Source of the DNA: Cerrena zonata
Lineage: Eukaryota > Basidiomycota > Agaricomycetes > Polyporales > Cerrenaceae
Reading direction: 5' to 3'
NCBI GenBank assembly: GCA_038087015.1
Contig: JASBNA010000075.1
Span: 1-64,000 of the forward strand
Length of the DNA stretch: 64,000 nucleotides
Shown: one piece after another, positions 1 to 64,000 of the stretch
How positions within the stretch are numbered: the stretch's first letter is position 1
Layout: every line of letters begins with the position of its first letter
The notes under the pieces: model-generated
The model's database searches: none
What the model was told of the DNA's origin: nothing
What the model saw: the letters and a program-made list of their open reading frames with translations, nothing else
Translations under genes and position numbers: made by a program

Positions 1-80
1 AAATTTTTGAGATGTCTCTCACAATAAACCAGCATACATCAGGACTCCTTCAAAGATACTCTGTACTGATACTCTTCACA

Positions 81-260
81 GTCAGCTTCAGTCAGCTTCA
101 GTCAGCTTCAGTCAGCTTCAGTCAGCTTCAGTCAGCTTCAGTCAGCTTCAGTCAGCTTCAGTCAGCTTCAGTCAGCTTCAGTCAACTTCAGTCAACTTCA
201 GTCAGCTTCAGTCAGCTTCAGTCAGCTTCACAGTCAGCTTCAGTCAGCTTCACAGTCAGC
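81..260. repeat. 10-bp minisatellite
   Basis: Fifteen consecutive copies of the decamer GTCAGCTTCA run from 81 to 230; two of them carry GTCAACTTCA. Degenerate copies with small insertions continue to about 290. The period is 10 bp, not a multiple of three, so the open frames that cross it are repeat artefacts. No gene is seen on either side within 800 bp. Function unknown. Confidence 0.9.
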
Positions 261-290
261 TAAAGTCAGCATTAAAGTCAGCTAAAGTCA

Positions 291-1126
291 GTATTAACCG
301 GGTCAATCTTGTATAGATATGTATCGATATTGTCAGTCTTTGTCTGTAATGTCTTGTCAGCCAGTAAGTAGACCTTGTCTTTGTATTCTCTAATTGCCTT
401 GTACAGTTACAACACGGTACAGAGCAAACAGACAAGAATTCGTATTTGAGCCGGGGTTGCGTTGAATGCTGATTTAAGTGTAACATTAATTTTAATTGTT
501 TAAATCTTAATTGAATAACAGCTGTACATCGAGACAACCGGATTTATTACTCTAGTGCTCAAACTAGGTTGTTATTTAATAACTCCGACCACATCGTCTG
601 TACCTCGTCTCTATATCTCTTTATATCGACTGTCGATTGCACATCTAACAAGAACATACGTCCAGCACGGGTCCTTTCAAGGTAAACCCCCCTGACAAAA
701 ATGGGTCCACCCGGTGGTCGGGTTTTGCTCGGGGTTATTCCTTTAGGCTTACAGTTTTGGGCTTTGCCTTGCTTTTGGTTTATGTGAAACGAGTATCTTC
801 TTTTGCTATTGTAAGCTTAACCTTAAGCGGATGGATCTGGACTTGGTTCCAGTTGTAGATGCATGTTAAGATTGTTTCCTAGTCGGGGATATGTTTCGGG
901 CCGTATTCTTTTATTCGGGGCATTTTCTATTATTCCTTCTTCTTTCAAGTTAAGTGAGGTTGCGTTTGATGATATTTGACGTTTAGTCATCGATCATTAC
1001 TGTACATTTGGTATATACAATATACTATACTATACCCTTGGTATAATTTGCATTATACTATACATTTGGTTATTTCTAGTTATATTTGGTTACATTTTGC
1101 TACGTTTTGTTATAAGTTAATTGAAA
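291..1126. other. Gene-free stretch upstream of a regulator gene
   Basis: I see no convincing coding region here. An open frame at 256-537 on the minus strand overlaps the minisatellite, has no recognisable motif and is treated as chance. From about 1005 to 1100 there are short AT-rich near-repeats of the type TATACTATAC and TTGGTTA. They lie just upstream of the ATG at 1127 and could be promoter DNA. Confidence 0.5.
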
Positions 1127-3276
1127 ATGTTTGTATTCCCAGCCTTTGATGAAAATTATAAAGGTCGGAAAAGAACGTTTAAATGCTGCCGCAAATGTCG
1201 TTCTAAAAGAATGAAATGTACTATAAGTTCGATTGATTTTGAGATTGTGGGATGTGATAATTGTCAAAAGCTGGGATTGAAATGTGATTTAATAAAGAAT
1301 GAAGAATCTTCTTCAAATAAGAAGAAAACGACAAGACCTTCAGCACCAAAGTCAACCACTCCAGTAACGGGGCCTTTGGACAGTGGACAATTACCCAGTG
1401 TTTTGCAAAATGATGTGAATTTTCCTTTCGGGAACGATTTTTTAAGCCAATACCAGCCAATAATGAACCCACTAATCACCTCCCCGTGTTCCAAAGGAAA
1501 TAAGGAAGAATCAATGGAAGATATAACGGGAGAGTATTTATATAAAAAATATAACTTTGTCATATCATTATCTACACCAAAGTATCTGATAAATAAGATT
1601 CCTATTAATGGGAATTCTACTAATGACATTGTTCAAACTCGTAAACTCAAACTGAGGCCCGATCAAAATCATATAAAGAATTCATCATTCTATCATTTTT
1701 TACAAAACATTAATGCATTTCAATTGAATTCTCCTGGATTTGTTGAGATAACCCCGACTGATTTGATCAAACTTATTCAAGTCTATTTTTTCAAAATAAA
1801 TTCAATCCTACCGGTAATCGAGGAAGAAGAGTTTTGGAAAAGTTATCAACAAAACACAATCTCGAGTATAATAGTATACTCGATTGTATTGATAATAAGT
1901 AATGATGATTTGGCAAAACCAATTTTGATGAAAAGTTTACGGAATTGTGATTTAACTAAATTTGAAACCCATTTGCAAAAATATCAAGAAGATTTGGAAT
2001 TTAAAATTAGGCAATTATTACTTGTGTTACCCGAGTTGGGCGATATCGATAAATTGAATCGGTTAATAACTCATGTATTAATCCTGCTTCAATTTGGATT
2101 CAATAATTATGCTAGTGAACAAAGTAGCCAGGATTTAACTGACGCAATCAATAACGCAATGTCTTTATTGATTCATTTCCAATCACTCCATGATAAATTG
2201 ATAAGTGAAGGACTAGTGGATAAACTGAGATATCTTGGTGAATTGTTTTGGACATTGTTTATCTTAGACCGATTCAATGCCATGATCAATTCCAAAGCAA
2301 TGTTTATTAAAAGAGAAGATTTCAATGTTCAATTACCAATTGAAAATGAGTACCTAATGAAATTAGTCAAGGTGACATTTTCTTTAGAAGATATGCTAGT
2401 ATCAGTTTACCAACCCAAAAATAATCTAAACCAGAATACACCTTCGGGGAATAATAAATTATTTGAAGAAAATGATTTTTTCTTGCAGCAAAATTTCATC
2501 AATTATAATCCTAATAACCAGGTTAAACAGGTGAATGAATATTTACCTGGTTATCTTAGTTTACAAGAGTACCAACACCGAACGGTCTTCTTTATTGAGA
2601 AAAGTATCGAAAGTGTTATATTTTTGGGTTATAGATCTAAAGAGCTAAAAATTAGCCAGTGTCAATTAATCGACCAACAAAGTTTAGCGGTGGCATCCAA
2701 TATTAAAAAATACTTTAATTACCTAACTGAAAACCAAACTAAAAACAACCTATTGATTAATATAAGTATTATCCCGCTGATAATCTCGATTTTTTTCTCG
2801 GTTCCAATCACCAGTAAAATGAAATTATTGAGTAAATTAAAGGGGAAATTAGCTTTGGAAATAACCCAGGACAACGTGGAGATGATTGAAATCCTACTAA
2901 ACGACTATTTGGCCATTGTTCAAAACTTCACTCGCAAATGGTGGTTTATTGAAGATGTCATCATGACCCTCCATAAAATGAATAAACAAATGAAAAAATT
3001 GAAAAATCATTCCTATAAGAAAAATAAAAAAAGGAAAATCGCTTACGGTGATACCAACGCCCTTCCCTCCATACCTCTGGTATCGTCGCCTCATTACTAT
3101 AGCGAGATCATGCAGTCTTCGTCCGAGTCAGAAGACGAACCGCCGGTGGCCCGGCCCAAGACTATATCCCCAGCCTGGCTGACGATACCATTTTCGATCC
3201 CGAAAAGTTTATGGATGTCTTCTACAATGAATTTTCCCTGGTTCCCAACGTCATGAAGTTCCTCGGCGATACCTAA
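1127..3276 (+). CDS. Zn2Cys6 transcription factor, C-terminus frameshifted
   Basis: This is a fungal zinc-cluster DNA-binding regulator. The N-terminus carries VFPAFDENYKGRKRTFKCC, then C-x2-C-x6-C-x11-C-x2-C-x6-C (about residues 20-52), followed by a basic/Ser-rich linker and a long helical middle region typical of fungal regulators. The reading frame could start at a TTG at 1121, but ATG 1127 is chosen; it matches the start of the paralogue at 10236-12719. The open frame ends at 3256. However, the -1 frame from about 3140 to 3276 encodes KFMDVFYNEFSLVPNVMKFL, which resembles the paralogue's extreme C-terminus (DVFDNEFFKDLPNLMNFM). One base therefore seems to be missing between about 3140 and 3180, near runs of C. 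Target genes unknown. Confidence 0.8.
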
Positions 3277-4166
3277 TTGCGACGAAATCCTTCAAGTAAT
3301 ACGTCAATGAATATACGTGAATCGAATAAAGTAAACTTTTTGCAACTACCGTAAGTCAGCTTAAATAGCGGTACCGACGCGAACACAACAAACAAAACAC
3401 CCGATTCCCCCTGCTTACATAACCCATTATATAATCAAGCATAATCGGTGTACCCACGCAGAGAGTGTCTCCACCAAGCCAGGGTCGTGTCGCGGCCCGC
3501 GGCCCGCAAAATGGTAAGAAAAAAAAACGCTAGTCGGCGCACGACCCACCAAAAAACCCCCCCTCAGCGGTTTCCGCGGGCGGCAGTCGGAAGCGAAACC
3601 GTAAAAACAAAGAATTAGACGAGCAAATAAAAAGCCGGGACCCGTACACCGACCAACATTTTTTTTACAAAGAAAAATCACTCGACTTTGTCATTACAAT
3701 TTCAATTTACAATAGTCGGTCCATAGCCACCTGGTTCCTGTAGACCCAGTAGAGCGAGACGAATCAGATTAAGGAGTAGGGTAAGAGTGGTAGAATAAGT
3801 AGAGTAAAGAAGTAGAACAAGTAGAGTAAAGAAGTAGAACAAGTAGAGTAAAGAGAAAGAGTAGACCAGTAGACAAAACTGGAAAAATAGGAAAATTTTA
3901 GAGGAAAAACCAGAGGAGAAAAGACAATAGGAAAAAAAAAAAGGAAAAAAGAAGAGAACAAAAGTATCACCAAAATAAAAATAGAGTTGCCTGGTTTCTA
4001 CGTTAACCAATACACCTTTTAGTAGAGCTATTTCTATTGGTACACCTATTTGAACAGGATACACTTTGCTGCTTACACCTATTGCTTACACTTTGAAATA
4101 TTTGCTGCTAGTTTGAGTCATTGTTAATCGGATAGATTAGCAGGTTCAGTTATACGATAAAACAAC
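3277..4166. other. Intergenic stretch with purine-rich tract
   Basis: No gene is supported. The first part (3450-3600) is locally GC-rich. From about 3740 to 3960 the plus strand is almost entirely purine plus T, with repeated AGTAGA and AAGTAG words, ending in an A-rich run near 3930-3950. Open frames on the minus strand here are low-complexity Phe/Ser/Leu translations of that tract. Confidence 0.5.
3799..3853. repeat. 22-bp tandem repeat, 2.5 copies
   Basis: Two perfect copies of a 22-bp unit (GTAGAGTAAAGAAGTAGAAC plus AA) at 3799-3820 and 3821-3842 are followed by a half copy to 3853. It sits inside the purine-rich tract upstream of the STP-like gene. Confidence 0.85.
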
Positions 4167-5867
4167 ATGTCTTTAGTTAATAGATGCCATACGGTGAGTA
4201 GATGGAAGGGGAAGAGTATGATGGCGATGTTCCAGGATTCCGTTATAATTTCGATTCTATTGAAAGCTTGGTATTTATTGAGCTCACTCATATTGCCGCT
4301 ATATTTGTTAGATCCAGAAGGTAAAGAAGATGAAGATAAAGAAAATGAAGGGAAAGAAAATGAAGGTAATGAAGGTGAAGAAGAAGTTAAGTTATTTCCA
4401 TCCATTACTAATGAAGAGATTTCAAATGAATTTGGTAGTGCTAAACCATGTTCAACAGGATTAACAACTAGATTATTGCCATTCAAGAATTCAAATGGAG
4501 AAATTGAATGGGCATTCACGGAAGATAACTTATCGGGAAATGAATTGGACTCATTCAAAATGAATAACGAATTAAGCCCAGTAACATCATCTTCATCAAA
4601 TAATGATTCAATTTTATCGAAGAAAAAATCAAATAACCAAGTTTCTATTCATGAAACACCATTAAGTTCAACATCGGATTCAAGTCCCTTTCTGCCAAAC
4701 GACGATGAAAAATCAAATGATAAAATACATCAATGTCCTCATTGTGACGCAGTTTTCAAAATTAGAGGTTATTTAACTCGTCACTTGAAGAAACATGCGG
4801 TTAAAAAAGCTTATTCTTGTCCATTCCATAAATTTTCAATTTACATTGATGAAAGTAATATCACTCACAAATGTCATCCAAATGGAGGGTTTTCAAGAAG
4901 AGATACTTACAAAACTCATTTAAAATCAAGACATTTCAAATATCCAAAGGGAACTAAAACAAAAGAAAGATCTAATTCTCCCGGTAATTGTAGTATGTGT
5001 GGTGAATATTTTGCTAATAGTGAAATTTGGTGTGAAATTCATGTGGAAGGTGGTGAATGTAAATTTTTACCAATTGGGTTTAAAGGTAAATCAAGAATTA
5101 AAAATCGTTTAAGAAAACAATTACTGAAAAAATTGAAAGATAATAAAATTAATGATGCTACAATTAATGCTGCCGCTAAAGCAGTGGTTAATCCTTCAAA
5201 TAGTAATCATCGTAATGGTAATTCGATTTCTTCAAATTCTTCTTCTCAAGATGATTATAATACTCCTCCTTTAGATACTCCTACTTCAATGACTTCAATG
5301 ACTCCAATTAATCATCAACAACTGCAACCTCAACAACCACAACCTCAACAGCCTCAATATCAAACTTCTAATTCTCCAACTTTATCAATAAGTTCTTCCA
5401 TTAATGGTAATCCAACTCCTTCTAATTTAAATAACCCAATTCAACAATTACATCATCAACAACAAGAACAAGTTAATCATTTACAACAACAAGCTCAACA
5501 ACAACCAAACCCTCTTCAATATCAACAACAAGCCATTCAAAATGTTCAATTACCCCAATTCGAACAATTTCAACCCCATTCTCATCTTTTACCAAAAATG
5601 GATAATTTCGAAGACTATGATGATGAGTTTTGTCTTGATACTGAACAGTTAAATTTCATTGACTATTCAAATGATTATATGGACCTTTTGAAAAATCATG
5701 ATAATTCAATCTTAAATCAACCTTTGAATAATAAAAATCAAAATACTAATTCAAATAATATCGATCATTTAAGTAATATCAATAATTATAATAATCTAAA
5801 TGTTGATATTAACTTGAATAACTTTAATTCTTACATGAATTCTCAAACTCAATTTCAAGGATACTAG
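4167..5867 (+). CDS. STP1: STP1/STP2-type zinc-finger factor of SPS signalling
   Basis: This C2H2 regulator in yeasts is held in the cytoplasm until the SPS plasma-membrane sensor activates the protease Ssy5, which removes its N-terminus; it then induces amino-acid permease genes. Seen here: a hydrophobic N-terminal stretch (about residues 20-48, MFQDSVIISILLKAWYLLSS), fitting the cytoplasmic-retention region I; a second conserved block, CSTGLTTRLLPF followed by GEIEWAFTEDN (about residues 96-122), fitting region II; then the finger CPHCDAVFKIRGYLTRHLKK and the adjoining GGFSRRDTYKTHLKSRH and CSMCGEYF segments that define the Stp family. The C-terminal half is Gln/Asn-rich. The first ATG (4167) is used; an in-frame ATG at 4218 just before region I is a credible alternative. 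Whether this is STP1 or STP2 cannot be decided from sequence alone. Confidence 0.88.
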   Translation: MSLVNRCHTVSRWKGKSMMAMFQDSVIISILLKAWYLLSSLILPLYLLDPEGKEDEDKENEGKENEGNEGEEEVKLFPSITNEEISNEFGSAKPCSTGLTTRLLPFKNSNGEIEWAFTEDNLSGNELDSFKMNNELSPVTSSSSNNDSILSKKKSNNQVSIHETPLSSTSDSSPFLPNDDEKSNDKIHQCPHCDAVFKIRGYLTRHLKKHAVKKAYSCPFHKFSIYIDESNITHKCHPNGGFSRRDTYKTHLKSRHFKYPKGTKTKERSNSPGNCSMCGEYFANSEIWCEIHVEGGECKFLPIGFKGKSRIKNRLRKQLLKKLKDNKINDATINAAAKAVVNPSNSNHRNGNSISSNSSSQDDYNTPPLDTPTSMTSMTPINHQQLQPQQPQPQQPQYQTSNSPTLSISSSINGNPTPSNLNNPIQQLHHQQQEQVNHLQQQAQQQPNPLQYQQQAIQNVQLPQFEQFQPHSHLLPKMDNFEDYDDEFCLDTEQLNFIDYSNDYMDLLKNHDNSILNQPLNNKNQNTNSNNIDHLSNINNYNNLNVDINLNNFNSYMNSQTQFQGY

Positions 5868-6143
5868 TTTGAGAAGTCTGCTTTTTTATGATTAATGATT
5901 TTTATTTCTTGAATTGGTATTTTCTATTCTTTGGTTTGTCTTTCTTTTTTTTTCTTTTATCTTTGGTTTGTCTTTATCTGATTTTCATTCGTTTCTTGTC
6001 GCCCCCATTCAAAATACTTTCTTACTTTTTATCTAACTTTTTCTTTTATTTCAATTAATTTGTTTCCGTTTGTTAGCTGTTTAGTTTACTTATATATTTA
6101 AAATTTATGTTTATTCTTTACTACGTAATCATAAAATCATTAT

Positions 6144-6866
6144 TTACCCAAATATATCATCCATATCATTTTTGGCCTTCTTCTTCTTTTCCTTCTTAAC
6201 TTTTTTCTTAGGTGGCCCAAAAATATCGTCAATTGATTCACTCTTTGCAATCGCCTTCAAGGAACTTGAATTAGGTTGCAAATTATCTTCACCCAACTTC
6301 CTAGGTTTCTTCTTGGTCTTTTTCTTCATTGTTGACAAACTTGAAAATACATCAATCGCAGGCTCTTCTTTAGTTTCATTCGGTATTGTCGAACTCATCA
6401 CAATCTCGTCTCCAATGTCTTCCTTTTGATCGGGGACCGCTACTGGTGCTTCCAGTATCTTACCCACTGGGTTACCCCTGGGTTTTTCCATCCCTTCGAT
6501 CTTTATCAATATCGAATGAATAGCTCCTAAATTCCCTAGTAGTGCTAAGCCCAACGTCACATACTGACCCAATGCAATAATCCCGTTATATTGATAAAAT
6601 GCTCTTTTAAAAATCTGTTTCTTGATTAGGTACCCAACAATTTCTCTGATTTCCTCTTTCTTTCTCTCAAGTGTTCTGGTACTCTTCAAGTTTTGTATGT
6701 CGATCATCTTCTTCAAGATTTTCCGTAAACTTCGGTGTATTATGTTGAATATCTTCCACCAGGTTGATAACCGATGTTGATTATGGTTCCGATGATATAT
6801 CAAATGGTTGATTTCATACTCATTTACTAACTTATCATAATCCACCTGCAGTAAAAAGCCTTCCAT
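6144..6866 (-). CDS. RMP1: RNase MRP subunit Rmp1
   Basis: Rmp1 is a protein specific to RNase MRP, the nucleolar ribonucleoprotein that cuts pre-rRNA at site A3. The N-terminal half carries the family signature: HLIYHRNHNQHRLSTWW near residues 23-39, then an alpha-helical basic segment and YNGIIALGQYVTLGLALLGN near residues 92-111. A Lys-rich tail ends in DDIFG; the budding-yeast protein also ends in a Lys-rich tail with IFG. Length is 240 aa from ATG 6866, close to the usual 200. The frame stays open three codons further to a TTG, which I reject as start. It is divergent from ACL4, sharing a 205-bp promoter region that contains long T and A runs. Confidence 0.85.
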   Translation of the reverse strand: MEGFLLQVDYDKLVNEYEINHLIYHRNHNQHRLSTWWKIFNIIHRSLRKILKKMIDIQNLKSTRTLERKKEEIREIVGYLIKKQIFKRAFYQYNGIIALGQYVTLGLALLGNLGAIHSILIKIEGMEKPRGNPVGKILEAPVAVPDQKEDIGDEIVMSSTIPNETKEEPAIDVFSSLSTMKKKTKKKPRKLGEDNLQPNSSSLKAIAKSESIDDIFGPPKKKVKKEKKKKAKNDMDDIFG

Positions 6867-7071
6867 GTTCTTCAATTGTAATATACCTCTATCATAGATC
6901 CTGGTTATCTGAATCAGCCAAACCTTTATAGTTATTCTTTTGACTTTGATTTTTTTTTTTTTTGAGTGTGAAGATCATCTTGAAAAAAAAAAAAAAAAAA
7001 AAAAAGAAAAATCAAATTTTTAAGCTCAAGCTGACGACTTCTTTTAACCGTATTCCATCCCAAGCTAGATA

Positions 7072-8289
7072 ATGCCTTCTGCTACTTTAGAACAGGTGAT
7101 CTCAAATGCCAGAGCATTGGTTCAATCCTCACAATCGGATAAAGCTTTGGAAATATTAAGCCCATTGATTCCTGGGAACGAAAATAATGTATTTTTATTG
7201 CAAATATTTGGAGAAGTCTTATTGGAAACTAATGATTTGGAAACTGCATACGAAGTCTTAACAGCTGCTTGTGAATTGGATCCTGAGGCAAACGCAGGTA
7301 CCGAGAAATTCTTCTATTTAGGACAAATAATTGGAGGTAATGATGGTTTAAAATGTCTTGATACTGGATTAAGTAAGTTAAACAATCAATTGAGTTTAAT
7401 TGAAAATAATCAAGGAGAAAATGATCAAATATTGGTTGATTTATCAAAGATTTATAAGGATAAAGAATCTTTGATAAAATATTTAATTAAAAAGTTAAAT
7501 CAAGGTATATTTGCAAAAATCGAAATTTGGATGACTGATTTATGTATGGAACCAGAAGCTGAACAACAATGTAATGATTTGATTTCATACTCATTAAGAT
7601 TAGACGGTCAAAACCCTGAAGCTCTTTCATTATTAGCATCTATCAGAATTTCTCAACAGAAACCAGAAGAAGCCAAGGATTCATTATTAAAATCCTGGGA
7701 ATTATTCCACTCAAAAAAGGCTCAACTAGAAGAGTCTGCAAATAAAATACAAAACGAATCTTCAGAAGTGGTAAATGATGACAATGCAGATGCTTTTGAA
7801 GTTGGTGTTGAATATATTGAATTGATTCAACCATTATTAACCTTGGCTAGATTTGCGATTGAATTAGAATTGTATGAATTAGCCATGACCATTGCTTCAA
7901 ATACCCAAGATATAAATGAAGACATCCTTGATGCATATTATTATGAAGCATTTGCTAACATATTAAGTGCCAAAAAAATATTCGCTGACTCCAATAATAT
8001 AAATAAAGATCAAGAAGATTACAGAGACTTGGATTTGAAAGCTGTTAAAACAAGTAAGGATGAGAATATTAAACAGCTCCTCGATGAAGCCAAATCTTTA
8101 TTAACTCAAGGATTCAAGATTATCAATAGCGATATTGGTGCAGATTCTGAACCAGAATTAGTAGAACAAGTCAATGATTTATTAAATCAATTGGGTGGTC
8201 CTTCTATGGCTGATTTGATGCCTCAAAGAAGAAACGAAGCTGATGAAGAAGGCTGGGAAGATGAAATCAATAGTGATGAAGAAAATTAG
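7072..8289 (+). CDS. ACL4: Rpl4 assembly chaperone Acl4 (TPR protein)
   Basis: Acl4 binds newly made ribosomal protein Rpl4, keeps it soluble and escorts it to the pre-60S particle. The 405-aa product is helical with TPR-like repeats: a first pair near residues 7-75 (ALVQSSQSDKALEILSPLIP; LLETNDLETAYEVLTAACEL) and further ones near 170-210 and 250-300. The C-terminus is acidic (GWEDEINSDEEN), as in the family. Length agrees with the roughly 390-aa budding-yeast protein. The ATG at 7072 is preceded by a stop-rich A/T stretch. Naming rests on overall resemblance rather than a single diagnostic motif. Confidence 0.8.
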   Translation: MPSATLEQVISNARALVQSSQSDKALEILSPLIPGNENNVFLLQIFGEVLLETNDLETAYEVLTAACELDPEANAGTEKFFYLGQIIGGNDGLKCLDTGLSKLNNQLSLIENNQGENDQILVDLSKIYKDKESLIKYLIKKLNQGIFAKIEIWMTDLCMEPEAEQQCNDLISYSLRLDGQNPEALSLLASIRISQQKPEEAKDSLLKSWELFHSKKAQLEESANKIQNESSEVVNDDNADAFEVGVEYIELIQPLLTLARFAIELELYELAMTIASNTQDINEDILDAYYYEAFANILSAKKIFADSNNINKDQEDYRDLDLKAVKTSKDENIKQLLDEAKSLLTQGFKIINSDIGADSEPELVEQVNDLLNQLGGPSMADLMPQRRNEADEEGWEDEINSDEEN

Positions 8290-8401
8290 GTTGCAACAAT
8301 TTCATTCTTTTGTATATTAAAAACTAATTAGACTTAAACTAATACTTACGAACTTTTTCTTGTTAATGAAGTTCATGTAGATTAAAACTACGAAAAATCT
8401 T

Positions 8402-9843
8402 TTATATTTTACCATTTAAATAAGGTTCAGGGTCAAATTTACCCTCTTTCAAAGCTTTATTGGCGATTTCTCGAATCTTACGCTGACCGTTTGTAATACC
8501 TGGCTCGTTCACGTCAAACTCTAACAACCCCATTGATTTTAAGGCACTCTCATTTTTCAAATCATGGATATTTGCACCTTGAAAATCACGTTCTTTTTCC
8601 TCTGCTGATTGTTGGGAAGCATAATCAAGAGGAGACTTATTATTCAAAAAGCTTCTTCTTGTTTCTAGAAGAGTACAAATATTCGCAATTGATAATGGTG
8701 TTTGACCATAATAAAATACACTGGAGTGGGCATTTTCATCCGTAATAGGATATTCTTTATCGACTTCATGACAAACATCACAATGCCAAAAGACAAAATC
8801 ACCTCGATTAACATCAGGTATCCCGACACACGTTTTAGCTTGTTTTATATGAGGGTAGAAGTCATCGTTCAAGTATAACTGGCCATAGGAAGGTTCAGCA
8901 CCAGGGAATTTTGGAGTGGTAACGTCAATGTGATAATCGTCAATGTCCCCAGATTTGGGATCGTCCCAGAATAAAGGCCTTAAAATGATGTAGGCCATAA
9001 CCAATTTTAAATTTGGAATCACTTTCAATGTCCCTTCTCCGGTTTTGTTATCGCTGAGGGCCAACCAGCCTTGTAAAGTCCGAAATGATGAGCATATAGT
9101 TGGTCTGGCAGTCCCTGCATCTTCATGTAGATCCTCCTTTGCGTAAGCTCTTTCATCTAATCTGAAAGGATCCCAATCTTTCCAGTGGCCGTCGAAGATT
9201 TCCTTGTAAGTGGCCCTGTAATTATCGTCTTCCCATCTTTCGATACTCGAAGAGTCCAAATGTAAGCTTAAAGAAGCTGCAGCACCCGGCTTACGGATTC
9301 TAATCCTGTCTCCATAAATGATCTGAGTATCAAGGTCGATTAGCTTCTCTTTATCTGAAACATGAAATTGGTGAGCAAAGGCTTTAAATAGCCTCTGGAT
9401 ATTTGGATGAGATCTGGCTTCAGACTGCGGTTTACACCAAAATAGATTATACCAAGAAGTTGGATTTGGGAAAGTATACCCTGCTGTTTCAGGGTGTTCT
9501 TTACAAAAGTAACAAGTTCATCAAACCATTGGTCTACTTGACTTTTCTCGATAACACCCTTCACCATCATCGAACCTTTGGCTTTAAATTCACTCGACGC
9601 ACTGGCTGGCAATTCATAATCATTTGCAACAATATCTTTCCATTCAACTGTAGGTACATACGCAGTACCATTCTCGATGATCTTTTGGTTCTCCTTCTCA
9701 AGGGCTTTCAATAGTCTCTTCCAGCTTGCAACAACTGCTTCTTGTTTTTGGGGATCAACAAGCTTTGCTTTCAAAGCTGCAAATCTTGGATCCAAATCTT
9801 CTGGAACGATTTTTAAGGTTTCTTGGATTGCCGATGGTGCCAT
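8402..9843 (-). CDS. DUF1479 (YbiU-like) putative oxygenase, one frameshift
   Basis: The two pieces of this gene lie in different frames. The first (9843 down to about 9490) starts MAPSAIQETLKIVPEDLDPR. The second continues upstream of 9259 without a break: WYNLFWCKPQSEARSHPN, LSLHLDSSSIERW, SSFRTLQGWLALSD and FVFWHCDVCHEVDKEY. These are landmarks of the DUF1479 family, related to Fe(II)/2-oxoglutarate oxygenases; the HxD in SLHLD and the later His in WHCDVCH could be the metal ligands. The switch is -1, at about 9485-9500 in GAAACAGCAGGG, consistent with one lost base. Intact length would be about 480 aa. The substrate is unknown. The family occurs in fungi and bacteria. An error in the sequence is more likely than a dead gene, because both halves are well conserved. 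Confidence 0.78.
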
Positions 9844-9896
9844 TCTTGTATCAATTAGTCTTCTGCTTATTTGCTCTTGTATTAGAGAAGGAATAC

Positions 9897-10187
9897 CTAG
9901 AATAAACCTGCTCTAACATCAAGGTAACATCTTTTATATTCCCCAGATAGAATTGTCTGGGGAGATTTTGTTACTTTTTTTTCGCAGTGGAGACAAGTGG
10001 AGGTTCCGTCCTCATTTGGGAATCGTACCGCATTCCATTTTTTATTGTTGCATTTAAAGCAAAGAATGCTTTGGAAATTGCAAATTCTACGTTGCAAGTG
10101 GAGGGACTTGTAATGGCAAGCTGGGCTCTTGTCTGGTAGATATTTCCACTTTGAGATGGTTCCAGACAGAAGATTACAATGAAACAT
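9897..10187 (-). CDS. Small Cys-rich protein with GATA-finger-like motif
   Basis: A 96-aa ATG-initiated frame carries one clear C-x2-C-x18-C-x2-C unit, beginning LCFKCNNKKWNAVRF and ending STCLHCEKK. Spacing and the central Trp resemble a GATA-type or treble-clef zinc finger. Three further Cys lie upstream. The C-terminal tail is short and basic. It ends 53 bp before the DUF1479 start and begins 49 bp after the stop of the zinc-cluster regulator, all on the minus strand. I do not recognise an orthologue. It could be a real small zinc protein, a fragment, or chance; the motif makes chance less likely. Confidence 0.45.
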   Translation of the reverse strand: MFHCNLLSGTISKWKYLPDKSPACHYKSLHLQRRICNFQSILCFKCNNKKWNAVRFPNEDGTSTCLHCEKKVTKSPQTILSGEYKRCYLDVRAGLF

Positions 10188-10235
10188 GAATAAAATGTGT
10201 ATTAGGGTTGCAAAAAAAAAAAAAAAACTGCAATA

Positions 10236-12719
10236 CTAAGAGTTCATGAAGTTCATAAGATTTGGTAAGTCCTTGAAGAATTCGTTATCAAAGACGTCAA
10301 TATGCATTGATTCTAAATAGTCATCATACCCATTTATATTGGGGCCGTATTGAGGTGCTGAGGTACCATTGGTGGAGTTTGGGTCAGGATTCTGATTCTG
10401 GATTGGGTTTAGATCATTTTGACCGTTCAGAGAGTTGCTACCCAAGATAGGACCAGAATTTCCAATTTGCGTGGGTGTTGTAATCGGTGGAAGAGCATTT
10501 GTAAGAGTGTGTGAACTGGGGTCGTTACCGTTCATGAAATCATCAGTAAGAATACTCTTTATTGAGGGAATTGACTTTGTTTTATTTAGATTGACCGGTG
10601 ATTGTATAGCTGAATTAACAGATTGTCTGGGTGTTCCAGGAATAAATTTCGTTAAATCGTTTGTGCTTGACTTGTGATTTGCATCAATTGAATTGAATAA
10701 TTTTGGAGGAGTTTCAAGTTGTTTGATAAAATCTTTGCATAAATGACAGATTTCTTCAACTACCCACCATTTATCAGAAAAGATTTCTAATGTACTCATG
10801 TAATCGAAAATGGTGAAACCGTAATAAGGGTCTTTAGGTTCAGGATTTCCCGGACCTTCTTTCAAAGAGTTTCGAGCCTTCCGCTTAAGTGAACAAGCCA
10901 TGGCGAGTGTAATACACCAAACAACCAACGGTATTTGAATAAGAAGTTCCGGTTTTGTCTTATTGATATACCATAATATATTCAGGGATGCACGTAAAGC
11001 CGCCTCTTCGGGAATGCGATTAGGAATCTCCAGATCATCGTATTTGGCCTTTTGAGATGCTAGAATAAGAATATTATTACTCATTCTGGTTAAGAACTCA
11101 ATCGAGCTATTGAGATAAGGTACAATGTTTTCCTGTAAACCTTCTATTGTACTACAGTTTTGTAAAGGTTCATGGATTAACCCTTTCTTAACTTTTTGGA
11201 ACTCTTCATCACATTTTGCAAATTCTTTATTTTGGAAACCATCAATATCAAACATTTGTTGCCTATATGCTAAAGTATCATCTGTTCTGTGCTCATTGTC
11301 AAATGGCTGATATATTGCAAATAACATCTGCTCAAATGACTTTGCCATTTTCACCATGCTAAATAAATAAGGCAAATTTGTGGGAAGCTCAACATTGAAA
11401 TCATTTTTCCTTATGAAAAGAAAACGACAATTAATAATTGCATTAAACCGATCGAATATGTAACAGCACCACCAAATATTTCTTGAATACTCAATCTTCT
11501 CTTCAGGAACATTTTTATCGGTAATTTTCATTTGCATCCCTAAGGACCCAGCCAAGTTAATTGCGGCACATAGATCATGAGAGCTTTGTTCATTACCTAA
11601 TTTGTCAAACCTAAAATGGTATGATAATAGTAAGTGAGTACTCAATCTTGTAACTTTATCATTATCCCCTAACTCGGGTAATATAAGAAGAATTTGGCGA
11701 ATTTTGTATTCCAACTCTGTGGTGAACTCAACAAAGTAATCATGATATTCCCTGTTACTCATTTCATTTGCCCTGAAATCAGATTTCTTCTTGGTTCTTA
11801 AGAATACATTCTTGAGTACTTTTTCGGCCATTTTATCTCTCAGAATGGCTAATACTATTGCATAAATAATCACACTTTGTGCTTTATTCTCCAGAAAATC
11901 ATCCCAAAACCTTTTCGTATGAACAATTGGAAAAATGGAATTTAATTTCAAAAAGTAAAGTTTTATAAGATCATTGACTTCAGCCTCTGTAATTTGAAAA
12001 TTTTCACTGGATAGCGTAAAAGCATCTAGTGATAGCAAGAACTCAAAAGTTCTTCTGTTTTTTATATATGCTTGTCTTTCTGATCCGTCAAAGTTTCTTA
12101 GTTTATATGGCTTTGAGTCTTCAGAATTTTCATCAGGAGTTTCATTAGGGTTTTCATGTTGAAAGTCAACGTAAACACCTGATTCATGATATATTGACTT
12201 GTCGGTAATCTTTCTATAAACAATCGCCTTGGGGTGATCTTGATATACGTATTGATACGAGGAAACTGAATCTGGTCCAGATATATTGAAATTAAACCTG
12301 TTCTTGAGATACTGAGGAGTAATGGTTTTCATATCAAGCTCTCCCGTCTGAGTAGAAACAGAAGTTGCACTGCTTCGTCTCTTTGATGTGTTTTCGGGAG
12401 TTGCAGTTCTCTTTCTTGATATCCGTTCATTCTTTAAGTGGTTTGTTGGTGGCGAGTTACTCTTGCTTGAATGATTAGGACCCGGAGCATTCAAGTTCTG
12501 TGGCGACTGGGATTTACTTGGAGGTGACTGGCTACTGAATGAAGATGCCGTAGCCAAATCACACTGTAAGTTATATTTATGACAATTTGAACAACCTAAG
12601 AATTCATGATCTTTAGTACATTTAACTCTTTTAACCCGGCAGTTTTGACAACATTTGAATGTTCGCTTACGGGTTTTGTAGCTTTCATTGAAAGCAGGAA
12701 ACACTATGACATTCTCCAT
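10236..12719 (-). CDS. Zn2Cys6 transcription factor (paralogue of 1127-3276)
   Basis: This intact 827-aa zinc-cluster regulator starts at ATG 12719; an in-frame TTG 27 nt upstream is rejected. The N-terminus reads VFPAFNESYKTRKRTFKCC, followed by a zinc cluster C-x2-C-x6-C-x9-C-x2-C-x6-C (about residues 17-46). A Ser/Pro-rich linker follows, then a middle homology region with NIWWCCYIFDRFNAIINC near residues 425-445. The C-terminus is Asn/Pro-rich and ends in an acidic/aromatic stretch (DVFDNEFFKDLPNLMNFM) that may be an activation segment. It shares the N-terminal block, the middle region and the C-terminus with the gene at 1127-3276, which is shorter in the linkers. Targets unknown. Confidence 0.88.
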   Translation of the reverse strand: MENVIVFPAFNESYKTRKRTFKCCQNCRVKRVKCTKDHEFLGCSNCHKYNLQCDLATASSFSSQSPPSKSQSPQNLNAPGPNHSSKSNSPPTNHLKNERISRKRTATPENTSKRRSSATSVSTQTGELDMKTITPQYLKNRFNFNISGPDSVSSYQYVYQDHPKAIVYRKITDKSIYHESGVYVDFQHENPNETPDENSEDSKPYKLRNFDGSERQAYIKNRRTFEFLLSLDAFTLSSENFQITEAEVNDLIKLYFLKLNSIFPIVHTKRFWDDFLENKAQSVIIYAIVLAILRDKMAEKVLKNVFLRTKKKSDFRANEMSNREYHDYFVEFTTELEYKIRQILLILPELGDNDKVTRLSTHLLLSYHFRFDKLGNEQSSHDLCAAINLAGSLGMQMKITDKNVPEEKIEYSRNIWWCCYIFDRFNAIINCRFLFIRKNDFNVELPTNLPYLFSMVKMAKSFEQMLFAIYQPFDNEHRTDDTLAYRQQMFDIDGFQNKEFAKCDEEFQKVKKGLIHEPLQNCSTIEGLQENIVPYLNSSIEFLTRMSNNILILASQKAKYDDLEIPNRIPEEAALRASLNILWYINKTKPELLIQIPLVVWCITLAMACSLKRKARNSLKEGPGNPEPKDPYYGFTIFDYMSTLEIFSDKWWVVEEICHLCKDFIKQLETPPKLFNSIDANHKSSTNDLTKFIPGTPRQSVNSAIQSPVNLNKTKSIPSIKSILTDDFMNGNDPSSHTLTNALPPITTPTQIGNSGPILGSNSLNGQNDLNPIQNQNPDPNSTNGTSAPQYGPNINGYDDYLESMHIDVFDNEFFKDLPNLMNFMNS

Positions 12720-12953
12720 ATTTAACTCATACTCTAGGGCTTTCAATTAATAAAGCTAGATGTTTGTATTATTAATTTTCAAGATCTGGTGTAACTGACA
12801 TAAAAAGCCTTAAGGCTGCGGAAAAACAACCGGGAGAAATAATAAAGGGGAAAATTCATAAACTCTTTTCACAAAAGTATCATTAAGTAATTACATCATT
12901 TGTGACTTTAAGCAATAAAAGTTGGAGCCGAGGACTAGACACTTGCGATTACA

Positions 12954-13664
12954 ATGACGACAAACCATAGACCCACGTTAGAAAGTAAGAGAGGGAAGAA
13001 CCAAAGCATAACAGATTCCATTCAGCATTCAAGAGCATTACCCCAGCAAAGTCTGCTCAAGTTTAGAAATGATGTACAAGGCTCTAGAATAAGCAAACAA
13101 AAGGGTAAAACAGCATTAGAAGAGCTCAAGTTAGAGTTATTACGAAAGGAGGGTAAACTTACCGATGATAGAGTGACTGAAATAAGGAATCGAGAGCATT
13201 TAGAACTAAAAGATGAACCGACTAACGGCGATGAGATGACCAAGTCCGCACAAAAGATACTGAACGAAGAAGGCCAAGACGTGGATGGAAATGATCAAAA
13301 TTATGAGGTGGAGGAGGTCTCTGAAGAAGGCGATGATGGTGGTGACGATGATGACGATGATGACGATGATGATGATGATGATGATGATGATACCGAAGCT
13401 CTAATGGCTGAATTGGCTAAGCTAAAGAAGGAAAAAGCGGATGCTAAACAAGAGCAGGAAGATAAAGAAAAGAAGCAAAAGGCCTTGAGCTCTAATCCCT
13501 TAGTACAAAAAACAGATTCTGAATCTTCTAACAAACCAAAGAAAAGTTGGAGAAATAGTACTCCATTCAACAACAAACCACAACCAAAGACAGAAGACGA
13601 ATTCACCAATGATACATTAAACTCAGATTTTCATCAGAAATTTTTATCAAAGTACATACGATAG
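12954..13664 (+). CDS. CWC15: Spliceosomal protein Cwc15
   Basis: Cwc15 (Cwf15/AD-002 family) is a component of the Prp19-associated complex in the active spliceosome. The conserved N-terminus MTTNHRPTLESKRGK and the C-terminus (LNSDFHQKFLSKYIR) flank an unstructured acidic middle. A run of 16 Asp lies near residues 130-146, coded mostly by GAT with some GAC, and is followed by a short charged helix (ALMAELAKLKKEKADAK). Length is 236 aa against about 175 in budding yeast; the excess is low-complexity sequence. The start is the first ATG. It is divergent from the zinc-cluster gene across about 230 bp. Confidence 0.88.
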   Translation: MTTNHRPTLESKRGKNQSITDSIQHSRALPQQSLLKFRNDVQGSRISKQKGKTALEELKLELLRKEGKLTDDRVTEIRNREHLELKDEPTNGDEMTKSAQKILNEEGQDVDGNDQNYEVEEVSEEGDDGGDDDDDDDDDDDDDDDDTEALMAELAKLKKEKADAKQEQEDKEKKQKALSSNPLVQKTDSESSNKPKKSWRNSTPFNNKPQPKTEDEFTNDTLNSDFHQKFLSKYIR

Positions 13665-13815
13665 GTTTATATATATTATTTAGAACACGGAAATAAATTT
13701 TATTGAAAACTAATATACAATCATTATACAACTAATTAGAGGGAAAAAAAATTCTATTCGGTTTTGAGACTTAAATATAGTTGAATGAATTTAGTAAAAC
13801 ATGAGTTGATTAGAC

Positions 13816-16800
13816 TTAGGTCAAATCATCATGACTTAATTTTGCGTTAAGGTTGCTGATCTCTTCCTTCAAACTAGCCTCTTCGACTGTCTTGACTAAT
13901 TCTTTTGTACATTTAGCAATATCGAAAGAAATACCTGCCAATCTTTGTTTAAAGTTTTTGTCTGCAAAATCAGCATCATTCTTATCAGAGTTTGGTCTGC
14001 ATAAAATATTCATACGATGGTTACAGTCCTCTAAACTAGTAACAACCCAACTACCATGTTTCTTCAATTGGAAGTTACGGGTTTGATTCATAGAGGTATT
14101 AGTAGCTTCAGCCATTTGAGAAATAACAATAGTAATAGCTTTTGATTTTTCACGTAATTCTCCACGAGTAGCATCTGGTTTCTTGATTGCAGAAAGTAAT
14201 GATTGAATGGTAGAAATAACTTGAACAGTTTGATGTTCCAAATAAAGTAACACGTGTGTTAAAGTATTATCTGGATCATCAATATCGAAAAGATCGATAT
14301 TGAAAGTTGCAGCAGCCATGGATTTACGGTATTCTTGTCTCTGTCTAGCCTCAACTTCGTCGTCATCTTCTTCTTCTTCGTCATCATCTTCTTCTTCCTC
14401 TTCTTCTGATGAAGAATAATCTTTTGCTTCATGTTGGGTTGGTGGAGAAGAAGCAAAACCAACACTCTTACTTATTGGAGATGCCTTTTCAGGAACATTC
14501 GATGGAGATTTGGCTTGACTTGGTGAGTCTGGGGTTGGTCCACTAAAGATGGATGATGCATCATCAAAAGCTCCAGCATTAGGAGGGGCAACATTGAGTG
14601 GTGAATCATTGCCTATTGATTGTTGCGATTGAGCTGGTGATCTAATACTAGATCCACCGGCAATGTTCAAAGGGGAAGTTTGAGATTGTGATGACTGAGC
14701 TGGTGACTCAATATTGGCACCTCCAACATTCAAAGGGGAAGTTTGAGATTGTGAGGATTGGCCCGGGGATGGAATGTGTGCTCCAGTGTTCAATGGTGAA
14801 GAAACTTGTGCTCCATTATTCATGGGTGAAGCTTGAGCTGACGATTTTAAAGGGGAAGCGCCATTTGCCTTCAATGGTGAAGCATGTGCTGCAGAGTTAA
14901 GAGGTGAAGAATTCTTCGATTCGGCATAATCTGTTTCATCCTTATGAGATCCAACATGAGAATTGGAAGAACCGGGTTCATCAGCTTTATTAGCTTCAGT
15001 ATTACCAGATTTAACTGGGGATTCATTTAAGCTTGAACCATTAACTGAACGATTTTGAAAATTCATATATGGATTGGAGTAATTATTTTCATTACCAGGA
15101 TTAGAATCGTCGTGACGTATAGTAATATCAGAAGCAGCGGAAGATGGGGCTCTTGAAGCGCCAAAATTTTCACCATTTTCATGAGGTGTTAATTTACCTT
15201 TGAAGCTTTGAAAAAAGGCCTGTTCACTTCTTTCACTTGGGGAAGTCTCTTGTGAATCATTATAATCATATTGATCCATGTCAGTATCCTTTGCCGGAGT
15301 TGTTTCAGCGGTTGAAGTGGCCTTTTCAGTACTCACTTCATTTCTATCATTATCAGAAATCTCAGAGGTGTTATCTTCTGCTGGCTTAGATTGATTATCG
15401 GAGGTGAATCTATCTCTAATACTTTGGAAGAGACCTCTTGGCTTTAAAGCAGGTGCAGTACTTTGAGTAGATGTACCAGAGTCAGGAGTATCAGTAGTGG
15501 CTGCTGTGGCAGCGGCTGTTGCCGAGGCAGCGGCGGCAGCGGCGGCAGCAGGAGAAGCTGCAGTTGTAGAATTCCTAGCATTAGATGATTCACCATTATT
15601 GGCGGAACCAGAAATATCTTTAGAATTGGCATTACCACCAGCGACAAATGGCTCTGATAACAGAGTATCTTTGCTATCTTTAACTTCAAGCGATGAGCGA
15701 TTCACTAAGAATTGTTGTGAAGGACTATTTTTAATTTGACCAACACTTTCATCACCTTCAAGGCCTAATGAGCTTCTTCTACTGGCAATTGACTGACTTG
15801 GAGAAGATCTAAAAGGGGATTCTTTTTTGATTGATTCTTCAGTTGGGCTTTCGAATTTCTTTACGCGATCAAAAATACCACGAGAAGTTGGAGAAGATTT
15901 ATTTGAAATTGAATCGCCAACTTTAGATTGTAAGTAAGCTTTACCTCTTGGTGATAATTCTTGAGGAGAATTATTTTCAGATTCACTAAATTTGGAAGCT
16001 AATGATTTAACTGAATTACTGCCTTTTGGGCTTTTATCAAAAGAAGCATCACTTGACCTAACTTTATTTTTAATTGGCGAATATTCATTATCTCTTAATG
16101 GAGAAATAGAATTTGGTAAAACACCAATCCTAGTTGGAGTTTCGCCAACGTCAGAATAATTTCCATTTTTTGAAGGGGAAGAATTATTGTTATTATTAAT
16201 TGAACGATTTGGAGAAGCTTGTTTGTTGAGTAAGCTTGCCACTGGACTAGCAATGTATTCACCATTTGGAGCTTTATCATTTTGAAAATTTGATAAATTT
16301 TGATTAGTTAAAGCCTTATTTTCCAAAGATCTAGAAGGTTGATTATCGGTTGAACCATTATAACTAGCGGATTGAGGAGAAACTTTATAAGAATCACCAT
16401 TATTTAAAGGTGAAGCTTGAGAAGAATTAGAAACACTTCTTTTATTGAATGAATCATTAGTGTTGAGATATAAATTTTTAGGGGAATTCGAATCATTTGA
16501 CTGAGATTCCCTTAATTTATTAGTGATTCTTAAAGGTTTAACCATTACTTCATCTTTTTTTTTATTATTATTAGTCAAATTTTTATTTGCTTGAATAATA
16601 CTTGAATCTATAATGGTTGAATTAATTGATTCACTATTTAATTTTGAAACACTAACCAAATCACAAAGAGTAAAACAAATTTCACTTAAAGCACGATCAA
16701 TAACAATTTTTGGTAAAAGGGATGAATAAAGAGCAAAATATCTAGTTGCAGTTAATGCATGACTAGTTGATTCACGAAGGCAAACTGATTGTTCATTTGA

Positions 16801-18240
16801 ATTTAAAGAACCGGCATCACCTTGAGTAGCAACTTCATTTGATAAAATAGAAATTCTTGAAATCTTATCAAATAATAAATCTGAATCAAAAGATGATTCA
16901 TTAATATATAATAAGAATGATTCGATTGAAGCTTGTAAATCCGCAACCAACTTCATTGAAACCAACCCAGTTGGAGAAACCAACGATTTTAATTCATGAT
17001 CACTAAAAGATAAATTAGCCAAATCAGCAATAATAATATTTGATCTAGAATCTTCATATCTTTTTTGCCATTTGATGACTTCATTTTTCAATTGAGTTAT
17101 TTCATTAGTATTTAAAGATAAATTAGGATTAGAATTAATATTTGGATTATCTAAATGAGATAATTTATCATAAAAGATTTCCAATTGTTTTTTCAAATCA
17201 TTTGATTGATCAAAAGAGTTTGAAGGAGATGAAGATAACATATTTTTGGAATTACGATTAATATCTTTTGAATGAGAATTTTTTAAAGATTGATTTTCTA
17301 ATCTTAATGAAGCATTTAGTGATTTTAAATTATCTAATTCTTTTAAAACGTTTTCATCGGGTTGAGAATTTCTTTTCCAATTTTGTTTTTCTATTAGAAG
17401 GTTTTCAATTTCATTATTTAAAGATTTTTTATCATCAATTAATTGATCTAATTCATTTTGTAAAGATTGATGATTATTTGATAATTCTTGATAGCTATTT
17501 TTAGATTCATTTAATTCAGTTTTCAATTCAGTAATTAATTTATCCATTTTAGAGCCTTCTTCCATTAATAATTTAACATCTTGAGATTGTGAAGATTGAT
17601 TACTATGAAGAGAACGTTGACTAATATTTTTATTTTGTAAATCATTTTTCAAATCTGCAGCAGCTTTATTTTCATCATCACCTTCTTCTTCTTCTTCTTC
17701 TTCTTCATCACTTGACCACGTTAAATTTGCTTTGGTAGGCACAACTGTCTTAGGTTGTATGTTAATTGATTGATTTTGATTATGCAGATGATTTGAATTT
17801 AATGATTTAGTTGGCGAAGAATGATCAATTGAATCTTGATGATTATGATTAGAAGATTCTGATTTAGTAGGACTTGTATTAGAAGGGGTATGTAAATCTC
17901 TTCTTTCAATTTCGTAAGAAATATCAGAAACCAAATCTTTAAATCTTGATTGAGGTAAAGAAGCTAATTTATGTCTTGCTTGATTTCTCTTTGGGTGGAA
18001 CGATGATTTAGGTAATAAGAAATCTGGTTCACCTCTCGATTCATCAATTCTTCTTTTCAATTCATCATAAACATCGGTACTTAATTCTTTAAATTGAGCA
18101 GGGGATAATTTCAATAATTTTTCTCTGGCCTTGATGGCTCGATTACTATTTGATTGAGATCTTGAATTCAGATCATCCGATATGTCAAGAAACTGCTTCA
18201 ACACCTTATAGTGATGAGCCAAATCATTTTCACTGGACAT
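13816..18240 (-). CDS. SPA2: Polarisome scaffold Spa2
   Basis: Spa2 organises the polarisome at sites of bud and hyphal growth, binding formins, Pea2, Bud6 and MAP-kinase-kinases. The 1474-aa product has two N-terminal SHD1 (Spa2 homology/GIT) repeats, near residues 35-70 (AREKLLKLSPAQFKELSTDV) and 85-118 (ARHKLASLPQSRFKDLVSDI). These are followed by an acidic Ser stretch, a coiled coil (about 225-320), a conserved central block around 385-520, a very long Ser/Asn/Pro-rich linker with many S-P sites, an Ala tract, and a well-conserved C-terminal domain from about residue 1290 (MAAATFNIDLFDIDDPDN). The linker contains degenerate SPLN-type repeats at roughly 14560-14920. The S-P sites suggest control by cyclin-dependent or MAP kinases. 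Start is ATG at 18240. Confidence 0.93.
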   Translation of the reverse strand: MSSENDLAHHYKVLKQFLDISDDLNSRSQSNSNRAIKAREKLLKLSPAQFKELSTDVYDELKRRIDESRGEPDFLLPKSSFHPKRNQARHKLASLPQSRFKDLVSDISYEIERRDLHTPSNTSPTKSESSNHNHQDSIDHSSPTKSLNSNHLHNQNQSINIQPKTVVPTKANLTWSSDEEEEEEEEGDDENKAAADLKNDLQNKNISQRSLHSNQSSQSQDVKLLMEEGSKMDKLITELKTELNESKNSYQELSNNHQSLQNELDQLIDDKKSLNNEIENLLIEKQNWKRNSQPDENVLKELDNLKSLNASLRLENQSLKNSHSKDINRNSKNMLSSSPSNSFDQSNDLKKQLEIFYDKLSHLDNPNINSNPNLSLNTNEITQLKNEVIKWQKRYEDSRSNIIIADLANLSFSDHELKSLVSPTGLVSMKLVADLQASIESFLLYINESSFDSDLLFDKISRISILSNEVATQGDAGSLNSNEQSVCLRESTSHALTATRYFALYSSLLPKIVIDRALSEICFTLCDLVSVSKLNSESINSTIIDSSIIQANKNLTNNNKKKDEVMVKPLRITNKLRESQSNDSNSPKNLYLNTNDSFNKRSVSNSSQASPLNNGDSYKVSPQSASYNGSTDNQPSRSLENKALTNQNLSNFQNDKAPNGEYIASPVASLLNKQASPNRSINNNNNSSPSKNGNYSDVGETPTRIGVLPNSISPLRDNEYSPIKNKVRSSDASFDKSPKGSNSVKSLASKFSESENNSPQELSPRGKAYLQSKVGDSISNKSSPTSRGIFDRVKKFESPTEESIKKESPFRSSPSQSIASRRSSLGLEGDESVGQIKNSPSQQFLVNRSSLEVKDSKDTLLSEPFVAGGNANSKDISGSANNGESSNARNSTTAASPAAAAAAAASATAAATAATTDTPDSGTSTQSTAPALKPRGLFQSIRDRFTSDNQSKPAEDNTSEISDNDRNEVSTEKATSTAETTPAKDTDMDQYDYNDSQETSPSERSEQAFFQSFKGKLTPHENGENFGASRAPSSAASDITIRHDDSNPGNENNYSNPYMNFQNRSVNGSSLNESPVKSGNTEANKADEPGSSNSHVGSHKDETDYAESKNSSPLNSAAHASPLKANGASPLKSSAQASPMNNGAQVSSPLNTGAHIPSPGQSSQSQTSPLNVGGANIESPAQSSQSQTSPLNIAGGSSIRSPAQSQQSIGNDSPLNVAPPNAGAFDDASSIFSGPTPDSPSQAKSPSNVPEKASPISKSVGFASSPPTQHEAKDYSSSEEEEEEDDDEEEEDDDEVEARQRQEYRKSMAAATFNIDLFDIDDPDNTLTHVLLYLEHQTVQVISTIQSLLSAIKKPDATRGELREKSKAITIVISQMAEATNTSMNQTRNFQLKKHGSWVVTSLEDCNHRMNILCRPNSDKNDADFADKNFKQRLAGISFDIAKCTKELVKTVEEASLKEEISNLNAKLSHDDLT

Positions 18241-19098
18241 TGCAGCTGGACTATTGGGAAACTAACAAAAAAGAAAGGAGAAAAATATTTTGTTAACAGA
18301 AAAACTTTTCCCTTGGTGGAATTAGACGCGCTCGACTAATTGAATTTCAAAAGGAGTTGAAACAAGTAACCTTGTAAATGAAGTAAATGAACGTGCTTGA
18401 ACGTAAATGAACGTTAACTGGAACTAACTGGAAAATAAATGAATGTAAGGGAAAAGTACCGGGAATAATGAAAGACTAGGAATAATGAGTAATCTTGTAT
18501 ACGGCGGCTATTCAATATATATTAAACGTACAAGATGGCTTGTTTTTCACACACGTCACCCATATATTATCACCCACAATACAACGGTAGATCTAATGCT
18601 TTCTTTGAAAGAAAAGAAGTGGTTATTTTATGGAAAACACGATGGAACTGTTCTTTTGGCTATAAAAAAAGGAGGGTTGTTGTTTGTTTTAAAAAAACAG
18701 AAAAAAAAAAAACACTGAGGAAAAAGAGAAAAAAAGGTTGTTTCAATCCACAAATAAGTGGAAAAAACAGTCAAATCGCGTTAAAAGCTTAATGGAATTT
18801 ATGAAATCTGTAATTAAAGACGTAGGATCCTTGTCTTGTTGGCTGTAATGTTTGGCGAGAGAGGACATGGGCCTAGATTTCCTATAGAGGACATAGAGTA
18901 GATCTGCCGGCATCGGTTAGCATTAATAATATGGACGAATACGAAGGTGTTTTAACTTTATATGTAAATAGACCAAACGACAAACCTCGGAGAGAGGTAT
19001 GGAGGTAAGGCCTTGGAAATAAGTAGGGCTAATAATTACGTTATTGATGAGGTTATTATTTTATTCTATGTACATAAACTATTTACTTGATCTATTAA
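18241..19098. other. Intergenic stretch upstream of SPA2
   Basis: No gene is supported. Near 18370-18450 short direct near-repeats of GTAAATGAACGT occur in the presumed SPA2 promoter. A 77-codon ATG frame at 18485-18718 has no recognisable motif, ends in a poly-Lys artefact from A runs, and is not annotated. The rest holds nothing I recognise. Confidence 0.5.
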
Positions 19099-19806
19099 TT
19101 ATTGGCTATTTTTTTCAACGATACGGGCAGTTATATCTTCAATCGAAGGATTTGCATTTAAGAATTTTTCATGGAGAAACTGTTCAGCAATTTGTTTACC
19201 GTGGGTGAAAGTGACAGCCCCAACAAGAGCGTAAATCATTTGGGCACTGATTCTTAATTCACCGCTTGATTCGAAGGATAAATCGTGGTTAAAAGATTTC
19301 CAAAACATAATGGTGTTTAGTTGGTTTTGCTTAGCGAAAAGACCATTACTTAATCTTGCAGTAAGTTCTTTGGCCATTGGTGAGCCCAACGGATCTAAGT
19401 TCAATCCATTAATCGTCATTTCATTAGGGGTTTTGGTACTAGTAACGTATTTGGCAAAAAATAAATTCATGATCTTACTTCCCATAACCCCTAATTTTTC
19501 GTTGAATGGTTTGATCCCATTACCAAATGATTTATGGGTTATCACTTGTAATGCTAATTCATCGCTTATCCCGTACTTATCGCCCAAAAATCCTTTTATG
19601 TATTTTAAATTCTCTTCACTTATTCCATATTTGATTCCTGTATTGGTGGTGAAGGCTTGTTCCGGGTCTCTTTTCAACCCTGCAACACGGGTTCCACTGT
19701 GTAAGTAGATGCTTCTGACCTGGGTCAACCTTGGCTGGGCAAGTATCTTTCGTATACTCATTTTTATGGTATCAAGCTGTCTTATTAAATTGCAATGGTT
19801 GCCCAT
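19099..19806 (-). CDS. MRPL15: Mitochondrial large-subunit ribosomal protein mL57 (MrpL15)
   Basis: Nuclear gene for a mitoribosomal protein with an RNase III-like fold that has lost catalytic residues. Seen: a basic, acid-poor N-terminus suitable as a mitochondrial presequence (MSIRKILAQPRLTQVRSIYL, starting at an internal ATG, 19761), then the RNase III-like core with KYGISDELALQVITHKSFGNG, LGVMGSKIMNLFFAKYV, and a second helical part ending before ARIVEKNSQ. The first ATG (19806) gives 235 aa; the ATG 45 nt downstream fits a targeting peptide equally well. Length agrees with the family (about 250). An AAAAAATTTTT element and a Rap1-like site lie upstream. Confidence 0.85.
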   Translation of the reverse strand: MGNHCNLIRQLDTIKMSIRKILAQPRLTQVRSIYLHSGTRVAGLKRDPEQAFTTNTGIKYGISEENLKYIKGFLGDKYGISDELALQVITHKSFGNGIKPFNEKLGVMGSKIMNLFFAKYVTSTKTPNEMTINGLNLDPLGSPMAKELTARLSNGLFAKQNQLNTIMFWKSFNHDLSFESSGELRISAQMIYALVGAVTFTHGKQIAEQFLHEKFLNANPSIEDITARIVEKNSQ

Positions 19807-19846
19807 TGATATTTTTCACTATTGGAAAGAAAAAAAAATCAGCTTC

Positions 19847-19891
19847 AAAAAATTTTTGATTATATAAGCGAAAAATGAGGTGTACGGGTGT
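19847..19891 (-). promoter_or_regulatory. MRPL15 promoter elements: RGE-like and Rap1-like sites
   Basis: AAAAAATTTTT at 19847-19857 lies about 45 bp upstream of the MRPL15 ATG. It matches the AATTTT-type rapid-growth element that CTG-group yeasts are reported to keep before mitochondrial ribosomal protein genes. GGTGTACGGGTGT at 19879-19891 (reverse complement ACACCCGTACACC) matches the Rap1 consensus and the core of Candida telomere repeats. A TATATAA lies between them. Binding is inferred only. Confidence 0.5.
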
Positions 19892-20031
19892 TGTGAGTAA
19901 AACCGAGAACGCAGAGTAAATTGAAGGACTGAAAGACTATAGTTTTAATTTAGTTGAGCAGCAAGATAGTACTTAGAGTATATATGCTAATATCTAACTT
20001 GAGAAAGCATTAATATACATGAGCCTTTGGA

Positions 20032-21126
20032 ATGGAAAATATTAAAATAGAAAGTATTACAACAGGTCTAAAAGAGTGGTTGTACTTATCCTCAAATAAT
20101 TGAAGGAAAGAGCACTACAATAGTTTAGATACTCTTTATATTGTTTAACCAAGCATTGACTACATGTTGGTCAATGCGTTCGTGGAAGTAAGACCAAGTG
20201 GGAAGAGTATCAACACTGACAAAATCGACTAGTTTTAGATCCCACTTGACTTTAAATAGACCATAGGATCACCACAACATAAAGACCTCAAAGCTATTTC
20301 AAATAGCCTTCTTGATTCTATACGCTAATTTGGTTAGTTGCTTGAGATTTTACGGTGATGATGGGCAGATTAACCATCACCCAGCGCGCTATGGTACCAG
20401 GGGGTTGGGGATTAGTTTGTCACGGCCTTGGGCGATGCTTGGACCTTGGTTTGGATGAGCGTGCTGGCATTTGGGTATTTTAGCGAATGGTTAAAGCGTA
20501 GAGAGCAGGGATACGCATATCTGTCATACCTAGATAACCAAGGTAATGGTCAGTACAAAGTAGAAATGGATTTACTTTAGAAGATGGATGGTACCATTTA
20601 CAACTAGGGGATCACCGTGTTAATTGAACATAGCTGAACTATTAAAGCATAATGCTGGTGATGTGTTTGTATATAGGCAGTAATGGTCTTGTCTACCCGG
20701 GATAACAACCTATGCCTATACATGCATCATATAGATCACCAACTCATGGATTTGAATTAGATTTTTGGCCCCAGGCTCCGATTTAGATAGTGGTATAGAC
20801 GGCAAGCGGGACGACCCAAACGGATACTGCACAAACGGGAGGTCTATGGTCGCCGACTGTCTATCTTCGTGCTGATACAGAAAGGGCCATTACTTTATTA
20901 AGCGATGCCGTAGAGGAGCGTGTATGCACTGGGGGATGAATTTTTATCATGACTACGTGGGTTCAGATCGCAGGAACATGCTACTAAAGTATATGATCAC
21001 ACTGAGACTGATGATTCATTGCGTAGTTGGGATTACGTATGGGCTAGTCTATCTTTTTGCCATTACCGTCATGAAGCTGCGAACAAATACAGAGTCTATA
21101 GGTACGTTATCCCATACAAGTCTTAG
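20032..21126 (+). pseudogene. Decayed protein gene, possibly an endogenised totivirus-like capsid
   Basis: This gap is unusually rich in protein-like translation, broken among all three plus-strand frames. Blocks are: 20149-20229 (27 codons, e.g. MLVNAFVEVRPSGKSI), 20348-20455 (GDDGQINHHPARYGTRGLG), 20416-20577 (54 codons, e.g. EWLKRREQGYAYLSYLDNQ), 20577-20624 (LEDGWYHLQLGDHRVN), 20706-20936 (HGFELDFWPQAPI, then ERAITLLSDAVEERVC) and 20977-21123 (49 codons, e.g. SLRSWDYVWASLSFCHYR). The last ends at a stop at 21124-21126. Stops within blocks are mostly TAG/TGA/TAA that single substitutions could have made. The stretch also seems less AT-rich than nearby spacers. Faint similarity of the later blocks to the yeast L-A-type coat protein suggests a fossil of an RNA virus of yeast, but this is weak. 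It could equally be another dead gene. Confidence 0.5.
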
Positions 21127-21750
21127 TAATACAACACATCTATATAGTCGTGACCTTGCGTATGTGAAGTGAGAGGCTTGGAGGCGTCATCAACCAAAAT
21201 TATAATTGTTGTAAGTGGACAAACTAAGCATGTTGCGATAAATGGTATAATATAATTGGCAATATATTTATTCACTATAAATAAAGAAGCTGTTTTCAAA
21301 TGGTTAATTTCTAGAATAAATTTCTATAAAACTGTTTAACTTCCAACTTTATTTATAATATTTTTGGTCTCCTCTTTCATATGCTTCCGTTCATTGATTA
21401 AAATAATAATTACTCTTCTTTCATGTTAATTATTCTCTTTTCATTATTCATCTGCCTTCGGGCTGGTTTCAATTATATGATAACCCTCTTATATTGTGGC
21501 TCTCTAACAATAACACACCAAATTTCACAGGTATACGCTTATCACTCTTCACTAATTGGTTGTAATCATTCCTTTGTCTTATTCATAATTATTCAGTTAT
21601 ACCTTTTTTGGTTGCAAATTTTATTTCTCATTTTTTCTCATTCTGAAATATACTTAACGTTTTCTAAATTGCATTTTCACTTGACCTAATCTGTAATTTT
21701 GTTGTAATCTGTAAATTGTCACAATCACTGGTAGATCTCGAAACGAGAAC
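21127..21750. other. AT-rich spacer after the relic
   Basis: AT-rich DNA between the relic and ROK1. An 88-codon ATG frame at 21423-21689 translates to hydrophobic, T-rich-derived sequence without motifs and is not annotated. Nothing else is recognised. Confidence 0.5.
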
Positions 21751-21777
21751 TGTACGGGTGAAAATTTCCACGATGAG
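21751..21777 (+). promoter_or_regulatory. ROK1 promoter elements: Rap1-like, RRPE-like and PAC
   Basis: Three elements stand together 57-83 bp before the ROK1 ATG: TGTACGGGTG (21751-21760, core of a Rap1-type site), AAAATTTC (21761-21768, near the RRPE AAAAATTT) and CGATGAG (21771-21777, the PAC core, bound by Dot6/Tod6-type repressors). RRPE plus PAC is the established signature of ribosome-biogenesis genes in budding yeasts, which agrees with the downstream gene. Confidence 0.6.
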
Positions 21778-21833
21778 CTTAGGATATTTTGAGCTTCATC
21801 TTGCAGTCTCTTCTTACTTCAGCAAAGACAACC

Positions 21834-23432
21834 ATGGATATCTTCAGAATTTTGTCGAGAGGAGCATCCTTAAAGAAGAGTAAGCAAGTTACCACAGATT
21901 ATGCCCTTCCATCCAAGTCACAAAATCAGGATAAGGTGAAAAAAACGGGATCAATTAGAGATGAAGTCGATAAAGAAACTGATTTTTTCCATTTGAAAAA
22001 CCATTCGAAACCAAAGGAGGTTGTGGAAACACCCAAGGAGGAGGAAGAAGAAGAAGAAAGTGTCCCTCCACCAAAGATTGCCAGTAGTGAAGATGCAAAT
22101 AAATTGCGTGCTTTGAATAGATCGAAAATCACTGGTGATGATATACCTTTACCCATTGGATCATTTGAAGATTTAGTAAGTCGTTTTAAGATTGACAAGA
22201 AACTATTGAACAACCTTATAGAAGGTGGATTTGTAGAACCCACTCCAATTCAATGTGAAAGTATTCCTATATGTCTTGAAAATAGAGACATGATTGGTTG
22301 TGCCCCAACTGGTTCCGGTAAAACTTTAGCATTTTTAATACCATTAATTCAAGCCATATTAATTTCTCCAAATAATTCTAAGAACTATGGTATAAGAGGA
22401 TTGATAATATCACCGACTAATGAATTGGCAGTACAAATCTTTCAAGAATTAGAAACATTAACAAAGGGTAAAAAATTAAAAATTGGTATTTTATCAAAAC
22501 AATTAGCAAATAAAATTAATAATAAAATTATAAATTCAAATAAATTTGATATTTTGGTGTCAACTCCTTTAAGATTAATTGATCTTATCAAGAATGAAAA
22601 TTTAAATTTATCAAAAGTTGAACAATTAGTAATTGATGAAGCTGATAAATTATTCGATCAAGGTTTTGTTGAACAAACCGATGATATTTTATCTAATTGT
22701 ACTTATCCAAAACTAAGAAAGTCAATGTTTTCTGCTACAATTCCTTCTGGTGTTGAAGAAATGGCTAATTCAATAATGAAGGATCCAATTAGAGTAATTA
22801 TTGGTCATAAAGAAGCTGCATCAAATACAATTCAACAAAAATTGGTCTTCACTGGTAACGAAGAAGGTAAATTATTAGCAATAAGGCAAATGATTCAGGA
22901 AGGTGAATTTAAACCTCCAATTATTATTTTCTTACAATCTATCACCAGAGCAAAAGCCTTATTTCATGAATTATTATATGATAAATTAAACGTTGATGTA
23001 ATTCATGCTGAAAGAACCCCAAAACAAAGAGACGATGTCATCAAAAGATTTAAAAATGGTGATATTTGGGTTTTAATTACTACTGATGTTATTTCTAGAG
23101 GTGTTGATTTTAAAGGAGTTAATTTAGTTATTAATTATGATGTCCCTCAAAGTGCTCAAGCTTATGTTCATAGAATTGGTAGAACTGGTAGAGGAGGTAA
23201 AATTGGTAAAGCAGTAACTCTTTTCACAAAGGAAGATGACAAAGCAGTTAAACCAATCATTAACGTTATGAAACAATCCGGTTGTAATGACGGTTTTAGC
23301 GAATGGATGGAAGATATGAATAAATTATCAAAAAATGATAAAAAAGATATCAAAAAACATCAAATCAAAAGAAATCAAATTAGTACAGTTCCAAAAGTTA
23401 TGAAAAATAAAAGAAAGAGAAAGAAGAAATGA
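21834..23432 (+). CDS. ROK1: DEAD-box RNA helicase Rok1
   Basis: Rok1 is an ATP-dependent RNA helicase of the nucleolus needed for 18S rRNA maturation and snR30 release. The start at ATG 21834 gives [15 protein letters not shown], the family N-terminus; the frame stays open upstream to a TTG at 21789. Helicase motifs in order: PTPIQ (Q motif, about residue 148), APTGSGKT (motif I, 170), PTNELAVQ (Ia), TPLRLID (Ib), DEAD written as DEADK (II, about 280), SAT (III), IIFLQS (IV), [11 protein letters not shown] (V) and [10 protein letters not shown] (VI). The 532-aa frame ends in a Lys/Arg run at 23432. A -1 frame from there to 23476 reads [15 protein letters not shown] and could be the true tail if a base is missing in the A/G-rich run. 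Confidence 0.92.
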
Positions 23433-23783
23433 TCCAGGCTTCTAAAAAGAGAAAAGCCGAAGAAACTCAAAATTAGTGTATATTTTAGATTAGTTAATGC
23501 ATATATCTTACAGTATAATGAATGTAAAAAATTTATATTTAATGAAATATTTTATCGAAGATTCTCTTCGTTAATGAATAGTTAGATGAAGCAAATGAAT
23601 GGTCAAAGTAATGAACATTTCACCTTATATGATACAATGAATAATCTATTCTAGTTAGTTGTGGTTTTTTTTTTGTTTTTTTTTTTTTTCGTTTTTTCTT
23701 TCCAATTTTTGGTTCTTCACCGGAAACTTTTTCTTTTCTATATTCGTAAAGATATCTTAACTAATAAAGAAATTGTAAAAAAC

Positions 23784-24161
23784 CTAGTGGTGTTCAGCAT
23801 GACCAACAGATGGGTAACCAAAAATACTTCTTCTACCGATAATTTCACCAACTGAAAAGAAACCTAATAAATGGGCACCGTAAACACCAGCTTTAACGGC
23901 ACATTGTCTGGTTGGTTGGAATTGAGAAGCTTTGGCAATGAATTCTTTTTGTTGTTGAGGAGATTGAATGAATTTCAAAGCATTTTGGTAAACTTGTTGA
24001 AATTGTTGTTGAGTTGGAGGAGCTAAACCTTCTTGTTTGTAGACAACCTTACCGACTTCGGCACCAACTTTACCCCAGTAAACAGCTGAGTTGGCGAATT
24101 GGGTGGATTTGGTGACTAAAGAGTTAGCGAAACCTGAGACTTTGTTAATAACAGCAGACAT
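23784..24161 (-). CDS. ATP20: ATP synthase subunit g
   Basis: Subunit g of the mitochondrial F1Fo ATP synthase, required for dimer and oligomer formation and so for cristae shape. The 125-aa product shows AVYWGKVGAEVGKVVYKQEG (about residues 26-45), LAPPTQQQFQQVY, and the single membrane segment near residues 90-108 with the GxxxG-like stretch (AGVYGAHLLGFFSVGEIIGR) ending in the family tail. Length is typical (115 in budding yeast). ATG 24161 is the only sensible start. A long T tract (23667-23690) lies downstream in the 306-bp gap to ROK1, which holds no other feature. Confidence 0.92.
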   Translation of the reverse strand: MSAVINKVSGFANSLVTKSTQFANSAVYWGKVGAEVGKVVYKQEGLAPPTQQQFQQVYQNALKFIQSPQQQKEFIAKASQFQPTRQCAVKAGVYGAHLLGFFSVGEIIGRRSIFGYPSVGHAEHH

Positions 24162-24423
24162 CTTTAACGGAGTAAAATTAGAACTACAATACTACCTTTT
24201 TAGCTCGGTTTTTTTTTTCAATTTTTTTTTTTTCATTCTCAAAACTTCTCATAATATTCTTATTCCGTGGACCAATCAAATCCCAGAAGTCCGAGCAGAG
24301 AATTTCGTCTTTCGCGGTGCACGGGCGTGTTGTAATAACTGGGGTTGGAGACTACATTTAGTTGAATGATTGATGGGTAGATCGTTTATTTGAATAATTG
24401 GAGAATATTGTTTGTTTGGTTCT

Positions 24424-25860
24424 CTACAAACTGACTCCGAATCTTTCAGGCCATATGGAAGGGGCTACCAAACTCCAGCCGTAGAGAACGTAACAGACCC
24501 AGGAACTTATAATCTTGACACAACTAGAGAAATAGGTTCTACCAACGGGGACAAAATCACCCAAGTCATCTTGTTGGACATTGATGGTCAATAAGGTAGC
24601 GACGTATTGAGTGGCCAAAAAGAAGATGATGTGAAACAAAACGTAATTATACTTAACCTTCAGTCTTTCTTCATCATGAACATTTGAAGAATCTTCTGTT
24701 TCATCATCATACATATCGAGTTGAGATAAAGCACTTTCAGGTAACAGACCTTCGTTGACAGCTTGTCTTATAGCTTGGTATCTCATTTCATTACGAGCCG
24801 AAGGTTGGGAACTGATGTATCCATCACCTCCACCACCTAATTCTGTACTATCGGAATCAAAAAAAGCAGAATTTGCAGCTGCCCTAGTGGTAGTATAAGC
24901 AACGGCAAGAAAAGTGAAAAGGGCACCTAAAACGATACTTACCGTCCTGGTTCCCTTTGATCTAACCAAAGGATTACACATTTTGTCATCAGGTTCCGAA
25001 GCAACAGCACTCATCACTAAGTAAGTACAATAGAAAACGACCATCGACGATTGAGCCAAACCGGCATGGGGATTAAATTCTTGAATTTTCGGATTGATAG
25101 ATAAACCAGATATTAATATGGCAAATATCAAATTTAAAGTAATGGACGTTTGATTCATGCTACATCCTTTACCAGCAAAGAAAATGTACATGATAATAAT
25201 CAAAACAATACTCGAGATATACATACCCAATGTACCTCCAATAAGTAATTTTTTCCAAAATCCAGCACTGTACTCATCTTCACCAGTGAGTTCTTCTAGT
25301 TCAATCTTCTCCAAACACTTTTCTGCCCAGGCATGAGCAAAATCAACTAAAAGAATCAATCCAATTCCAATGAAGATTGTTGAAAATATAATTGCAATAT
25401 GGTTACCATAAAAAATGAAAAAAGTATCGGGGATTAGAAAAAAATTCAATGCAATTAATGAAATCCAAGCAATAATCTTGAGTCTCCAACACCCATTTTG
25501 AATAACCGCTCTAGGGTTAGAAGTAGATTTAACATTGATTAATAAAGTAGCCAATATCAAGTGGAATATACCCAAGGCAAAATTGATTCGGTATACCGAA
25601 GTAAAACTTATACATTCACTACCATCGGGACCACATTTTATATTCACAAATCCAAACGTCGCCTTTTCCAATCGGTGTATTATGAATGGAGAAAAAGCTA
25701 TCCACGATAAAAGTGAATTTATTAGAAGGATAAACGCATAGGTTATTCTGGTCATTATAGAAGATTTATATGTTCCGCCAATGGAACTACAAACCGAACT
25801 CATGCACAAACATGTCCCACTCGAGACGAGTGTCATGGGAAGGGAAATTGCTGCACCCAT
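24424..25860 (-). CDS. TMS1: Serinc-family membrane protein Tms1
   Basis: Polytopic protein of the serine-incorporator (Serinc/TDE1) family, found in vacuolar and other membranes; its biochemical role in yeasts is unsettled. The 478-aa product begins MGAAISLPMTLVSSGTCLC, the conserved Serinc start, and has about ten to eleven hydrophobic segments, including ITYAFILLINSLLSWIAFSP, the conserved CNPLVRSKGTRT loop, and a final pair ending PSIWPERFG. A Ser/Asp/Gly-rich cytosolic loop lies near residues 340-400. It is divergent from ELP4 over about 200 bp that include a TA-rich run. Confidence 0.9.
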   Translation of the reverse strand: MGAAISLPMTLVSSGTCLCMSSVCSSIGGTYKSSIMTRITYAFILLINSLLSWIAFSPFIIHRLEKATFGFVNIKCGPDGSECISFTSVYRINFALGIFHLILATLLINVKSTSNPRAVIQNGCWRLKIIAWISLIALNFFLIPDTFFIFYGNHIAIIFSTIFIGIGLILLVDFAHAWAEKCLEKIELEELTGEDEYSAGFWKKLLIGGTLGMYISSIVLIIIMYIFFAGKGCSMNQTSITLNLIFAILISGLSINPKIQEFNPHAGLAQSSMVVFYCTYLVMSAVASEPDDKMCNPLVRSKGTRTVSIVLGALFTFLAVAYTTTRAAANSAFFDSDSTELGGGGDGYISSQPSARNEMRYQAIRQAVNEGLLPESALSQLDMYDDETEDSSNVHDEERLKVKYNYVLFHIIFFLATQYVATLLTINVQQDDLGDFVPVGRTYFSSCVKIISSWVCYVLYGWSLVAPSIWPERFGVSL

Positions 25861-26064
25861 ACCTATTATCTTCCAAATATATATATATATTTATTTCTAC
25901 TAATTGTCATTCCTATCTAATGATAAGTCATTTATATTTGTTGTTTCGCTTTCTCTCAGGTTGCATGCAGGAACTCTTTTGATACTAGAAAAATAAAAAA
26001 TTTCAGTGAAGATGTACTCAAGACCAAAGTCAATCTTCTCAACTAGTGCACAGAACTCCATAGT

Positions 26065-27408
26065 ATGTCATTCAGAAAGAGAAGTGAGGTCATAGGTGGG
26101 AACCCTATGGCCAATGCAAGAGTACCTGCTGGCGTATCGAGACCTGGTGTGCCTGCTAGGGCACCTCCAGTCAATGGAAGAGGTCCCCCAGTTAGTGGAA
26201 GAGGTCCTCCAGTTAGTGGAATATCTGCTAGTAGAGGTCCCATTACTCCTGTTTCTTCCAAAGCAAAGGAGCAGGAACAGTTTGACGCTCTTATGAAGAA
26301 TCCTGGAGTCAGACCATCATTAATAACATCGCAGCCAACCATTTCAACCGGTAGTTCTGACTTGGATAAAATAATTTTACATCAAGGCTTACCTATTGGG
26401 TGTTCATTGCTTATTGAAGAGTCTGGGACCACTGATTTCGCATCTGTTTTGTTGAGAGCTTTTGCATCTCAGGGGGTTATTCATAATAGACTTGAAAAAG
26501 ATCAATTACACTCTCATACAATTGTAATTGGATTGGGAGCAGCATGGGCCAAAGAATTACCTGGATTATATAAAGGTTCAAGTAAAGAACAAAAGAAGGC
26601 TAAAATCCAAGAAAATGAATCCAAGGTTAGTGTTTCAAATTTATCATCAGCTCCAAATAGTAATCGGGCTGAGAAGGATATGAAAATTGCCTGGAGATAT
26701 GGATTGAATAATAAAAAACAACAAGAACAAGAAAATAACACTGTTTATGAACATTATAACAACCAGTTTGATATCACGCAAAAGTTAGTTCCTGGACCAA
26801 GTGGACAAGATATGACTTTTGTTCCATTGAGTAGTAATTATAATCATATTGTTCTGCAATTGAATCAAATAATTAAAACTCAATTGAAAACAAACTCCTC
26901 AAAAGTGATTCGTTTGATTGTTCCAAATTTATTGAATCCATCTATTTATAATCCTGCTTTCAGTTCACCCAGTTTCATCATTCCTTTCTTTCATAGTCTT
27001 CGGGCACTTTTGCGTGAATTCAGTTTTAATTTATCATTAATAGCATCTTTGCCCTTAGATTTATATCCTAGATTCACCAGCTTAACCCTGATTTTGGAAA
27101 ATCTTGCTGATTCGGTGATCCATTTGCAACCTTTCAATCAACAAATGTCGGCTTTGATAGAAAAAGCTTATAAAAATGAACCAGCTAAAATTCAACAAGG
27201 TTTAGTCAATATTTTCAAACTTCCTGTTTTATCCGATAAAGGAATGATGATGGTTTATGAAGGTGAATATGCTTTCAAAAACGGAAGAAAGAAATTCGAA
27301 ATTGAAGAATGGGGTATACCTGTTGAAGACGATGATTCCAATAATAATAATGCGTCTCACGATGGGCATGATCATGGTCCTCAAACCACAAAGAATATAG
27401 ATTTTTAA
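26065..27408 (+). CDS. ELP4: Elongator subunit Elp4
   Basis: Elp4 forms a RecA-like hexameric ring with Elp5 and Elp6 in Elongator, which modifies wobble uridines of tRNA. The 447-aa product begins MSFRKRSEVIGGNP; it has a Pro/Gly repeat (NGRGPPVSGRGPPVSG, residues 37-52), then TISTGSSDLDKIILHQGLPI, the PAXNEB-family core of a degenerate RecA fold lacking a usable Walker A. A His/Asp-rich tail ends the protein. Length is like the 456-aa budding-yeast protein. ATG 26065 is the first in frame. Confidence 0.88.
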   Translation: MSFRKRSEVIGGNPMANARVPAGVSRPGVPARAPPVNGRGPPVSGRGPPVSGISASRGPITPVSSKAKEQEQFDALMKNPGVRPSLITSQPTISTGSSDLDKIILHQGLPIGCSLLIEESGTTDFASVLLRAFASQGVIHNRLEKDQLHSHTIVIGLGAAWAKELPGLYKGSSKEQKKAKIQENESKVSVSNLSSAPNSNRAEKDMKIAWRYGLNNKKQQEQENNTVYEHYNNQFDITQKLVPGPSGQDMTFVPLSSNYNHIVLQLNQIIKTQLKTNSSKVIRLIVPNLLNPSIYNPAFSSPSFIIPFFHSLRALLREFSFNLSLIASLPLDLYPRFTSLTLILENLADSVIHLQPFNQQMSALIEKAYKNEPAKIQQGLVNIFKLPVLSDKGMMMVYEGEYAFKNGRKKFEIEEWGIPVEDDDSNNNNASHDGHDHGPQTTKNIDF

Positions 27409-27437
27409 TGACCGTCGAAACGAATATATAATTCCTT

Positions 27438-28055
27438 TTAACTAGTTTTCCTTTTATTTTGTAATTGGGTTATTTGGCTTTGTAAAGCTTCAACCCTTGC
27501 TAGTATCTGATCTTGGCGGTCTAAACGACTCAAAATTTGTTCTTGAGTAGTTTCGACCTTCTTAAGTCTTTCCAATAGACCAATTGTTTCATCTTTAGTG
27601 TCTTTCGTTGGTTTGGCCACTTTATTTGAGCTCGACGAACTTCGCTTGACGTGCTGTGGTTCAGGTTTCAAAGGAGGCAGGAACAGACCGGCGAAGTGGT
27701 CCTTGGTCATCTTCAGATTTTAATTCCCCTGTATCATTAGTATTGAAATGAACTTCGTTATTAAAACTCACCGCTCGGGGTTTCTTGGGTTTCTGTGGGG
27801 AGTCTTCTAGAGCCCTTTTCTTAGAGTTCTCTATATCGGCTATACGCTGTCTTCTTTCTGGAGAGCCTGTTCTTCTAAGCGGTGAGCCTCTTGCAGAACG
27901 TACAAATGAACACTGCTATCAGACCCTTGTGAATCTGGTCTTGGAAGAGATGTGTTTGAAAGTCTCACCTTCAGGGGTGATTCGTTGTTTCGTTCAGGAG
28001 ACCTTTGTCTGGCCCTGTACAATACCTCGTCAATGCTGGAATCATACTTCGACAT
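27438..28055 (-). CDS. Unrecognised coiled-coil protein, two compensating frameshifts
   Basis: I do not recognise this gene. It seems to start at ATG 28055 (MSKYDSSIDEVLYRARQRSP), run to about 27930, continue in the -1 frame to about 27705 (RSARGSPLRRTGSPERR; KPRAVSFNNEVHF), and return to the first frame at about 27710 to end at 27438 with a coiled coil (LLERLKKVETTQEQILSRLD). All three segments have coherent composition: S-P and R-x-S sites in the first two, heptads in the last. An indel pair (one base lost, one gained) would give about 205 aa. The S-P sites and coiled coil suggest a nuclear or spindle-linked protein, but this is a guess. It is divergent from DMC1. Confidence 0.5.
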
Positions 28056-28235
28056 GCTTATGTAGTGCTGGTGTACTTTCTTAACTGATTGATAAACTGA
28101 AGCTATTGATTGTAACAAAAATGGTCAAAAAACCAAAACACTGCGTAAGACTGCGAAAAAGTTATACATCGCCTTCACTTATTCTATACTATTGCAACTT
28201 GCAATTGAATATCACATATCCACTAACAGAGCAAC

Positions 28236-29338
28236 ATGACATACGAAATCGAGACTCAAGGAAGGGGAGCCATCATCAATATTGACGAGCTTCAAAGTCA
28301 TGGAATCAATGTGGGGGATATATTCAAATTGAAAACCGCGGGCGTGTATTCTATAGCAGTATGTTATTTACTAATGATATCTGATTGATTTGATTATTAA
28401 CACTTTAAAGACTGTCCTTTCGATGACGAAAAGAAATTTGTGTAAAATTAAAGGTTTAAGTGAAGTCAAAGTTGAAAAAATCAAGGAAGCTGCTGGTAAG
28501 CTCATGGTACGTATAACTTTTAACTGATTTGATTGTAAAAAAATGTAATATTAACCAACCATAGAACATTGGCTTCGTACCAGGTACTATTCAAGCAGAG
28601 ATAAGAAGAAGTGTGTTTGCGATAAGTACCGGGTCAAAGCAATTGGACGAAGTATTGGGTGGAGGAATACATTCAAGAAGTATTAGTGAAGTGTTTGGTG
28701 AATTTAGATGCGGTAAGACTCAATTGTGTCATACCATGTGCGTTACTGCTCAGCTTCCAGTAGAAATGGGTGGTGCCGAAGGGAAGGTAGCTTACATTGA
28801 TACCGAAGGTACTTTCAGGCCAGACAGAATTGAATCGATTGCCGCAAGATTTGGGGTTGATCCCGCTGCTTGTTTAGAAAATATCTCTTATGCAAGAGCC
28901 CTCAATAGCGAGCATCAAGTAGAGCTTTGTGAACAGCTATGTGCTGATCTTGCAAGCGGGAGTTACCGCTTGATCATCATTGATTCGGTCATGGCTTGTT
29001 TCCGTACTGATTACATTGGCAGGGGAGAATTGAATGACAGACAACAAAAACTAAACCAATACTTATCATTATTGACCAGATTGGCCGAGGATTACAACGT
29101 TGCAGTATTCTTAACGAACCAAGTCCAATCTGATCCTGGTGCAAGTGCCTTGTTTGCCAGTGCTGATGGTAGAAAACCAGTTGGTGGTCATGTTTTGGCC
29201 CATGCTTCGGCCACAAGATTACTACTTAGAAAGGGCCGTGGAGAAGAGAGAGTTGCCAAATTGCAAGATAGCCCCGACATGCCAGAAAAAGAATGTGTAT
29301 ACGTTATAAGTGAAGGTGGGATCAAGGATTCAGAATGA
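28236..29338 (+). CDS. DMC1: Meiotic recombinase Dmc1 (three exons)
   Basis: Dmc1 is the meiosis-specific RecA/Rad51 paralogue that makes strand exchange between homologues. Exons: 28236-28358, 28411-28506, 28565-29338, giving 330 aa, all junctions in phase 0. Intron 1 has GTATGT and ends TTAAAG; intron 2 has GTACGT and ends CCATAG; both have ATTAAC about ten bases before the acceptor. The N-terminal helix-hairpin-helix includes [20 protein letters not shown]; the core shows [15 protein letters not shown], Walker [19 protein letters not shown], Walker [10 protein letters not shown] and loop [20 protein letters not shown]. Length and motifs are complete, so the gene looks functional. Some relatives in this clade lack DMC1. 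Confidence 0.95.
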
Positions 29339-29432
29339 ATCTTTGTGCTAATTGAACTTGATATTCTCAAGTCAATACATACTAAATGGGCATTCCCATC
29401 GCTAATTTGTCCGCAAAAGGTAAATTAATTGG

Positions 29433-29460
29433 AAAAAAAAAAAAAAAAAAAAAAAAAAAA
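29433..29460. repeat. Poly(A) tract, 28 bp
   Basis: An uninterrupted run of 28 A lies between DMC1 and MCM4. Such dA:dT tracts are common nucleosome-depleting elements in yeast promoters; this one ends 127 bp before the MCM4 ATG. Its exact length may be unreliable. Confidence 0.9.
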
Positions 29461-29464
29461 GCAT

Positions 29465-29470
29465 ACGCGT
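29465..29470. promoter_or_regulatory. MCB (ACGCGT) upstream of MCM4
   Basis: ACGCGT, the palindromic site of the MBF complex that drives G1/S genes, lies 118 bp upstream of the MCM4 start, right after the poly(A) tract. MCM genes are typical cell-cycle-regulated targets. A single copy only, so function is inferred. Confidence 0.5.
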
Positions 29471-29587
29471 CTTTCTGTTTCTTCCTCGATTTTTTTTATA
29501 GTAGCGGTTTTTCTTTTATTTCAAGCTCTTTTAAATACTTCAGTAAAATCAATAATTCAGTACTCAATACGCCTTTAGCGAATAACC

Positions 29588-32284
29588 ATGTCGTCTCCTA
29601 TTCGTGATGTCAATGATCTTCCTGAAGATCCAAGTTTGAAAGAAAGTGAGTCTCAATCCCAATCCCAGAACCAGAGGGATCAAGGTTCCTCTTCACCTTT
29701 GTTATTTGCCCCTACTTCTTCCAACCCCCCATCTGATGCAAACAACCATCATAGCTCCCAAAGAAATGATGTTTCCTCGCCACTTCATTTCACTTCTGAC
29801 ACCAGCCACCAACATTCTGACACTCGTGGTGGTTCCCAGCGTCTCAGATCCGACAGGTTAACTAGTGATGTTGACAGAATCGTCAGAAGACATAATAGAA
29901 GTGATTTACATGATGCCAATTCTTCGCCTAGTAGAAGAAGGTTGTTTGTTGAATCCGATCCACCTAGTCGTCAAAGATCGACGTTATCATCATCTTTCAG
30001 TTCTGATATTCCTTCGCCAGCTGCCGGTGAAGATACAAGAGTTATTTGGGGTACTAATGTTTCTTTAAGAGAATGTGCTGAGACTTTTAGAGATTTCTTA
30101 ATGACTTTCAAATTAAAGTACAGAAAATTGTTGGATAGTCAACCGGTTGATCCTGAAGACAATGACTTGTATTATATCAATCAATTGAATAATATTAGAG
30201 ATTTGGGATTAACTAATTTGAACTTGGATGCTAAAAACTTATTATCATACCCTTCAACTAAAAGATTATACTATCAGCTTATCAATTATCCACAAGAAGT
30301 TGTTCCAATTATGGATCAAATCTTCAAAGATTCAATGGTTTCTTTAGGTCACGAACATTCTAATGTTAATATTGATGAAATTGAAACCAATCACTATACT
30401 GTACGTCCTTTTAATATAAATGCTGCAAAGAGAGGTATGAGAGAATTAAATCCAAATGATATCGACAAATTAGTTAGTGTTAAAGGTTTAGTCCTTCGAG
30501 CAACTTCAATTATCCCTGATATGAAGGTTGCATTTTTCAAATGTAATGCTTGTGATCATACAGTAGCAGTCGAAATCGATAGAGGGGTTATTACTGAACC
30601 AACTAAATGTCCAAGAGAAGTTTGTCAACAATCTAATTCTATGGTTATTATTCATAATCGTTCTTCTTTTGCCGATAAACAAGTTATTAAATTACAAGAA
30701 ACCCCAGATTTAGTCCCTGACGGACAAACTCCACACTCTATCAACTTGTGTGTTTATGATGATTTAGTTGACTCTTGTCGTGCTGGTGATCGTATTGAAG
30801 TTTGTGGTATTTTTAGATCTATCCCAGTTAGAGTTAACTCAAGACAAAGAGCCTTAAAGAATTTGTATAAAACTTATTTAGATGTTGTTCATATTAAGAA
30901 AATTGATAAAAAAAGATTGGGAGCTGATCCTTCTACCTTGGATGAATCAACTACTCAAGAACAGGAAGTGGAACAAGTAAGAAAACTTACTCCTGAAAAT
31001 ATTCAAGAAATAAAAGATGTATCCCAACGTGATGATTTATATGAAGTTTTAGCCAGATCATTGGCACCTTCAATTTATGAAATGGATGATGTTAAAAAGG
31101 GTATTTTACTTCAATTATTTGGTGGTACTAATAAAACTTTTACAAAAGGTGGTAGATATAGAGGTGATATCAATATTTTATTATGTGGTGATCCATCTAC
31201 TTCTAAATCTCAATTGTTACAGTATGTTCATAAAATAGCACCAAGAGGTGTTTACACTTCTGGTAAAGGTTCATCGGCTGTTGGTTTAACTGCTTACATT
31301 ACTAGAGATGTTGATACCAAACAATTAGTATTAGAATCTGGTGCTTTAGTTTTATCTGATGGTGGTGTTTGTTGTATTGATGAATTTGACAAAATGAGTG
31401 ATTCAACTAGATCTGTTTTACATGAAGTTATGGAACAACAAACTATATCTATTGCTAAAGCAGGTATTATTACCACTTTAAATGCAAGAACCTCTATTTT
31501 AGCTTCTGCCAATCCAATCAACTCTAGATATGACCCAAATTTACCAGTCACCTCTAATATTGATTTACCACCACCATTATTATCCAGATTTGATTTGGTG
31601 TATTTAATTTTGGATAAGGTTGATGAGAATATCGATAGGCAATTGGCTAGACACTTGACTGATATGTATTTAGAAGATGCTCCTGATACAGTTACTGAAA
31701 ATACTGTTTTACCGGTTGAATTTTTAAGTATGTATATTCAATATGCCAAAGAAAATTGTCAACCAGTCATGACTGAAGAAGCTAAAAATGAATTAGTAAG
31801 AGCTTATGTTGATATGAGAAAATTAGGTGATGATAGTAGATCATCAGAAAGAAGAATTACTGCTACTACTAGACAATTGGAATCTATGATTAGATTGGCT
31901 GAAGCACATGCTAAAATGAGATTGAGCGAAACAGTTAATCTTATTGATGTTAAAGAAGCAGTCAGATTGATCAAATCCGCTATCAAAGACTATGCCACTG
32001 ATCCAATCACCGGTAGAATCGATATGGATATGGTCCAAACAGGTACTACTTCCGCTCAAAGAAGAATTCAAGAAGACTTAAGTAATGAGGTTATGAAGGT
32101 GATTGAAGAAAATGACAACACCATTAGGGTCAATGAATTAGCAATCAAATTAAATGAAAGAGGCACCGTTAGGGTCGAGAATCATGATATAAATGAGTGC
32201 CTCAAAAGATTACAACAAGAAGGTAAGATTGTGGAAACTGGTGATAGTCATAGAAGAACTGTCAGAAAAGTTTCGATCAATTAG
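29588..32284 (+). CDS. MCM4: Replicative helicase subunit Mcm4
   Basis: Mcm4 (Cdc54) is one of six subunits of the Mcm2-7 helicase loaded at origins. The 898-aa product has a long Ser-rich N-terminal tail with many S-P/S-S-P sites (kinase targets of DDK and CDK), then the N-terminal domain with a zinc finger of the CNAC-x18-C-x4-C type (about residues 320-345), the AAA+ core with Walker A GDPSTSKSQLLQYVH (about 535), Walker B CCIDEFDKM, sensor ANPINSRYDPN, arginine finger LSRFDLVYLILD, and a C-terminal winged helix. Length agrees with 933 in budding yeast. Start ATG 29588 gives MSSPIRDVND. It is intact and uses codons typical of this window. Confidence 0.95.
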   Translation: MSSPIRDVNDLPEDPSLKESESQSQSQNQRDQGSSSPLLFAPTSSNPPSDANNHHSSQRNDVSSPLHFTSDTSHQHSDTRGGSQRLRSDRLTSDVDRIVRRHNRSDLHDANSSPSRRRLFVESDPPSRQRSTLSSSFSSDIPSPAAGEDTRVIWGTNVSLRECAETFRDFLMTFKLKYRKLLDSQPVDPEDNDLYYINQLNNIRDLGLTNLNLDAKNLLSYPSTKRLYYQLINYPQEVVPIMDQIFKDSMVSLGHEHSNVNIDEIETNHYTVRPFNINAAKRGMRELNPNDIDKLVSVKGLVLRATSIIPDMKVAFFKCNACDHTVAVEIDRGVITEPTKCPREVCQQSNSMVIIHNRSSFADKQVIKLQETPDLVPDGQTPHSINLCVYDDLVDSCRAGDRIEVCGIFRSIPVRVNSRQRALKNLYKTYLDVVHIKKIDKKRLGADPSTLDESTTQEQEVEQVRKLTPENIQEIKDVSQRDDLYEVLARSLAPSIYEMDDVKKGILLQLFGGTNKTFTKGGRYRGDINILLCGDPSTSKSQLLQYVHKIAPRGVYTSGKGSSAVGLTAYITRDVDTKQLVLESGALVLSDGGVCCIDEFDKMSDSTRSVLHEVMEQQTISIAKAGIITTLNARTSILASANPINSRYDPNLPVTSNIDLPPPLLSRFDLVYLILDKVDENIDRQLARHLTDMYLEDAPDTVTENTVLPVEFLSMYIQYAKENCQPVMTEEAKNELVRAYVDMRKLGDDSRSSERRITATTRQLESMIRLAEAHAKMRLSETVNLIDVKEAVRLIKSAIKDYATDPITGRIDMDMVQTGTTSAQRRIQEDLSNEVMKVIEENDNTIRVNELAIKLNERGTVRVENHDINECLKRLQQEGKIVETGDSHRRTVRKVSIN

Positions 32285-32429
32285 TCTATTTGGGTTTGGT
32301 TATCTTTATTTGGTTATCTTTATTAATATTTTTAATTCTCTTCAGTTCTTCAGTGTATACTATTTGTATTGTAATGATATAATAATTTTTATTCTTTATT
32401 GAAGGACGTCTATTTACATGAGGATATAT

Positions 32430-32936
32430 CTATAAGAATTTCTTTGGATCTGGACGAGTTGGTTCTTGAGGGTTGGTTGGCTCTTCCCTGTGTAGTTCCT
32501 CTTTTGGACTTTTCTCTTTCTCTTCGGCCAATTTCAAAAATTCATTAAGTTGTTCGTCAAGCTCGACATCAGTCACCGTATTGTACTTGTGTCTAGTCAA
32601 ACTGTTGGCAATATTAAGTTCTTGACTCAAATCAACTGTTTCCCCCTTTTTCAATTTAGCAATTATTCCATTAAGTATATCAAACCTGGTCTCGTAAGTA
32701 CTGATCAACGCTTCGTACTCTTTTCTTTTCTTCATGAAATCAATCACAGTTGATCCAAACAACATGGTTAATAAAACTGACTTAAAAACGGGGGTTTTCA
32801 ATAAATCCCTAAACCTTAGTTTCTTTCCCGCTGTAGCTTGCGCAGTCGAGTATGTCTTCCTGGAACATCTTAGTATGCTTTTGTTCGTTATTCTGAATAC
32901 AAGCGGGCTTGCCCTTCTCCATAATCCTAAGCTCAT
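32430..32936 (-). CDS. INA17-like mitochondrial inner-membrane assembly protein
   Basis: A 168-aa product with a basic N-terminus rich in Arg/Ser (MSLGLWRRASPLVFRITNKS) that could act as a mitochondrial presequence, one hydrophobic segment (SVLLTMLFGSTVIDFM, about residues 53-68) immediately followed by KKRKEYEALISTYETRFDIL, and a charged helical tail. This layout fits Ina17/Aim43, which with Ina22 helps assemble the peripheral stalk of ATP synthase. The match is by layout and the KRKEYE segment only, so an unrelated single-pass mitochondrial protein is possible. Start is ATG 32936. Confidence 0.5.
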   Translation of the reverse strand: MSLGLWRRASPLVFRITNKSILRCSRKTYSTAQATAGKKLRFRDLLKTPVFKSVLLTMLFGSTVIDFMKKRKEYEALISTYETRFDILNGIIAKLKKGETVDLSQELNIANSLTRHKYNTVTDVELDEQLNEFLKLAEEKEKSPKEELHREEPTNPQEPTRPDPKKFL

Positions 32937-33450
32937 CCTTAAACCTTTTACCTGGTGTCTTTGATCACTTTGTCTTTATTAACAAAACGAGAAAAGTTGA
33001 ATATTTCGGTTTGAAAAATGCTCCTGCACATGCGCGATGTTCTCAATTCCCATTTCCCTGACTTAAAACGCCAAAATCAGTATGAAAAAACATATCAGAG
33101 CTTTAAATCCACTAGCTTCTTACCAAGGTCATTGCTAAATTGAATAATTTGAGTGGCTAGACCTGTGCTTGAAGATATACTAAACTCTAAGAACCAATTT
33201 CAGAGTGGAAAATTATTGGTGTTTATCTGTTAATTCATTGGTACAAACAATTGCGATTTGGGTTTTTGAGATCTTTAATCGATATATTGATCTATTTTAA
33301 GAAGCTTGTTGAAGATACGAGAGCTAATTAGAAGACTGACAGTTTTCATTAAGCTGGATACCGCTATTTATAAACTGTTGTACTTTGTTGTTGTTTGAAT
33401 TATTTTTTAAACTGGTTGGATACTAACATCAAATGACAATATAATAGAAG
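32937..33450. other. Divergent intergenic region
   Basis: About 510 bp of AT-rich DNA between two divergent genes. I see no RNA gene or repeat. Presumably it contains both promoters. Confidence 0.5.
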
Positions 33451-34680
33451 ATGAAAGTTCCGAAGGTTACAAGCATACTTTTAGTGGTACTTCTAAGTTT
33501 AACATTTTTAAACTTCATATTAAAATATTATACTTATTTTGTTATAATTGTTACATCAGCGAAAAGCTCTGATGAATCTAATTCAATAACTGAAGAAACT
33601 GGTGAAATTCCTCATCCTCATGAATTATACGTACCTTTACTAACGTTTATACCAACCAAATCGCCAGTTCTTACGAGGCCATGGGTGATTATCACTAGTG
33701 GATTTATTGAGGAAACTGCTGCGGGATTGGTATTGAATTTCATTCTTTTTTTCTATTTGGGAAAATATCTAGAGAATATGTGGGGATCAAAAGAGTTTAT
33801 GAAATTTATCTTTACCGTTAGTATTGGATCAAACTTGTTACTTTATTTATATTATAATTTTAAAGCATCAATATATTCTGAGCACGAATTAAGTGTTCCT
33901 CCGGTAATTATCAGTTCAATGGCATTAAATATGGGACTTTTCGTTGCAATTAAACAAAGAATTTCAAATCACTATTTATTGTTTTTCAAGGATAATGTGA
34001 GAGTTAAAATCACATATTTACCATTCATAGTGTTGGTCAGTTTAACAGTATTAAAAATGATTGACCAAGATTATCAAATATCATTATCACTTTCAATACT
34101 TGGTTTCATAATAAGTTGGATTTATCTTCGTTTTTTCAAACTAGGTACTAACGATAGACAATCTTATCTATTACCTTTTGCACTCAATAGGAAAAGGTCA
34201 AATAAAAATCGTTTTAAAATGAAAGCATCCACCCCACCTGCATCAAACACTAATGCATTATCATCACTTATTACCAATTCTCTGGGAGGGAGTGATTTAC
34301 AATTAGATACTAAACCATTAAGAGGAGATAGACTGGAACAATTTTCATTATACACTTTCTTCCCATATCCTATTTCTATCATTATCAAAATACTCGGCGA
34401 AATTGTTTTTCGAAAAATGGTTGAATATGGAGTATTTGATGAGAAAGACTTTAATCAATATGAAGAAGAAGAAGATGCTGATTCAGCAAACTTGCTGTCG
34501 ACATTTTTTGGACTATCACAATTGAAAGGAGCTCAAGGTGATATACTGGCAATACCTGGAGCCAGTTCCAAATTAAAATTGATATGGGATTGGCTTAGTA
34601 GTAAACCAAGTACCAAAAACGTTGGAATTAAAACTAGCATGGATAAAAGAAGGAAATTGGCATTGAAAGAGTTAGAATAA
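33451..34680 (+). CDS. TMEM115/YOL107W-family Golgi membrane protein
   Basis: A rhomboid-related pseudoprotease-like membrane protein (DUF1751). Human TMEM115 sits in the Golgi; the budding-yeast homologue is YOL107W. The 409-aa product begins with a membrane segment (SILLVVLLSLTFLNFILKYY), has a luminal part with RPWVIITSGFIEE, the hallmark of the family, then four to five more segments (LVLNFILFFYLGKYLE; FIFTVSIGSNLLLYLYY; LPFIVLVSLTVLKMI; LSILGFIISWIYLRFF). It ends in a long cytosolic tail. The rhomboid Ser/His catalytic pair is not seen. Start is ATG 33451. Confidence 0.75.
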   Translation: MKVPKVTSILLVVLLSLTFLNFILKYYTYFVIIVTSAKSSDESNSITEETGEIPHPHELYVPLLTFIPTKSPVLTRPWVIITSGFIEETAAGLVLNFILFFYLGKYLENMWGSKEFMKFIFTVSIGSNLLLYLYYNFKASIYSEHELSVPPVIISSMALNMGLFVAIKQRISNHYLLFFKDNVRVKITYLPFIVLVSLTVLKMIDQDYQISLSLSILGFIISWIYLRFFKLGTNDRQSYLLPFALNRKRSNKNRFKMKASTPPASNTNALSSLITNSLGGSDLQLDTKPLRGDRLEQFSLYTFFPYPISIIIKILGEIVFRKMVEYGVFDEKDFNQYEEEEDADSANLLSTFFGLSQLKGAQGDILAIPGASSKLKLIWDWLSSKPSTKNVGIKTSMDKRRKLALKELE

Positions 34681-34760
34681 TAAAAAAAAAAATTGCTATA
34701 TATAATCTATTTCGTATATAATTATGTAAAAGATATGTAAATATGCTGAGGGTCATTAAA

Positions 34761-36731
34761 TTAATCAATTTGATTTTCATGTTCATAATCTTTTAAAGAT
34801 TTTTTGACGAAGCCCAATAATACGTCTGACTTATCATACCAATCATTTGAGTCGTGTTTAATATTATAAGTTAAACCAATGCATTGTAATAAATACAGGA
34901 TTTGATTAAAATTTTTAAGAACGAGCCATTCTTTAATTGATAAAAGATACCATATAGAAGATTTTCTAAGTCTTGTTAAACCTTTTATAGCATTATTTTT
35001 ATCAGGGTGTAATTTATTTGGATTTGAATAGTGACCTTCCGGGACAGGATCCGAATTGAAAGATTTATCAAACATTGAAGGATTTATGTCGATGTAACGA
35101 CGATCATCAGAAGATAAATAAATACATTTACCAAAAGTGTAACCGAGTCTTTCATAAAGAATAGCTCTTATGACTTGCAGGGATTGATTATTTGAAACCA
35201 AATGAGTATCGAATTCATTAATACATTTACAGAAAAATTTTTCGAGTAAATCTATCCACCAACCAGAAATATTATAGGTAACACACATGCATAATAATAA
35301 TTCGTTAGTTATTAGTAAAGATTTCAAAGAATAAGTTTTAACGTTAAGACGAGATTTGAAAGTATAACTCAAATTATCAATATAAGGTTCTATTATGTCA
35401 TGACGGATTTTTCTTAAGGTATTTTTATCAGGCGAATTAATTGAAGAAGAAGATTGAATCTGTTGAGTTTGAGCCAATAATAAGGAAACAATGCACATTT
35501 CTTGAATTGAAGCAACATAAACCCAGGCTTTATCATTAGTATAATCTTTTTTAATAAAATCATAGGTACTATAAGCGTATTTAAAATCTTTTAAGATTAA
35601 ACACCAATCAGCTAATTTTCTTATAGTTTGTTCAGTAGAGGATTTATGATAATAATTGCCAGAGTAATTGAAAGACGAATTTTCAGGAGAAGATTCAATG
35701 GACGGATTACTATTATTATTATTATTAAAGAATTTTTTAGAAACAGAAAAGATCCGACCGGTGAAAGATTTTTTAGGAGCCAAAATCTGATCATCCCATA
35801 TTCTAATTTTTTTTTGCATATGGGGAATCAAGTATTTATTGATATATTCATGGATTTTATTTCTCAATACTGTATCGATTGATATGGGGATGTTCAAGGA
35901 AGAAGATATTTTTTTGGAGCTTGAGTGATTCAAGCTAATAATTTGTAAATCCTGTTCTATAGTTGAATATTCATTTTTAGGGATTTGAATTAATTGATTA
36001 TTATCATTATTTATTGGGAAACTGGTTGAATTAACGCTTAAATTTTTTTTAATTAAATTTTGAAATTGAACAATATCAGAATCGGAAATTTGAGAAGAAT
36101 CATATAAAATGAAAATATGAATAAGTAAATCATCAATTTGAAAATATGGAGGGAAAATCAGATTTCTGAATTCAACAATCAACTTCCTTAAGTCATCAAT
36201 TGAGTCATTGGGGAAATTTATTACAAAAATTTGTGATATTGGATGGTTAAATGTCTCAAACGGTACGATATTATTGGAAGTTATAATCTTATTAAAGAAC
36301 TTCAAGTATAATCCTTTTGTCAAGGAGGGGTCCGAGGTGCTTATATGCTTCAATAAGATTTCCAAAGATGTTATACTAAATAACTGATTCAATTTATTAT
36401 TATCAAAATTATTGGATGCATCTCTAATCGATAGTAAATCCGGTAACAGGGATTCGAATCGAATGGGGAAGCTTGGGTAATTCTTCGTTATCAATTGAGT
36501 GTTGGTGATCTTGAAGGATTGATTGGGTATGGAGTACTTTGCATTATTCCCATACAGTTTGAACAACATCAATATCGATAAATCATCATCATGATTATTA
36601 TATTCATCAAGTATCGATTTGAGCTTACTTTCCGAATTATAACTCGACTGTAACGAAATCAACGGCGAATACGTATTGTGCAACAAATGCTGTCTTGCAC
36701 TATACGGATCAAGGCCCTGAGGATATTGCAT
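34761..36731 (-). CDS. TRS85: TRAPPIII subunit Trs85
   Basis: Trs85 is the subunit that directs the TRAPP complex (Ypt1 exchange factor) to autophagy and the Golgi. The 656-aa product begins with SARQHLLHNTYSPLISLQSS and has, near residues 310-345, KKIRIWDDQILAPKKSFTGR followed by the region with SVSKKFF, and then RKLADWCLILKDFKYAYSTY (about 380), the strongest family blocks. Helical repeats follow to the end. Length is close to the budding-yeast protein (698). Start ATG 36731. It is convergent with the TMEM115-like gene, 80 bp apart. Confidence 0.85.
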   Translation of the reverse strand: MQYPQGLDPYSARQHLLHNTYSPLISLQSSYNSESKLKSILDEYNNHDDDLSILMLFKLYGNNAKYSIPNQSFKITNTQLITKNYPSFPIRFESLLPDLLSIRDASNNFDNNKLNQLFSITSLEILLKHISTSDPSLTKGLYLKFFNKIITSNNIVPFETFNHPISQIFVINFPNDSIDDLRKLIVEFRNLIFPPYFQIDDLLIHIFILYDSSQISDSDIVQFQNLIKKNLSVNSTSFPINNDNNQLIQIPKNEYSTIEQDLQIISLNHSSSKKISSSLNIPISIDTVLRNKIHEYINKYLIPHMQKKIRIWDDQILAPKKSFTGRIFSVSKKFFNNNNNSNPSIESSPENSSFNYSGNYYHKSSTEQTIRKLADWCLILKDFKYAYSTYDFIKKDYTNDKAWVYVASIQEMCIVSLLLAQTQQIQSSSSINSPDKNTLRKIRHDIIEPYIDNLSYTFKSRLNVKTYSLKSLLITNELLLCMCVTYNISGWWIDLLEKFFCKCINEFDTHLVSNNQSLQVIRAILYERLGYTFGKCIYLSSDDRRYIDINPSMFDKSFNSDPVPEGHYSNPNKLHPDKNNAIKGLTRLRKSSIWYLLSIKEWLVLKNFNQILYLLQCIGLTYNIKHDSNDWYDKSDVLLGFVKKSLKDYEHENQID

Positions 36732-37801
36732 CTTGTGGTTCTGGTGTCCTATGGGTTATAAACTGGACCTTAAACTGGACCTGTTGGGACTAGAGCAGAA
36801 AACCTTTGGGCTATTCTCCCAGAACAAACCTCCGTACATCGTGGTTTACGGATGTGAATTTCTCCCAACCTGCAAACCCGTCACCCTAATCTGTAATGTT
36901 CTTAACCCGCAAACCCGTCACCTTAACCTGCAGTCAACCTGCCCCAACCTGCAAAGCGCGCAAGACCCAAGCGGTTTCCCCTTTTTTTAAGCGAACTAAC
37001 GCTTATTGTTCAATTGGCATTTGTTTATAATTCTGATTCGTCTGATCGAGATTACTGTTTACGGACGTAAACAGATTGACTACAACGACAACAACGACAA
37101 CAACGACAACAACAAGAACAAGAAGTAGCTCAATAGTCAGACAGTACGCGGAGGATTGTTTCAAATAGGATTGAATCGTCTAAGGGTCGCACCGAGTATC
37201 ACGGTAGTCGTGCCAGTCAGCACTACAATTGAGTACTGGCACAACAGCACTCACAACAAGACTGGCACAAGTACTGGCACAACAAGACTGGTACAACAAG
37301 ACTGGCACAACAAGCACTGGCACAGGCCCACCAGTACCAGTACCAGTACCAGTACATAGTAATAGTAATAGTGGTAGTAGTAAAGAACGTGAGTGAAAAA
37401 TTTTCATTGTGAGTTTAGTGAGACAACCAAATTCTCACTTAGCACTAAAAAAAGAGCGTGTAGAAATTGTATGAGACTAGCTCGTTTAATTTATCATAGG
37501 ATTTGGTCAACACTTCTTGTTTTGTAAGAAGCTTCTCTTCCATCCATTACTCCTTCCACTCGTTTCCATACCCAATACTTTTCTATTGATTGGAGGACCT
37601 TGCCAAAGAGGAACACTGATAATAGTTAAGCTATCCCGTTGTTTATATTAACCTATTCCAAAAAAAAAAACATCAAAAAAAGAAAAAATTTTTGTATTGA
37701 ATTTGATATAAAAACGATATTCTTGTTCATTTGAGTATATTCCTGGTATAGGAGTTGCTATAGTCAAGAGGCGGAAAGATAGAGAATTGAAAGCGCCCAA
37801 G
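36732..37801. other. Repeat-rich intergenic region upstream of RAX2
   Basis: No gene is supported in this 1.07 kb. At 36860-36955 near-copies of CCTGCAAACCCGTCACC recur; at about 37080-37125 there is a CAACGA/CAACAA microsatellite; and 37225-37360 is a minisatellite. Frames crossing these (37156-37359 plus, 37180-37407 minus) translate to simple repeats. The 3' part is A/T-rich and probably carries the RAX2 promoter. Confidence 0.55.
37225..37360. repeat. ACTGGCACAACA minisatellite with ACCAGT tail
   Basis: Imperfect tandem copies of ACTGGCACAACAAG (also ACTGGTACAACAAG), six or so, are followed by four to five copies of CAGTAC/ACCAGT at about 37331-37355. Both are variants of the word ACTGG/CCAGT in opposite orientation. 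Confidence 0.75.
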
Positions 37802-40800
37802 ATGATACCAATTAAACGACAGATGTTGTCAATTTTCTACTTGATTACTTTAATTATTGCATCTACATTTGAATCAGTTTCAATTCCTGATATTAATTTT
37901 TCGAAAATAGGCTCGAGAATTGGGGTGTTTGGTTCTTTCGACTCCTTGTCCTATTATTCCTATCACAATGCATCTTCATTTCTTCAGAATCCAAATGAAA
38001 ACTCTCCTTCAAATTCATCTTCCAATTCAAATAATTTATACGTAAGAGATTCTTCCAAAAATTATAACTTAAAATTCGGTAATACCAATGGAGATATTAG
38101 TCAGATCTTACCCTTTAAGTGAAGATACAGTTATAATAACCGGGAATTTTTCGAAATTCAATGATAAATCTTATCAACCACCAATAATATACAATATAAC
38201 ATCGGGGGATATCTCGCTGGTGTTTCCTTCTCGTCTTCTAAAAGAGATGATACCCCAAGTATTGAAGGCGGTGAAGTTAGCGTCATGTACGTTGATGAGG
38301 ATCTTATCTACTTGGGGGGTGACTTTAAATTTAATAACACTTATGGGGCGGCTATATATAATCAAACCTCGAAAAAAGTTTATAATACCCCTTTTAAAGG
38401 TTTTGGTGATAAAGCAGTGGTGAACTCAATCATGAAGATTAATCAAAATAATAATAAAGATGATGTTAATAAAGGTTCCATTGTTTTCGGTGGGGATTTC
38501 AACACCCTTGGTCTTTCTGACTTATTAGCACAAAACGTTTCCTCAAATTCAACTTTAAGACATCATAAAAATACCAATGATACCTCTTTAGAAACCGCTG
38601 AACAAATAATCTCAATTAAATACGGTACTTTTTCAAATACTAATGGTGATTCTTCAAATGATGATTCTTCTATCATTTGTCCTTCTAATAATAATAAATG
38701 GTCTCTACAACCTGATGTTGGTGGCCAGTGGGCAGTCGAATTACCAAATGAAGTAAAAGGAGTTTATCCTACTAAAGCTCGTCTTTATGTTCCGGATGAT
38801 GAAGACTCAGTCCAATTATTTAGAATTTATTCTTATCCAAATAATGGGATCATGAATCTTTCTTATATTGACCCTGATACAAATGATATTGCTTATTGTG
38901 ATGCTTGGTGTCCCATGAAAAAGGCTTCGGAATTAAAGATTATACTAGTAAAAATAAAAAACATAAAAAATCATTAACCGATGATATGACTTATGTTGAT
39001 GATGAAGGTTCTTTCCAAACTTATTATGATGATACTTCGAAAACGAAAGTCTTGGGTTATGGTTCAAATTATCAAGAATTCTCGTTTGAAAATTCTGTTA
39101 GTGTCGATAAAGTTGGTGTTACAATTGTTGGCTGGTATGGTTCAAAAGGTGCTTTGAGTGGTTTTGAATTATACTCTAATCAAATTATGGTCTACGGTAA
39201 TGACTCCTTAAATGAACCAAACTGTGACGACGACGATGATGGGCCAGTTAATTATTCAGAATTGAAATCTGGCTCTTGGAAATCAGTTACTTCCCTTTCC
39301 AATTCAGTTTCAAATACCAATTATTTGGTTTCGGTTGGTACTGATGCCGAATTGATTTTATATCCAAACATATCTTATTCGGGTAATTACTCTATTTTAT
39401 TCGGTACTCCAGGTTGTACCCTTGATAACTCTTGTGATAAACGTTCAATCGTTAACGTTTCTGTTATTGATAATGATGATAACATGTTGGCTTCAAAATT
39501 AATTTATCAAAATAATAATAATGATAAATTTGACTACTTATTTTATGGTCACTTAAATGGTACTGCCGATTATGATGGTCACAATAAAATAAAAGTTGAA
39601 TATCATGATACTATAACTCCAGGTACTAATGATCCTTGGGTAGTTGTTGATAAAGTTACCACCAACGTTGTCGAATTAGATGATTATATGGAAATGAATT
39701 CAACAAATAAATCTTCTAACCACTCCAAAGAAGACTCGGAATTACATCATCTCAAATTACACTCACTTTTTGAATATTCAATTGCTAATTTCACTGATTT
39801 CGATGAACTGAAAGTTAGTTACAAAGATGGAGATGACAAAATCATTAGTAAAAAGAATATATTCGTTGGTAATTCTACCTTAAATGTTCTCAGTTCAAAA
39901 TTGTCCTCAGATTCCAAAATTGATGAGTTAAATTTAAATGGTGAAACCATAAGCATCATAGGCAATTTCAAATCAAAATCTTTGAATTTATCAAGTGATA
40001 ATCTTATCAGTGTTACACTTAATAAGTATAATGATACTTCAAATCAAGCTATATCAGAAATTGAAAAACGTAAATTAAATTACGATTTATACGAACGTGA
40101 ATTAGAATACGATTTAACTGAACGTGAAGCGGAATTATGGAAACGTGATGACGATGATAATGACTTTACCTTCAAAGGTGTAAATTTTAATGATTCCATA
40201 AGTAAAGTATCCAGTTTGGGAGACGCCTCTATTTACCTTGGTAAATTCAGTTTATCTAAGAAAGATGATTCAACAAAACTCAGAGACTTATCAAATAAAA
40301 ACAATTCCGTTGACACTGCTAATAATTTTGCCATATACTACAACTCGGCCTGGTATAGTTTTGGTAATAATTTTTCTGATATTTCTTATAATCAAGTTTC
40401 AAATCTTACCATCGATGACACTGAATATCTTGTTTTTGGTGCAGATGGTGACAATTTCAAAACCTGGGATAATACTAATAGTAAATGGCTAGACAGTAAT
40501 AGTGATCTCCAGTTAAACATCACCTCCGCAGTCAGTCTTAGTAAAAAACAACAAATTTTAAGTGGTTCATCATTCAATATTATGGATTATTATGGTAAAG
40601 ACCAGGCTGCTATAACCGACGATGGTATAGAACCTTATAAGTTTGACATCGAAGATGATGGTTATGAAATTTTTGCCTCATACTACATAAACAACTCTGT
40701 TAGTGTGATAGGTGGAAAGTTCAAAACCTCTTCTAAAATTTCTAATGTTGGTTTCATTGATAATACTAGTAAGAATAGATCAATGGTTGGCTTGAATGGT

Positions 40801-41955
40801 GACATTGAATTCACAGATGATGCCGTTGTTCAAGAATTATACGTAGATAGTGATGGTAAGTATCTTTTCATTGGTACTAATGGTACTGCCACTATTGATG
40901 GAGATAAAAATGTTACTGGAGTTATTATTTACAATTTAAAGAATAATAGCTTTACTGACTTCCAACCTGCGGAACTTGCTAATACTGGTGGTGACTCGAT
41001 AAACATCAATGCAATTGTCTTGTATGATAAGGGTAATAAATTATTAGTTGGTGGTGATTTTGTTCTGGCTGGCTCATTGCAGTGTATTGGCTTATGTGTT
41101 TATGACATTGCTAATACTAGATGGATGGATCCTGCCTCTAGTGATAAAAGCCCATCTATTGATGGAAGTGCTACTGATATTAAATTTTTCAAATCTAATC
41201 AAGTTATCATTAGTGGTAATTTTACAATTGACTCATCAGATGCTAACTTTATTACTTATGATTTCGATAAAGGTATTTTTGCCACATCCAAATCTTCCCT
41301 CAATAAATTAGGTTCATCTCAGAAAGTGAATAAATTTACAATTAACGACGAAAATGATAGTAAATTGAGTGGTCGGTTTTCAGCACTTGGTTCTGATTTT
41401 ATCGTTGGTTATGATGGCTCTAGATGGGCCACCCTTGATGAAGGAATTGTTTATACACCTTATACTGAGTTCACCGATTTGAAAATCATAGCATTAGAAA
41501 AAGAATTGTCTTCAAATAAGAACCAAAAATACTTCAATAAAAACCAAGCATTGATATTAGCAGGAGTTTTTGAATTGGAAGATTATGGCTTAGTTAATGC
41601 TGCATTATACGATGGTTCCAAATGGATCCCATACGTTTTTTCAGTAAAAGGTTCTGATCAAATAGGAAGAATAAATACCTTTTTATTCAATGATGCATAT
41701 CGATTCCTGTCCTCTGATGATATCACCAACAAGAATAAAGGTTTGTCAAGTGGTAAAGTAGTTGGAATATCATTGGCTTGTGCCTTAGGATCGACAACCT
41801 TAATTGGTTTGTTATACATAATTCCATATTTCATGTTATTCAGAAAATCCAAACAATCCGGAGTAACTCCTCAAAGAATTGAAGAGAAAGAGATGATGAA
41901 TGCAGTTAATCCTGAATCATTAATTCATGAAATGGATTTACAAAGAAATCATTAA
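37802..41955 (+). CDS. RAX2: Bud-site selection glycoprotein Rax2, three frameshifts
   Basis: Rax2 is a large single-pass plasma-membrane glycoprotein that marks old division sites for bipolar budding, together with Rax1. From ATG 37802 it has a signal peptide (MLSIFYLITLIIASTFES), a very long Asn/Ser-rich ectodomain with many N-x-S/T sites and Kelch-like repeats (GGDF, GNF motifs), a membrane segment near the end (VVGISLACALGSTTLIGLLY, about 41758-41820) and a short tail. The coding path changes frame near 38110 (+1, one extra T), near 38215 (-1) and near 38920 (-1, in an A run). Each downstream frame joins sensibly (YPLSEDTVIITGNFSKF; DDTPSIEGGEVSVMYVDEDL; GFGIKDYTSK). Expected length is about 1384 aa. 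Errors in the sequence are more likely than a dead gene. Confidence 0.85.
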
Positions 41956-42412
41956 GACTATTCAGTTATTAATTGCTTCGAGTTACTATAATCCTCCCGT
42001 CCTTCTTTTCATTAAATTTCACATTTAATCAGCATTTTTGTTCATATTAGTTTTATTTCTTATCGATTATTTATTTTCGTCCGTGTTACTTTTTTATTGC
42101 AAAATCTTTTTTTTAATCTTTTCATCTACGTCTTTTTCTATTTTTTTCATTTAATTAAATAACTGCGTTTCTTTTCTTTCACGACTCTTTCCTTCTTTTC
42201 CCTTTTTCAAATTTCAAGTCGTGATTTTAGTTGTCACTTTTCTTCTGCTCATTATTATTATAAAATTATTTTATAACTTTTCTTTGTATATTTTCAATCT
42301 CACAATACAGTTGTCATAAAAGAATAAGTAACCAAGCTTGTAGAATTGATATTATAACCCATGGTTTGTCTTCAAAAAAATATAATTGGATCTCCATAAT
42401 TAGGAGAAATTG
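41956..42412. other. Pyrimidine-rich 3' region of RAX2
   Basis: AT-rich, with many T and CT runs on the plus strand between 41990 and 42230. This is typical of a yeast 3' untranslated region. No gene seen. Confidence 0.5.
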
Positions 42413-42420
42413 AAAAAAAA
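42413..42420 (-). terminator. Pol III terminator of tRNA-Trp
   Basis: Eight A on the plus strand, that is T8 on the transcript strand, directly follow the tRNA 3' end. Confidence 0.85.
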
Positions 42421-42493
42421 TGACACGGACAGGACTTGAACCTGCAACCTTTGGATTTGGAGTCCAAAGCTCTACCAATTGAGCCACCGCATC
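42421..42493 (-). tRNA. tRNA-Trp (CCA), intronless
   Basis: A 73-nt cloverleaf on the minus strand. The acceptor pairs GATGCGG with CCGTGTC (two G-U pairs) and has discriminator A. The D arm is GCTC/GAGC. The anticodon stem TTGGA/TCCAA holds loop CTCCAAA with anticodon CCA. The T arm GCAGG-TTCAAGT-CCTGT carries the B box. No intron interrupts the anticodon arm, whereas the budding-yeast tRNA-Trp genes have one. Confidence 0.95.
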
Positions 42494-43612
42494 ATACTTT
42501 ATATTTAAAAATTTATTATAAGTAGCCGGACTAACGCTTGTTTTAGTAAGATAATATTTCATACGTGAAAAAAAAAAACGTCTTTCCTCCTCTTTTTCTT
42601 CAAGTTTTAACATCCATATCAATTATAGTAGGGTAATGCATTCAGTGAAATAAAAACAGTTGAAAATTTTGGGAAAAAAGAGGGTATGAATTCGTTTATT
42701 TGTTATGATGTTACAAACACATCGTATATTGAAAGAAAAGCGGTATTCATTTTCACTATAAGGTGGTTGTTTGTAATGACCTTTTTCCGTAAGGCAGACA
42801 GACTAAATCCTGATTGTCTTATCTACAATTATCTTAAAAAAAAAAAAAAAAATAGAAAAGAAAATAGAAAAAGGATGCATTCGATAAAGAGGGCTTTTTC
42901 TTATTGAAGTTTTGTAGGCAATCCAGTGCTAACAAAATATTTAAGGTTAAACTGATTCATTTTTACGTCAGAAACTTTTATTTGTTATTTAGGGTTCTCC
43001 AAATAGAGCATTCTTCTACAGGTGGAAGTAGTGCTTTCTCAAAGCTTGAGGTTAGTAAGACTTAACTAGACCCGCTCAGTGTAAAGGGTTTGCTATACAA
43101 CTTTAGAATCTTACTTTTGGACTCAACAAAGTCTTCAAAACAGAGTACTTGATATCTTATATAACTTTTAATTCTTCACCTTGAAATACCTACGTATTTA
43201 TTGATCAATATCTCTTACGCAACTTTATTGGTTATGTTCGTTTTTTGAACTCTTTCTCTGACTTTTTCTTGTAAATTTTCCTTCACTTTATTGAATTTAT
43301 TCAGTTCAATGTAACTGCAGTATAGTGAAAACAAAAATTCGAGAGGTATCAGGAGTGGGCCTAGTTTTTTGCAACAAAAATCACGTTGCAAATTGAATGC
43401 GAACTTCTTTCGAAACCAAGATAAAATTGTAATAACGAGGTTATCATATATTTTCCAGGACCTAGAAGAAATGCTCCGGAAATTTAGGATATTATTTGCG
43501 TTTTTTAGAAGCTACTCGGTAATTCTACACTTAGGGTTTTGTTAACGTATAAATATTTATTTTAAATACAGGCTGTCGGATTGAATAGCTTTTTTGTCTA
43601 GTACTTTTTAGA
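42494..43612. other. Gene-free stretch between tRNA-Trp and VPS10
   Basis: About 1.1 kb without a supportable gene. A 73-codon frame at 42686-42907 ends in A-run-derived Lys and has no motif. No LTR ends with flanking target repeats could be made out, although such regions beside tRNA genes often host transposon remains. Confidence 0.5.
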
Positions 43613-46600
43613 TTAATCGTTTCTTGAAGAGCCAGCATCATCGTCTGATTGATCATCAATACCGAATAACCTCGAGTCGGCTTCACCTGAGGGGGTTTCC
43701 GTTTCATCATAGGTACCAAGGTCATTTTCTGCTGATTCGTCTTGGAAATTTGGCACGTCGGTACCTTCTTCTAATTCTTCTTCATAATTATCTTGAAAGT
43801 TACCAAATAATTCTTCTTCCTCATCCAAATCAGGAACGTGGACGTAATTTCTACGACCTGGACTGCGGCGAAATATGGCTGAAGCCAATCTATCGATAAC
43901 AGCTTTGTCTATCTTCCTTATTGTCTTAGCTCCGGCAATAACAACTGCAGCAACATAAATTCCACCCTTCACAATTCTATTGACTACTTTATCAACATCA
44001 TTATTTTCGATAGGTTGAAAGTCATCTTCTTCATCTAATCTGATTTGGCCGAATCTTTTGAAACCACCATTACGGCGAATTCCTCTATCGTATACAAAGT
44101 AAGTTGCTGAAAAGAAAATAGCGAGTGGAATACCGATGATTAACATGAATCTTCCAAAGCCAATACCTCTACCATAGAACTCATTAAACTCTTTTTCTCT
44201 TCCTGGACAAGCAACTGGACTCATAGTATCAAACTTTTTACCTCCCACACAAGTAGATAATGGAATCTTTCTGTATCCTGTTGGTTCAAAATATCTAAAA
44301 GCATTATCTTTTTTGCAAGCCTCTTTTTTCCTATCAGTAGGGGTCAATCCTTTGACCAATTTACATGTATCGTCGGTATCTCTGAAAAAGTTATAATCAC
44401 ATTCAAAGTCCCTTCTTGTACATGAACAGTTCCTCAAAACTTTGAATCCTTCTTTCAATGGGGCACTCCCAATAAAACAGTCATCGTGGCCCACGGCTCT
44501 ACGCAAATATTTGGCTTCATGACCGAATAAACAGTTATCAGCAATAAGGGGGTGTTTTGGAGTCCAATATTCGTAATCATCATTATTTGGATTATCTAAG
44601 TCTAATTGACATTGTCTTTTGTAAACATTTGTGAAATCAACAGAGTATACAACAGTATTTTTAGGATCGGCATCACTTTTAGCAAATACAGTGAACTTTC
44701 TGGAAGTATCTGATGGAACTGTAGCCAAGTCAATGACTTTGACTGGCTTGTCAGCAAATTTGTACTCATGCCAAGATTCACCTTCATCTAACGAATACAA
44801 CAATTCGTTTGTTTTTTCTACAGCGTTCACCAATACCAATATAGTTCCTCGATCACCGTATTCCCACATAAACACACCGTCTTTAACTTCTTTCCAGGTT
44901 AATCCCCCATCACGGGTTAAGAAGGTAGAACTCTTAGAATATTCTGCAAGATTTTCACCAACACTACCGACACCAATCATAAGTCCAACAGCTGAAGCTG
45001 AGGAATAAGTATCTCTATAATCTGCTCTTTCTGTGAAACCATGGAGGTTAAGAGAACATTTAGCCAAAGACTGGCCGGTGCATTCGTATTTTTTTCCTTT
45101 CGAGTCGACCGCCGGTGGAGGTAAATAGTTCCACTCAGCACCATCATTATGAGAAATACGAGTCTTCAATTTTTTCTTTTCTTTCCCAGGATTACTGACA
45201 GTGTTTGTAATAATCACACCTTCCAACGCATCAATTCTATCGTAGTCAACATACCCAAGTCTATCTCTATTTACCTTATCTAAAGATAAAACGTATGAAG
45301 TACCGTTAGAGTTGGACTTAAGGATAGATCCAAATTCAGATCCATCTTCATTGTTTGTAGTAACATGCATGAATATTGCCAGGGAGCTTGAATCTAAAAC
45401 TGTATAAGCTTGTTGGACGTCGACATGCAAGTCATGTGGGAAATCAGCATCAGCAAATACCAAGCCATCAACAGTTACTTTAGCCTTGAGTGATTTCTTC
45501 TCGGAATCAACTGAAGCTACAACAACGAAATGACCAGTAAGAGCATATCCGACAATGCTTTCGAATACAACTTTTTTGTCTCTAAAGTCATTAGTTGATG
45601 AAACCAACCTCAATTTACTTTCAGTTTTGTCTTCAACTGAACAATAAATAAGATTTTTGTTATCCTCAACCTTGGTTTCCAAAAATGGAGTCACGAAATC
45701 ACACGATTTAACACCTGAAATTAGTTTTTTAAATGATTTACCATTATCTTTAGTGATGTAAGCAACTAATTTACAGTTAGGGCTAAAGGGATCTTCACAA
45801 TCTTCATCTCCATACCAGATGAATTCATCAGAGTTATCTTTATTAAAGGAAACGATCCTGACACGCTGAGTATTTGGAGTTGTTGGAGCATTCTCCCTTA
45901 TGAAAGAGTTACCACCATCATTGGAAATATAAATTGTATTTGTTCTTGTGATCAATATTATTTGGCCTGATATATAGCCAGTATAGTAAGCAACTATTTC
46001 GTCTGGAATAGGTACTTTGGTAAAACCCGTTCCTCCATTATTTGACATGTAAGCTTGGTTTTCTCTAGTCCTAACGATGATGTTCTCACCTTGATAGTCG
46101 TCGGCTTCATCGATATAAGCATAAGTTTCTAGTTCTCCTTCAAATTCAAAATTATTAGTTATGATATCATGTTTAGCACCCTTATGTTTATGCTTATGTT
46201 CATCAATATAATCACTACACTTAAATTTTTCAGTTGTAACAAAATCCTTCATCTTTTTGGAGCCCATGCTACATTTATTATTGGCGACTAGAACCTTTGT
46301 CTGGTAAAGAAACTTCTTTCTTCTTCTGTTCATCACATATTTGCCCAATCTTTCTTTTATCTGGGACACAAGCATCCTTTTTAGAGAGTTTGAATCCAGG
46401 AGCACATTCAAAATCAGCCTCATTACAATCACATGGGGTGTCGTAAACTTTAACATCATCGAAGAGGCGACCAACAAAACACTTAGCATCTTGCTTTCTT
46501 CTTCTGAATTTTTCTTTATGACCGTAGACACAAACTGGTTGATTAGACTCAGGCGAAATTCTCGCATACACTTCTTCAAAGTCATCATCACCGCATTTGC

Positions 46601-48300
46601 GACCATCGAAAGCTTTACTAAAATCAAAGTGGTAGAGTATTTCAGATAGGTCTTGGAAGTTATCACTTTTTTTATCTTCCAAACCAGAAAGAATGAATTT
46701 ATTAGAAGTACCATCGACAGTAGTGGTCAAAGTAAGTGGGAAAATTGCAGTTTCTAATTTTTGATCTTTCCAAGATTTACCTTGGTCCAACGAGTAATAA
46801 AATTTATCAGCACTCGAAGCACTATTAGAGTAATACGGTACTGCTAGAATAATATTACCTAAGTCACCAAAGGAGAATAAACAAGGTTCAGGTAATGTGT
46901 AATCCCAAGTGGCACCACCGTCTCTCGAAATATAAGTATTCATGTTCTTAAAGCTTCTATCTAGGTGTTTACCTTTGCTACCGACGGCAAATACTATACC
47001 TGGGGTTGGACCAGTGACAAATTTACCTTCACCGTCTCTTTCAGCAGGAGTTAATATATGCAAAGAGCAACCATCTTTAGAGCTACATTCATCATCATTA
47101 TTGACAATTAAATCGCCCCAGTCTTTACCATCATTCAAAGAAACTTTTGTTCTAATATTTTTATTGAAACCACCACCAATTAATAAGTCAAGTAAAGACT
47201 TATCATCGTTATTAGTTTTTTCTTCTTCAGCAGTATTAGCTAGCCAAACACCATCTATAGTTTGAACTTTTTGAACGGCCCCGCCTTGAACTCTTTCCAA
47301 AACCTTTTTAAATTTCAAACCTGACGAGTCTGAAGAGTAAATAGTTGATAAGGAGTATTGATGGAATGCATTAGAGAAATCCATAACGGCAATAAATAAT
47401 GACAGTGGAGAAGAGTCTAAGAATGTCATAACCCCATGAGCAACGTCCATTTTCAAATCAGCTTCATCGAAATGCTTAGCATCTCGAGATACTAGCAATG
47501 ACACTTTAGACTTCTTGTTAAACTTATCATTTTGAACAACGACAAGAATGAAGGTTTGCTCAACTCTGACATTAAGTATCTTACCATTTTTAGCTATTTG
47601 ATGATCAATTTCAACTTTAGATTTGAAGAAATCTTCTGATTTGAATAAAGTAGATTCCACCACATGACCAAAAGAATTTAATTTATCTGTAGAACAGAAA
47701 AATCGTATCATCACTACCTTGATCAAACTCTCTACTAGATTTTGCAAAAGTACAAGTTGTGGAGTCTATACTCAATTTATTCAAATTTGATTTGAAACCA
47801 TCTTTGGTAAGAAAATGTACCACATCACAATCATCACTAAAAATTTCATTATCAGGACAAGAGTAAAATTCAACAAGCGCCAATTCCTTCTTTTTGGCAT
47901 TATAAGTTACTTGTGGTGGAGAATTAATCGTGGGGTTCTTATCCTTATTTCCTTTAAGTAAAAAGGAACTAAATGACTTACCTCGATCGTTGGTAACAAA
48001 ATGTTTTTCACCATTAGTAAACGCCACCGCCCTTTCCATATTGAAAGGGTCAAAGCTGATATGGATAACAGTTGAATCTTTTGTTTCTTTAACGTCTTTC
48101 CAGCTCTTACCATCATCGAACGAAATGGTTAATCTACCATCTCTCAAAGCAATAACATTAGAAGAATCTTCAAAGTATGAAATATCAGCGGCTGGTTTAT
48201 CCAGCTTCAAAGATATCACCACTGGTTCAAAAGCCCAGGTCAATGTTAAAAGGAATGCTAATCCTGAAAACAACCTTTGAATTGAGATATTCGCTTTCAT
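43613..48300 (-). CDS. VPS10: Vacuolar sorting receptor Vps10, two frameshifts
   Basis: Vps10 is the sortilin-type receptor that carries carboxypeptidase Y from the late Golgi to the endosome and recycles with retromer. Start ATG 48300 gives a signal peptide (SGLAFLLTLTWAF). Two luminal VPS10 domains follow, each with BNR/Asp-box repeats such as ISFDDGKSW, LNDGKDWG, ISRDGGATWDY, LDQGKSWKD, TRDGGLTWKEV and LDEGESWHEY, and a Cys-rich 10CC module ending each domain (e.g. CFVGRLFDD; FECDYNFF). A membrane segment (FMLIIGIPLAIFFSATYFVY, about 44085-44145) precedes an acidic cytosolic tail. Frame changes lie at about 47697 (extra T in a T5 run; reading continues FCSTDKLNSFGHVV) and about 46292 (extra A in AAAGG; continues VLVANNKCSMG). 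Total about 1561 aa, as in budding yeast (1579). Confidence 0.93.
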
Positions 48301-48712
48301 TATTCAAAAATTTCACTAATATGAAAGAGCAATTCGATATACTCTTTATCAGTTCACTTTTGTCACCTAACTTGCGGTTACTTCCTTTACTCTGTGAGGG
48401 ATTGAATCTACTGTATCTGAGTCCTTGACAAATAAATATACCTAAATAACTAATTGATTAATGGATAATTACCTTACCGAAAGTCAATTGAATCCACCAG
48501 TTGGTTTTCGGAGTTGTTATTGACAGATCTAAAAGTTGATATTCTCGCTCAACCTTAATTTCGTTTTTTGGTGAATTTTTTTGAACCGTTGCACATAAGT
48601 TTAACTTATAGCCTTGAGCCACCTTAATGATATTATATATATTATATATATATATATGTATGTATGAGATGCTACAATAATGAGAATGATATACTGTGTA
48701 TTTGATCAACTT
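48301..48712. other. Spacer between VPS10 and POP8 with TA repeat
   Basis: Contains the VPS10 promoter and the POP8 3' end. A TA/TATATG microsatellite lies at about 48630-48665. A small minus-strand frame at 48458-48709 is made by it and is not annotated. Confidence 0.5.
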
Positions 48713-49199
48713 TCAAAAATCATTGAGTAAAAGTCCTAAGTAAGCTGCTTGTTTGTTGATTTTAAGGTACCCATCAGTATCGAATTCAGACCCTAAATGC
48801 AGACCAACCCAAAACGTGTAGTTGGTTAAACTGGTGATGAATAGTTCTTTATCCTCGACCTGGGTTCGTATTATGACTCGGTTGACTGGTTTGGACTTTG
48901 GTTTGTCCAAGATATCAAAATGGCATGCGTCCCCTCGTATTCCATGAAGGGTTTTCAAGCTATTTCCTATGAGGGTTTTCCAGGTTAAGTTATCGACTTC
49001 CATCGAGTTGAAAAGACTGGGGCTTCCCTGCTGGAAATCAGGATCAACTACTCTTCCATGGGGTTAGTATTTCATTGAAAAAAAAAAATCAAAACGAAAA
49101 ATTTTGTAAACTGGTTAAAACGTACAATTCAATATGGAAATAGTACCATTCTTTATTCGTTATATGAGTTGGACGGATGTTTTCCCTATCTATAGACAT
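48713..49199 (-). CDS. POP8: RNase P/MRP subunit Pop8 (two exons)
   Basis: Pop8 is a small shared subunit of nuclear RNase P and RNase MRP. The simple open frame gives only 96 aa from ATG 49003. A better model has exon 1 at 49126-49199 (starts MSIDREN, ends EWYYFHIE) and exon 2 at 48713-49052. They are joined across a 73-nt intron with donor GTACGT, branch TACTAAC (49063-49069) and acceptor AG. The junction makes a Leu codon and continues VVDPDFQQGSPSLFNSMEVD without stops, for 137 aa in all; the budding-yeast protein has 133. The family block is DNLTWKTLIGNSLKTLHGI, similar to the yeast DQMTWRQWLNNALKRSYGI. Confidence 0.8.
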
Positions 49200-49414
49200 C
49201 TTTAGTATGCAAATCAGTATAAGCAAAAGGACTAAGCTTCTTATCAAGTCTTCTCAGTACTCAATTTTTTTTTTTAGTCAAAATGGTCTTTTGTGCTGTG
49301 CTCAGTTGGCTGCTAATCGACCATAATATTGGGCTTACGAGACTACAAGGTGGACTCCGTCAAGGATCTATTATATAACTGGTGCTTAGGCACCACCACT
49401 GGTTTATTATATAA

Positions 49415-50029
49415 CTAGTGCACGGGAAGTTGTATCTGAATGCTATAATCACTGGAGTCGCTGCTTGACAGAGACCCTGCTTCTGGAAGGGTATTGCCAT
49501 GCGAGTGGTTCTCTTTCCAAGATAACGGATTGCCTCTGTTCTTTAAAATATCATACTTTGTAAGCGAAATCGTTTTCAATGGCGCCATCAAATCTAGGGA
49601 AATCTCCTTTGATGCTTGCAAATCTAATTTCCTTGGTCTGGCTCTAGAATAATTTCGTTCATAAACGCTGCTCATTCTGGGAATATCATTAGGGATGTAG
49701 TTTTCTTCAAAGTGAAAGGGTAGGGGTATGGCTCCTCTTGGAATGGGCATTCCTGGTTCTATTCTGATTATTCTAGACCCCGGTGGGAAATGTTGCAAGT
49801 CGAAGGGACTTGGTGCCCTCGTCTTGTGGATCCTTCGAATGCGCAAAGGACTTTTCGGAGCATGGTAGTTGTCTTGCCAGCTGACTGTTTCTGTTGGGGC
49901 CGCTTCATATATTTCGTTACTGATGCTCTTGATATTGAAGGAATACGGAACATCTTGAAGGTTGGTCTTTCTATCGTGTCTCAATGAAACTAGCTCGAGG
50001 ATCGTATACTTAGCTCCCATGTTGACCAT
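49415..50029 (-). CDS. Candidate eIF4E-binding protein (Caf20/Eap1-type motif)
   Basis: A 204-aa basic, Pro-rich and probably disordered protein. Right at the N-terminus it has KYTILELVSLR, a YxxxxLPhi eIF4E-binding motif placed like KYTIDELFQL in yeast Caf20. Nothing else in it matches Caf20, apart from general Ser/Arg/Pro content (PRMSSVYERNYSRARPRK). The frame is open up to 50134 but that part runs into the tRNA-Ser gene, so the start is ATG 50029 (or 50020). The role as a translational repressor or 4E partner is inference from the motif and position. Without it this would be an unrecognised protein. Confidence 0.5.
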   Translation of the reverse strand: MVNMGAKYTILELVSLRHDRKTNLQDVPYSFNIKSISNEIYEAAPTETVSWQDNYHAPKSPLRIRRIHKTRAPSPFDLQHFPPGSRIIRIEPGMPIPRGAIPLPFHFEENYIPNDIPRMSSVYERNYSRARPRKLDLQASKEISLDLMAPLKTISLTKYDILKNRGNPLSWKENHSHGNTLPEAGSLSSSDSSDYSIQIQLPVH

Positions 50030-50117
50030 GTGACAATGCTTCCTTTTGGTGTTATTCTTGTTAAAATTACCTTGTTTCTGTAAACTGTTGATGCAAAAAT
50101 GAATTGATTCAAAAACC

Positions 50118-50125
50118 AAAAAAAA
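50118..50125 (-). terminator. Pol III terminator of tRNA-Ser
   Basis: An A8 run on the plus strand (T8 in the transcript) begins three nucleotides after the tRNA end. Confidence 0.8.
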
Positions 50126-50128
50126 TAA

Positions 50129-50210
50129 CGACAACTGCAGGACTCGAACCTGCGCGGGCAGAGCCCAATAGATTTCAAGTCTATCTCCTTAACCGCTCGG
50201 ACAAGTTGCC
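50129..50210 (-). tRNA. tRNA-Ser (UGA)
   Basis: An 82-nt class II tRNA on the minus strand. The acceptor pairs GGCAACT with AGTTGTC and has discriminator G. The anticodon arm TAGA-CTTGAAA-TCTA holds anticodon TGA. The long variable arm contains GGGCTCTGCCC, and the T arm GCAGG-TTCGAGT-CCTGC is present. It is close to the budding-yeast tRNA-Ser(UGA). It reads UCA codons; it is not the CAG-anticodon tRNA that decodes CUG as serine in this clade. Confidence 0.95.
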
Positions 50211-50524
50211 ATATCATGACTTCGAATGAGAGTTTTTTTCTTCTGGACATGCATTTTGCATTTAGTTTCTTGAATACTAGTGTTTTGGCAAAGTTGGGAT
50301 ATTCCACCTAAAAATATGTTTATCCTATACCTATTCATCTATATTTTACAAGAATGCCATTTAAAAGTCAATATATCTAGTATGTGTGTGTGTGTGTTCT
50401 GGATCAGAATGATCTTCGCTATGAAAACTGGGGCCCAATTTGTGAGGGTGCGAGAAAAATTCGATTTTTGAAGATGGATTAAAAAGGTCCTGATTGATGC
50501 TAAGTCTAATTCTAATTAAGAATC
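50211..50524. other. Spacer with (TG)n microsatellite
   Basis: AT-rich spacer between tRNA-Ser and PRP40. A short TG repeat lies at about 50381-50397. No gene is seen; it should contain the PRP40 promoter. Confidence 0.5.
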
Positions 50525-52427
50525 ATGGGTGATTGGGAAGCGGTCTCGGACGACCAAGGCCGTACCTATTATTATAATCTGAAGACACAAGAAACCAGTT
50601 GGACATTACCCGAGGACTCTTCTGAGACCAGTAAATGGATTGAGTACGAAACAGATGATGGAAAGAAATACTATTATAATGAATCCACAGGAGAAACAAC
50701 CTGGGATAGACCAGCCGAGCTTGATGAGAATAAAGAGGATGAGCTGATTGGAAAGGAAGAAGCGCCGGATGCAGAAGCTGAAGCTGAAACGGCAGAAGTG
50801 AAAAGTGACTTGGATTTGGAATTAGAGAAAGAAGCAACAAAACCAAGCGAAATACTGACGTCTTCAAGCACTACAGGTTTTGAAGAGGCTGAGGAAAACT
50901 TTGTTAGATTACTCAGAGATAATGAAGTTGATTCTACTTGGTCGTTTGAAAAAGTCATTTCTAAATTCATAAAAGATCCAGTTTATTGGTCAATACCAGA
51001 TTCACTACAAAGAAAGAAACTCTATGATGATTATTTGATCCAAAAATTGAAAGACGATCTTTCAAATAAAACAGCAGTTATTGAAAATTTCGAAAAAAAC
51101 TTTCTTGCCATTCTTGATGATTTGAAAGAAAATGGTAAGTTAAAATATACTACTCGTTGGTCCACGATTAAAAACCTTTTGATTGAAGAAGATAATCCTA
51201 TTTTCAAACACGCTATATTAAGTGACAAAGAAATATCTGAAATTTATAAAAATTATATTACTAAATTTAAGAATGAAGTCGAATCGTCTTTAAAAGAAAG
51301 GAAAAAGTCAAGCATTGAATGAATTACAAGTTTATCTAACTGAAATCAATCCAAAAATTGTATCTGATAGTACTGATTGGGCTGATCTTTATTCTAAGTT
51401 GAAGGAAGATCCTCGGTTTAAAGCAAATAAGCATTTTGCAGATTTGAGTAAATGTGATATCCTTGAATTATATTTGGATAAAATTTATCCAAACATTTTA
51501 GAAAAACTCCGTGATGATATTTCCAAAGTTGAAAAATTCAACTATCGTTCTGATCGTAAGGCAAGACAAGCTTTTAAAGAATTCTTGAATCAGCATTCTA
51601 TTAAAGCTAATTCCTTATTTAAAGATATTTTCCCAATAATAGAAAATGAAGATTCATTTATAGAATTATGTGGTCGTAATGGATCGACTCCAATAGAATT
51701 TTTCTGGGATATAGTGGACGAAAAAAGCCAATTGTTGAAGTTAAAGAAAGATTTGGTTGAAAATATCATGGCAGATTTACAAAGACAAGACTCTTCGGAG
51801 TATAGCTATGATAGTTTACTATCTTCTAAAGAACACTTTCTCAAAACTTTATCTACTATAAAAGATGAAAGATTATCGTCTTTTGATTTAAAAAGTAGCT
51901 CACATAATGATAACGAACTCGAGGTGATTTTCGATACTTTAAAAAGAGATTTGGAGCTACTGAAAAAGAAAGCAAAACTTTCTTTTGAAAACTCATTGAA
52001 ATACAAAGTCACCGCGTTGGCTCTTTCCCTTAGCTCTAATTTCGAAAAATTCAACTCCTTCAACGTTATCACCCAAGAGACTGATATTGACGAGACTAAA
52101 GTCAATATTTTATTAAAAGATTCAAACTTCATTTTATTGAATAAAAACCTTGAATTGTCTGGCTTGTTTAAAGAACTTAAACACCAGCAGGAGTTCATTG
52201 AGCTTGATAGATTAGTCTCAAACTTCTATGAAAGCCGAAAGGGAGAACACGAAAGGGCCATTAAAGACTCTGTTCATTCTTCAATTCGTAAAATGGTTCA
52301 AAATCTCAATAGTAAACCTACAAAGAAAAGAGGAATTCTGGAAGTGACCGACTCCCAGACTTCAGCTCCAAAGAAACCTAAATCAGATGAGCCTAAAAAC
52401 TCTAAGAGAGTTTTGTTGAATTATTAG
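50525..52427 (+). CDS. PRP40: U1 snRNP splicing factor Prp40, one frameshift
   Basis: Prp40 is a U1 snRNP protein that bridges the 5' splice site and the branch-point protein. Two WW domains open the protein: [20 protein letters not shown] (residue 4 on) and [20 protein letters not shown] (about 38 on). An acidic linker is followed by a series of FF domains (first near residue 125, [20 protein letters not shown]), and a basic tail ends KRVLLNY. At about 51303 the frame moves +1: the run GGAAAAAGTC seems to carry one A too many; the correct path continues [16 protein letters not shown]. Expected length is about 634 aa (583 in budding yeast). Start is ATG 50525. Confidence 0.92.
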
Positions 52428-52645
52428 TCTGTTTGTATAGTATAATGTATTATAGTTTTTTTTTGCATTCTAACTTGTTGTACGGGTCTTTTGTGGCCGA
52501 TTGTTTTTCGTTTTCAAGGAGAAAAACGAGACTAATAACCTGGCATTATCAAAACTCGAATCGCTAGCAATTTGAAAAGTTCTTCCTTTTCTCTGTTTAT
52601 TCAAATAATTTTTCAATTATCTTTTATCTTTCATAACATTACATT

Positions 52646-53245
52646 ATGGTATGTTGAAACTCAAACCGTCACTTTTGATTAATTGGAAGTATTTCAATTG
52701 GTCTGATGAGAAATATACTGACATCATTTTAGTCACAATCGTTAAGACCCTATTTAACAGCAGTTAGATCGTCCTTGACTGCAGCCATATGTTTAGAGGA
52801 CTTTTCGTCACAATTGGTTGAAAGACATAATAGACCTGAAGTTGAAGTTGATAATAGTCACAATCCAGAATTAATATTAAATCCTATGATAATAGCCAGA
52901 AATGAGAATGAAAAAATCCTAATTGAACCATCAGTTAATTCTGTTAGAGTTTCGATCAAAATCAAACAAGCTGATGAAATTGAACAAATTTTAGTTCATA
53001 AATTTACTAGATTTTTAACCTCAAGAGCTGAAAACTTCTTTATTTTAAGAAGAGTTCCAATAAAAGGTTATGATATTTCGTTTTTGATCACTAATTTCCA
53101 TACTGAACAAATGTTAAAAGATAAATTAGTTGATTTTATCATAGAATTTATGGAAGATGTTGATAAAGAAATTAGTGAAATGAAATTATTCTTAAACGCA
53201 AGAGCCAGAGTTATTGCAGAAGCTTATTTAACTCCATTTGATTAA
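52646..53245 (+). CDS. ARC19: Arp2/3 complex subunit ARPC4 (Arc19), two exons
   Basis: ARPC4 is a core subunit of the Arp2/3 complex, which nucleates branched actin at endocytic patches. Exon 1 is only the ATG (52646-52648), followed directly by GTATGT. The intron runs 52649-52732 with a TACTGAC branch and ends TTTTAG. Exon 2 (52733-53245) continues [18 protein letters not shown], then [49 protein letters not shown] and [20 protein letters not shown]. This gives 171 aa, the usual family length. The family is extremely conserved, so the splice model is secure. Confidence 0.95.
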
Positions 53246-53374
53246 AAAACTTGATTTTTCTTCTCTACTACTCTTAAAATACATATGTTAAAATAGATGA
53301 TTAAATGATTTCATTGTAAATACTAGTACATATATGAGAAATAAAAGAGGTTCATGAAATGCAAAGCAAAAAAA

Positions 53375-56274
53375 TTATTGACTAAAATTTTCTTTTTTAT
53401 CGTTGTGATTACCCAGTTGGGGTGTGTTCATATAAACCTGAGGAGATCTTGACACTTCTGGACTATTGATTGCCAGGGTCTTTCTAGGAGAGTTATCGTT
53501 ATCATCATTTTCAACAATTGAGTTTTGCTTGGAAATCTGACCAGAAGGTACAACTGTTCTTTGTTGTTTGATGATCTCTTTTGGTGATAAACCCTGAGAG
53601 GATTGAGGAGAATTGACAATTAAGGGACCACCTCTAGATACCGTTTGTGAGGATATTGGAGTGGTGGAATAGCTTGGTGAGTTATAAGGTGAATGATTTG
53701 ATTGACTTTGCATCCTGTAAGCACCCGACTTCGAACTAGGACCATTCTTACCGTTGATTACTGGGCTATGTTTTACTGATGGGCTTTGTTTTTGAGGAGA
53801 TTGTCTTTGAATTTTCTGATAATCAATCGTTGGAACATTCGGAATAGTTGGAATTGACATAGGTAAATCATGGCCACCATTTAATATTCCGGGGATATGG
53901 TTTAAAACCATGTCTAATTCAAGTAACGCATCACCCACTTGATCAAACCCTTTCGATGAAATTTTGAGAATCCATCTGTAATTAAATATTTGGTCCTTAT
54001 AAAAATCAGCTTCTTCCTTGGTACTTGAAGACATGAATAAAATAGCTGCAAAAGTACCAATTAAAGTGAAATTTGCCGACGATGATGAATGCCAAAATGA
54101 GTGAATATGTTCAGGTTTCAAATCTCTCACGAATTCAATTGAAGCTAGAAGTCTTGTTTTTGCAGCTGTACGACATACTTGAATAAGTTGATTGGGTGGT
54201 GCTTCACCATTTTGTGATTGTTGATGAATAATTGTTATAATTTTACGATGTAAAGTTAATTCAGTAGCGAAATATGCCAAATGTAGATAACCATTTGAAC
54301 ACAACTTTCTTGGTTGAAGTGAACTCATTTGTAATTCAAGTGGTAAGGAATGATACCAATTACGTAACTTCAATTGCAAAGGTTTGGCTAATCTTAATAC
54401 GGTACTTATATCAGTGATTGTCTTCATGGCTTTCATCGAATACAATTGACTTAGTATATCAGATAAAATCATTGATAAATCAACCAAACATAAAAAGTTT
54501 TTCTTGCCATTATCAATATCAGAAGAACCTTCTTTTAGATCGCCATCACCATGCTTTTCGGGGAAATCTTCCTCTAAAAGATTCACAACTACCCAGTTAT
54601 CATAATTAATATGAGACGGTCTTGAATTTTTCAAAGAAAGCCATTTATCTTCAATATAAACAGCCCATGCTAACCGTTTACGTAAACCTCTTTCCCACTT
54701 AGGTAATTTCCAATCATTACAATCTAACCCTAACCCAAGTTCTTCAGCTAACGCAGTTACCTGAGAACATAAAACCCAGTCACTATAGTCTGAGTCTGAG
54801 TAAGTAGCTTTGTTATTATTATTGGCATTATTGGCATTATGAGAAACTCTTACAATATGTTTACATTGTAAAAGTAACAAACCTGCTTGAACAGCACTCA
54901 ATTTGGGTCTTTTCAAAATTTCCAAAAAGTAATTGTTTAAACCAATTTTTAAAATCAAGTCAACATTTGGTCTTGGGAAACGATTTAATAGAGGATCATA
55001 ATCCCACCATTGAACGGCTAAAACATATACCGCTGCCAATAATGGAGCACTGAATTCACGATGAGTTCTTGAATATTTTTCTAAAAAAACTTTTTTATGT
55101 AAGATTGGGTATGAGGGATGTATTATACGGAAATATAAATCAATCAATATTTGGCCATGGGGGGCTATGAATTTTTCAATGGTATCAACATCATTTGACA
55201 TCGTTTGGTATGACTGAGGAGATTGATCATCTTTGAGAATAAATTGGGTTTTGGCACCAACTTTTCGAAGGGAAACATTTGGATTTAAATTTATTTGTTC
55301 AACTTTTGTTTGAGGACCTGGCAGTTTCGACTCTGATTTCGTATTTTGAGAACCAAGGATCATATTCAACAAGTTAATATCATATAGGTAAGAAGTAGGG
55401 CCAACATAGAATGAGGATCTGGGGAATTGTAAAGATAAAGTTTTTTTCAAAAGGGAGTTGTTCATGGAAGAATAATCCTGAATTGGAGCTACATCGCGTA
55501 TTGGAACATTCGGAGGTATTATATCATTTTGTAACAAAGATATGTTGGAATCCTTACTATTTTTCAGTTTTTTATTTGGTTCTTCAGGTGAATCTACTGG
55601 TTTTCTTTTAAGAGCTTGACCCACATAGGTACATGTAAGTGATTTTGTTTCACACTGAGCACAATTATTAGTACCGGGAATTATAACACATTTAGTCTTT
55701 TTTCTTCTGCAATGATCACACGGACGACGTTGTTTCGATTTAGTTGCAGGAACTGGTTGTTGTGAAGTGGTATTATTCGCTTGTTCTATAGTATTTGGTT
55801 TCTGTGAGGATTGTGTATTGATAGTTGTTGTTTGTCCGGCACTTGTTGTTCAGGTTGTTGTTCAGGTTGTTGTTGAAGATTAACTTGGATTTGATTATTC
55901 GGTAAAGGTTGTTTATTTGAATCTGTAGGTTGGTGTTCCATAACAAAAGAAGGATCATGTAAATCAAGGTCAGTGGTTATATCATTTTGATATTGGATAT
56001 TATGGGCAATAGTATTTGGTTGGTGTAAATTATTACTGAAATCCATATTATATAGTAAATCAGTATTTGCATCTAACAAGAGATTAGATGGCCAGGATGC
56101 ATCTAAATAGTTTTGGTCAGTAAACCCATTTTCATGTTTGGCGAGATCTGAAGCATTTTTACTCTGGGATTGATGTTGAGGAGACGATTCATCTTCTTTG
56201 CCTTTACTTTCACTGGACTGGTGAACATAAGGTTCTTGATTAGGATTAGAAACCTGATCAGAATCCCCATTCAT
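53375..56274 (-). CDS. DAL81: Dal81-like zinc-cluster regulator, one frameshift
   Basis: Dal81 (UGA35; TamA in moulds) is a co-activator of nitrogen-catabolic genes that works with Stp1 and Uga3. From ATG 56274 there is a Gln/Asn-rich N-terminus; at about 55798 the frame shifts -1 (one base lost in CCAAATAC). The zinc cluster RRPCDHCRRKKTKC...CAQCETKSLTC, with C-x2-C-x6-C-x9-C-x2-C-x6-C, follows in the second frame. The central region is a fungal-specific regulator domain (HREFSAPLLAAVYVLAVQWW; RKRLAWAVYIEDKWLSLKN). The block SANFTLIGTFAAILF...EEADFYKDQIFNYRWILKIS is the typical Dal81/TamA signature as I remember it. Total about 966 aa. The orthology is probable, not proven. Confidence 0.7.
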
Positions 56275-57062
56275 TGTATGCAAGTTTAAATTCTAGACAA
56301 TTGGATAAGATTCATAAACCAATGATCAGTTAACCACAATTATTATAGCTTTTTTTTTGAGCCAGTTACACTAGGAAAATATAACAATAGGCAACTAATT
56401 AAACTTCTCCCACTAAATTCTTATGACTCTGTTCGAATTATCTCTATTATTTGTCTAATTCTATGGCTATTTTACGATGCTAAGTAGATTCTATCTCGAT
56501 AAGCAGAGTTTAATTAAGGCACTTTTTATTTTTTTTTTTGCTTCCCTACAAAATTTTCCTAATTTTCAACCTACTTTTGATTTTGCAGCTTGAAAGCGCA
56601 CAACCTGTAAACATATAAGCAATTCGCTAAGTGCTGGGTGTATGGGTGTAGCACCCCTTAGGTTCTGGTTGTGATTGTGACCACCATAAGCTGAACTGGT
56701 TACAGGATCTGGGTTAACAATTGCAAAAGAATGCATGGTCATAAGGGTCCATTGAATGGTGACAAAGTGAAGTTTGCAATCCATGGTTACCTCCGTGATT
56801 TCTATGACATTGTATTGCTGCAAAAAAGAATCAGGAGAGTTCGTTTGTGGATAGGCCGTGGAGAGGCTTTCTAACCACAAATGATCCAAAGGTATAAAAG
56901 GAAAGGATACTTCGGTGGGATCTGAAAGTATTGTATTTCTTTTAAATATAACAATTGTCTGTTAAAACAAATTTTTGTGATTTTTGTTTTTATTTTTTTT
57001 TTTTTTTGCAACTTTATCTGTTTTTCCTATCTTGCTATTGCTACTTTGGATACTCATAAATC
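56275..57062. other. Divergent promoter region, DAL81-like and ACF2
   Basis: Nearly 790 bp between divergent genes. A minus-strand frame at 56566-56889 opens at a TTG and shows no motif, so it is left out. T runs occur at about 56351, 56528 and 56993-57006, the last just before the ACF2 start. Confidence 0.5.
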
Positions 57063-59171
57063 ATGTCTACTATTCAAGCTACTGATGTCTTTGGTCAAGC
57101 CATTTCAACTGAAGGCCCACCATCTGTTTTTGAGCAGAAAGCTGGTGCAGTCAAGTTACCCGGTGGTATTTCCAACGATAGACCCATTGAAACGAATTCA
57201 TTTTATACCAACATGATGACTGATGGAGAACAAACCAACCAAGTTTTCTGCCAACCATACAGTGTTGCGTATTCTAACGACACTTACTTTGGTTTGAGTG
57301 CTTACCACGCTCAAGCAAAGGACAGGGTTTTTGCTAGTGGTAGCCCTCCCTCGTATTTTTATCATCCAACCGGTATCAAGGAATTGGTGTTTAGTTCTAC
57401 TGAATTTGATTCCAAAGTTTCTTTCTCTTTGACTAATGCTGGTAGGCTCGCTGCTACTGCTAAGTTTTCTTCTTCTGATAAGAAGTATTTAGAGGCTCCT
57501 TTGGTTGAAGGTATGGGTTTTGTCACGGCTGTATATCATGATTTAATCCCCCAAATTAATTCTGCCGTTGGTTTTGTATCGGTTGATGGCCAAACTTCTC
57601 CTAAGAATGGTATCAATAAGTATACTATTAAATTGAATAATCAAACCACTTGGTCTTTATTTGTTAGTCTTCCTGAAGGTCAAAGTTTGGATTTGAAATT
57701 AAAAGACTCCAATACCATTATTGGTGATAAATCAGTTGATGGAGCTGTTTTCCAAGTTGGTTTTGGTGAAGATTCTGCTTATGATCAGGCTGCTGGATGT
57801 TATCCTACCGATGCTTCAGTTAGCGGTAGTGTTTCCAATTCAACTTTCAATTATAAAATTAATTATGCTACCGAGGGATCCTCTAATAGTGGTACTACTT
57901 TGATTTTTGCCTTACCTCATCATAAATCCTCTTTTGATGATGCAACGAAGAAGTCAGCTACTTCTTTCAAAATTGATTCCACCACCAAGGGTAAAATGGT
58001 TGGATGTCTTACTAATACTTTATCTATGAATGAAACCATCAATTCCAAGATCAGCTTTGATCCATTTACTACAATTAGCGGTAAATCACCAAATTATTCT
58101 GAAAATGCATTATCTGCAATCAAATCTGCTGCTGCAAAAGAAGTTGAAGGTGATGTTGAAAATGAATCTAATTCCGATTCAATGTATACTGCAGGAAAAG
58201 TTTTATCAAAATATGCAACTGTCTTATACACTTGCCGTTTTATTTTGAAAGATGATGGATTAACTAATATCTTACTTCCAAAATTGAAAAAATCATTTGA
58301 AAAATTTGCCCAAAATAAACAAAATTATCCATTGATTTATGATACCACTTGTAAAGGTGTTGTTACTTCTGCTCCAACTGATTCCGATTATGGTGCTAAC
58401 ACTTACAATGATCACCATTTCCATTATGGTTATCATCTTCATGCTCTTGCGTTAACTGCTAAGGTTGACTCTGATATGGGTGGATCTTGGGTTAATGATT
58501 ACAAAAGTTGGGGAAATAGTTTAGCAAGGGACATTGCTAACCCAACTACTTCAGATTCTTATTTCCCAGTTTTTAGATGTTTTGATTTCTTCCTTGGACA
58601 CCTGTGGGCAGCAGGAATGACAAGTGCAGGTGATGGTAAAAATGAAGAGCTGACAAGTGAAGATGTTCATCATGTTTTGGCATTAAGATTATGGGGGTCA
58701 ATCATTGGTGATTCTAATTTAGAAAATAGATCTTTATTAATGTTGTCTATTTTAAGAAGAAGTCTTGATTTATATTTTTATCTTAAAGATAATAACACTG
58801 TTCAACCTTCTCAATTCATTCCAAACAAAGTAGCTGGGATTACTTTTGATAATAAACTTGATTATACTACTTACTTCGGTGCAAACACTGAATACATTCA
58901 TGGTATTCATATGCTCCCCATTAGTTCTGCTTCATCTTTTGTTAGAAGACCATCTTATGTTAAAGAAGAATGGGATTCTAAATTATCAAGTATTATTGAC
59001 AGCGTCGATGATGGTTGGAAAGGTATTTTGATGTTGAATGTTGCTTTATATGATCCAGACGCTGCTTACAAATTCTTTAGTAGTAGCAATTTCTCTTCTA
59101 AACATCTCGATAACGGTATGTCTTTGACTTGGTCATTGGCATATTGTGCTGGTGTTGGTGCTTCCTCTTGA
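57063..59171 (+). CDS. ACF2: Endo-1,3-beta-glucanase, GH81 (Acf2/Eng2 type)
   Basis: A GH81 enzyme that cleaves internal beta-1,3-glucan bonds. No signal peptide is seen (start MSTIQATDVFGQAIS), so this is the intracellular Acf2/Eng2 form rather than secreted Eng1. Family blocks: RPIETNSFYTNMM (about residue 41), YNDHHFHYGYHLHALAL (about 460; Asp as likely catalytic acid) and DGKNEE-CTG-TSED (about 525; Glu pair around the nucleophile/base). CTG in GH-CTG-WAAG (58602-58604) and in NEE-CTG-TSE (58650-58652) falls on positions that are Ser in the family (GHSWA, NQESxSE), showing that CTG is read as Ser. Length 702 aa is near the usual size. ATG 57063 is the first in frame. Confidence 0.92.
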   Translation: MSTIQATDVFGQAISTEGPPSVFEQKAGAVKLPGGISNDRPIETNSFYTNMMTDGEQTNQVFCQPYSVAYSNDTYFGLSAYHAQAKDRVFASGSPPSYFYHPTGIKELVFSSTEFDSKVSFSLTNAGRLAATAKFSSSDKKYLEAPLVEGMGFVTAVYHDLIPQINSAVGFVSVDGQTSPKNGINKYTIKLNNQTTWSLFVSLPEGQSLDLKLKDSNTIIGDKSVDGAVFQVGFGEDSAYDQAAGCYPTDASVSGSVSNSTFNYKINYATEGSSNSGTTLIFALPHHKSSFDDATKKSATSFKIDSTTKGKMVGCLTNTLSMNETINSKISFDPFTTISGKSPNYSENALSAIKSAAAKEVEGDVENESNSDSMYTAGKVLSKYATVLYTCRFILKDDGLTNILLPKLKKSFEKFAQNKQNYPLIYDTTCKGVVTSAPTDSDYGANTYNDHHFHYGYHLHALALTAKVDSDMGGSWVNDYKSWGNSLARDIANPTTSDSYFPVFRCFDFFLGHLWAAGMTSAGDGKNEELTSEDVHHVLALRLWGSIIGDSNLENRSLLMLSILRRSLDLYFYLKDNNTVQPSQFIPNKVAGITFDNKLDYTTYFGANTEYIHGIHMLPISSASSFVRRPSYVKEEWDSKLSSIIDSVDDGWKGILMLNVALYDPDAAYKFFSSSNFSSKHLDNGMSLTWSLAYCAGVGASS

Positions 59172-59436
59172 AGAGGCTTGACCTTGGTTTTATCTTGCTT
59201 TTATATTTTTTCTATATGATTTGTGATCCAAGACGTTAGTGATAGTCTTGATAGGTTTTCAGATGAATAAACGTATGAAATCATGATGATTGTAGGGTAT
59301 TGTATTTGATAATTCTTTTTTTTTGCAATAATTTGAGAAAACTTTTCAAAATTCGCTAAAAGAAAAAGTCTGATAACTTTTCGTATCAGCCAAATACACC
59401 AACTTATGGTAAATCAGACAAAGTTTTCAGTGATAG

Positions 59437-60006
59437 ATGGCAAAACAAAATGCAACCACTAAATCGAAAAGAAATAGAAATTTATTGTCTATAGCAGACA
59501 TTCAAGATGAAGAGGACATACAGGATCGAATTGAGCAGAGAAAACACAAGCGACTTAAGGTTGACAATAAACCCATTACTTTAAATGAAAAAGTGAACTC
59601 CATGAACATCAAGTTTTTGAGTAAAGGAAAGCGTAAGAAGGAGAGAGATGTTGAGGTAGATGACTCCAAGCGTGTTATTTGTGATATGATACTAGATAAT
59701 TTTGACAAATTGAAGTTATATGAGAATCTAAATACCGATTCTGCAAACTTGTTAACTAAGTTCAGGCTTTATATTTATGCAATTAAGTATAACCAAGAAA
59801 AGTATCAGCCTTTGACAATAGAAGAACGAAAGCTCTTCGTAAAAGTTTTCGATCAACTTTCCCAAGTAAAAGAATTTGACTACAATCATGAAAGTAAATT
59901 TGTTAAAGGGGGAGAGAATATAATTAAATCAGAGACTAGTGAATATAAACGTCGAATTGAACCTATCAAGATTCCCAAGAGAATCATGAAATTACTAGGT
60001 GAATAA
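59437..60006 (+). CDS. Unrecognised basic protein
   Basis: I do not recognise this 189-aa frame. It starts MAKQNATTKSKRNRNLLSIA, is rich in Lys/Arg/Asp in its first half (RIEQRKHKRLKVDNK; KFLSKGKRKKERD), and has a more regular helical middle (VICDMILDNFDKLKLYENLN; LLTKFRLYIYAIKYNQEKY). It ends with PKRIMKLLGE. The basic clusters would suit a nuclear or nucleolar protein. Its stop lies inside the 3' end of SWF1: the two convergent coding regions overlap by 12 bp (59995-60006). Confidence 0.6.
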   Translation: MAKQNATTKSKRNRNLLSIADIQDEEDIQDRIEQRKHKRLKVDNKPITLNEKVNSMNIKFLSKGKRKKERDVEVDDSKRVICDMILDNFDKLKLYENLNTDSANLLTKFRLYIYAIKYNQEKYQPLTIEERKLFVKVFDQLSQVKEFDYNHESKFVKGGENIIKSETSEYKRRIEPIKIPKRIMKLLGE

Positions 60007-61107
60007 TCTTTCTTTAATATTATTGAAAAACCCCCGATCATAAATATTAATTAGATCATTTTCAACTGATTGAACTTTTCTTATATGTAAATTTTTTGAC
60101 TCATTCAAGGTACAGAGAATCAGATCATTTGAGATGTTTATGAAAACAGTTTCATTAACACTTGGGTCACAAGATCCAGTTTGATTAAGTGATGCTTTCT
60201 CAACATAAGTTTTCAATTCCTCAATATAATACAAGACTCCCAATTTGACGAGATACTCGATATCACTCCATTTATCCAACTCATTAGTGGTCACACCCAA
60301 ATAGACGTATCTCAAATGAAGACCGGTAAATAAGGAGGTGATAAAGATAAAAGTTGAACAAAGAATAACGAAAACCCCGGCTATTCGATTTGATTCATTT
60401 GTTCTAGTGATCAAATCCCAATAATTTAAATGATTTTTATGACTTTGAAGCATTTTAAAACAAATATAACCACCATACGTTAATAAGTTAATATTTGCAA
60501 TCAAATACAAGAAAAACCACTTGTAATTATAAAAACCAATACAATTATTAACCCATATACAATGATGATCAAACAACATCACACAATGATTACAAACAGA
60601 ACAATGTTTGGATCTAGCCGGCTTTATCAATTTGCAAGTATGACATTTTCTGTTAGGGAAGAAAATCAAATTGTTGAAAACAAATTGATTATTAACTTGA
60701 ACAACATTGCCAGGCGTTATCTTACCAGGATTTGAAAAAATAGCTAGAGCACTAGATATATAAACTAGAATGATTGTAAATGCAATATAAAATGAATGAC
60801 TCGTGGAACTTAGTATATACTTTGGCAATTCAAAATATACATTTTTGAAAAACAAATGGAAACAAAATGTTACAATTGATAAATAAAATATAGGTATTAA
60901 CCAATTCAAATACGACAATAGCTTATTATCTAATCTTTGATCAAGATAATCAAAGTATTTGACAGCCAGACCAAATACTTCAATGATTCGTCCTCTTAAC
61001 CTATGGATGAAAGAGTTGCGTAGATTAGGTGAATCTCCAAAAAGTATTATACATGATATTATCGACAGTAGAAGGATCAAAAACACTATTATCGTGAAGA
61101 ATGACAT
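59995..61107 (-). CDS. SWF1: DHHC palmitoyltransferase Swf1
   Basis: Swf1 S-acylates SNAREs (Snc1, Syn8, Tlg1) and other single-pass proteins in the ER/Golgi. Start ATG 61107 gives MSFFTIIVFLILLLSIISCI, which resembles the N-terminal membrane segment and following luminal motif (LFGDSPNLRNSFIHRLRGR) of the budding-yeast protein. The frame is open 48 codons further upstream to a TTG, which I reject. The DHHC domain runs FPNRKCHTCKLIKPARSKHC, then CSVCNHCVMLFDHHCIWVNN and CIGFYNYKWF (about residues 150-200). Two membrane segments follow, and ITSLFTGLHLRYVYLGVTTN includes the TTxE-like motif (TTNE). 370 aa against 336. Confidence 0.85.
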   Translation of the reverse strand: MSFFTIIVFLILLLSIISCIILFGDSPNLRNSFIHRLRGRIIEVFGLAVKYFDYLDQRLDNKLLSYLNWLIPIFYLSIVTFCFHLFFKNVYFELPKYILSSTSHSFYIAFTIILVYISSALAIFSNPGKITPGNVVQVNNQFVFNNLIFFPNRKCHTCKLIKPARSKHCSVCNHCVMLFDHHCIWVNNCIGFYNYKWFFLYLIANINLLTYGGYICFKMLQSHKNHLNYWDLITRTNESNRIAGVFVILCSTFIFITSLFTGLHLRYVYLGVTTNELDKWSDIEYLVKLGVLYYIEELKTYVEKASLNQTGSCDPSVNETVFINISNDLILCTLNESKNLHIRKVQSVENDLINIYDRGFFNNIKERLFT

Positions 61108-61292
61108 AATCAGCCAATGAAGTACCTTGACGTAGGCGTACCTGGTTTTAGATTGATATTTGTGAAAACGGCCGTAAGCGAGAAAAACTTTTTTTTTTTT
61201 TCGGTATCGTTTTTCAGGAATCGTTTTTTCGTTATGTTTTGGATTTTCCAAGTAGATTCCTTCTTAATAGACCTAGACCATACCCGTTGATA

Positions 61293-62438
61293 ATGTCCAA
61301 TCTTGAGAATTTAGAGGCAGAGATATTGAATTTGAATCATTTGCTTGAAACTGTTCCTTTTGGTCCTAAATCCAATAATAAATCCAAGTTTTTTCTTAAT
61401 GTTTATAGGCTAAATTATGATCAATTAGCACCATTAAACAATACTAGTATTGAATCTGGAGGATTAGCCCATAAATTTCCAATTAACTCTAATAAGTTGT
61501 TGAAGTTAGGGATATCGTTGGGTAATTTATTGAAATCATTACATATAGATGAGGAAATCCACCAGCAACAACAACAACACCAGCAAAATTTTGTTAATAA
61601 TTTGAATAATTTAAAGAGTAAGAATGGAGGGGTAGTGCCAGGAGGAACAGGTTCACCCAGTGCTAATTCCAGTCCCAGTAATGATCCATTCAATGATAAT
61701 GATACGATTATATCTAATCAAAGTAATAAGGCCCAAGTTAACTTATCATTATATCAAACCAAATTTATTAAGAATTTAATGGTACTTTTGAAGAACTTTG
61801 ATATTGGGAATCAAAATGGGATTGGGTTTCAAATTCAAGATATGCCAACTAGTGGATCCAATTCCACCCTCAATCAATATGGAAATAGCCATGGACATGG
61901 ACATAGCCATTCGATATCCAATGGAGCATTAGGATATACTTCAAATACATCTAGTGCACAGTCTACTCATAGTAGTCAAAGCGGAGGAACGTCATCCCAT
62001 AGTAATCCAAATACTTCCCCAATCAAACTTAATCTGAAACAATTATTAATTGAAAAATTAGAAATTAATATAAGCTTAGATAACTTATTCATATTTAAAA
62101 TAATTATTAAATTGTTATTGAATATTTTTGAAATATTGAAAGAACAAATGATAAAGGCTAATTTGCTTGGAACAGGAACTAATTCTAATCCTATATCATC
62201 ACCAAGGAATCATAGTCATCGACCAAGTACTGTTAGTCAAATAACTAATGATGATCTTGAAAATTCTTCATTATTTTCGTATAACTCATTAAATTCCTCA
62301 AGTTCCAAAGACACGGGATTAACCGTTGATGAATACTATAAATTAATTAGTCAAATATTGAATAGAATCAATATTGGATTAATTGAACCATTTATAAAGC
62401 TTATATTATCAGAGAACTGTGGAACCAAATATTTCTAA
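61293..62438 (+). CDS. Unrecognised low-complexity protein
   Basis: This 381-aa frame starts at ATG 61293 (MSNLENLEAEILNLNHLLET); the frame opens upstream at a TTG that is rejected. The N-terminal 90 residues look folded (FFLNVYRLNYDQLAPLNNTS; LLKLGISLGNLLKSLHIDEE). Gln, Asn, Ser and Gly/His-rich stretches follow (HGHGHSHS near 210), and two Leu/Ile-rich helical parts near 265-310 and 355-378 (LIEKLEINISLDNLFIFKII; LISQILNRINIGLIEPFIKL). I know no family for it. It is divergent from SWF1, 185 bp away. Confidence 0.6.
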   Translation: MSNLENLEAEILNLNHLLETVPFGPKSNNKSKFFLNVYRLNYDQLAPLNNTSIESGGLAHKFPINSNKLLKLGISLGNLLKSLHIDEEIHQQQQQHQQNFVNNLNNLKSKNGGVVPGGTGSPSANSSPSNDPFNDNDTIISNQSNKAQVNLSLYQTKFIKNLMVLLKNFDIGNQNGIGFQIQDMPTSGSNSTLNQYGNSHGHGHSHSISNGALGYTSNTSSAQSTHSSQSGGTSSHSNPNTSPIKLNLKQLLIEKLEINISLDNLFIFKIIIKLLLNIFEILKEQMIKANLLGTGTNSNPISSPRNHSHRPSTVSQITNDDLENSSLFSYNSLNSSSSKDTGLTVDEYYKLISQILNRINIGLIEPFIKLILSENCGTKYF

Positions 62439-62557
62439 TGATTTCAGTAATCTAATTAATAATCTATAATTCAATTCTACATTAATAAACTTTCAGTCTA
62501 TTTTAAATTAATAAATTAATCTATTCATACATTAAATCGTAAACTATAAAAATTATT

Positions 62558-62846
62558 TTAAACAAACCACCATTCAGATATACGTTTCCATAGACTATGA
62601 CTGAATCTCCTACCTAGGATTTTACCAATCAACGGGAAGATCACAAAGCTTACTAGTGAGTTGATTTGTTTTAAACTTTCTTCCCACTGTTCCTGAGGAG
62701 ATAATTTCAATTCATCGGTATCGTCACTTTCATAATCTTCATCACTGGAGAATTCGAGATCGGTATCTTCGTTGGGTATTGAGTCGATAATGGAATTCAA
62801 CCTGACCAAATCGGTCAACCTGTTCTCGGTCAATCGGCTCCTCCAT
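62558..62846 (-). CDS. MIM2: Mim2-like outer-membrane import protein, frameshifted start
   Basis: The C-terminus reads EQWEESLKQINSLVSFVIFP and LIGKILGRRFSHSLWKRISEWW, an acidic region followed by one hydrophobic segment and an aromatic tail. This is the layout of Mim2, a small subunit of the MIM complex that inserts alpha-helical proteins into the mitochondrial outer membrane. The open frame runs far upstream (to 63022) but contains no ATG. The only good ATG (62846) is in another frame, and one surplus base shortly after it would make a 95-aa protein (87 in budding yeast). I therefore infer a frameshift near 62830. Identification is by resemblance of the C-terminal block. Confidence 0.5.
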
Positions 62847-63026
62847 GCTTGTCCTTGGTTAAAGAAAGGTCTCTTGTAGTTCAAGTAGGGGAGGTAGTAA
62901 TTGAGGGCGTTGTGATTGTTCTGATTCTTCGAATCGTTGGAACAAGGACCCGTGCACCTCTGTTTTTTGGAATAGAGATAATTTTCAGAAATTTTTTTTT
63001 TCAGAGATGAGATTGTTTGCAACTAT

Positions 63027-64000
63027 ATGTTCAGACGAATACTTCAACGAGTCAAGATGTCCGGATAAGAGAGGAAGATTACCAGGTGATCAAGGGAAGG
63101 GAAGGCCACTGTGTTGGCGCCCAAGGAGGACAAAGTGTTTTATAACCCCATACAACAATTCAATCGAGATTTATCGGTTATGGGGATCAGATCCTGGCTG
63201 AAACTTTATCAACAGGGGAAAGAAGGAAGTAGGGATCTCAAGAAGAAGAGAAAATTGAATGATGAGAGTGTCGAGTCTCCTGCGTATATCCGGATATTAG
63301 AAGCATTATCAGCCACTGGATTAAGGGCATTAAGGTATGGGCCACGAGATACCACAAGTTGAGAAAGTGATTGCCAATGATTTATTGGGGGAAGCGGTAA
63401 ATTCGATTAATCGAAACATTGAATATAATGAATTACAAGAGAAAAGTCGAAGGAAATTTAGGAGATGCAATTAAGTATATGTCAACGGTTAAGGAGAAAT
63501 TCCACGTTATTGATTTAGATCCTTATGGAACGGCGACCCCATTTATTGATCTGGCATTACAAGCCATTAAAGAAGACGGGATGCTTTTGGTTACGTGTAC
63601 CGATGCAGGAGTGTTAGCAGGAAGTGGGTATCCAGAGAAATGTTTTGCATTATATGGGGGTAATAATTTTGGGAATACGTTTATGGGGAATGAGATGAAT
63701 CACGAGGTTGGACTTCGATTAATATTGGGGACGATAGCCTAGAGAAGCTGCTAAGTATAAAAAAACAATTGAACCAATGTTGAGTTTAAGTATTGATTTT
63801 TATTTCCGATTATTTATCAGAGTGAAAACGAGTCCAATTGAAGTTAAGAATTTAGCATCCAAAACCATGATTACCTATCATTGTAGTGGATGTGGACAGA
63901 ATAAGAATCAATACTTAGGAAGAAAGGCAAGATAAGAAGTATCAAACTGCGAAAAAAATAACCATTGGAGAAAATTGTGAATATTGTCAAAGTTATTTTA
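63027..64000 (+). CDS. TRM1: tRNA (guanine26-N2)-dimethyltransferase Trm1, partial and multiply frameshifted
   Basis: Trm1 makes m2,2-G26 in cytosolic and mitochondrial tRNAs, using S-adenosylmethionine. The product is spread over three frames: MFRRILQRVK (from 63027), EEDYQVIK, EGKATVLAPKEDKVFYNPIQ, ILEALSATGLRALRYG (motif I), EKVIANDLLGEAVNSINRNI, FHVIDLDPYGTATPFIDLAL, VTCTDAGVLAGSGYPEKCFA, REAAKYKKTIEPMLSLSIDF and TYHCSGCG...CEYC (zinc ligands). Shifts lie near 63062, 63090, 63340, 63445, 63740 and 63930. The gene is cut off by the window end. Two ATGs at the start (63027, and MSG at 63057) recall the dual mitochondrial/nuclear starts of yeast TRM1. Strong conservation between shifts argues for sequence error rather than long decay. 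Confidence 0.8.

What the first reader, a model, noticed from the sequence alone, without database searches (positions are those of the whole stretch)
20032..21126. Protein fossil between MRPL15 and ROK1, possibly an endogenised yeast-virus capsid
About 1.1 kb of apparently non-coding DNA reads as protein-like blocks in all three plus-strand frames, with single-base shifts and substitution-type stops. The longest blocks are 54, 46 and 49 codons, in different frames, ending at a common stop at 21124-21126. This is unlike the homopolymer shifts in neighbouring live genes: here TAG, TGA and TAA stops also sit inside the blocks. The last block (SLRSWDYVWASLSFCHYR) and the one before it faintly recall part of the yeast totivirus coat protein, and such integrated totivirus-like genes are known from Debaryomyces and Scheffersomyces. 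The assignment is weak; that a gene died here is better supported.
Basis: partly seen in the sequence, partly recalled or inferred. Interest (0 to 1): 0.75.

Follow-up and report, generated by a model that had tools for sequence, protein, structure and literature searches.

The report
Dead toxin-like gene inside a repeat
A yeast chromosome carries the decayed remains of a gene for a secreted-looking protein that resembles yeast killer toxins, sitting inside a scattered repeat; it does not look like a fossil virus coat, and it adds one more example to a known kind of dead yeast gene.

Summary
Window 20058-21260 is a single-copy, 41% G+C insertion in a ~650-bp dispersed repeat; four of six other copies examined cross the site, and all four lack it. 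It holds a frame-broken relative of a ~300-residue protein family: a gene on contig C33 of this assembly, a broken copy on C63, a Hyphopichia burtonii protein 88% identical to the C33 one, and P0005 (300 aa, unnamed source). A profile of three relatives, run on 2389 six-frame pieces of the window, ranks four insert pieces first, plus strand, in family order; 0 of 1000 shuffled inserts reach the score. No totivirus-coat match was found (one search's control was silent). Both long relatives have a hydrophobic start, KR (Kex2-like) sites, N-glycosylation motifs and two Cys pairs; P0005 also has a hydrophobic stretch after the first pair. This resembles the published layout of K1-superfamily killer preprotoxins (PMC13211469), so I infer a dead killer-toxin-like gene. 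Its fold could not be modelled and its activity is untested.

The parts
19878..20057 (+). Left half of a ~650-bp dispersed repeat (begins TGTACGGGTGTTGTG)
   Evidence: Matches C74, C60, C58 and C113 copies at 71-87% identity
20058..21260 (+). Single-copy 1203-bp insert, absent from 4 of 4 repeat copies that cross the site; 41% G+C against 34-35% for the window
20053..20057 (+). Possible left copy of a 5-bp target-site duplication (AGTAT)
   Evidence: By eye from the alignment to empty sites; weak: AT-rich and one mismatch to the right copy
21261..21265 (+). Possible right copy of the 5-bp target-site duplication (AATAT)
   Evidence: By eye from the alignment to empty sites; weak
20458..20568 (+). 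Fossil block 1, family profile positions 80-115 (frame 1)
   Evidence: 7.5 bits; P0005 aa 90-124, E 0.001 on its own
20494..20499 (+). KR dibasic pair kept in the fossil, aligned with KR of P0005 (100-101) and of C33
   Evidence: Alignments; reading as a Kex2 site is inference
20712..20765 (+). Fossil block 2, profile positions 177-194 (frame 3)
   Evidence: 3.6 bits, weak alone but in order
20762..20860 (+). Fossil block 3, profile positions 194-227 (frame 2)
   Evidence: 11.2 bits
20804..20809 (+). Second KR pair kept in the fossil (KRDDPNGY), aligned with KR of P0005 (206-207)
   Evidence: alignment
20897..20974 (+). Fossil block 4, profile positions 249-274 (frame 2, after an in-frame stop)
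   Evidence: 13.1 bits; P0004 aa 141-166
20980..21048 (+). Fossil block 5, C-terminal family motif, profile positions 278-298 (frame 1)
   Evidence: 19.9 bits; 19 of 22 residues identical to P0004
21261..21733 (+). Right half of the dispersed repeat
19099..19806 (-).
   Evidence: PF14622 E 1.3e-21
21834..23432 (+).
   Evidence: PF00270 E 6.7e-42

Best explanation
Shown: 20058-21260 is an insertion into a dispersed repeat between two housekeeping genes, and it contains a plus-strand gene of a ~300-residue protein family, broken by at least three changes of reading frame and an internal stop, with the order of the family's segments kept. Inferred: the family is a secreted killer-toxin precursor of K1-superfamily layout (signal peptide, alpha part with a membrane-active helix, gamma linker, beta part, cut at KR by Kex2). 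The gene was probably carried to this place as a cDNA or DNA copy by the cell's retroelement machinery, and then decayed. It has no function as a protein now. While alive it would have made a secreted toxin that permeabilises competing yeasts.
For: Family and decay: the last block matches a C33 gene (E 0.12 in 55 Mb; 14 of 16 residues). That gene led to P0004 (88% identical, Hyphopichia burtonii NRRL Y-1933) and P0005 (37%). These match other, unused parts of the insert in order: P0004 aa 141-166 (28.5 bits), P0005 aa 190-273 (35.8 bits) and P0005 aa 90-124 (25.8 bits, E 0.001); the joint E-values 9.7e-12 and 4.5e-8 include the last block. The profile ranks four insert pieces first among 2389 window pieces; 0 of 1000 shuffles reach the chain score, and the chain without the last block (35.4 bits by subtraction) is still above the shuffle maximum of 9.2. 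Insertion: joined repeat flanks align across the junction in 4 of 4 copies that reach it, of 6 examined, and the insert is single copy. Layout: hydrophobic start, KR sites, three N-glycosylation motifs and 2+2 cysteines in both long relatives; the two KR pairs that fall in recognisable blocks are kept in the fossil. Published K1-superfamily traits are similar (PMC13211469). Mobility: the C33 gene also lies between fragments of abundant repeats, and retroelement capture of such genes has been proposed in print (PMC7888664).
Against: No Pfam, NCBIfam or PDB match names the family a toxin (one hit of E 0.21 to a short unrelated toxin model lies below its cut-off and is taken as chance). C33 lacks a hydrophobic 19-mer above the cut-off at the place of the central helix, and one of its three boundaries has a single R. 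Of the two beta-part cysteines the fossil keeps the first (block 3) but not the second in the frame of block 5. The structure model is too poor to use (pLDDT 33.6); its search of viral models gave no match at E 0.001, and no PDB fold search was run. The 5-bp target-site duplication is imperfect. No poly(A) tail is seen at the right end of the insert. The C63 copy shows no repeat flanks, so retroelement transport does not explain all copies. No clean empty site was found for the C33 copy. No tRNA gene lies near the fossil or within the loci of the repeat copies; the surroundings of the C33 and C63 genes were not scanned for tRNAs.
Confidence: 0.72

Rival explanations
1. A dead copy of a secreted, Kex2-processed protein family with a role other than killing (for example an adhesion, mating or cell-surface protein) that moved in the same way.
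For: No direct homology to any named killer toxin was found; signal, KR and N-glycosylation sites are general secretory marks; C33 shows no strong hydrophobic stretch at the place of the central helix.
Against: The joint pattern in P0005 (Cys pair just before a hydrophobic stretch, KR boundaries, Cys pair in the last domain) and the few scattered, broken copies fit killer toxins better (PMC13211469, PMC7888664).
Confidence: 0.22
2. A cDNA copy of a killer dsRNA satellite (a toxin gene from an RNA element) that was integrated, rather than a duplicate of a chromosomal gene.
For: Chromosomal toxin genes in other yeasts have been explained so (PMC7888664); the insert has about 230 bp before and 200 bp after the gene that match no other DNA found in the assembly, and its G+C is above the host's.
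Against: The GAAAAA motif of such satellites is absent from the plus strand of the insert and from the 500 bp before the C33 gene; the related genes on C33 and C63 also have ~41% G+C, so the composition marks the family, not the route.
Confidence: 0.2
3. Endogenised totivirus capsid gene.
For: Such genes are published for Debaryomyces and Pichia (Scheffersomyces) stipitis (PMC2805616, passages).
Against: No coat or polymerase hit (controls of 19 and 25 silent); the block in question belongs to a ~300-residue family with a hydrophobic, signal-like start, far shorter than a totivirus capsid of ~680 residues (length recalled).
Confidence: 0.02
4. Chance: non-coding DNA that only looks protein-like.
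For: Open lengths and codon usage are unremarkable.
Against: Ordered homology over five blocks, 0 of 1000 shuffles.
Confidence: 0.01

Closest known systems
KKT (K1-like killer toxin) genes and pseudogenes of Saccharomycotina (PMC7888664)
   Same: Small multi-copy families of secreted preprotoxin genes with many pseudogenes; two non-subtelomeric copies were explained by retroelement-borne insertion
   Different: No sequence homology to KKT could be tested here; the main text does not mention Hyphopichia; no tRNA gene near the fossil and no GAAAAA motif
K1 superfamily killer toxins, especially the K2, K45 and K74 families (PMC13211469)
   Same: In P0005: order of hydrophobic start, Cys pair, hydrophobic stretch, KR boundaries, and a beta part with two cysteines
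   Different: Fold not obtained; direct sequence relation not tested; the paper's homolog tables (supplements) could not be read, and its main text does not mention Hyphopichia
Hyphopichia burtonii HYPBUDRAFT_145857 (P0004), hypothetical protein
   Same: Same family; 88% identical to the C33 gene; shares the C-terminal motif with the fossil
   Different: Annotated protein is only 193 residues, lacking roughly the first 110 of the family
Totivirus capsid-like genes of Debaryomyces and Scheffersomyces (PMC2805616)
   Same: Foreign-looking genes stranded in yeast chromosomes
   Different: Different protein; no coat match here

Membership tests
The C33/P0004/P0005 protein family | Ordered sequence homology along the protein | tested here: met
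   Five blocks in order, 55.3 bits, 0 of 1000 shuffles
The C33/P0004/P0005 protein family | Conserved C-terminal motif (KVY.HTETHDSW..DVW) | tested here: met
   19 of 22 residues identical to P0004
K1-superfamily killer preprotoxin | N-terminal signal sequence | tested here: inconclusive
   Hydrophobic N-terminal 19-mers in C33 and P0005; no signal-peptide program at hand; in the fossil only a weak match (E 0.26)
K1-superfamily killer preprotoxin | Hydrophobic helix in the alpha part with a Cys pair at its N-terminal end | tested here: inconclusive
   P0005: C58/C74 then hydrophobic 74-92; C33: C55/C69 but no 19-mer above the cut-off there; helix only in an unreliable model
K1-superfamily killer preprotoxin | Kex2-type basic sites between domains | tested here: met
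   KR at 100, 130, 206 in P0005; KR at 92 and 129 in C33, where the third boundary has a single R; two KR pairs kept in the fossil, the third falls in an unrecognised stretch. Motif only, no cleavage test
K1-superfamily killer preprotoxin | Cys pair in the beta part | tested here: met
   C226/C276 in P0005, C228/C278 in C33; in the fossil the first is kept, the second is not seen in the frame of block 5
K1-superfamily killer preprotoxin | Alpha/beta sandwich fold | tested here: inconclusive
   Model pLDDT 33.6; viral fold search best E 0.069; PDB fold search not run
K1-superfamily killer preprotoxin | Sequence homology to a known killer toxin | tested here: inconclusive
   None found in Pfam, NCBIfam or PDB, but those libraries may hold no K1-type model
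K1-superfamily killer preprotoxin | Kills other yeasts | not testable with these tools
   Bench assay needed
Endogenous totivirus capsid | Match to LA-virus_coat (PF09220) | tested here: not met
   No match in six pieces or three whole frames; none in the assembly (control silent)
Endogenous totivirus capsid | RdRp-like gene in the same genome | tested here: inconclusive
   No RdRP_4 match in the assembly, but the control was silent too
Retroelement-borne insertion | Target-site duplication | tested here: inconclusive
   AGTAT/AATAT, 4 of 5 bases, AT-rich

The most novel reading that the evidence does not exclude
Hyphopichia and relatives carry an undescribed killer-toxin family within the K1 superfamily that is spread by capture into retroelement debris, perhaps from a dsRNA satellite still present in some yeasts. 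In this strain every chromosomal copy found is broken, so the genome records a finished toxin arms race.
Probability: 0.3. Interest if true: 0.6.

Novelty: new member of a known kind. Interest (0 to 1): 0.42.

Why it matters
How yeast killer-toxin genes reach chromosomes is an open question in the papers read here. An insertion with empty sites elsewhere in the same genome, plus related copies on two other contigs, gives a testable case. If the family proves toxic, it adds a toxin group in the Debaryomycetaceae. It also removes a supposed fossil capsid from the list of viral integrations.

Tried and rejected
Rejected readings: totivirus coat; structured RNA (four sub-threshold matches at E 0.47-6 in 18240-21800, none inside 20058-21260); other DNA copies of the insert (none found); relatives in viral contigs (patterns matched 5, 5 and 30 stretches, none confirmed). 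Protein searches with two of the three single-frame readings found nothing (1311 and 34 candidates); the answer came only through the C33 gene.

Led nowhere: structure model of P0005 with P0004 and its viral fold search (407 matches at E up to 10, none at 0.001). The repeats beside the C33 gene gave no clean empty site, and five ORFs from them gave no Pfam family over its cut-off. Paper searches (listings of 7, 1 and 12 papers) showed no account of a killer-toxin gene in Hyphopichia; 'Hyphopichia' does not occur in the main texts of PMC7888664, PMC12875307 and PMC13211469.

Circularity guard: C33 was found with the last block, so the profile leans on that block; blocks 1-4 were not used to find any relative, P0005 matches blocks 1, 3 and 4, and the chain score without the last block still exceeds every shuffle.

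Full report
What is there. The window is the first 64 kb of contig C75 of a 55.5-Mb, 171-contig assembly. Between an RNase-III-like gene (19099-19806, minus) and a DEAD-box helicase gene (21834-23432, plus; Pfam) lie 2 kb without a long ORF. Its outer parts, 19878-20057 and 21261-21733, are the two halves of one ~650-bp dispersed repeat. Searching the assembly with the C74 copy gave 11 matches at 7 places, the window included (such counts are lower bounds). Joining the window's two halves and comparing with six other copies, four of six align straight across the junction (68-73% identity, with small gaps); the other two (C58, C113) do not reach it. So 20058-21260 is an insertion of 1203 bp. 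It is single copy in the assembly and 41% G+C, 44% in its middle, against 34-35% for coding and other DNA of the window. A 5-bp duplication (AGTAT/AATAT) may flank it; this is weak.

By open length, hardly: 8% of 2000 shuffles have an equally long plus-strand open stretch, and codon usage does not resemble the host's. Homology settles it. The 57-codon block at 20953 hit one other place in the assembly, C33:401059-401115, at E 0.12, 14 of 16 residues being identical. There the minus strand holds an ORF of 294 codons from its ATG. That protein's search of 5.8 billion sequences returned two relatives at E up to 10: P0004, a 193-residue hypothetical protein of Hyphopichia burtonii NRRL Y-1933 (88% identical), and P0005, 300 residues from an unnamed source (37%). 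Against window 19801-21500, P0004 gives two ordered matches (joint E 9.7e-12; the last is 19 of 22 residues). P0005 gives a match to aa 190-273 and one to the last block (joint E 4.5e-8), and a separate one to aa 90-124 (E 0.001). These E-values are for a search of 1.7 kb with composition correction off.

Control. A profile of C33, P0004 and P0005, run without filters on all 2389 six-frame pieces of at least 15 residues from the whole window, puts four insert pieces first (E 3.2e-5, 0.0031, 0.02, 0.27), all plus strand and in family order; the next, at E 0.86, lies elsewhere. The best chain of insert pieces scores 55.3 bits; 1000 dinucleotide shuffles of the insert reach at most 9.2. The C33 sequence was found through the last block, so that block is not independent; the chain without it (35.4 bits by subtraction) still exceeds every shuffle.

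How it is broken. Following the family order, the frames run 1, 3, 2, 2 after an internal stop, and 1. The stretch between profile positions 115 and 177 and the N-terminal ~80 positions are not recognisable with confidence (one P0005 match to aa 11-37 at 20316-20396 has E 0.26).

Other copies. Searches with the C33 protein and with P0005 found C33 and C63 only, besides the window found by its own block. C63 carries pieces for profile positions 26-76, 108-207 and 263-293 in two frames. The C33 ORF ends before the final residues of P0004, which continue there in another frame. So 3 of 3 copies found in this assembly have interrupted frames, but assembly errors were not excluded. The C33 gene lies between fragments of abundant repeats (63 matches for the 2.2-kb stretch, itself included); the C63 copy does not (1 match, itself).

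What the protein was. No family library names it: the best Pfam match of the C33 protein has E 0.046 and of P0005 E 0.21, both below cut-off, and NCBIfam gives none. P0005 has a hydrophobic start, Cys 58/74 before a hydrophobic stretch at 74-92, KR at 100, 130 and 206, N-glycosylation motifs at 138, 146 and 172, and Cys 226/276. C33 has a hydrophobic start, Cys 55/69/228/278, KR at 92 and 129, and three N-glycosylation motifs, but no hydrophobic 19-mer above the cut-off at the place of the central helix. Creagh et al. 2026 (PMC13211469; outline, sections 2.1, 2.5.2 and 2.7 and passages read) describe K1-superfamily toxins as delta-alpha-gamma-beta precursors cut by Kex proteases, with a central hydrophobic helix pinned by a disulfide at its N-terminal end and, in the K2, K45 and K74 families, disulfides inside the alpha and beta parts. 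The layout of P0005 agrees; I infer a killer-toxin-like precursor. Two KR pairs are kept in the fossil at 20494-20499 and 20804-20809; of the beta cysteines it keeps the first, while the second is not seen in the frame of block 5. The fold could not be modelled (pLDDT 33.6); its order of helix and strands would fit the published core but must not be leaned on.

How it got here. Fredericks et al. 2021 (PMC7888664; passages and section 22 read) report 14 KKT pseudogenes and suggest capture by retrotransposons. The single-copy insertion with empty sites elsewhere, and the repeat debris around the C33 copy, fit this but do not prove it. The GAAAAA motif that they link to dsRNA satellites is absent from the plus strand of the insert and from the 500 bp before the C33 gene.

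Species. The 88% match to H. burtonii suggests a Hyphopichia (Debaryomycetaceae); this rests on one protein. The assembly is larger than expected for one yeast and may be mixed (inference); that C33 and C63 belong to the same organism as C75 was not tested.

Verdict. A real, decayed gene; not a capsid on the evidence at hand; a new member of a known kind, namely killer-toxin-like pseudogenes of yeasts, with the toxin assignment inferred.

Noticed in passing
L035 8722-9466 (G000:C74 end): Array of 21.8 copies of a 34-bp unit (AGATGTACGGAGGTTTTTGCCCTAACTAAATACT) at the contig end, probably the telomere repeat; one copy of the 650-bp repeat ends 600 bp from it.
   Followed up: partly
window 19878-20057 and 21261-21733: The ~650-bp dispersed repeat begins with TGTACGGGTGT, like a Rap1 site (recalled), and shares TGTACGG with the telomere-like unit; no two of the 7 copies found lie closer than 19 kb, so none forms a paired element.
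   Followed up: partly
L033 4563-5447 and flanks: The C33 family gene sits between fragments of abundant repeats; relatives of these repeats hold short ORFs with zinc-knuckle-like and LINE-like looks (by eye; Pfam gives nothing over cut-off).
   Followed up: partly
L034 4268-4951: Broken copy of the same family on C63, without repeat flanks.
   Followed up: partly
window 61-290: The contig begins in a tandem array of CAGTCAGCTT-type units.
   Followed up: no
window 20058-20290: About 230 bp of single-copy insert upstream of the fossil gene match nothing found; origin unknown.
   Followed up: no
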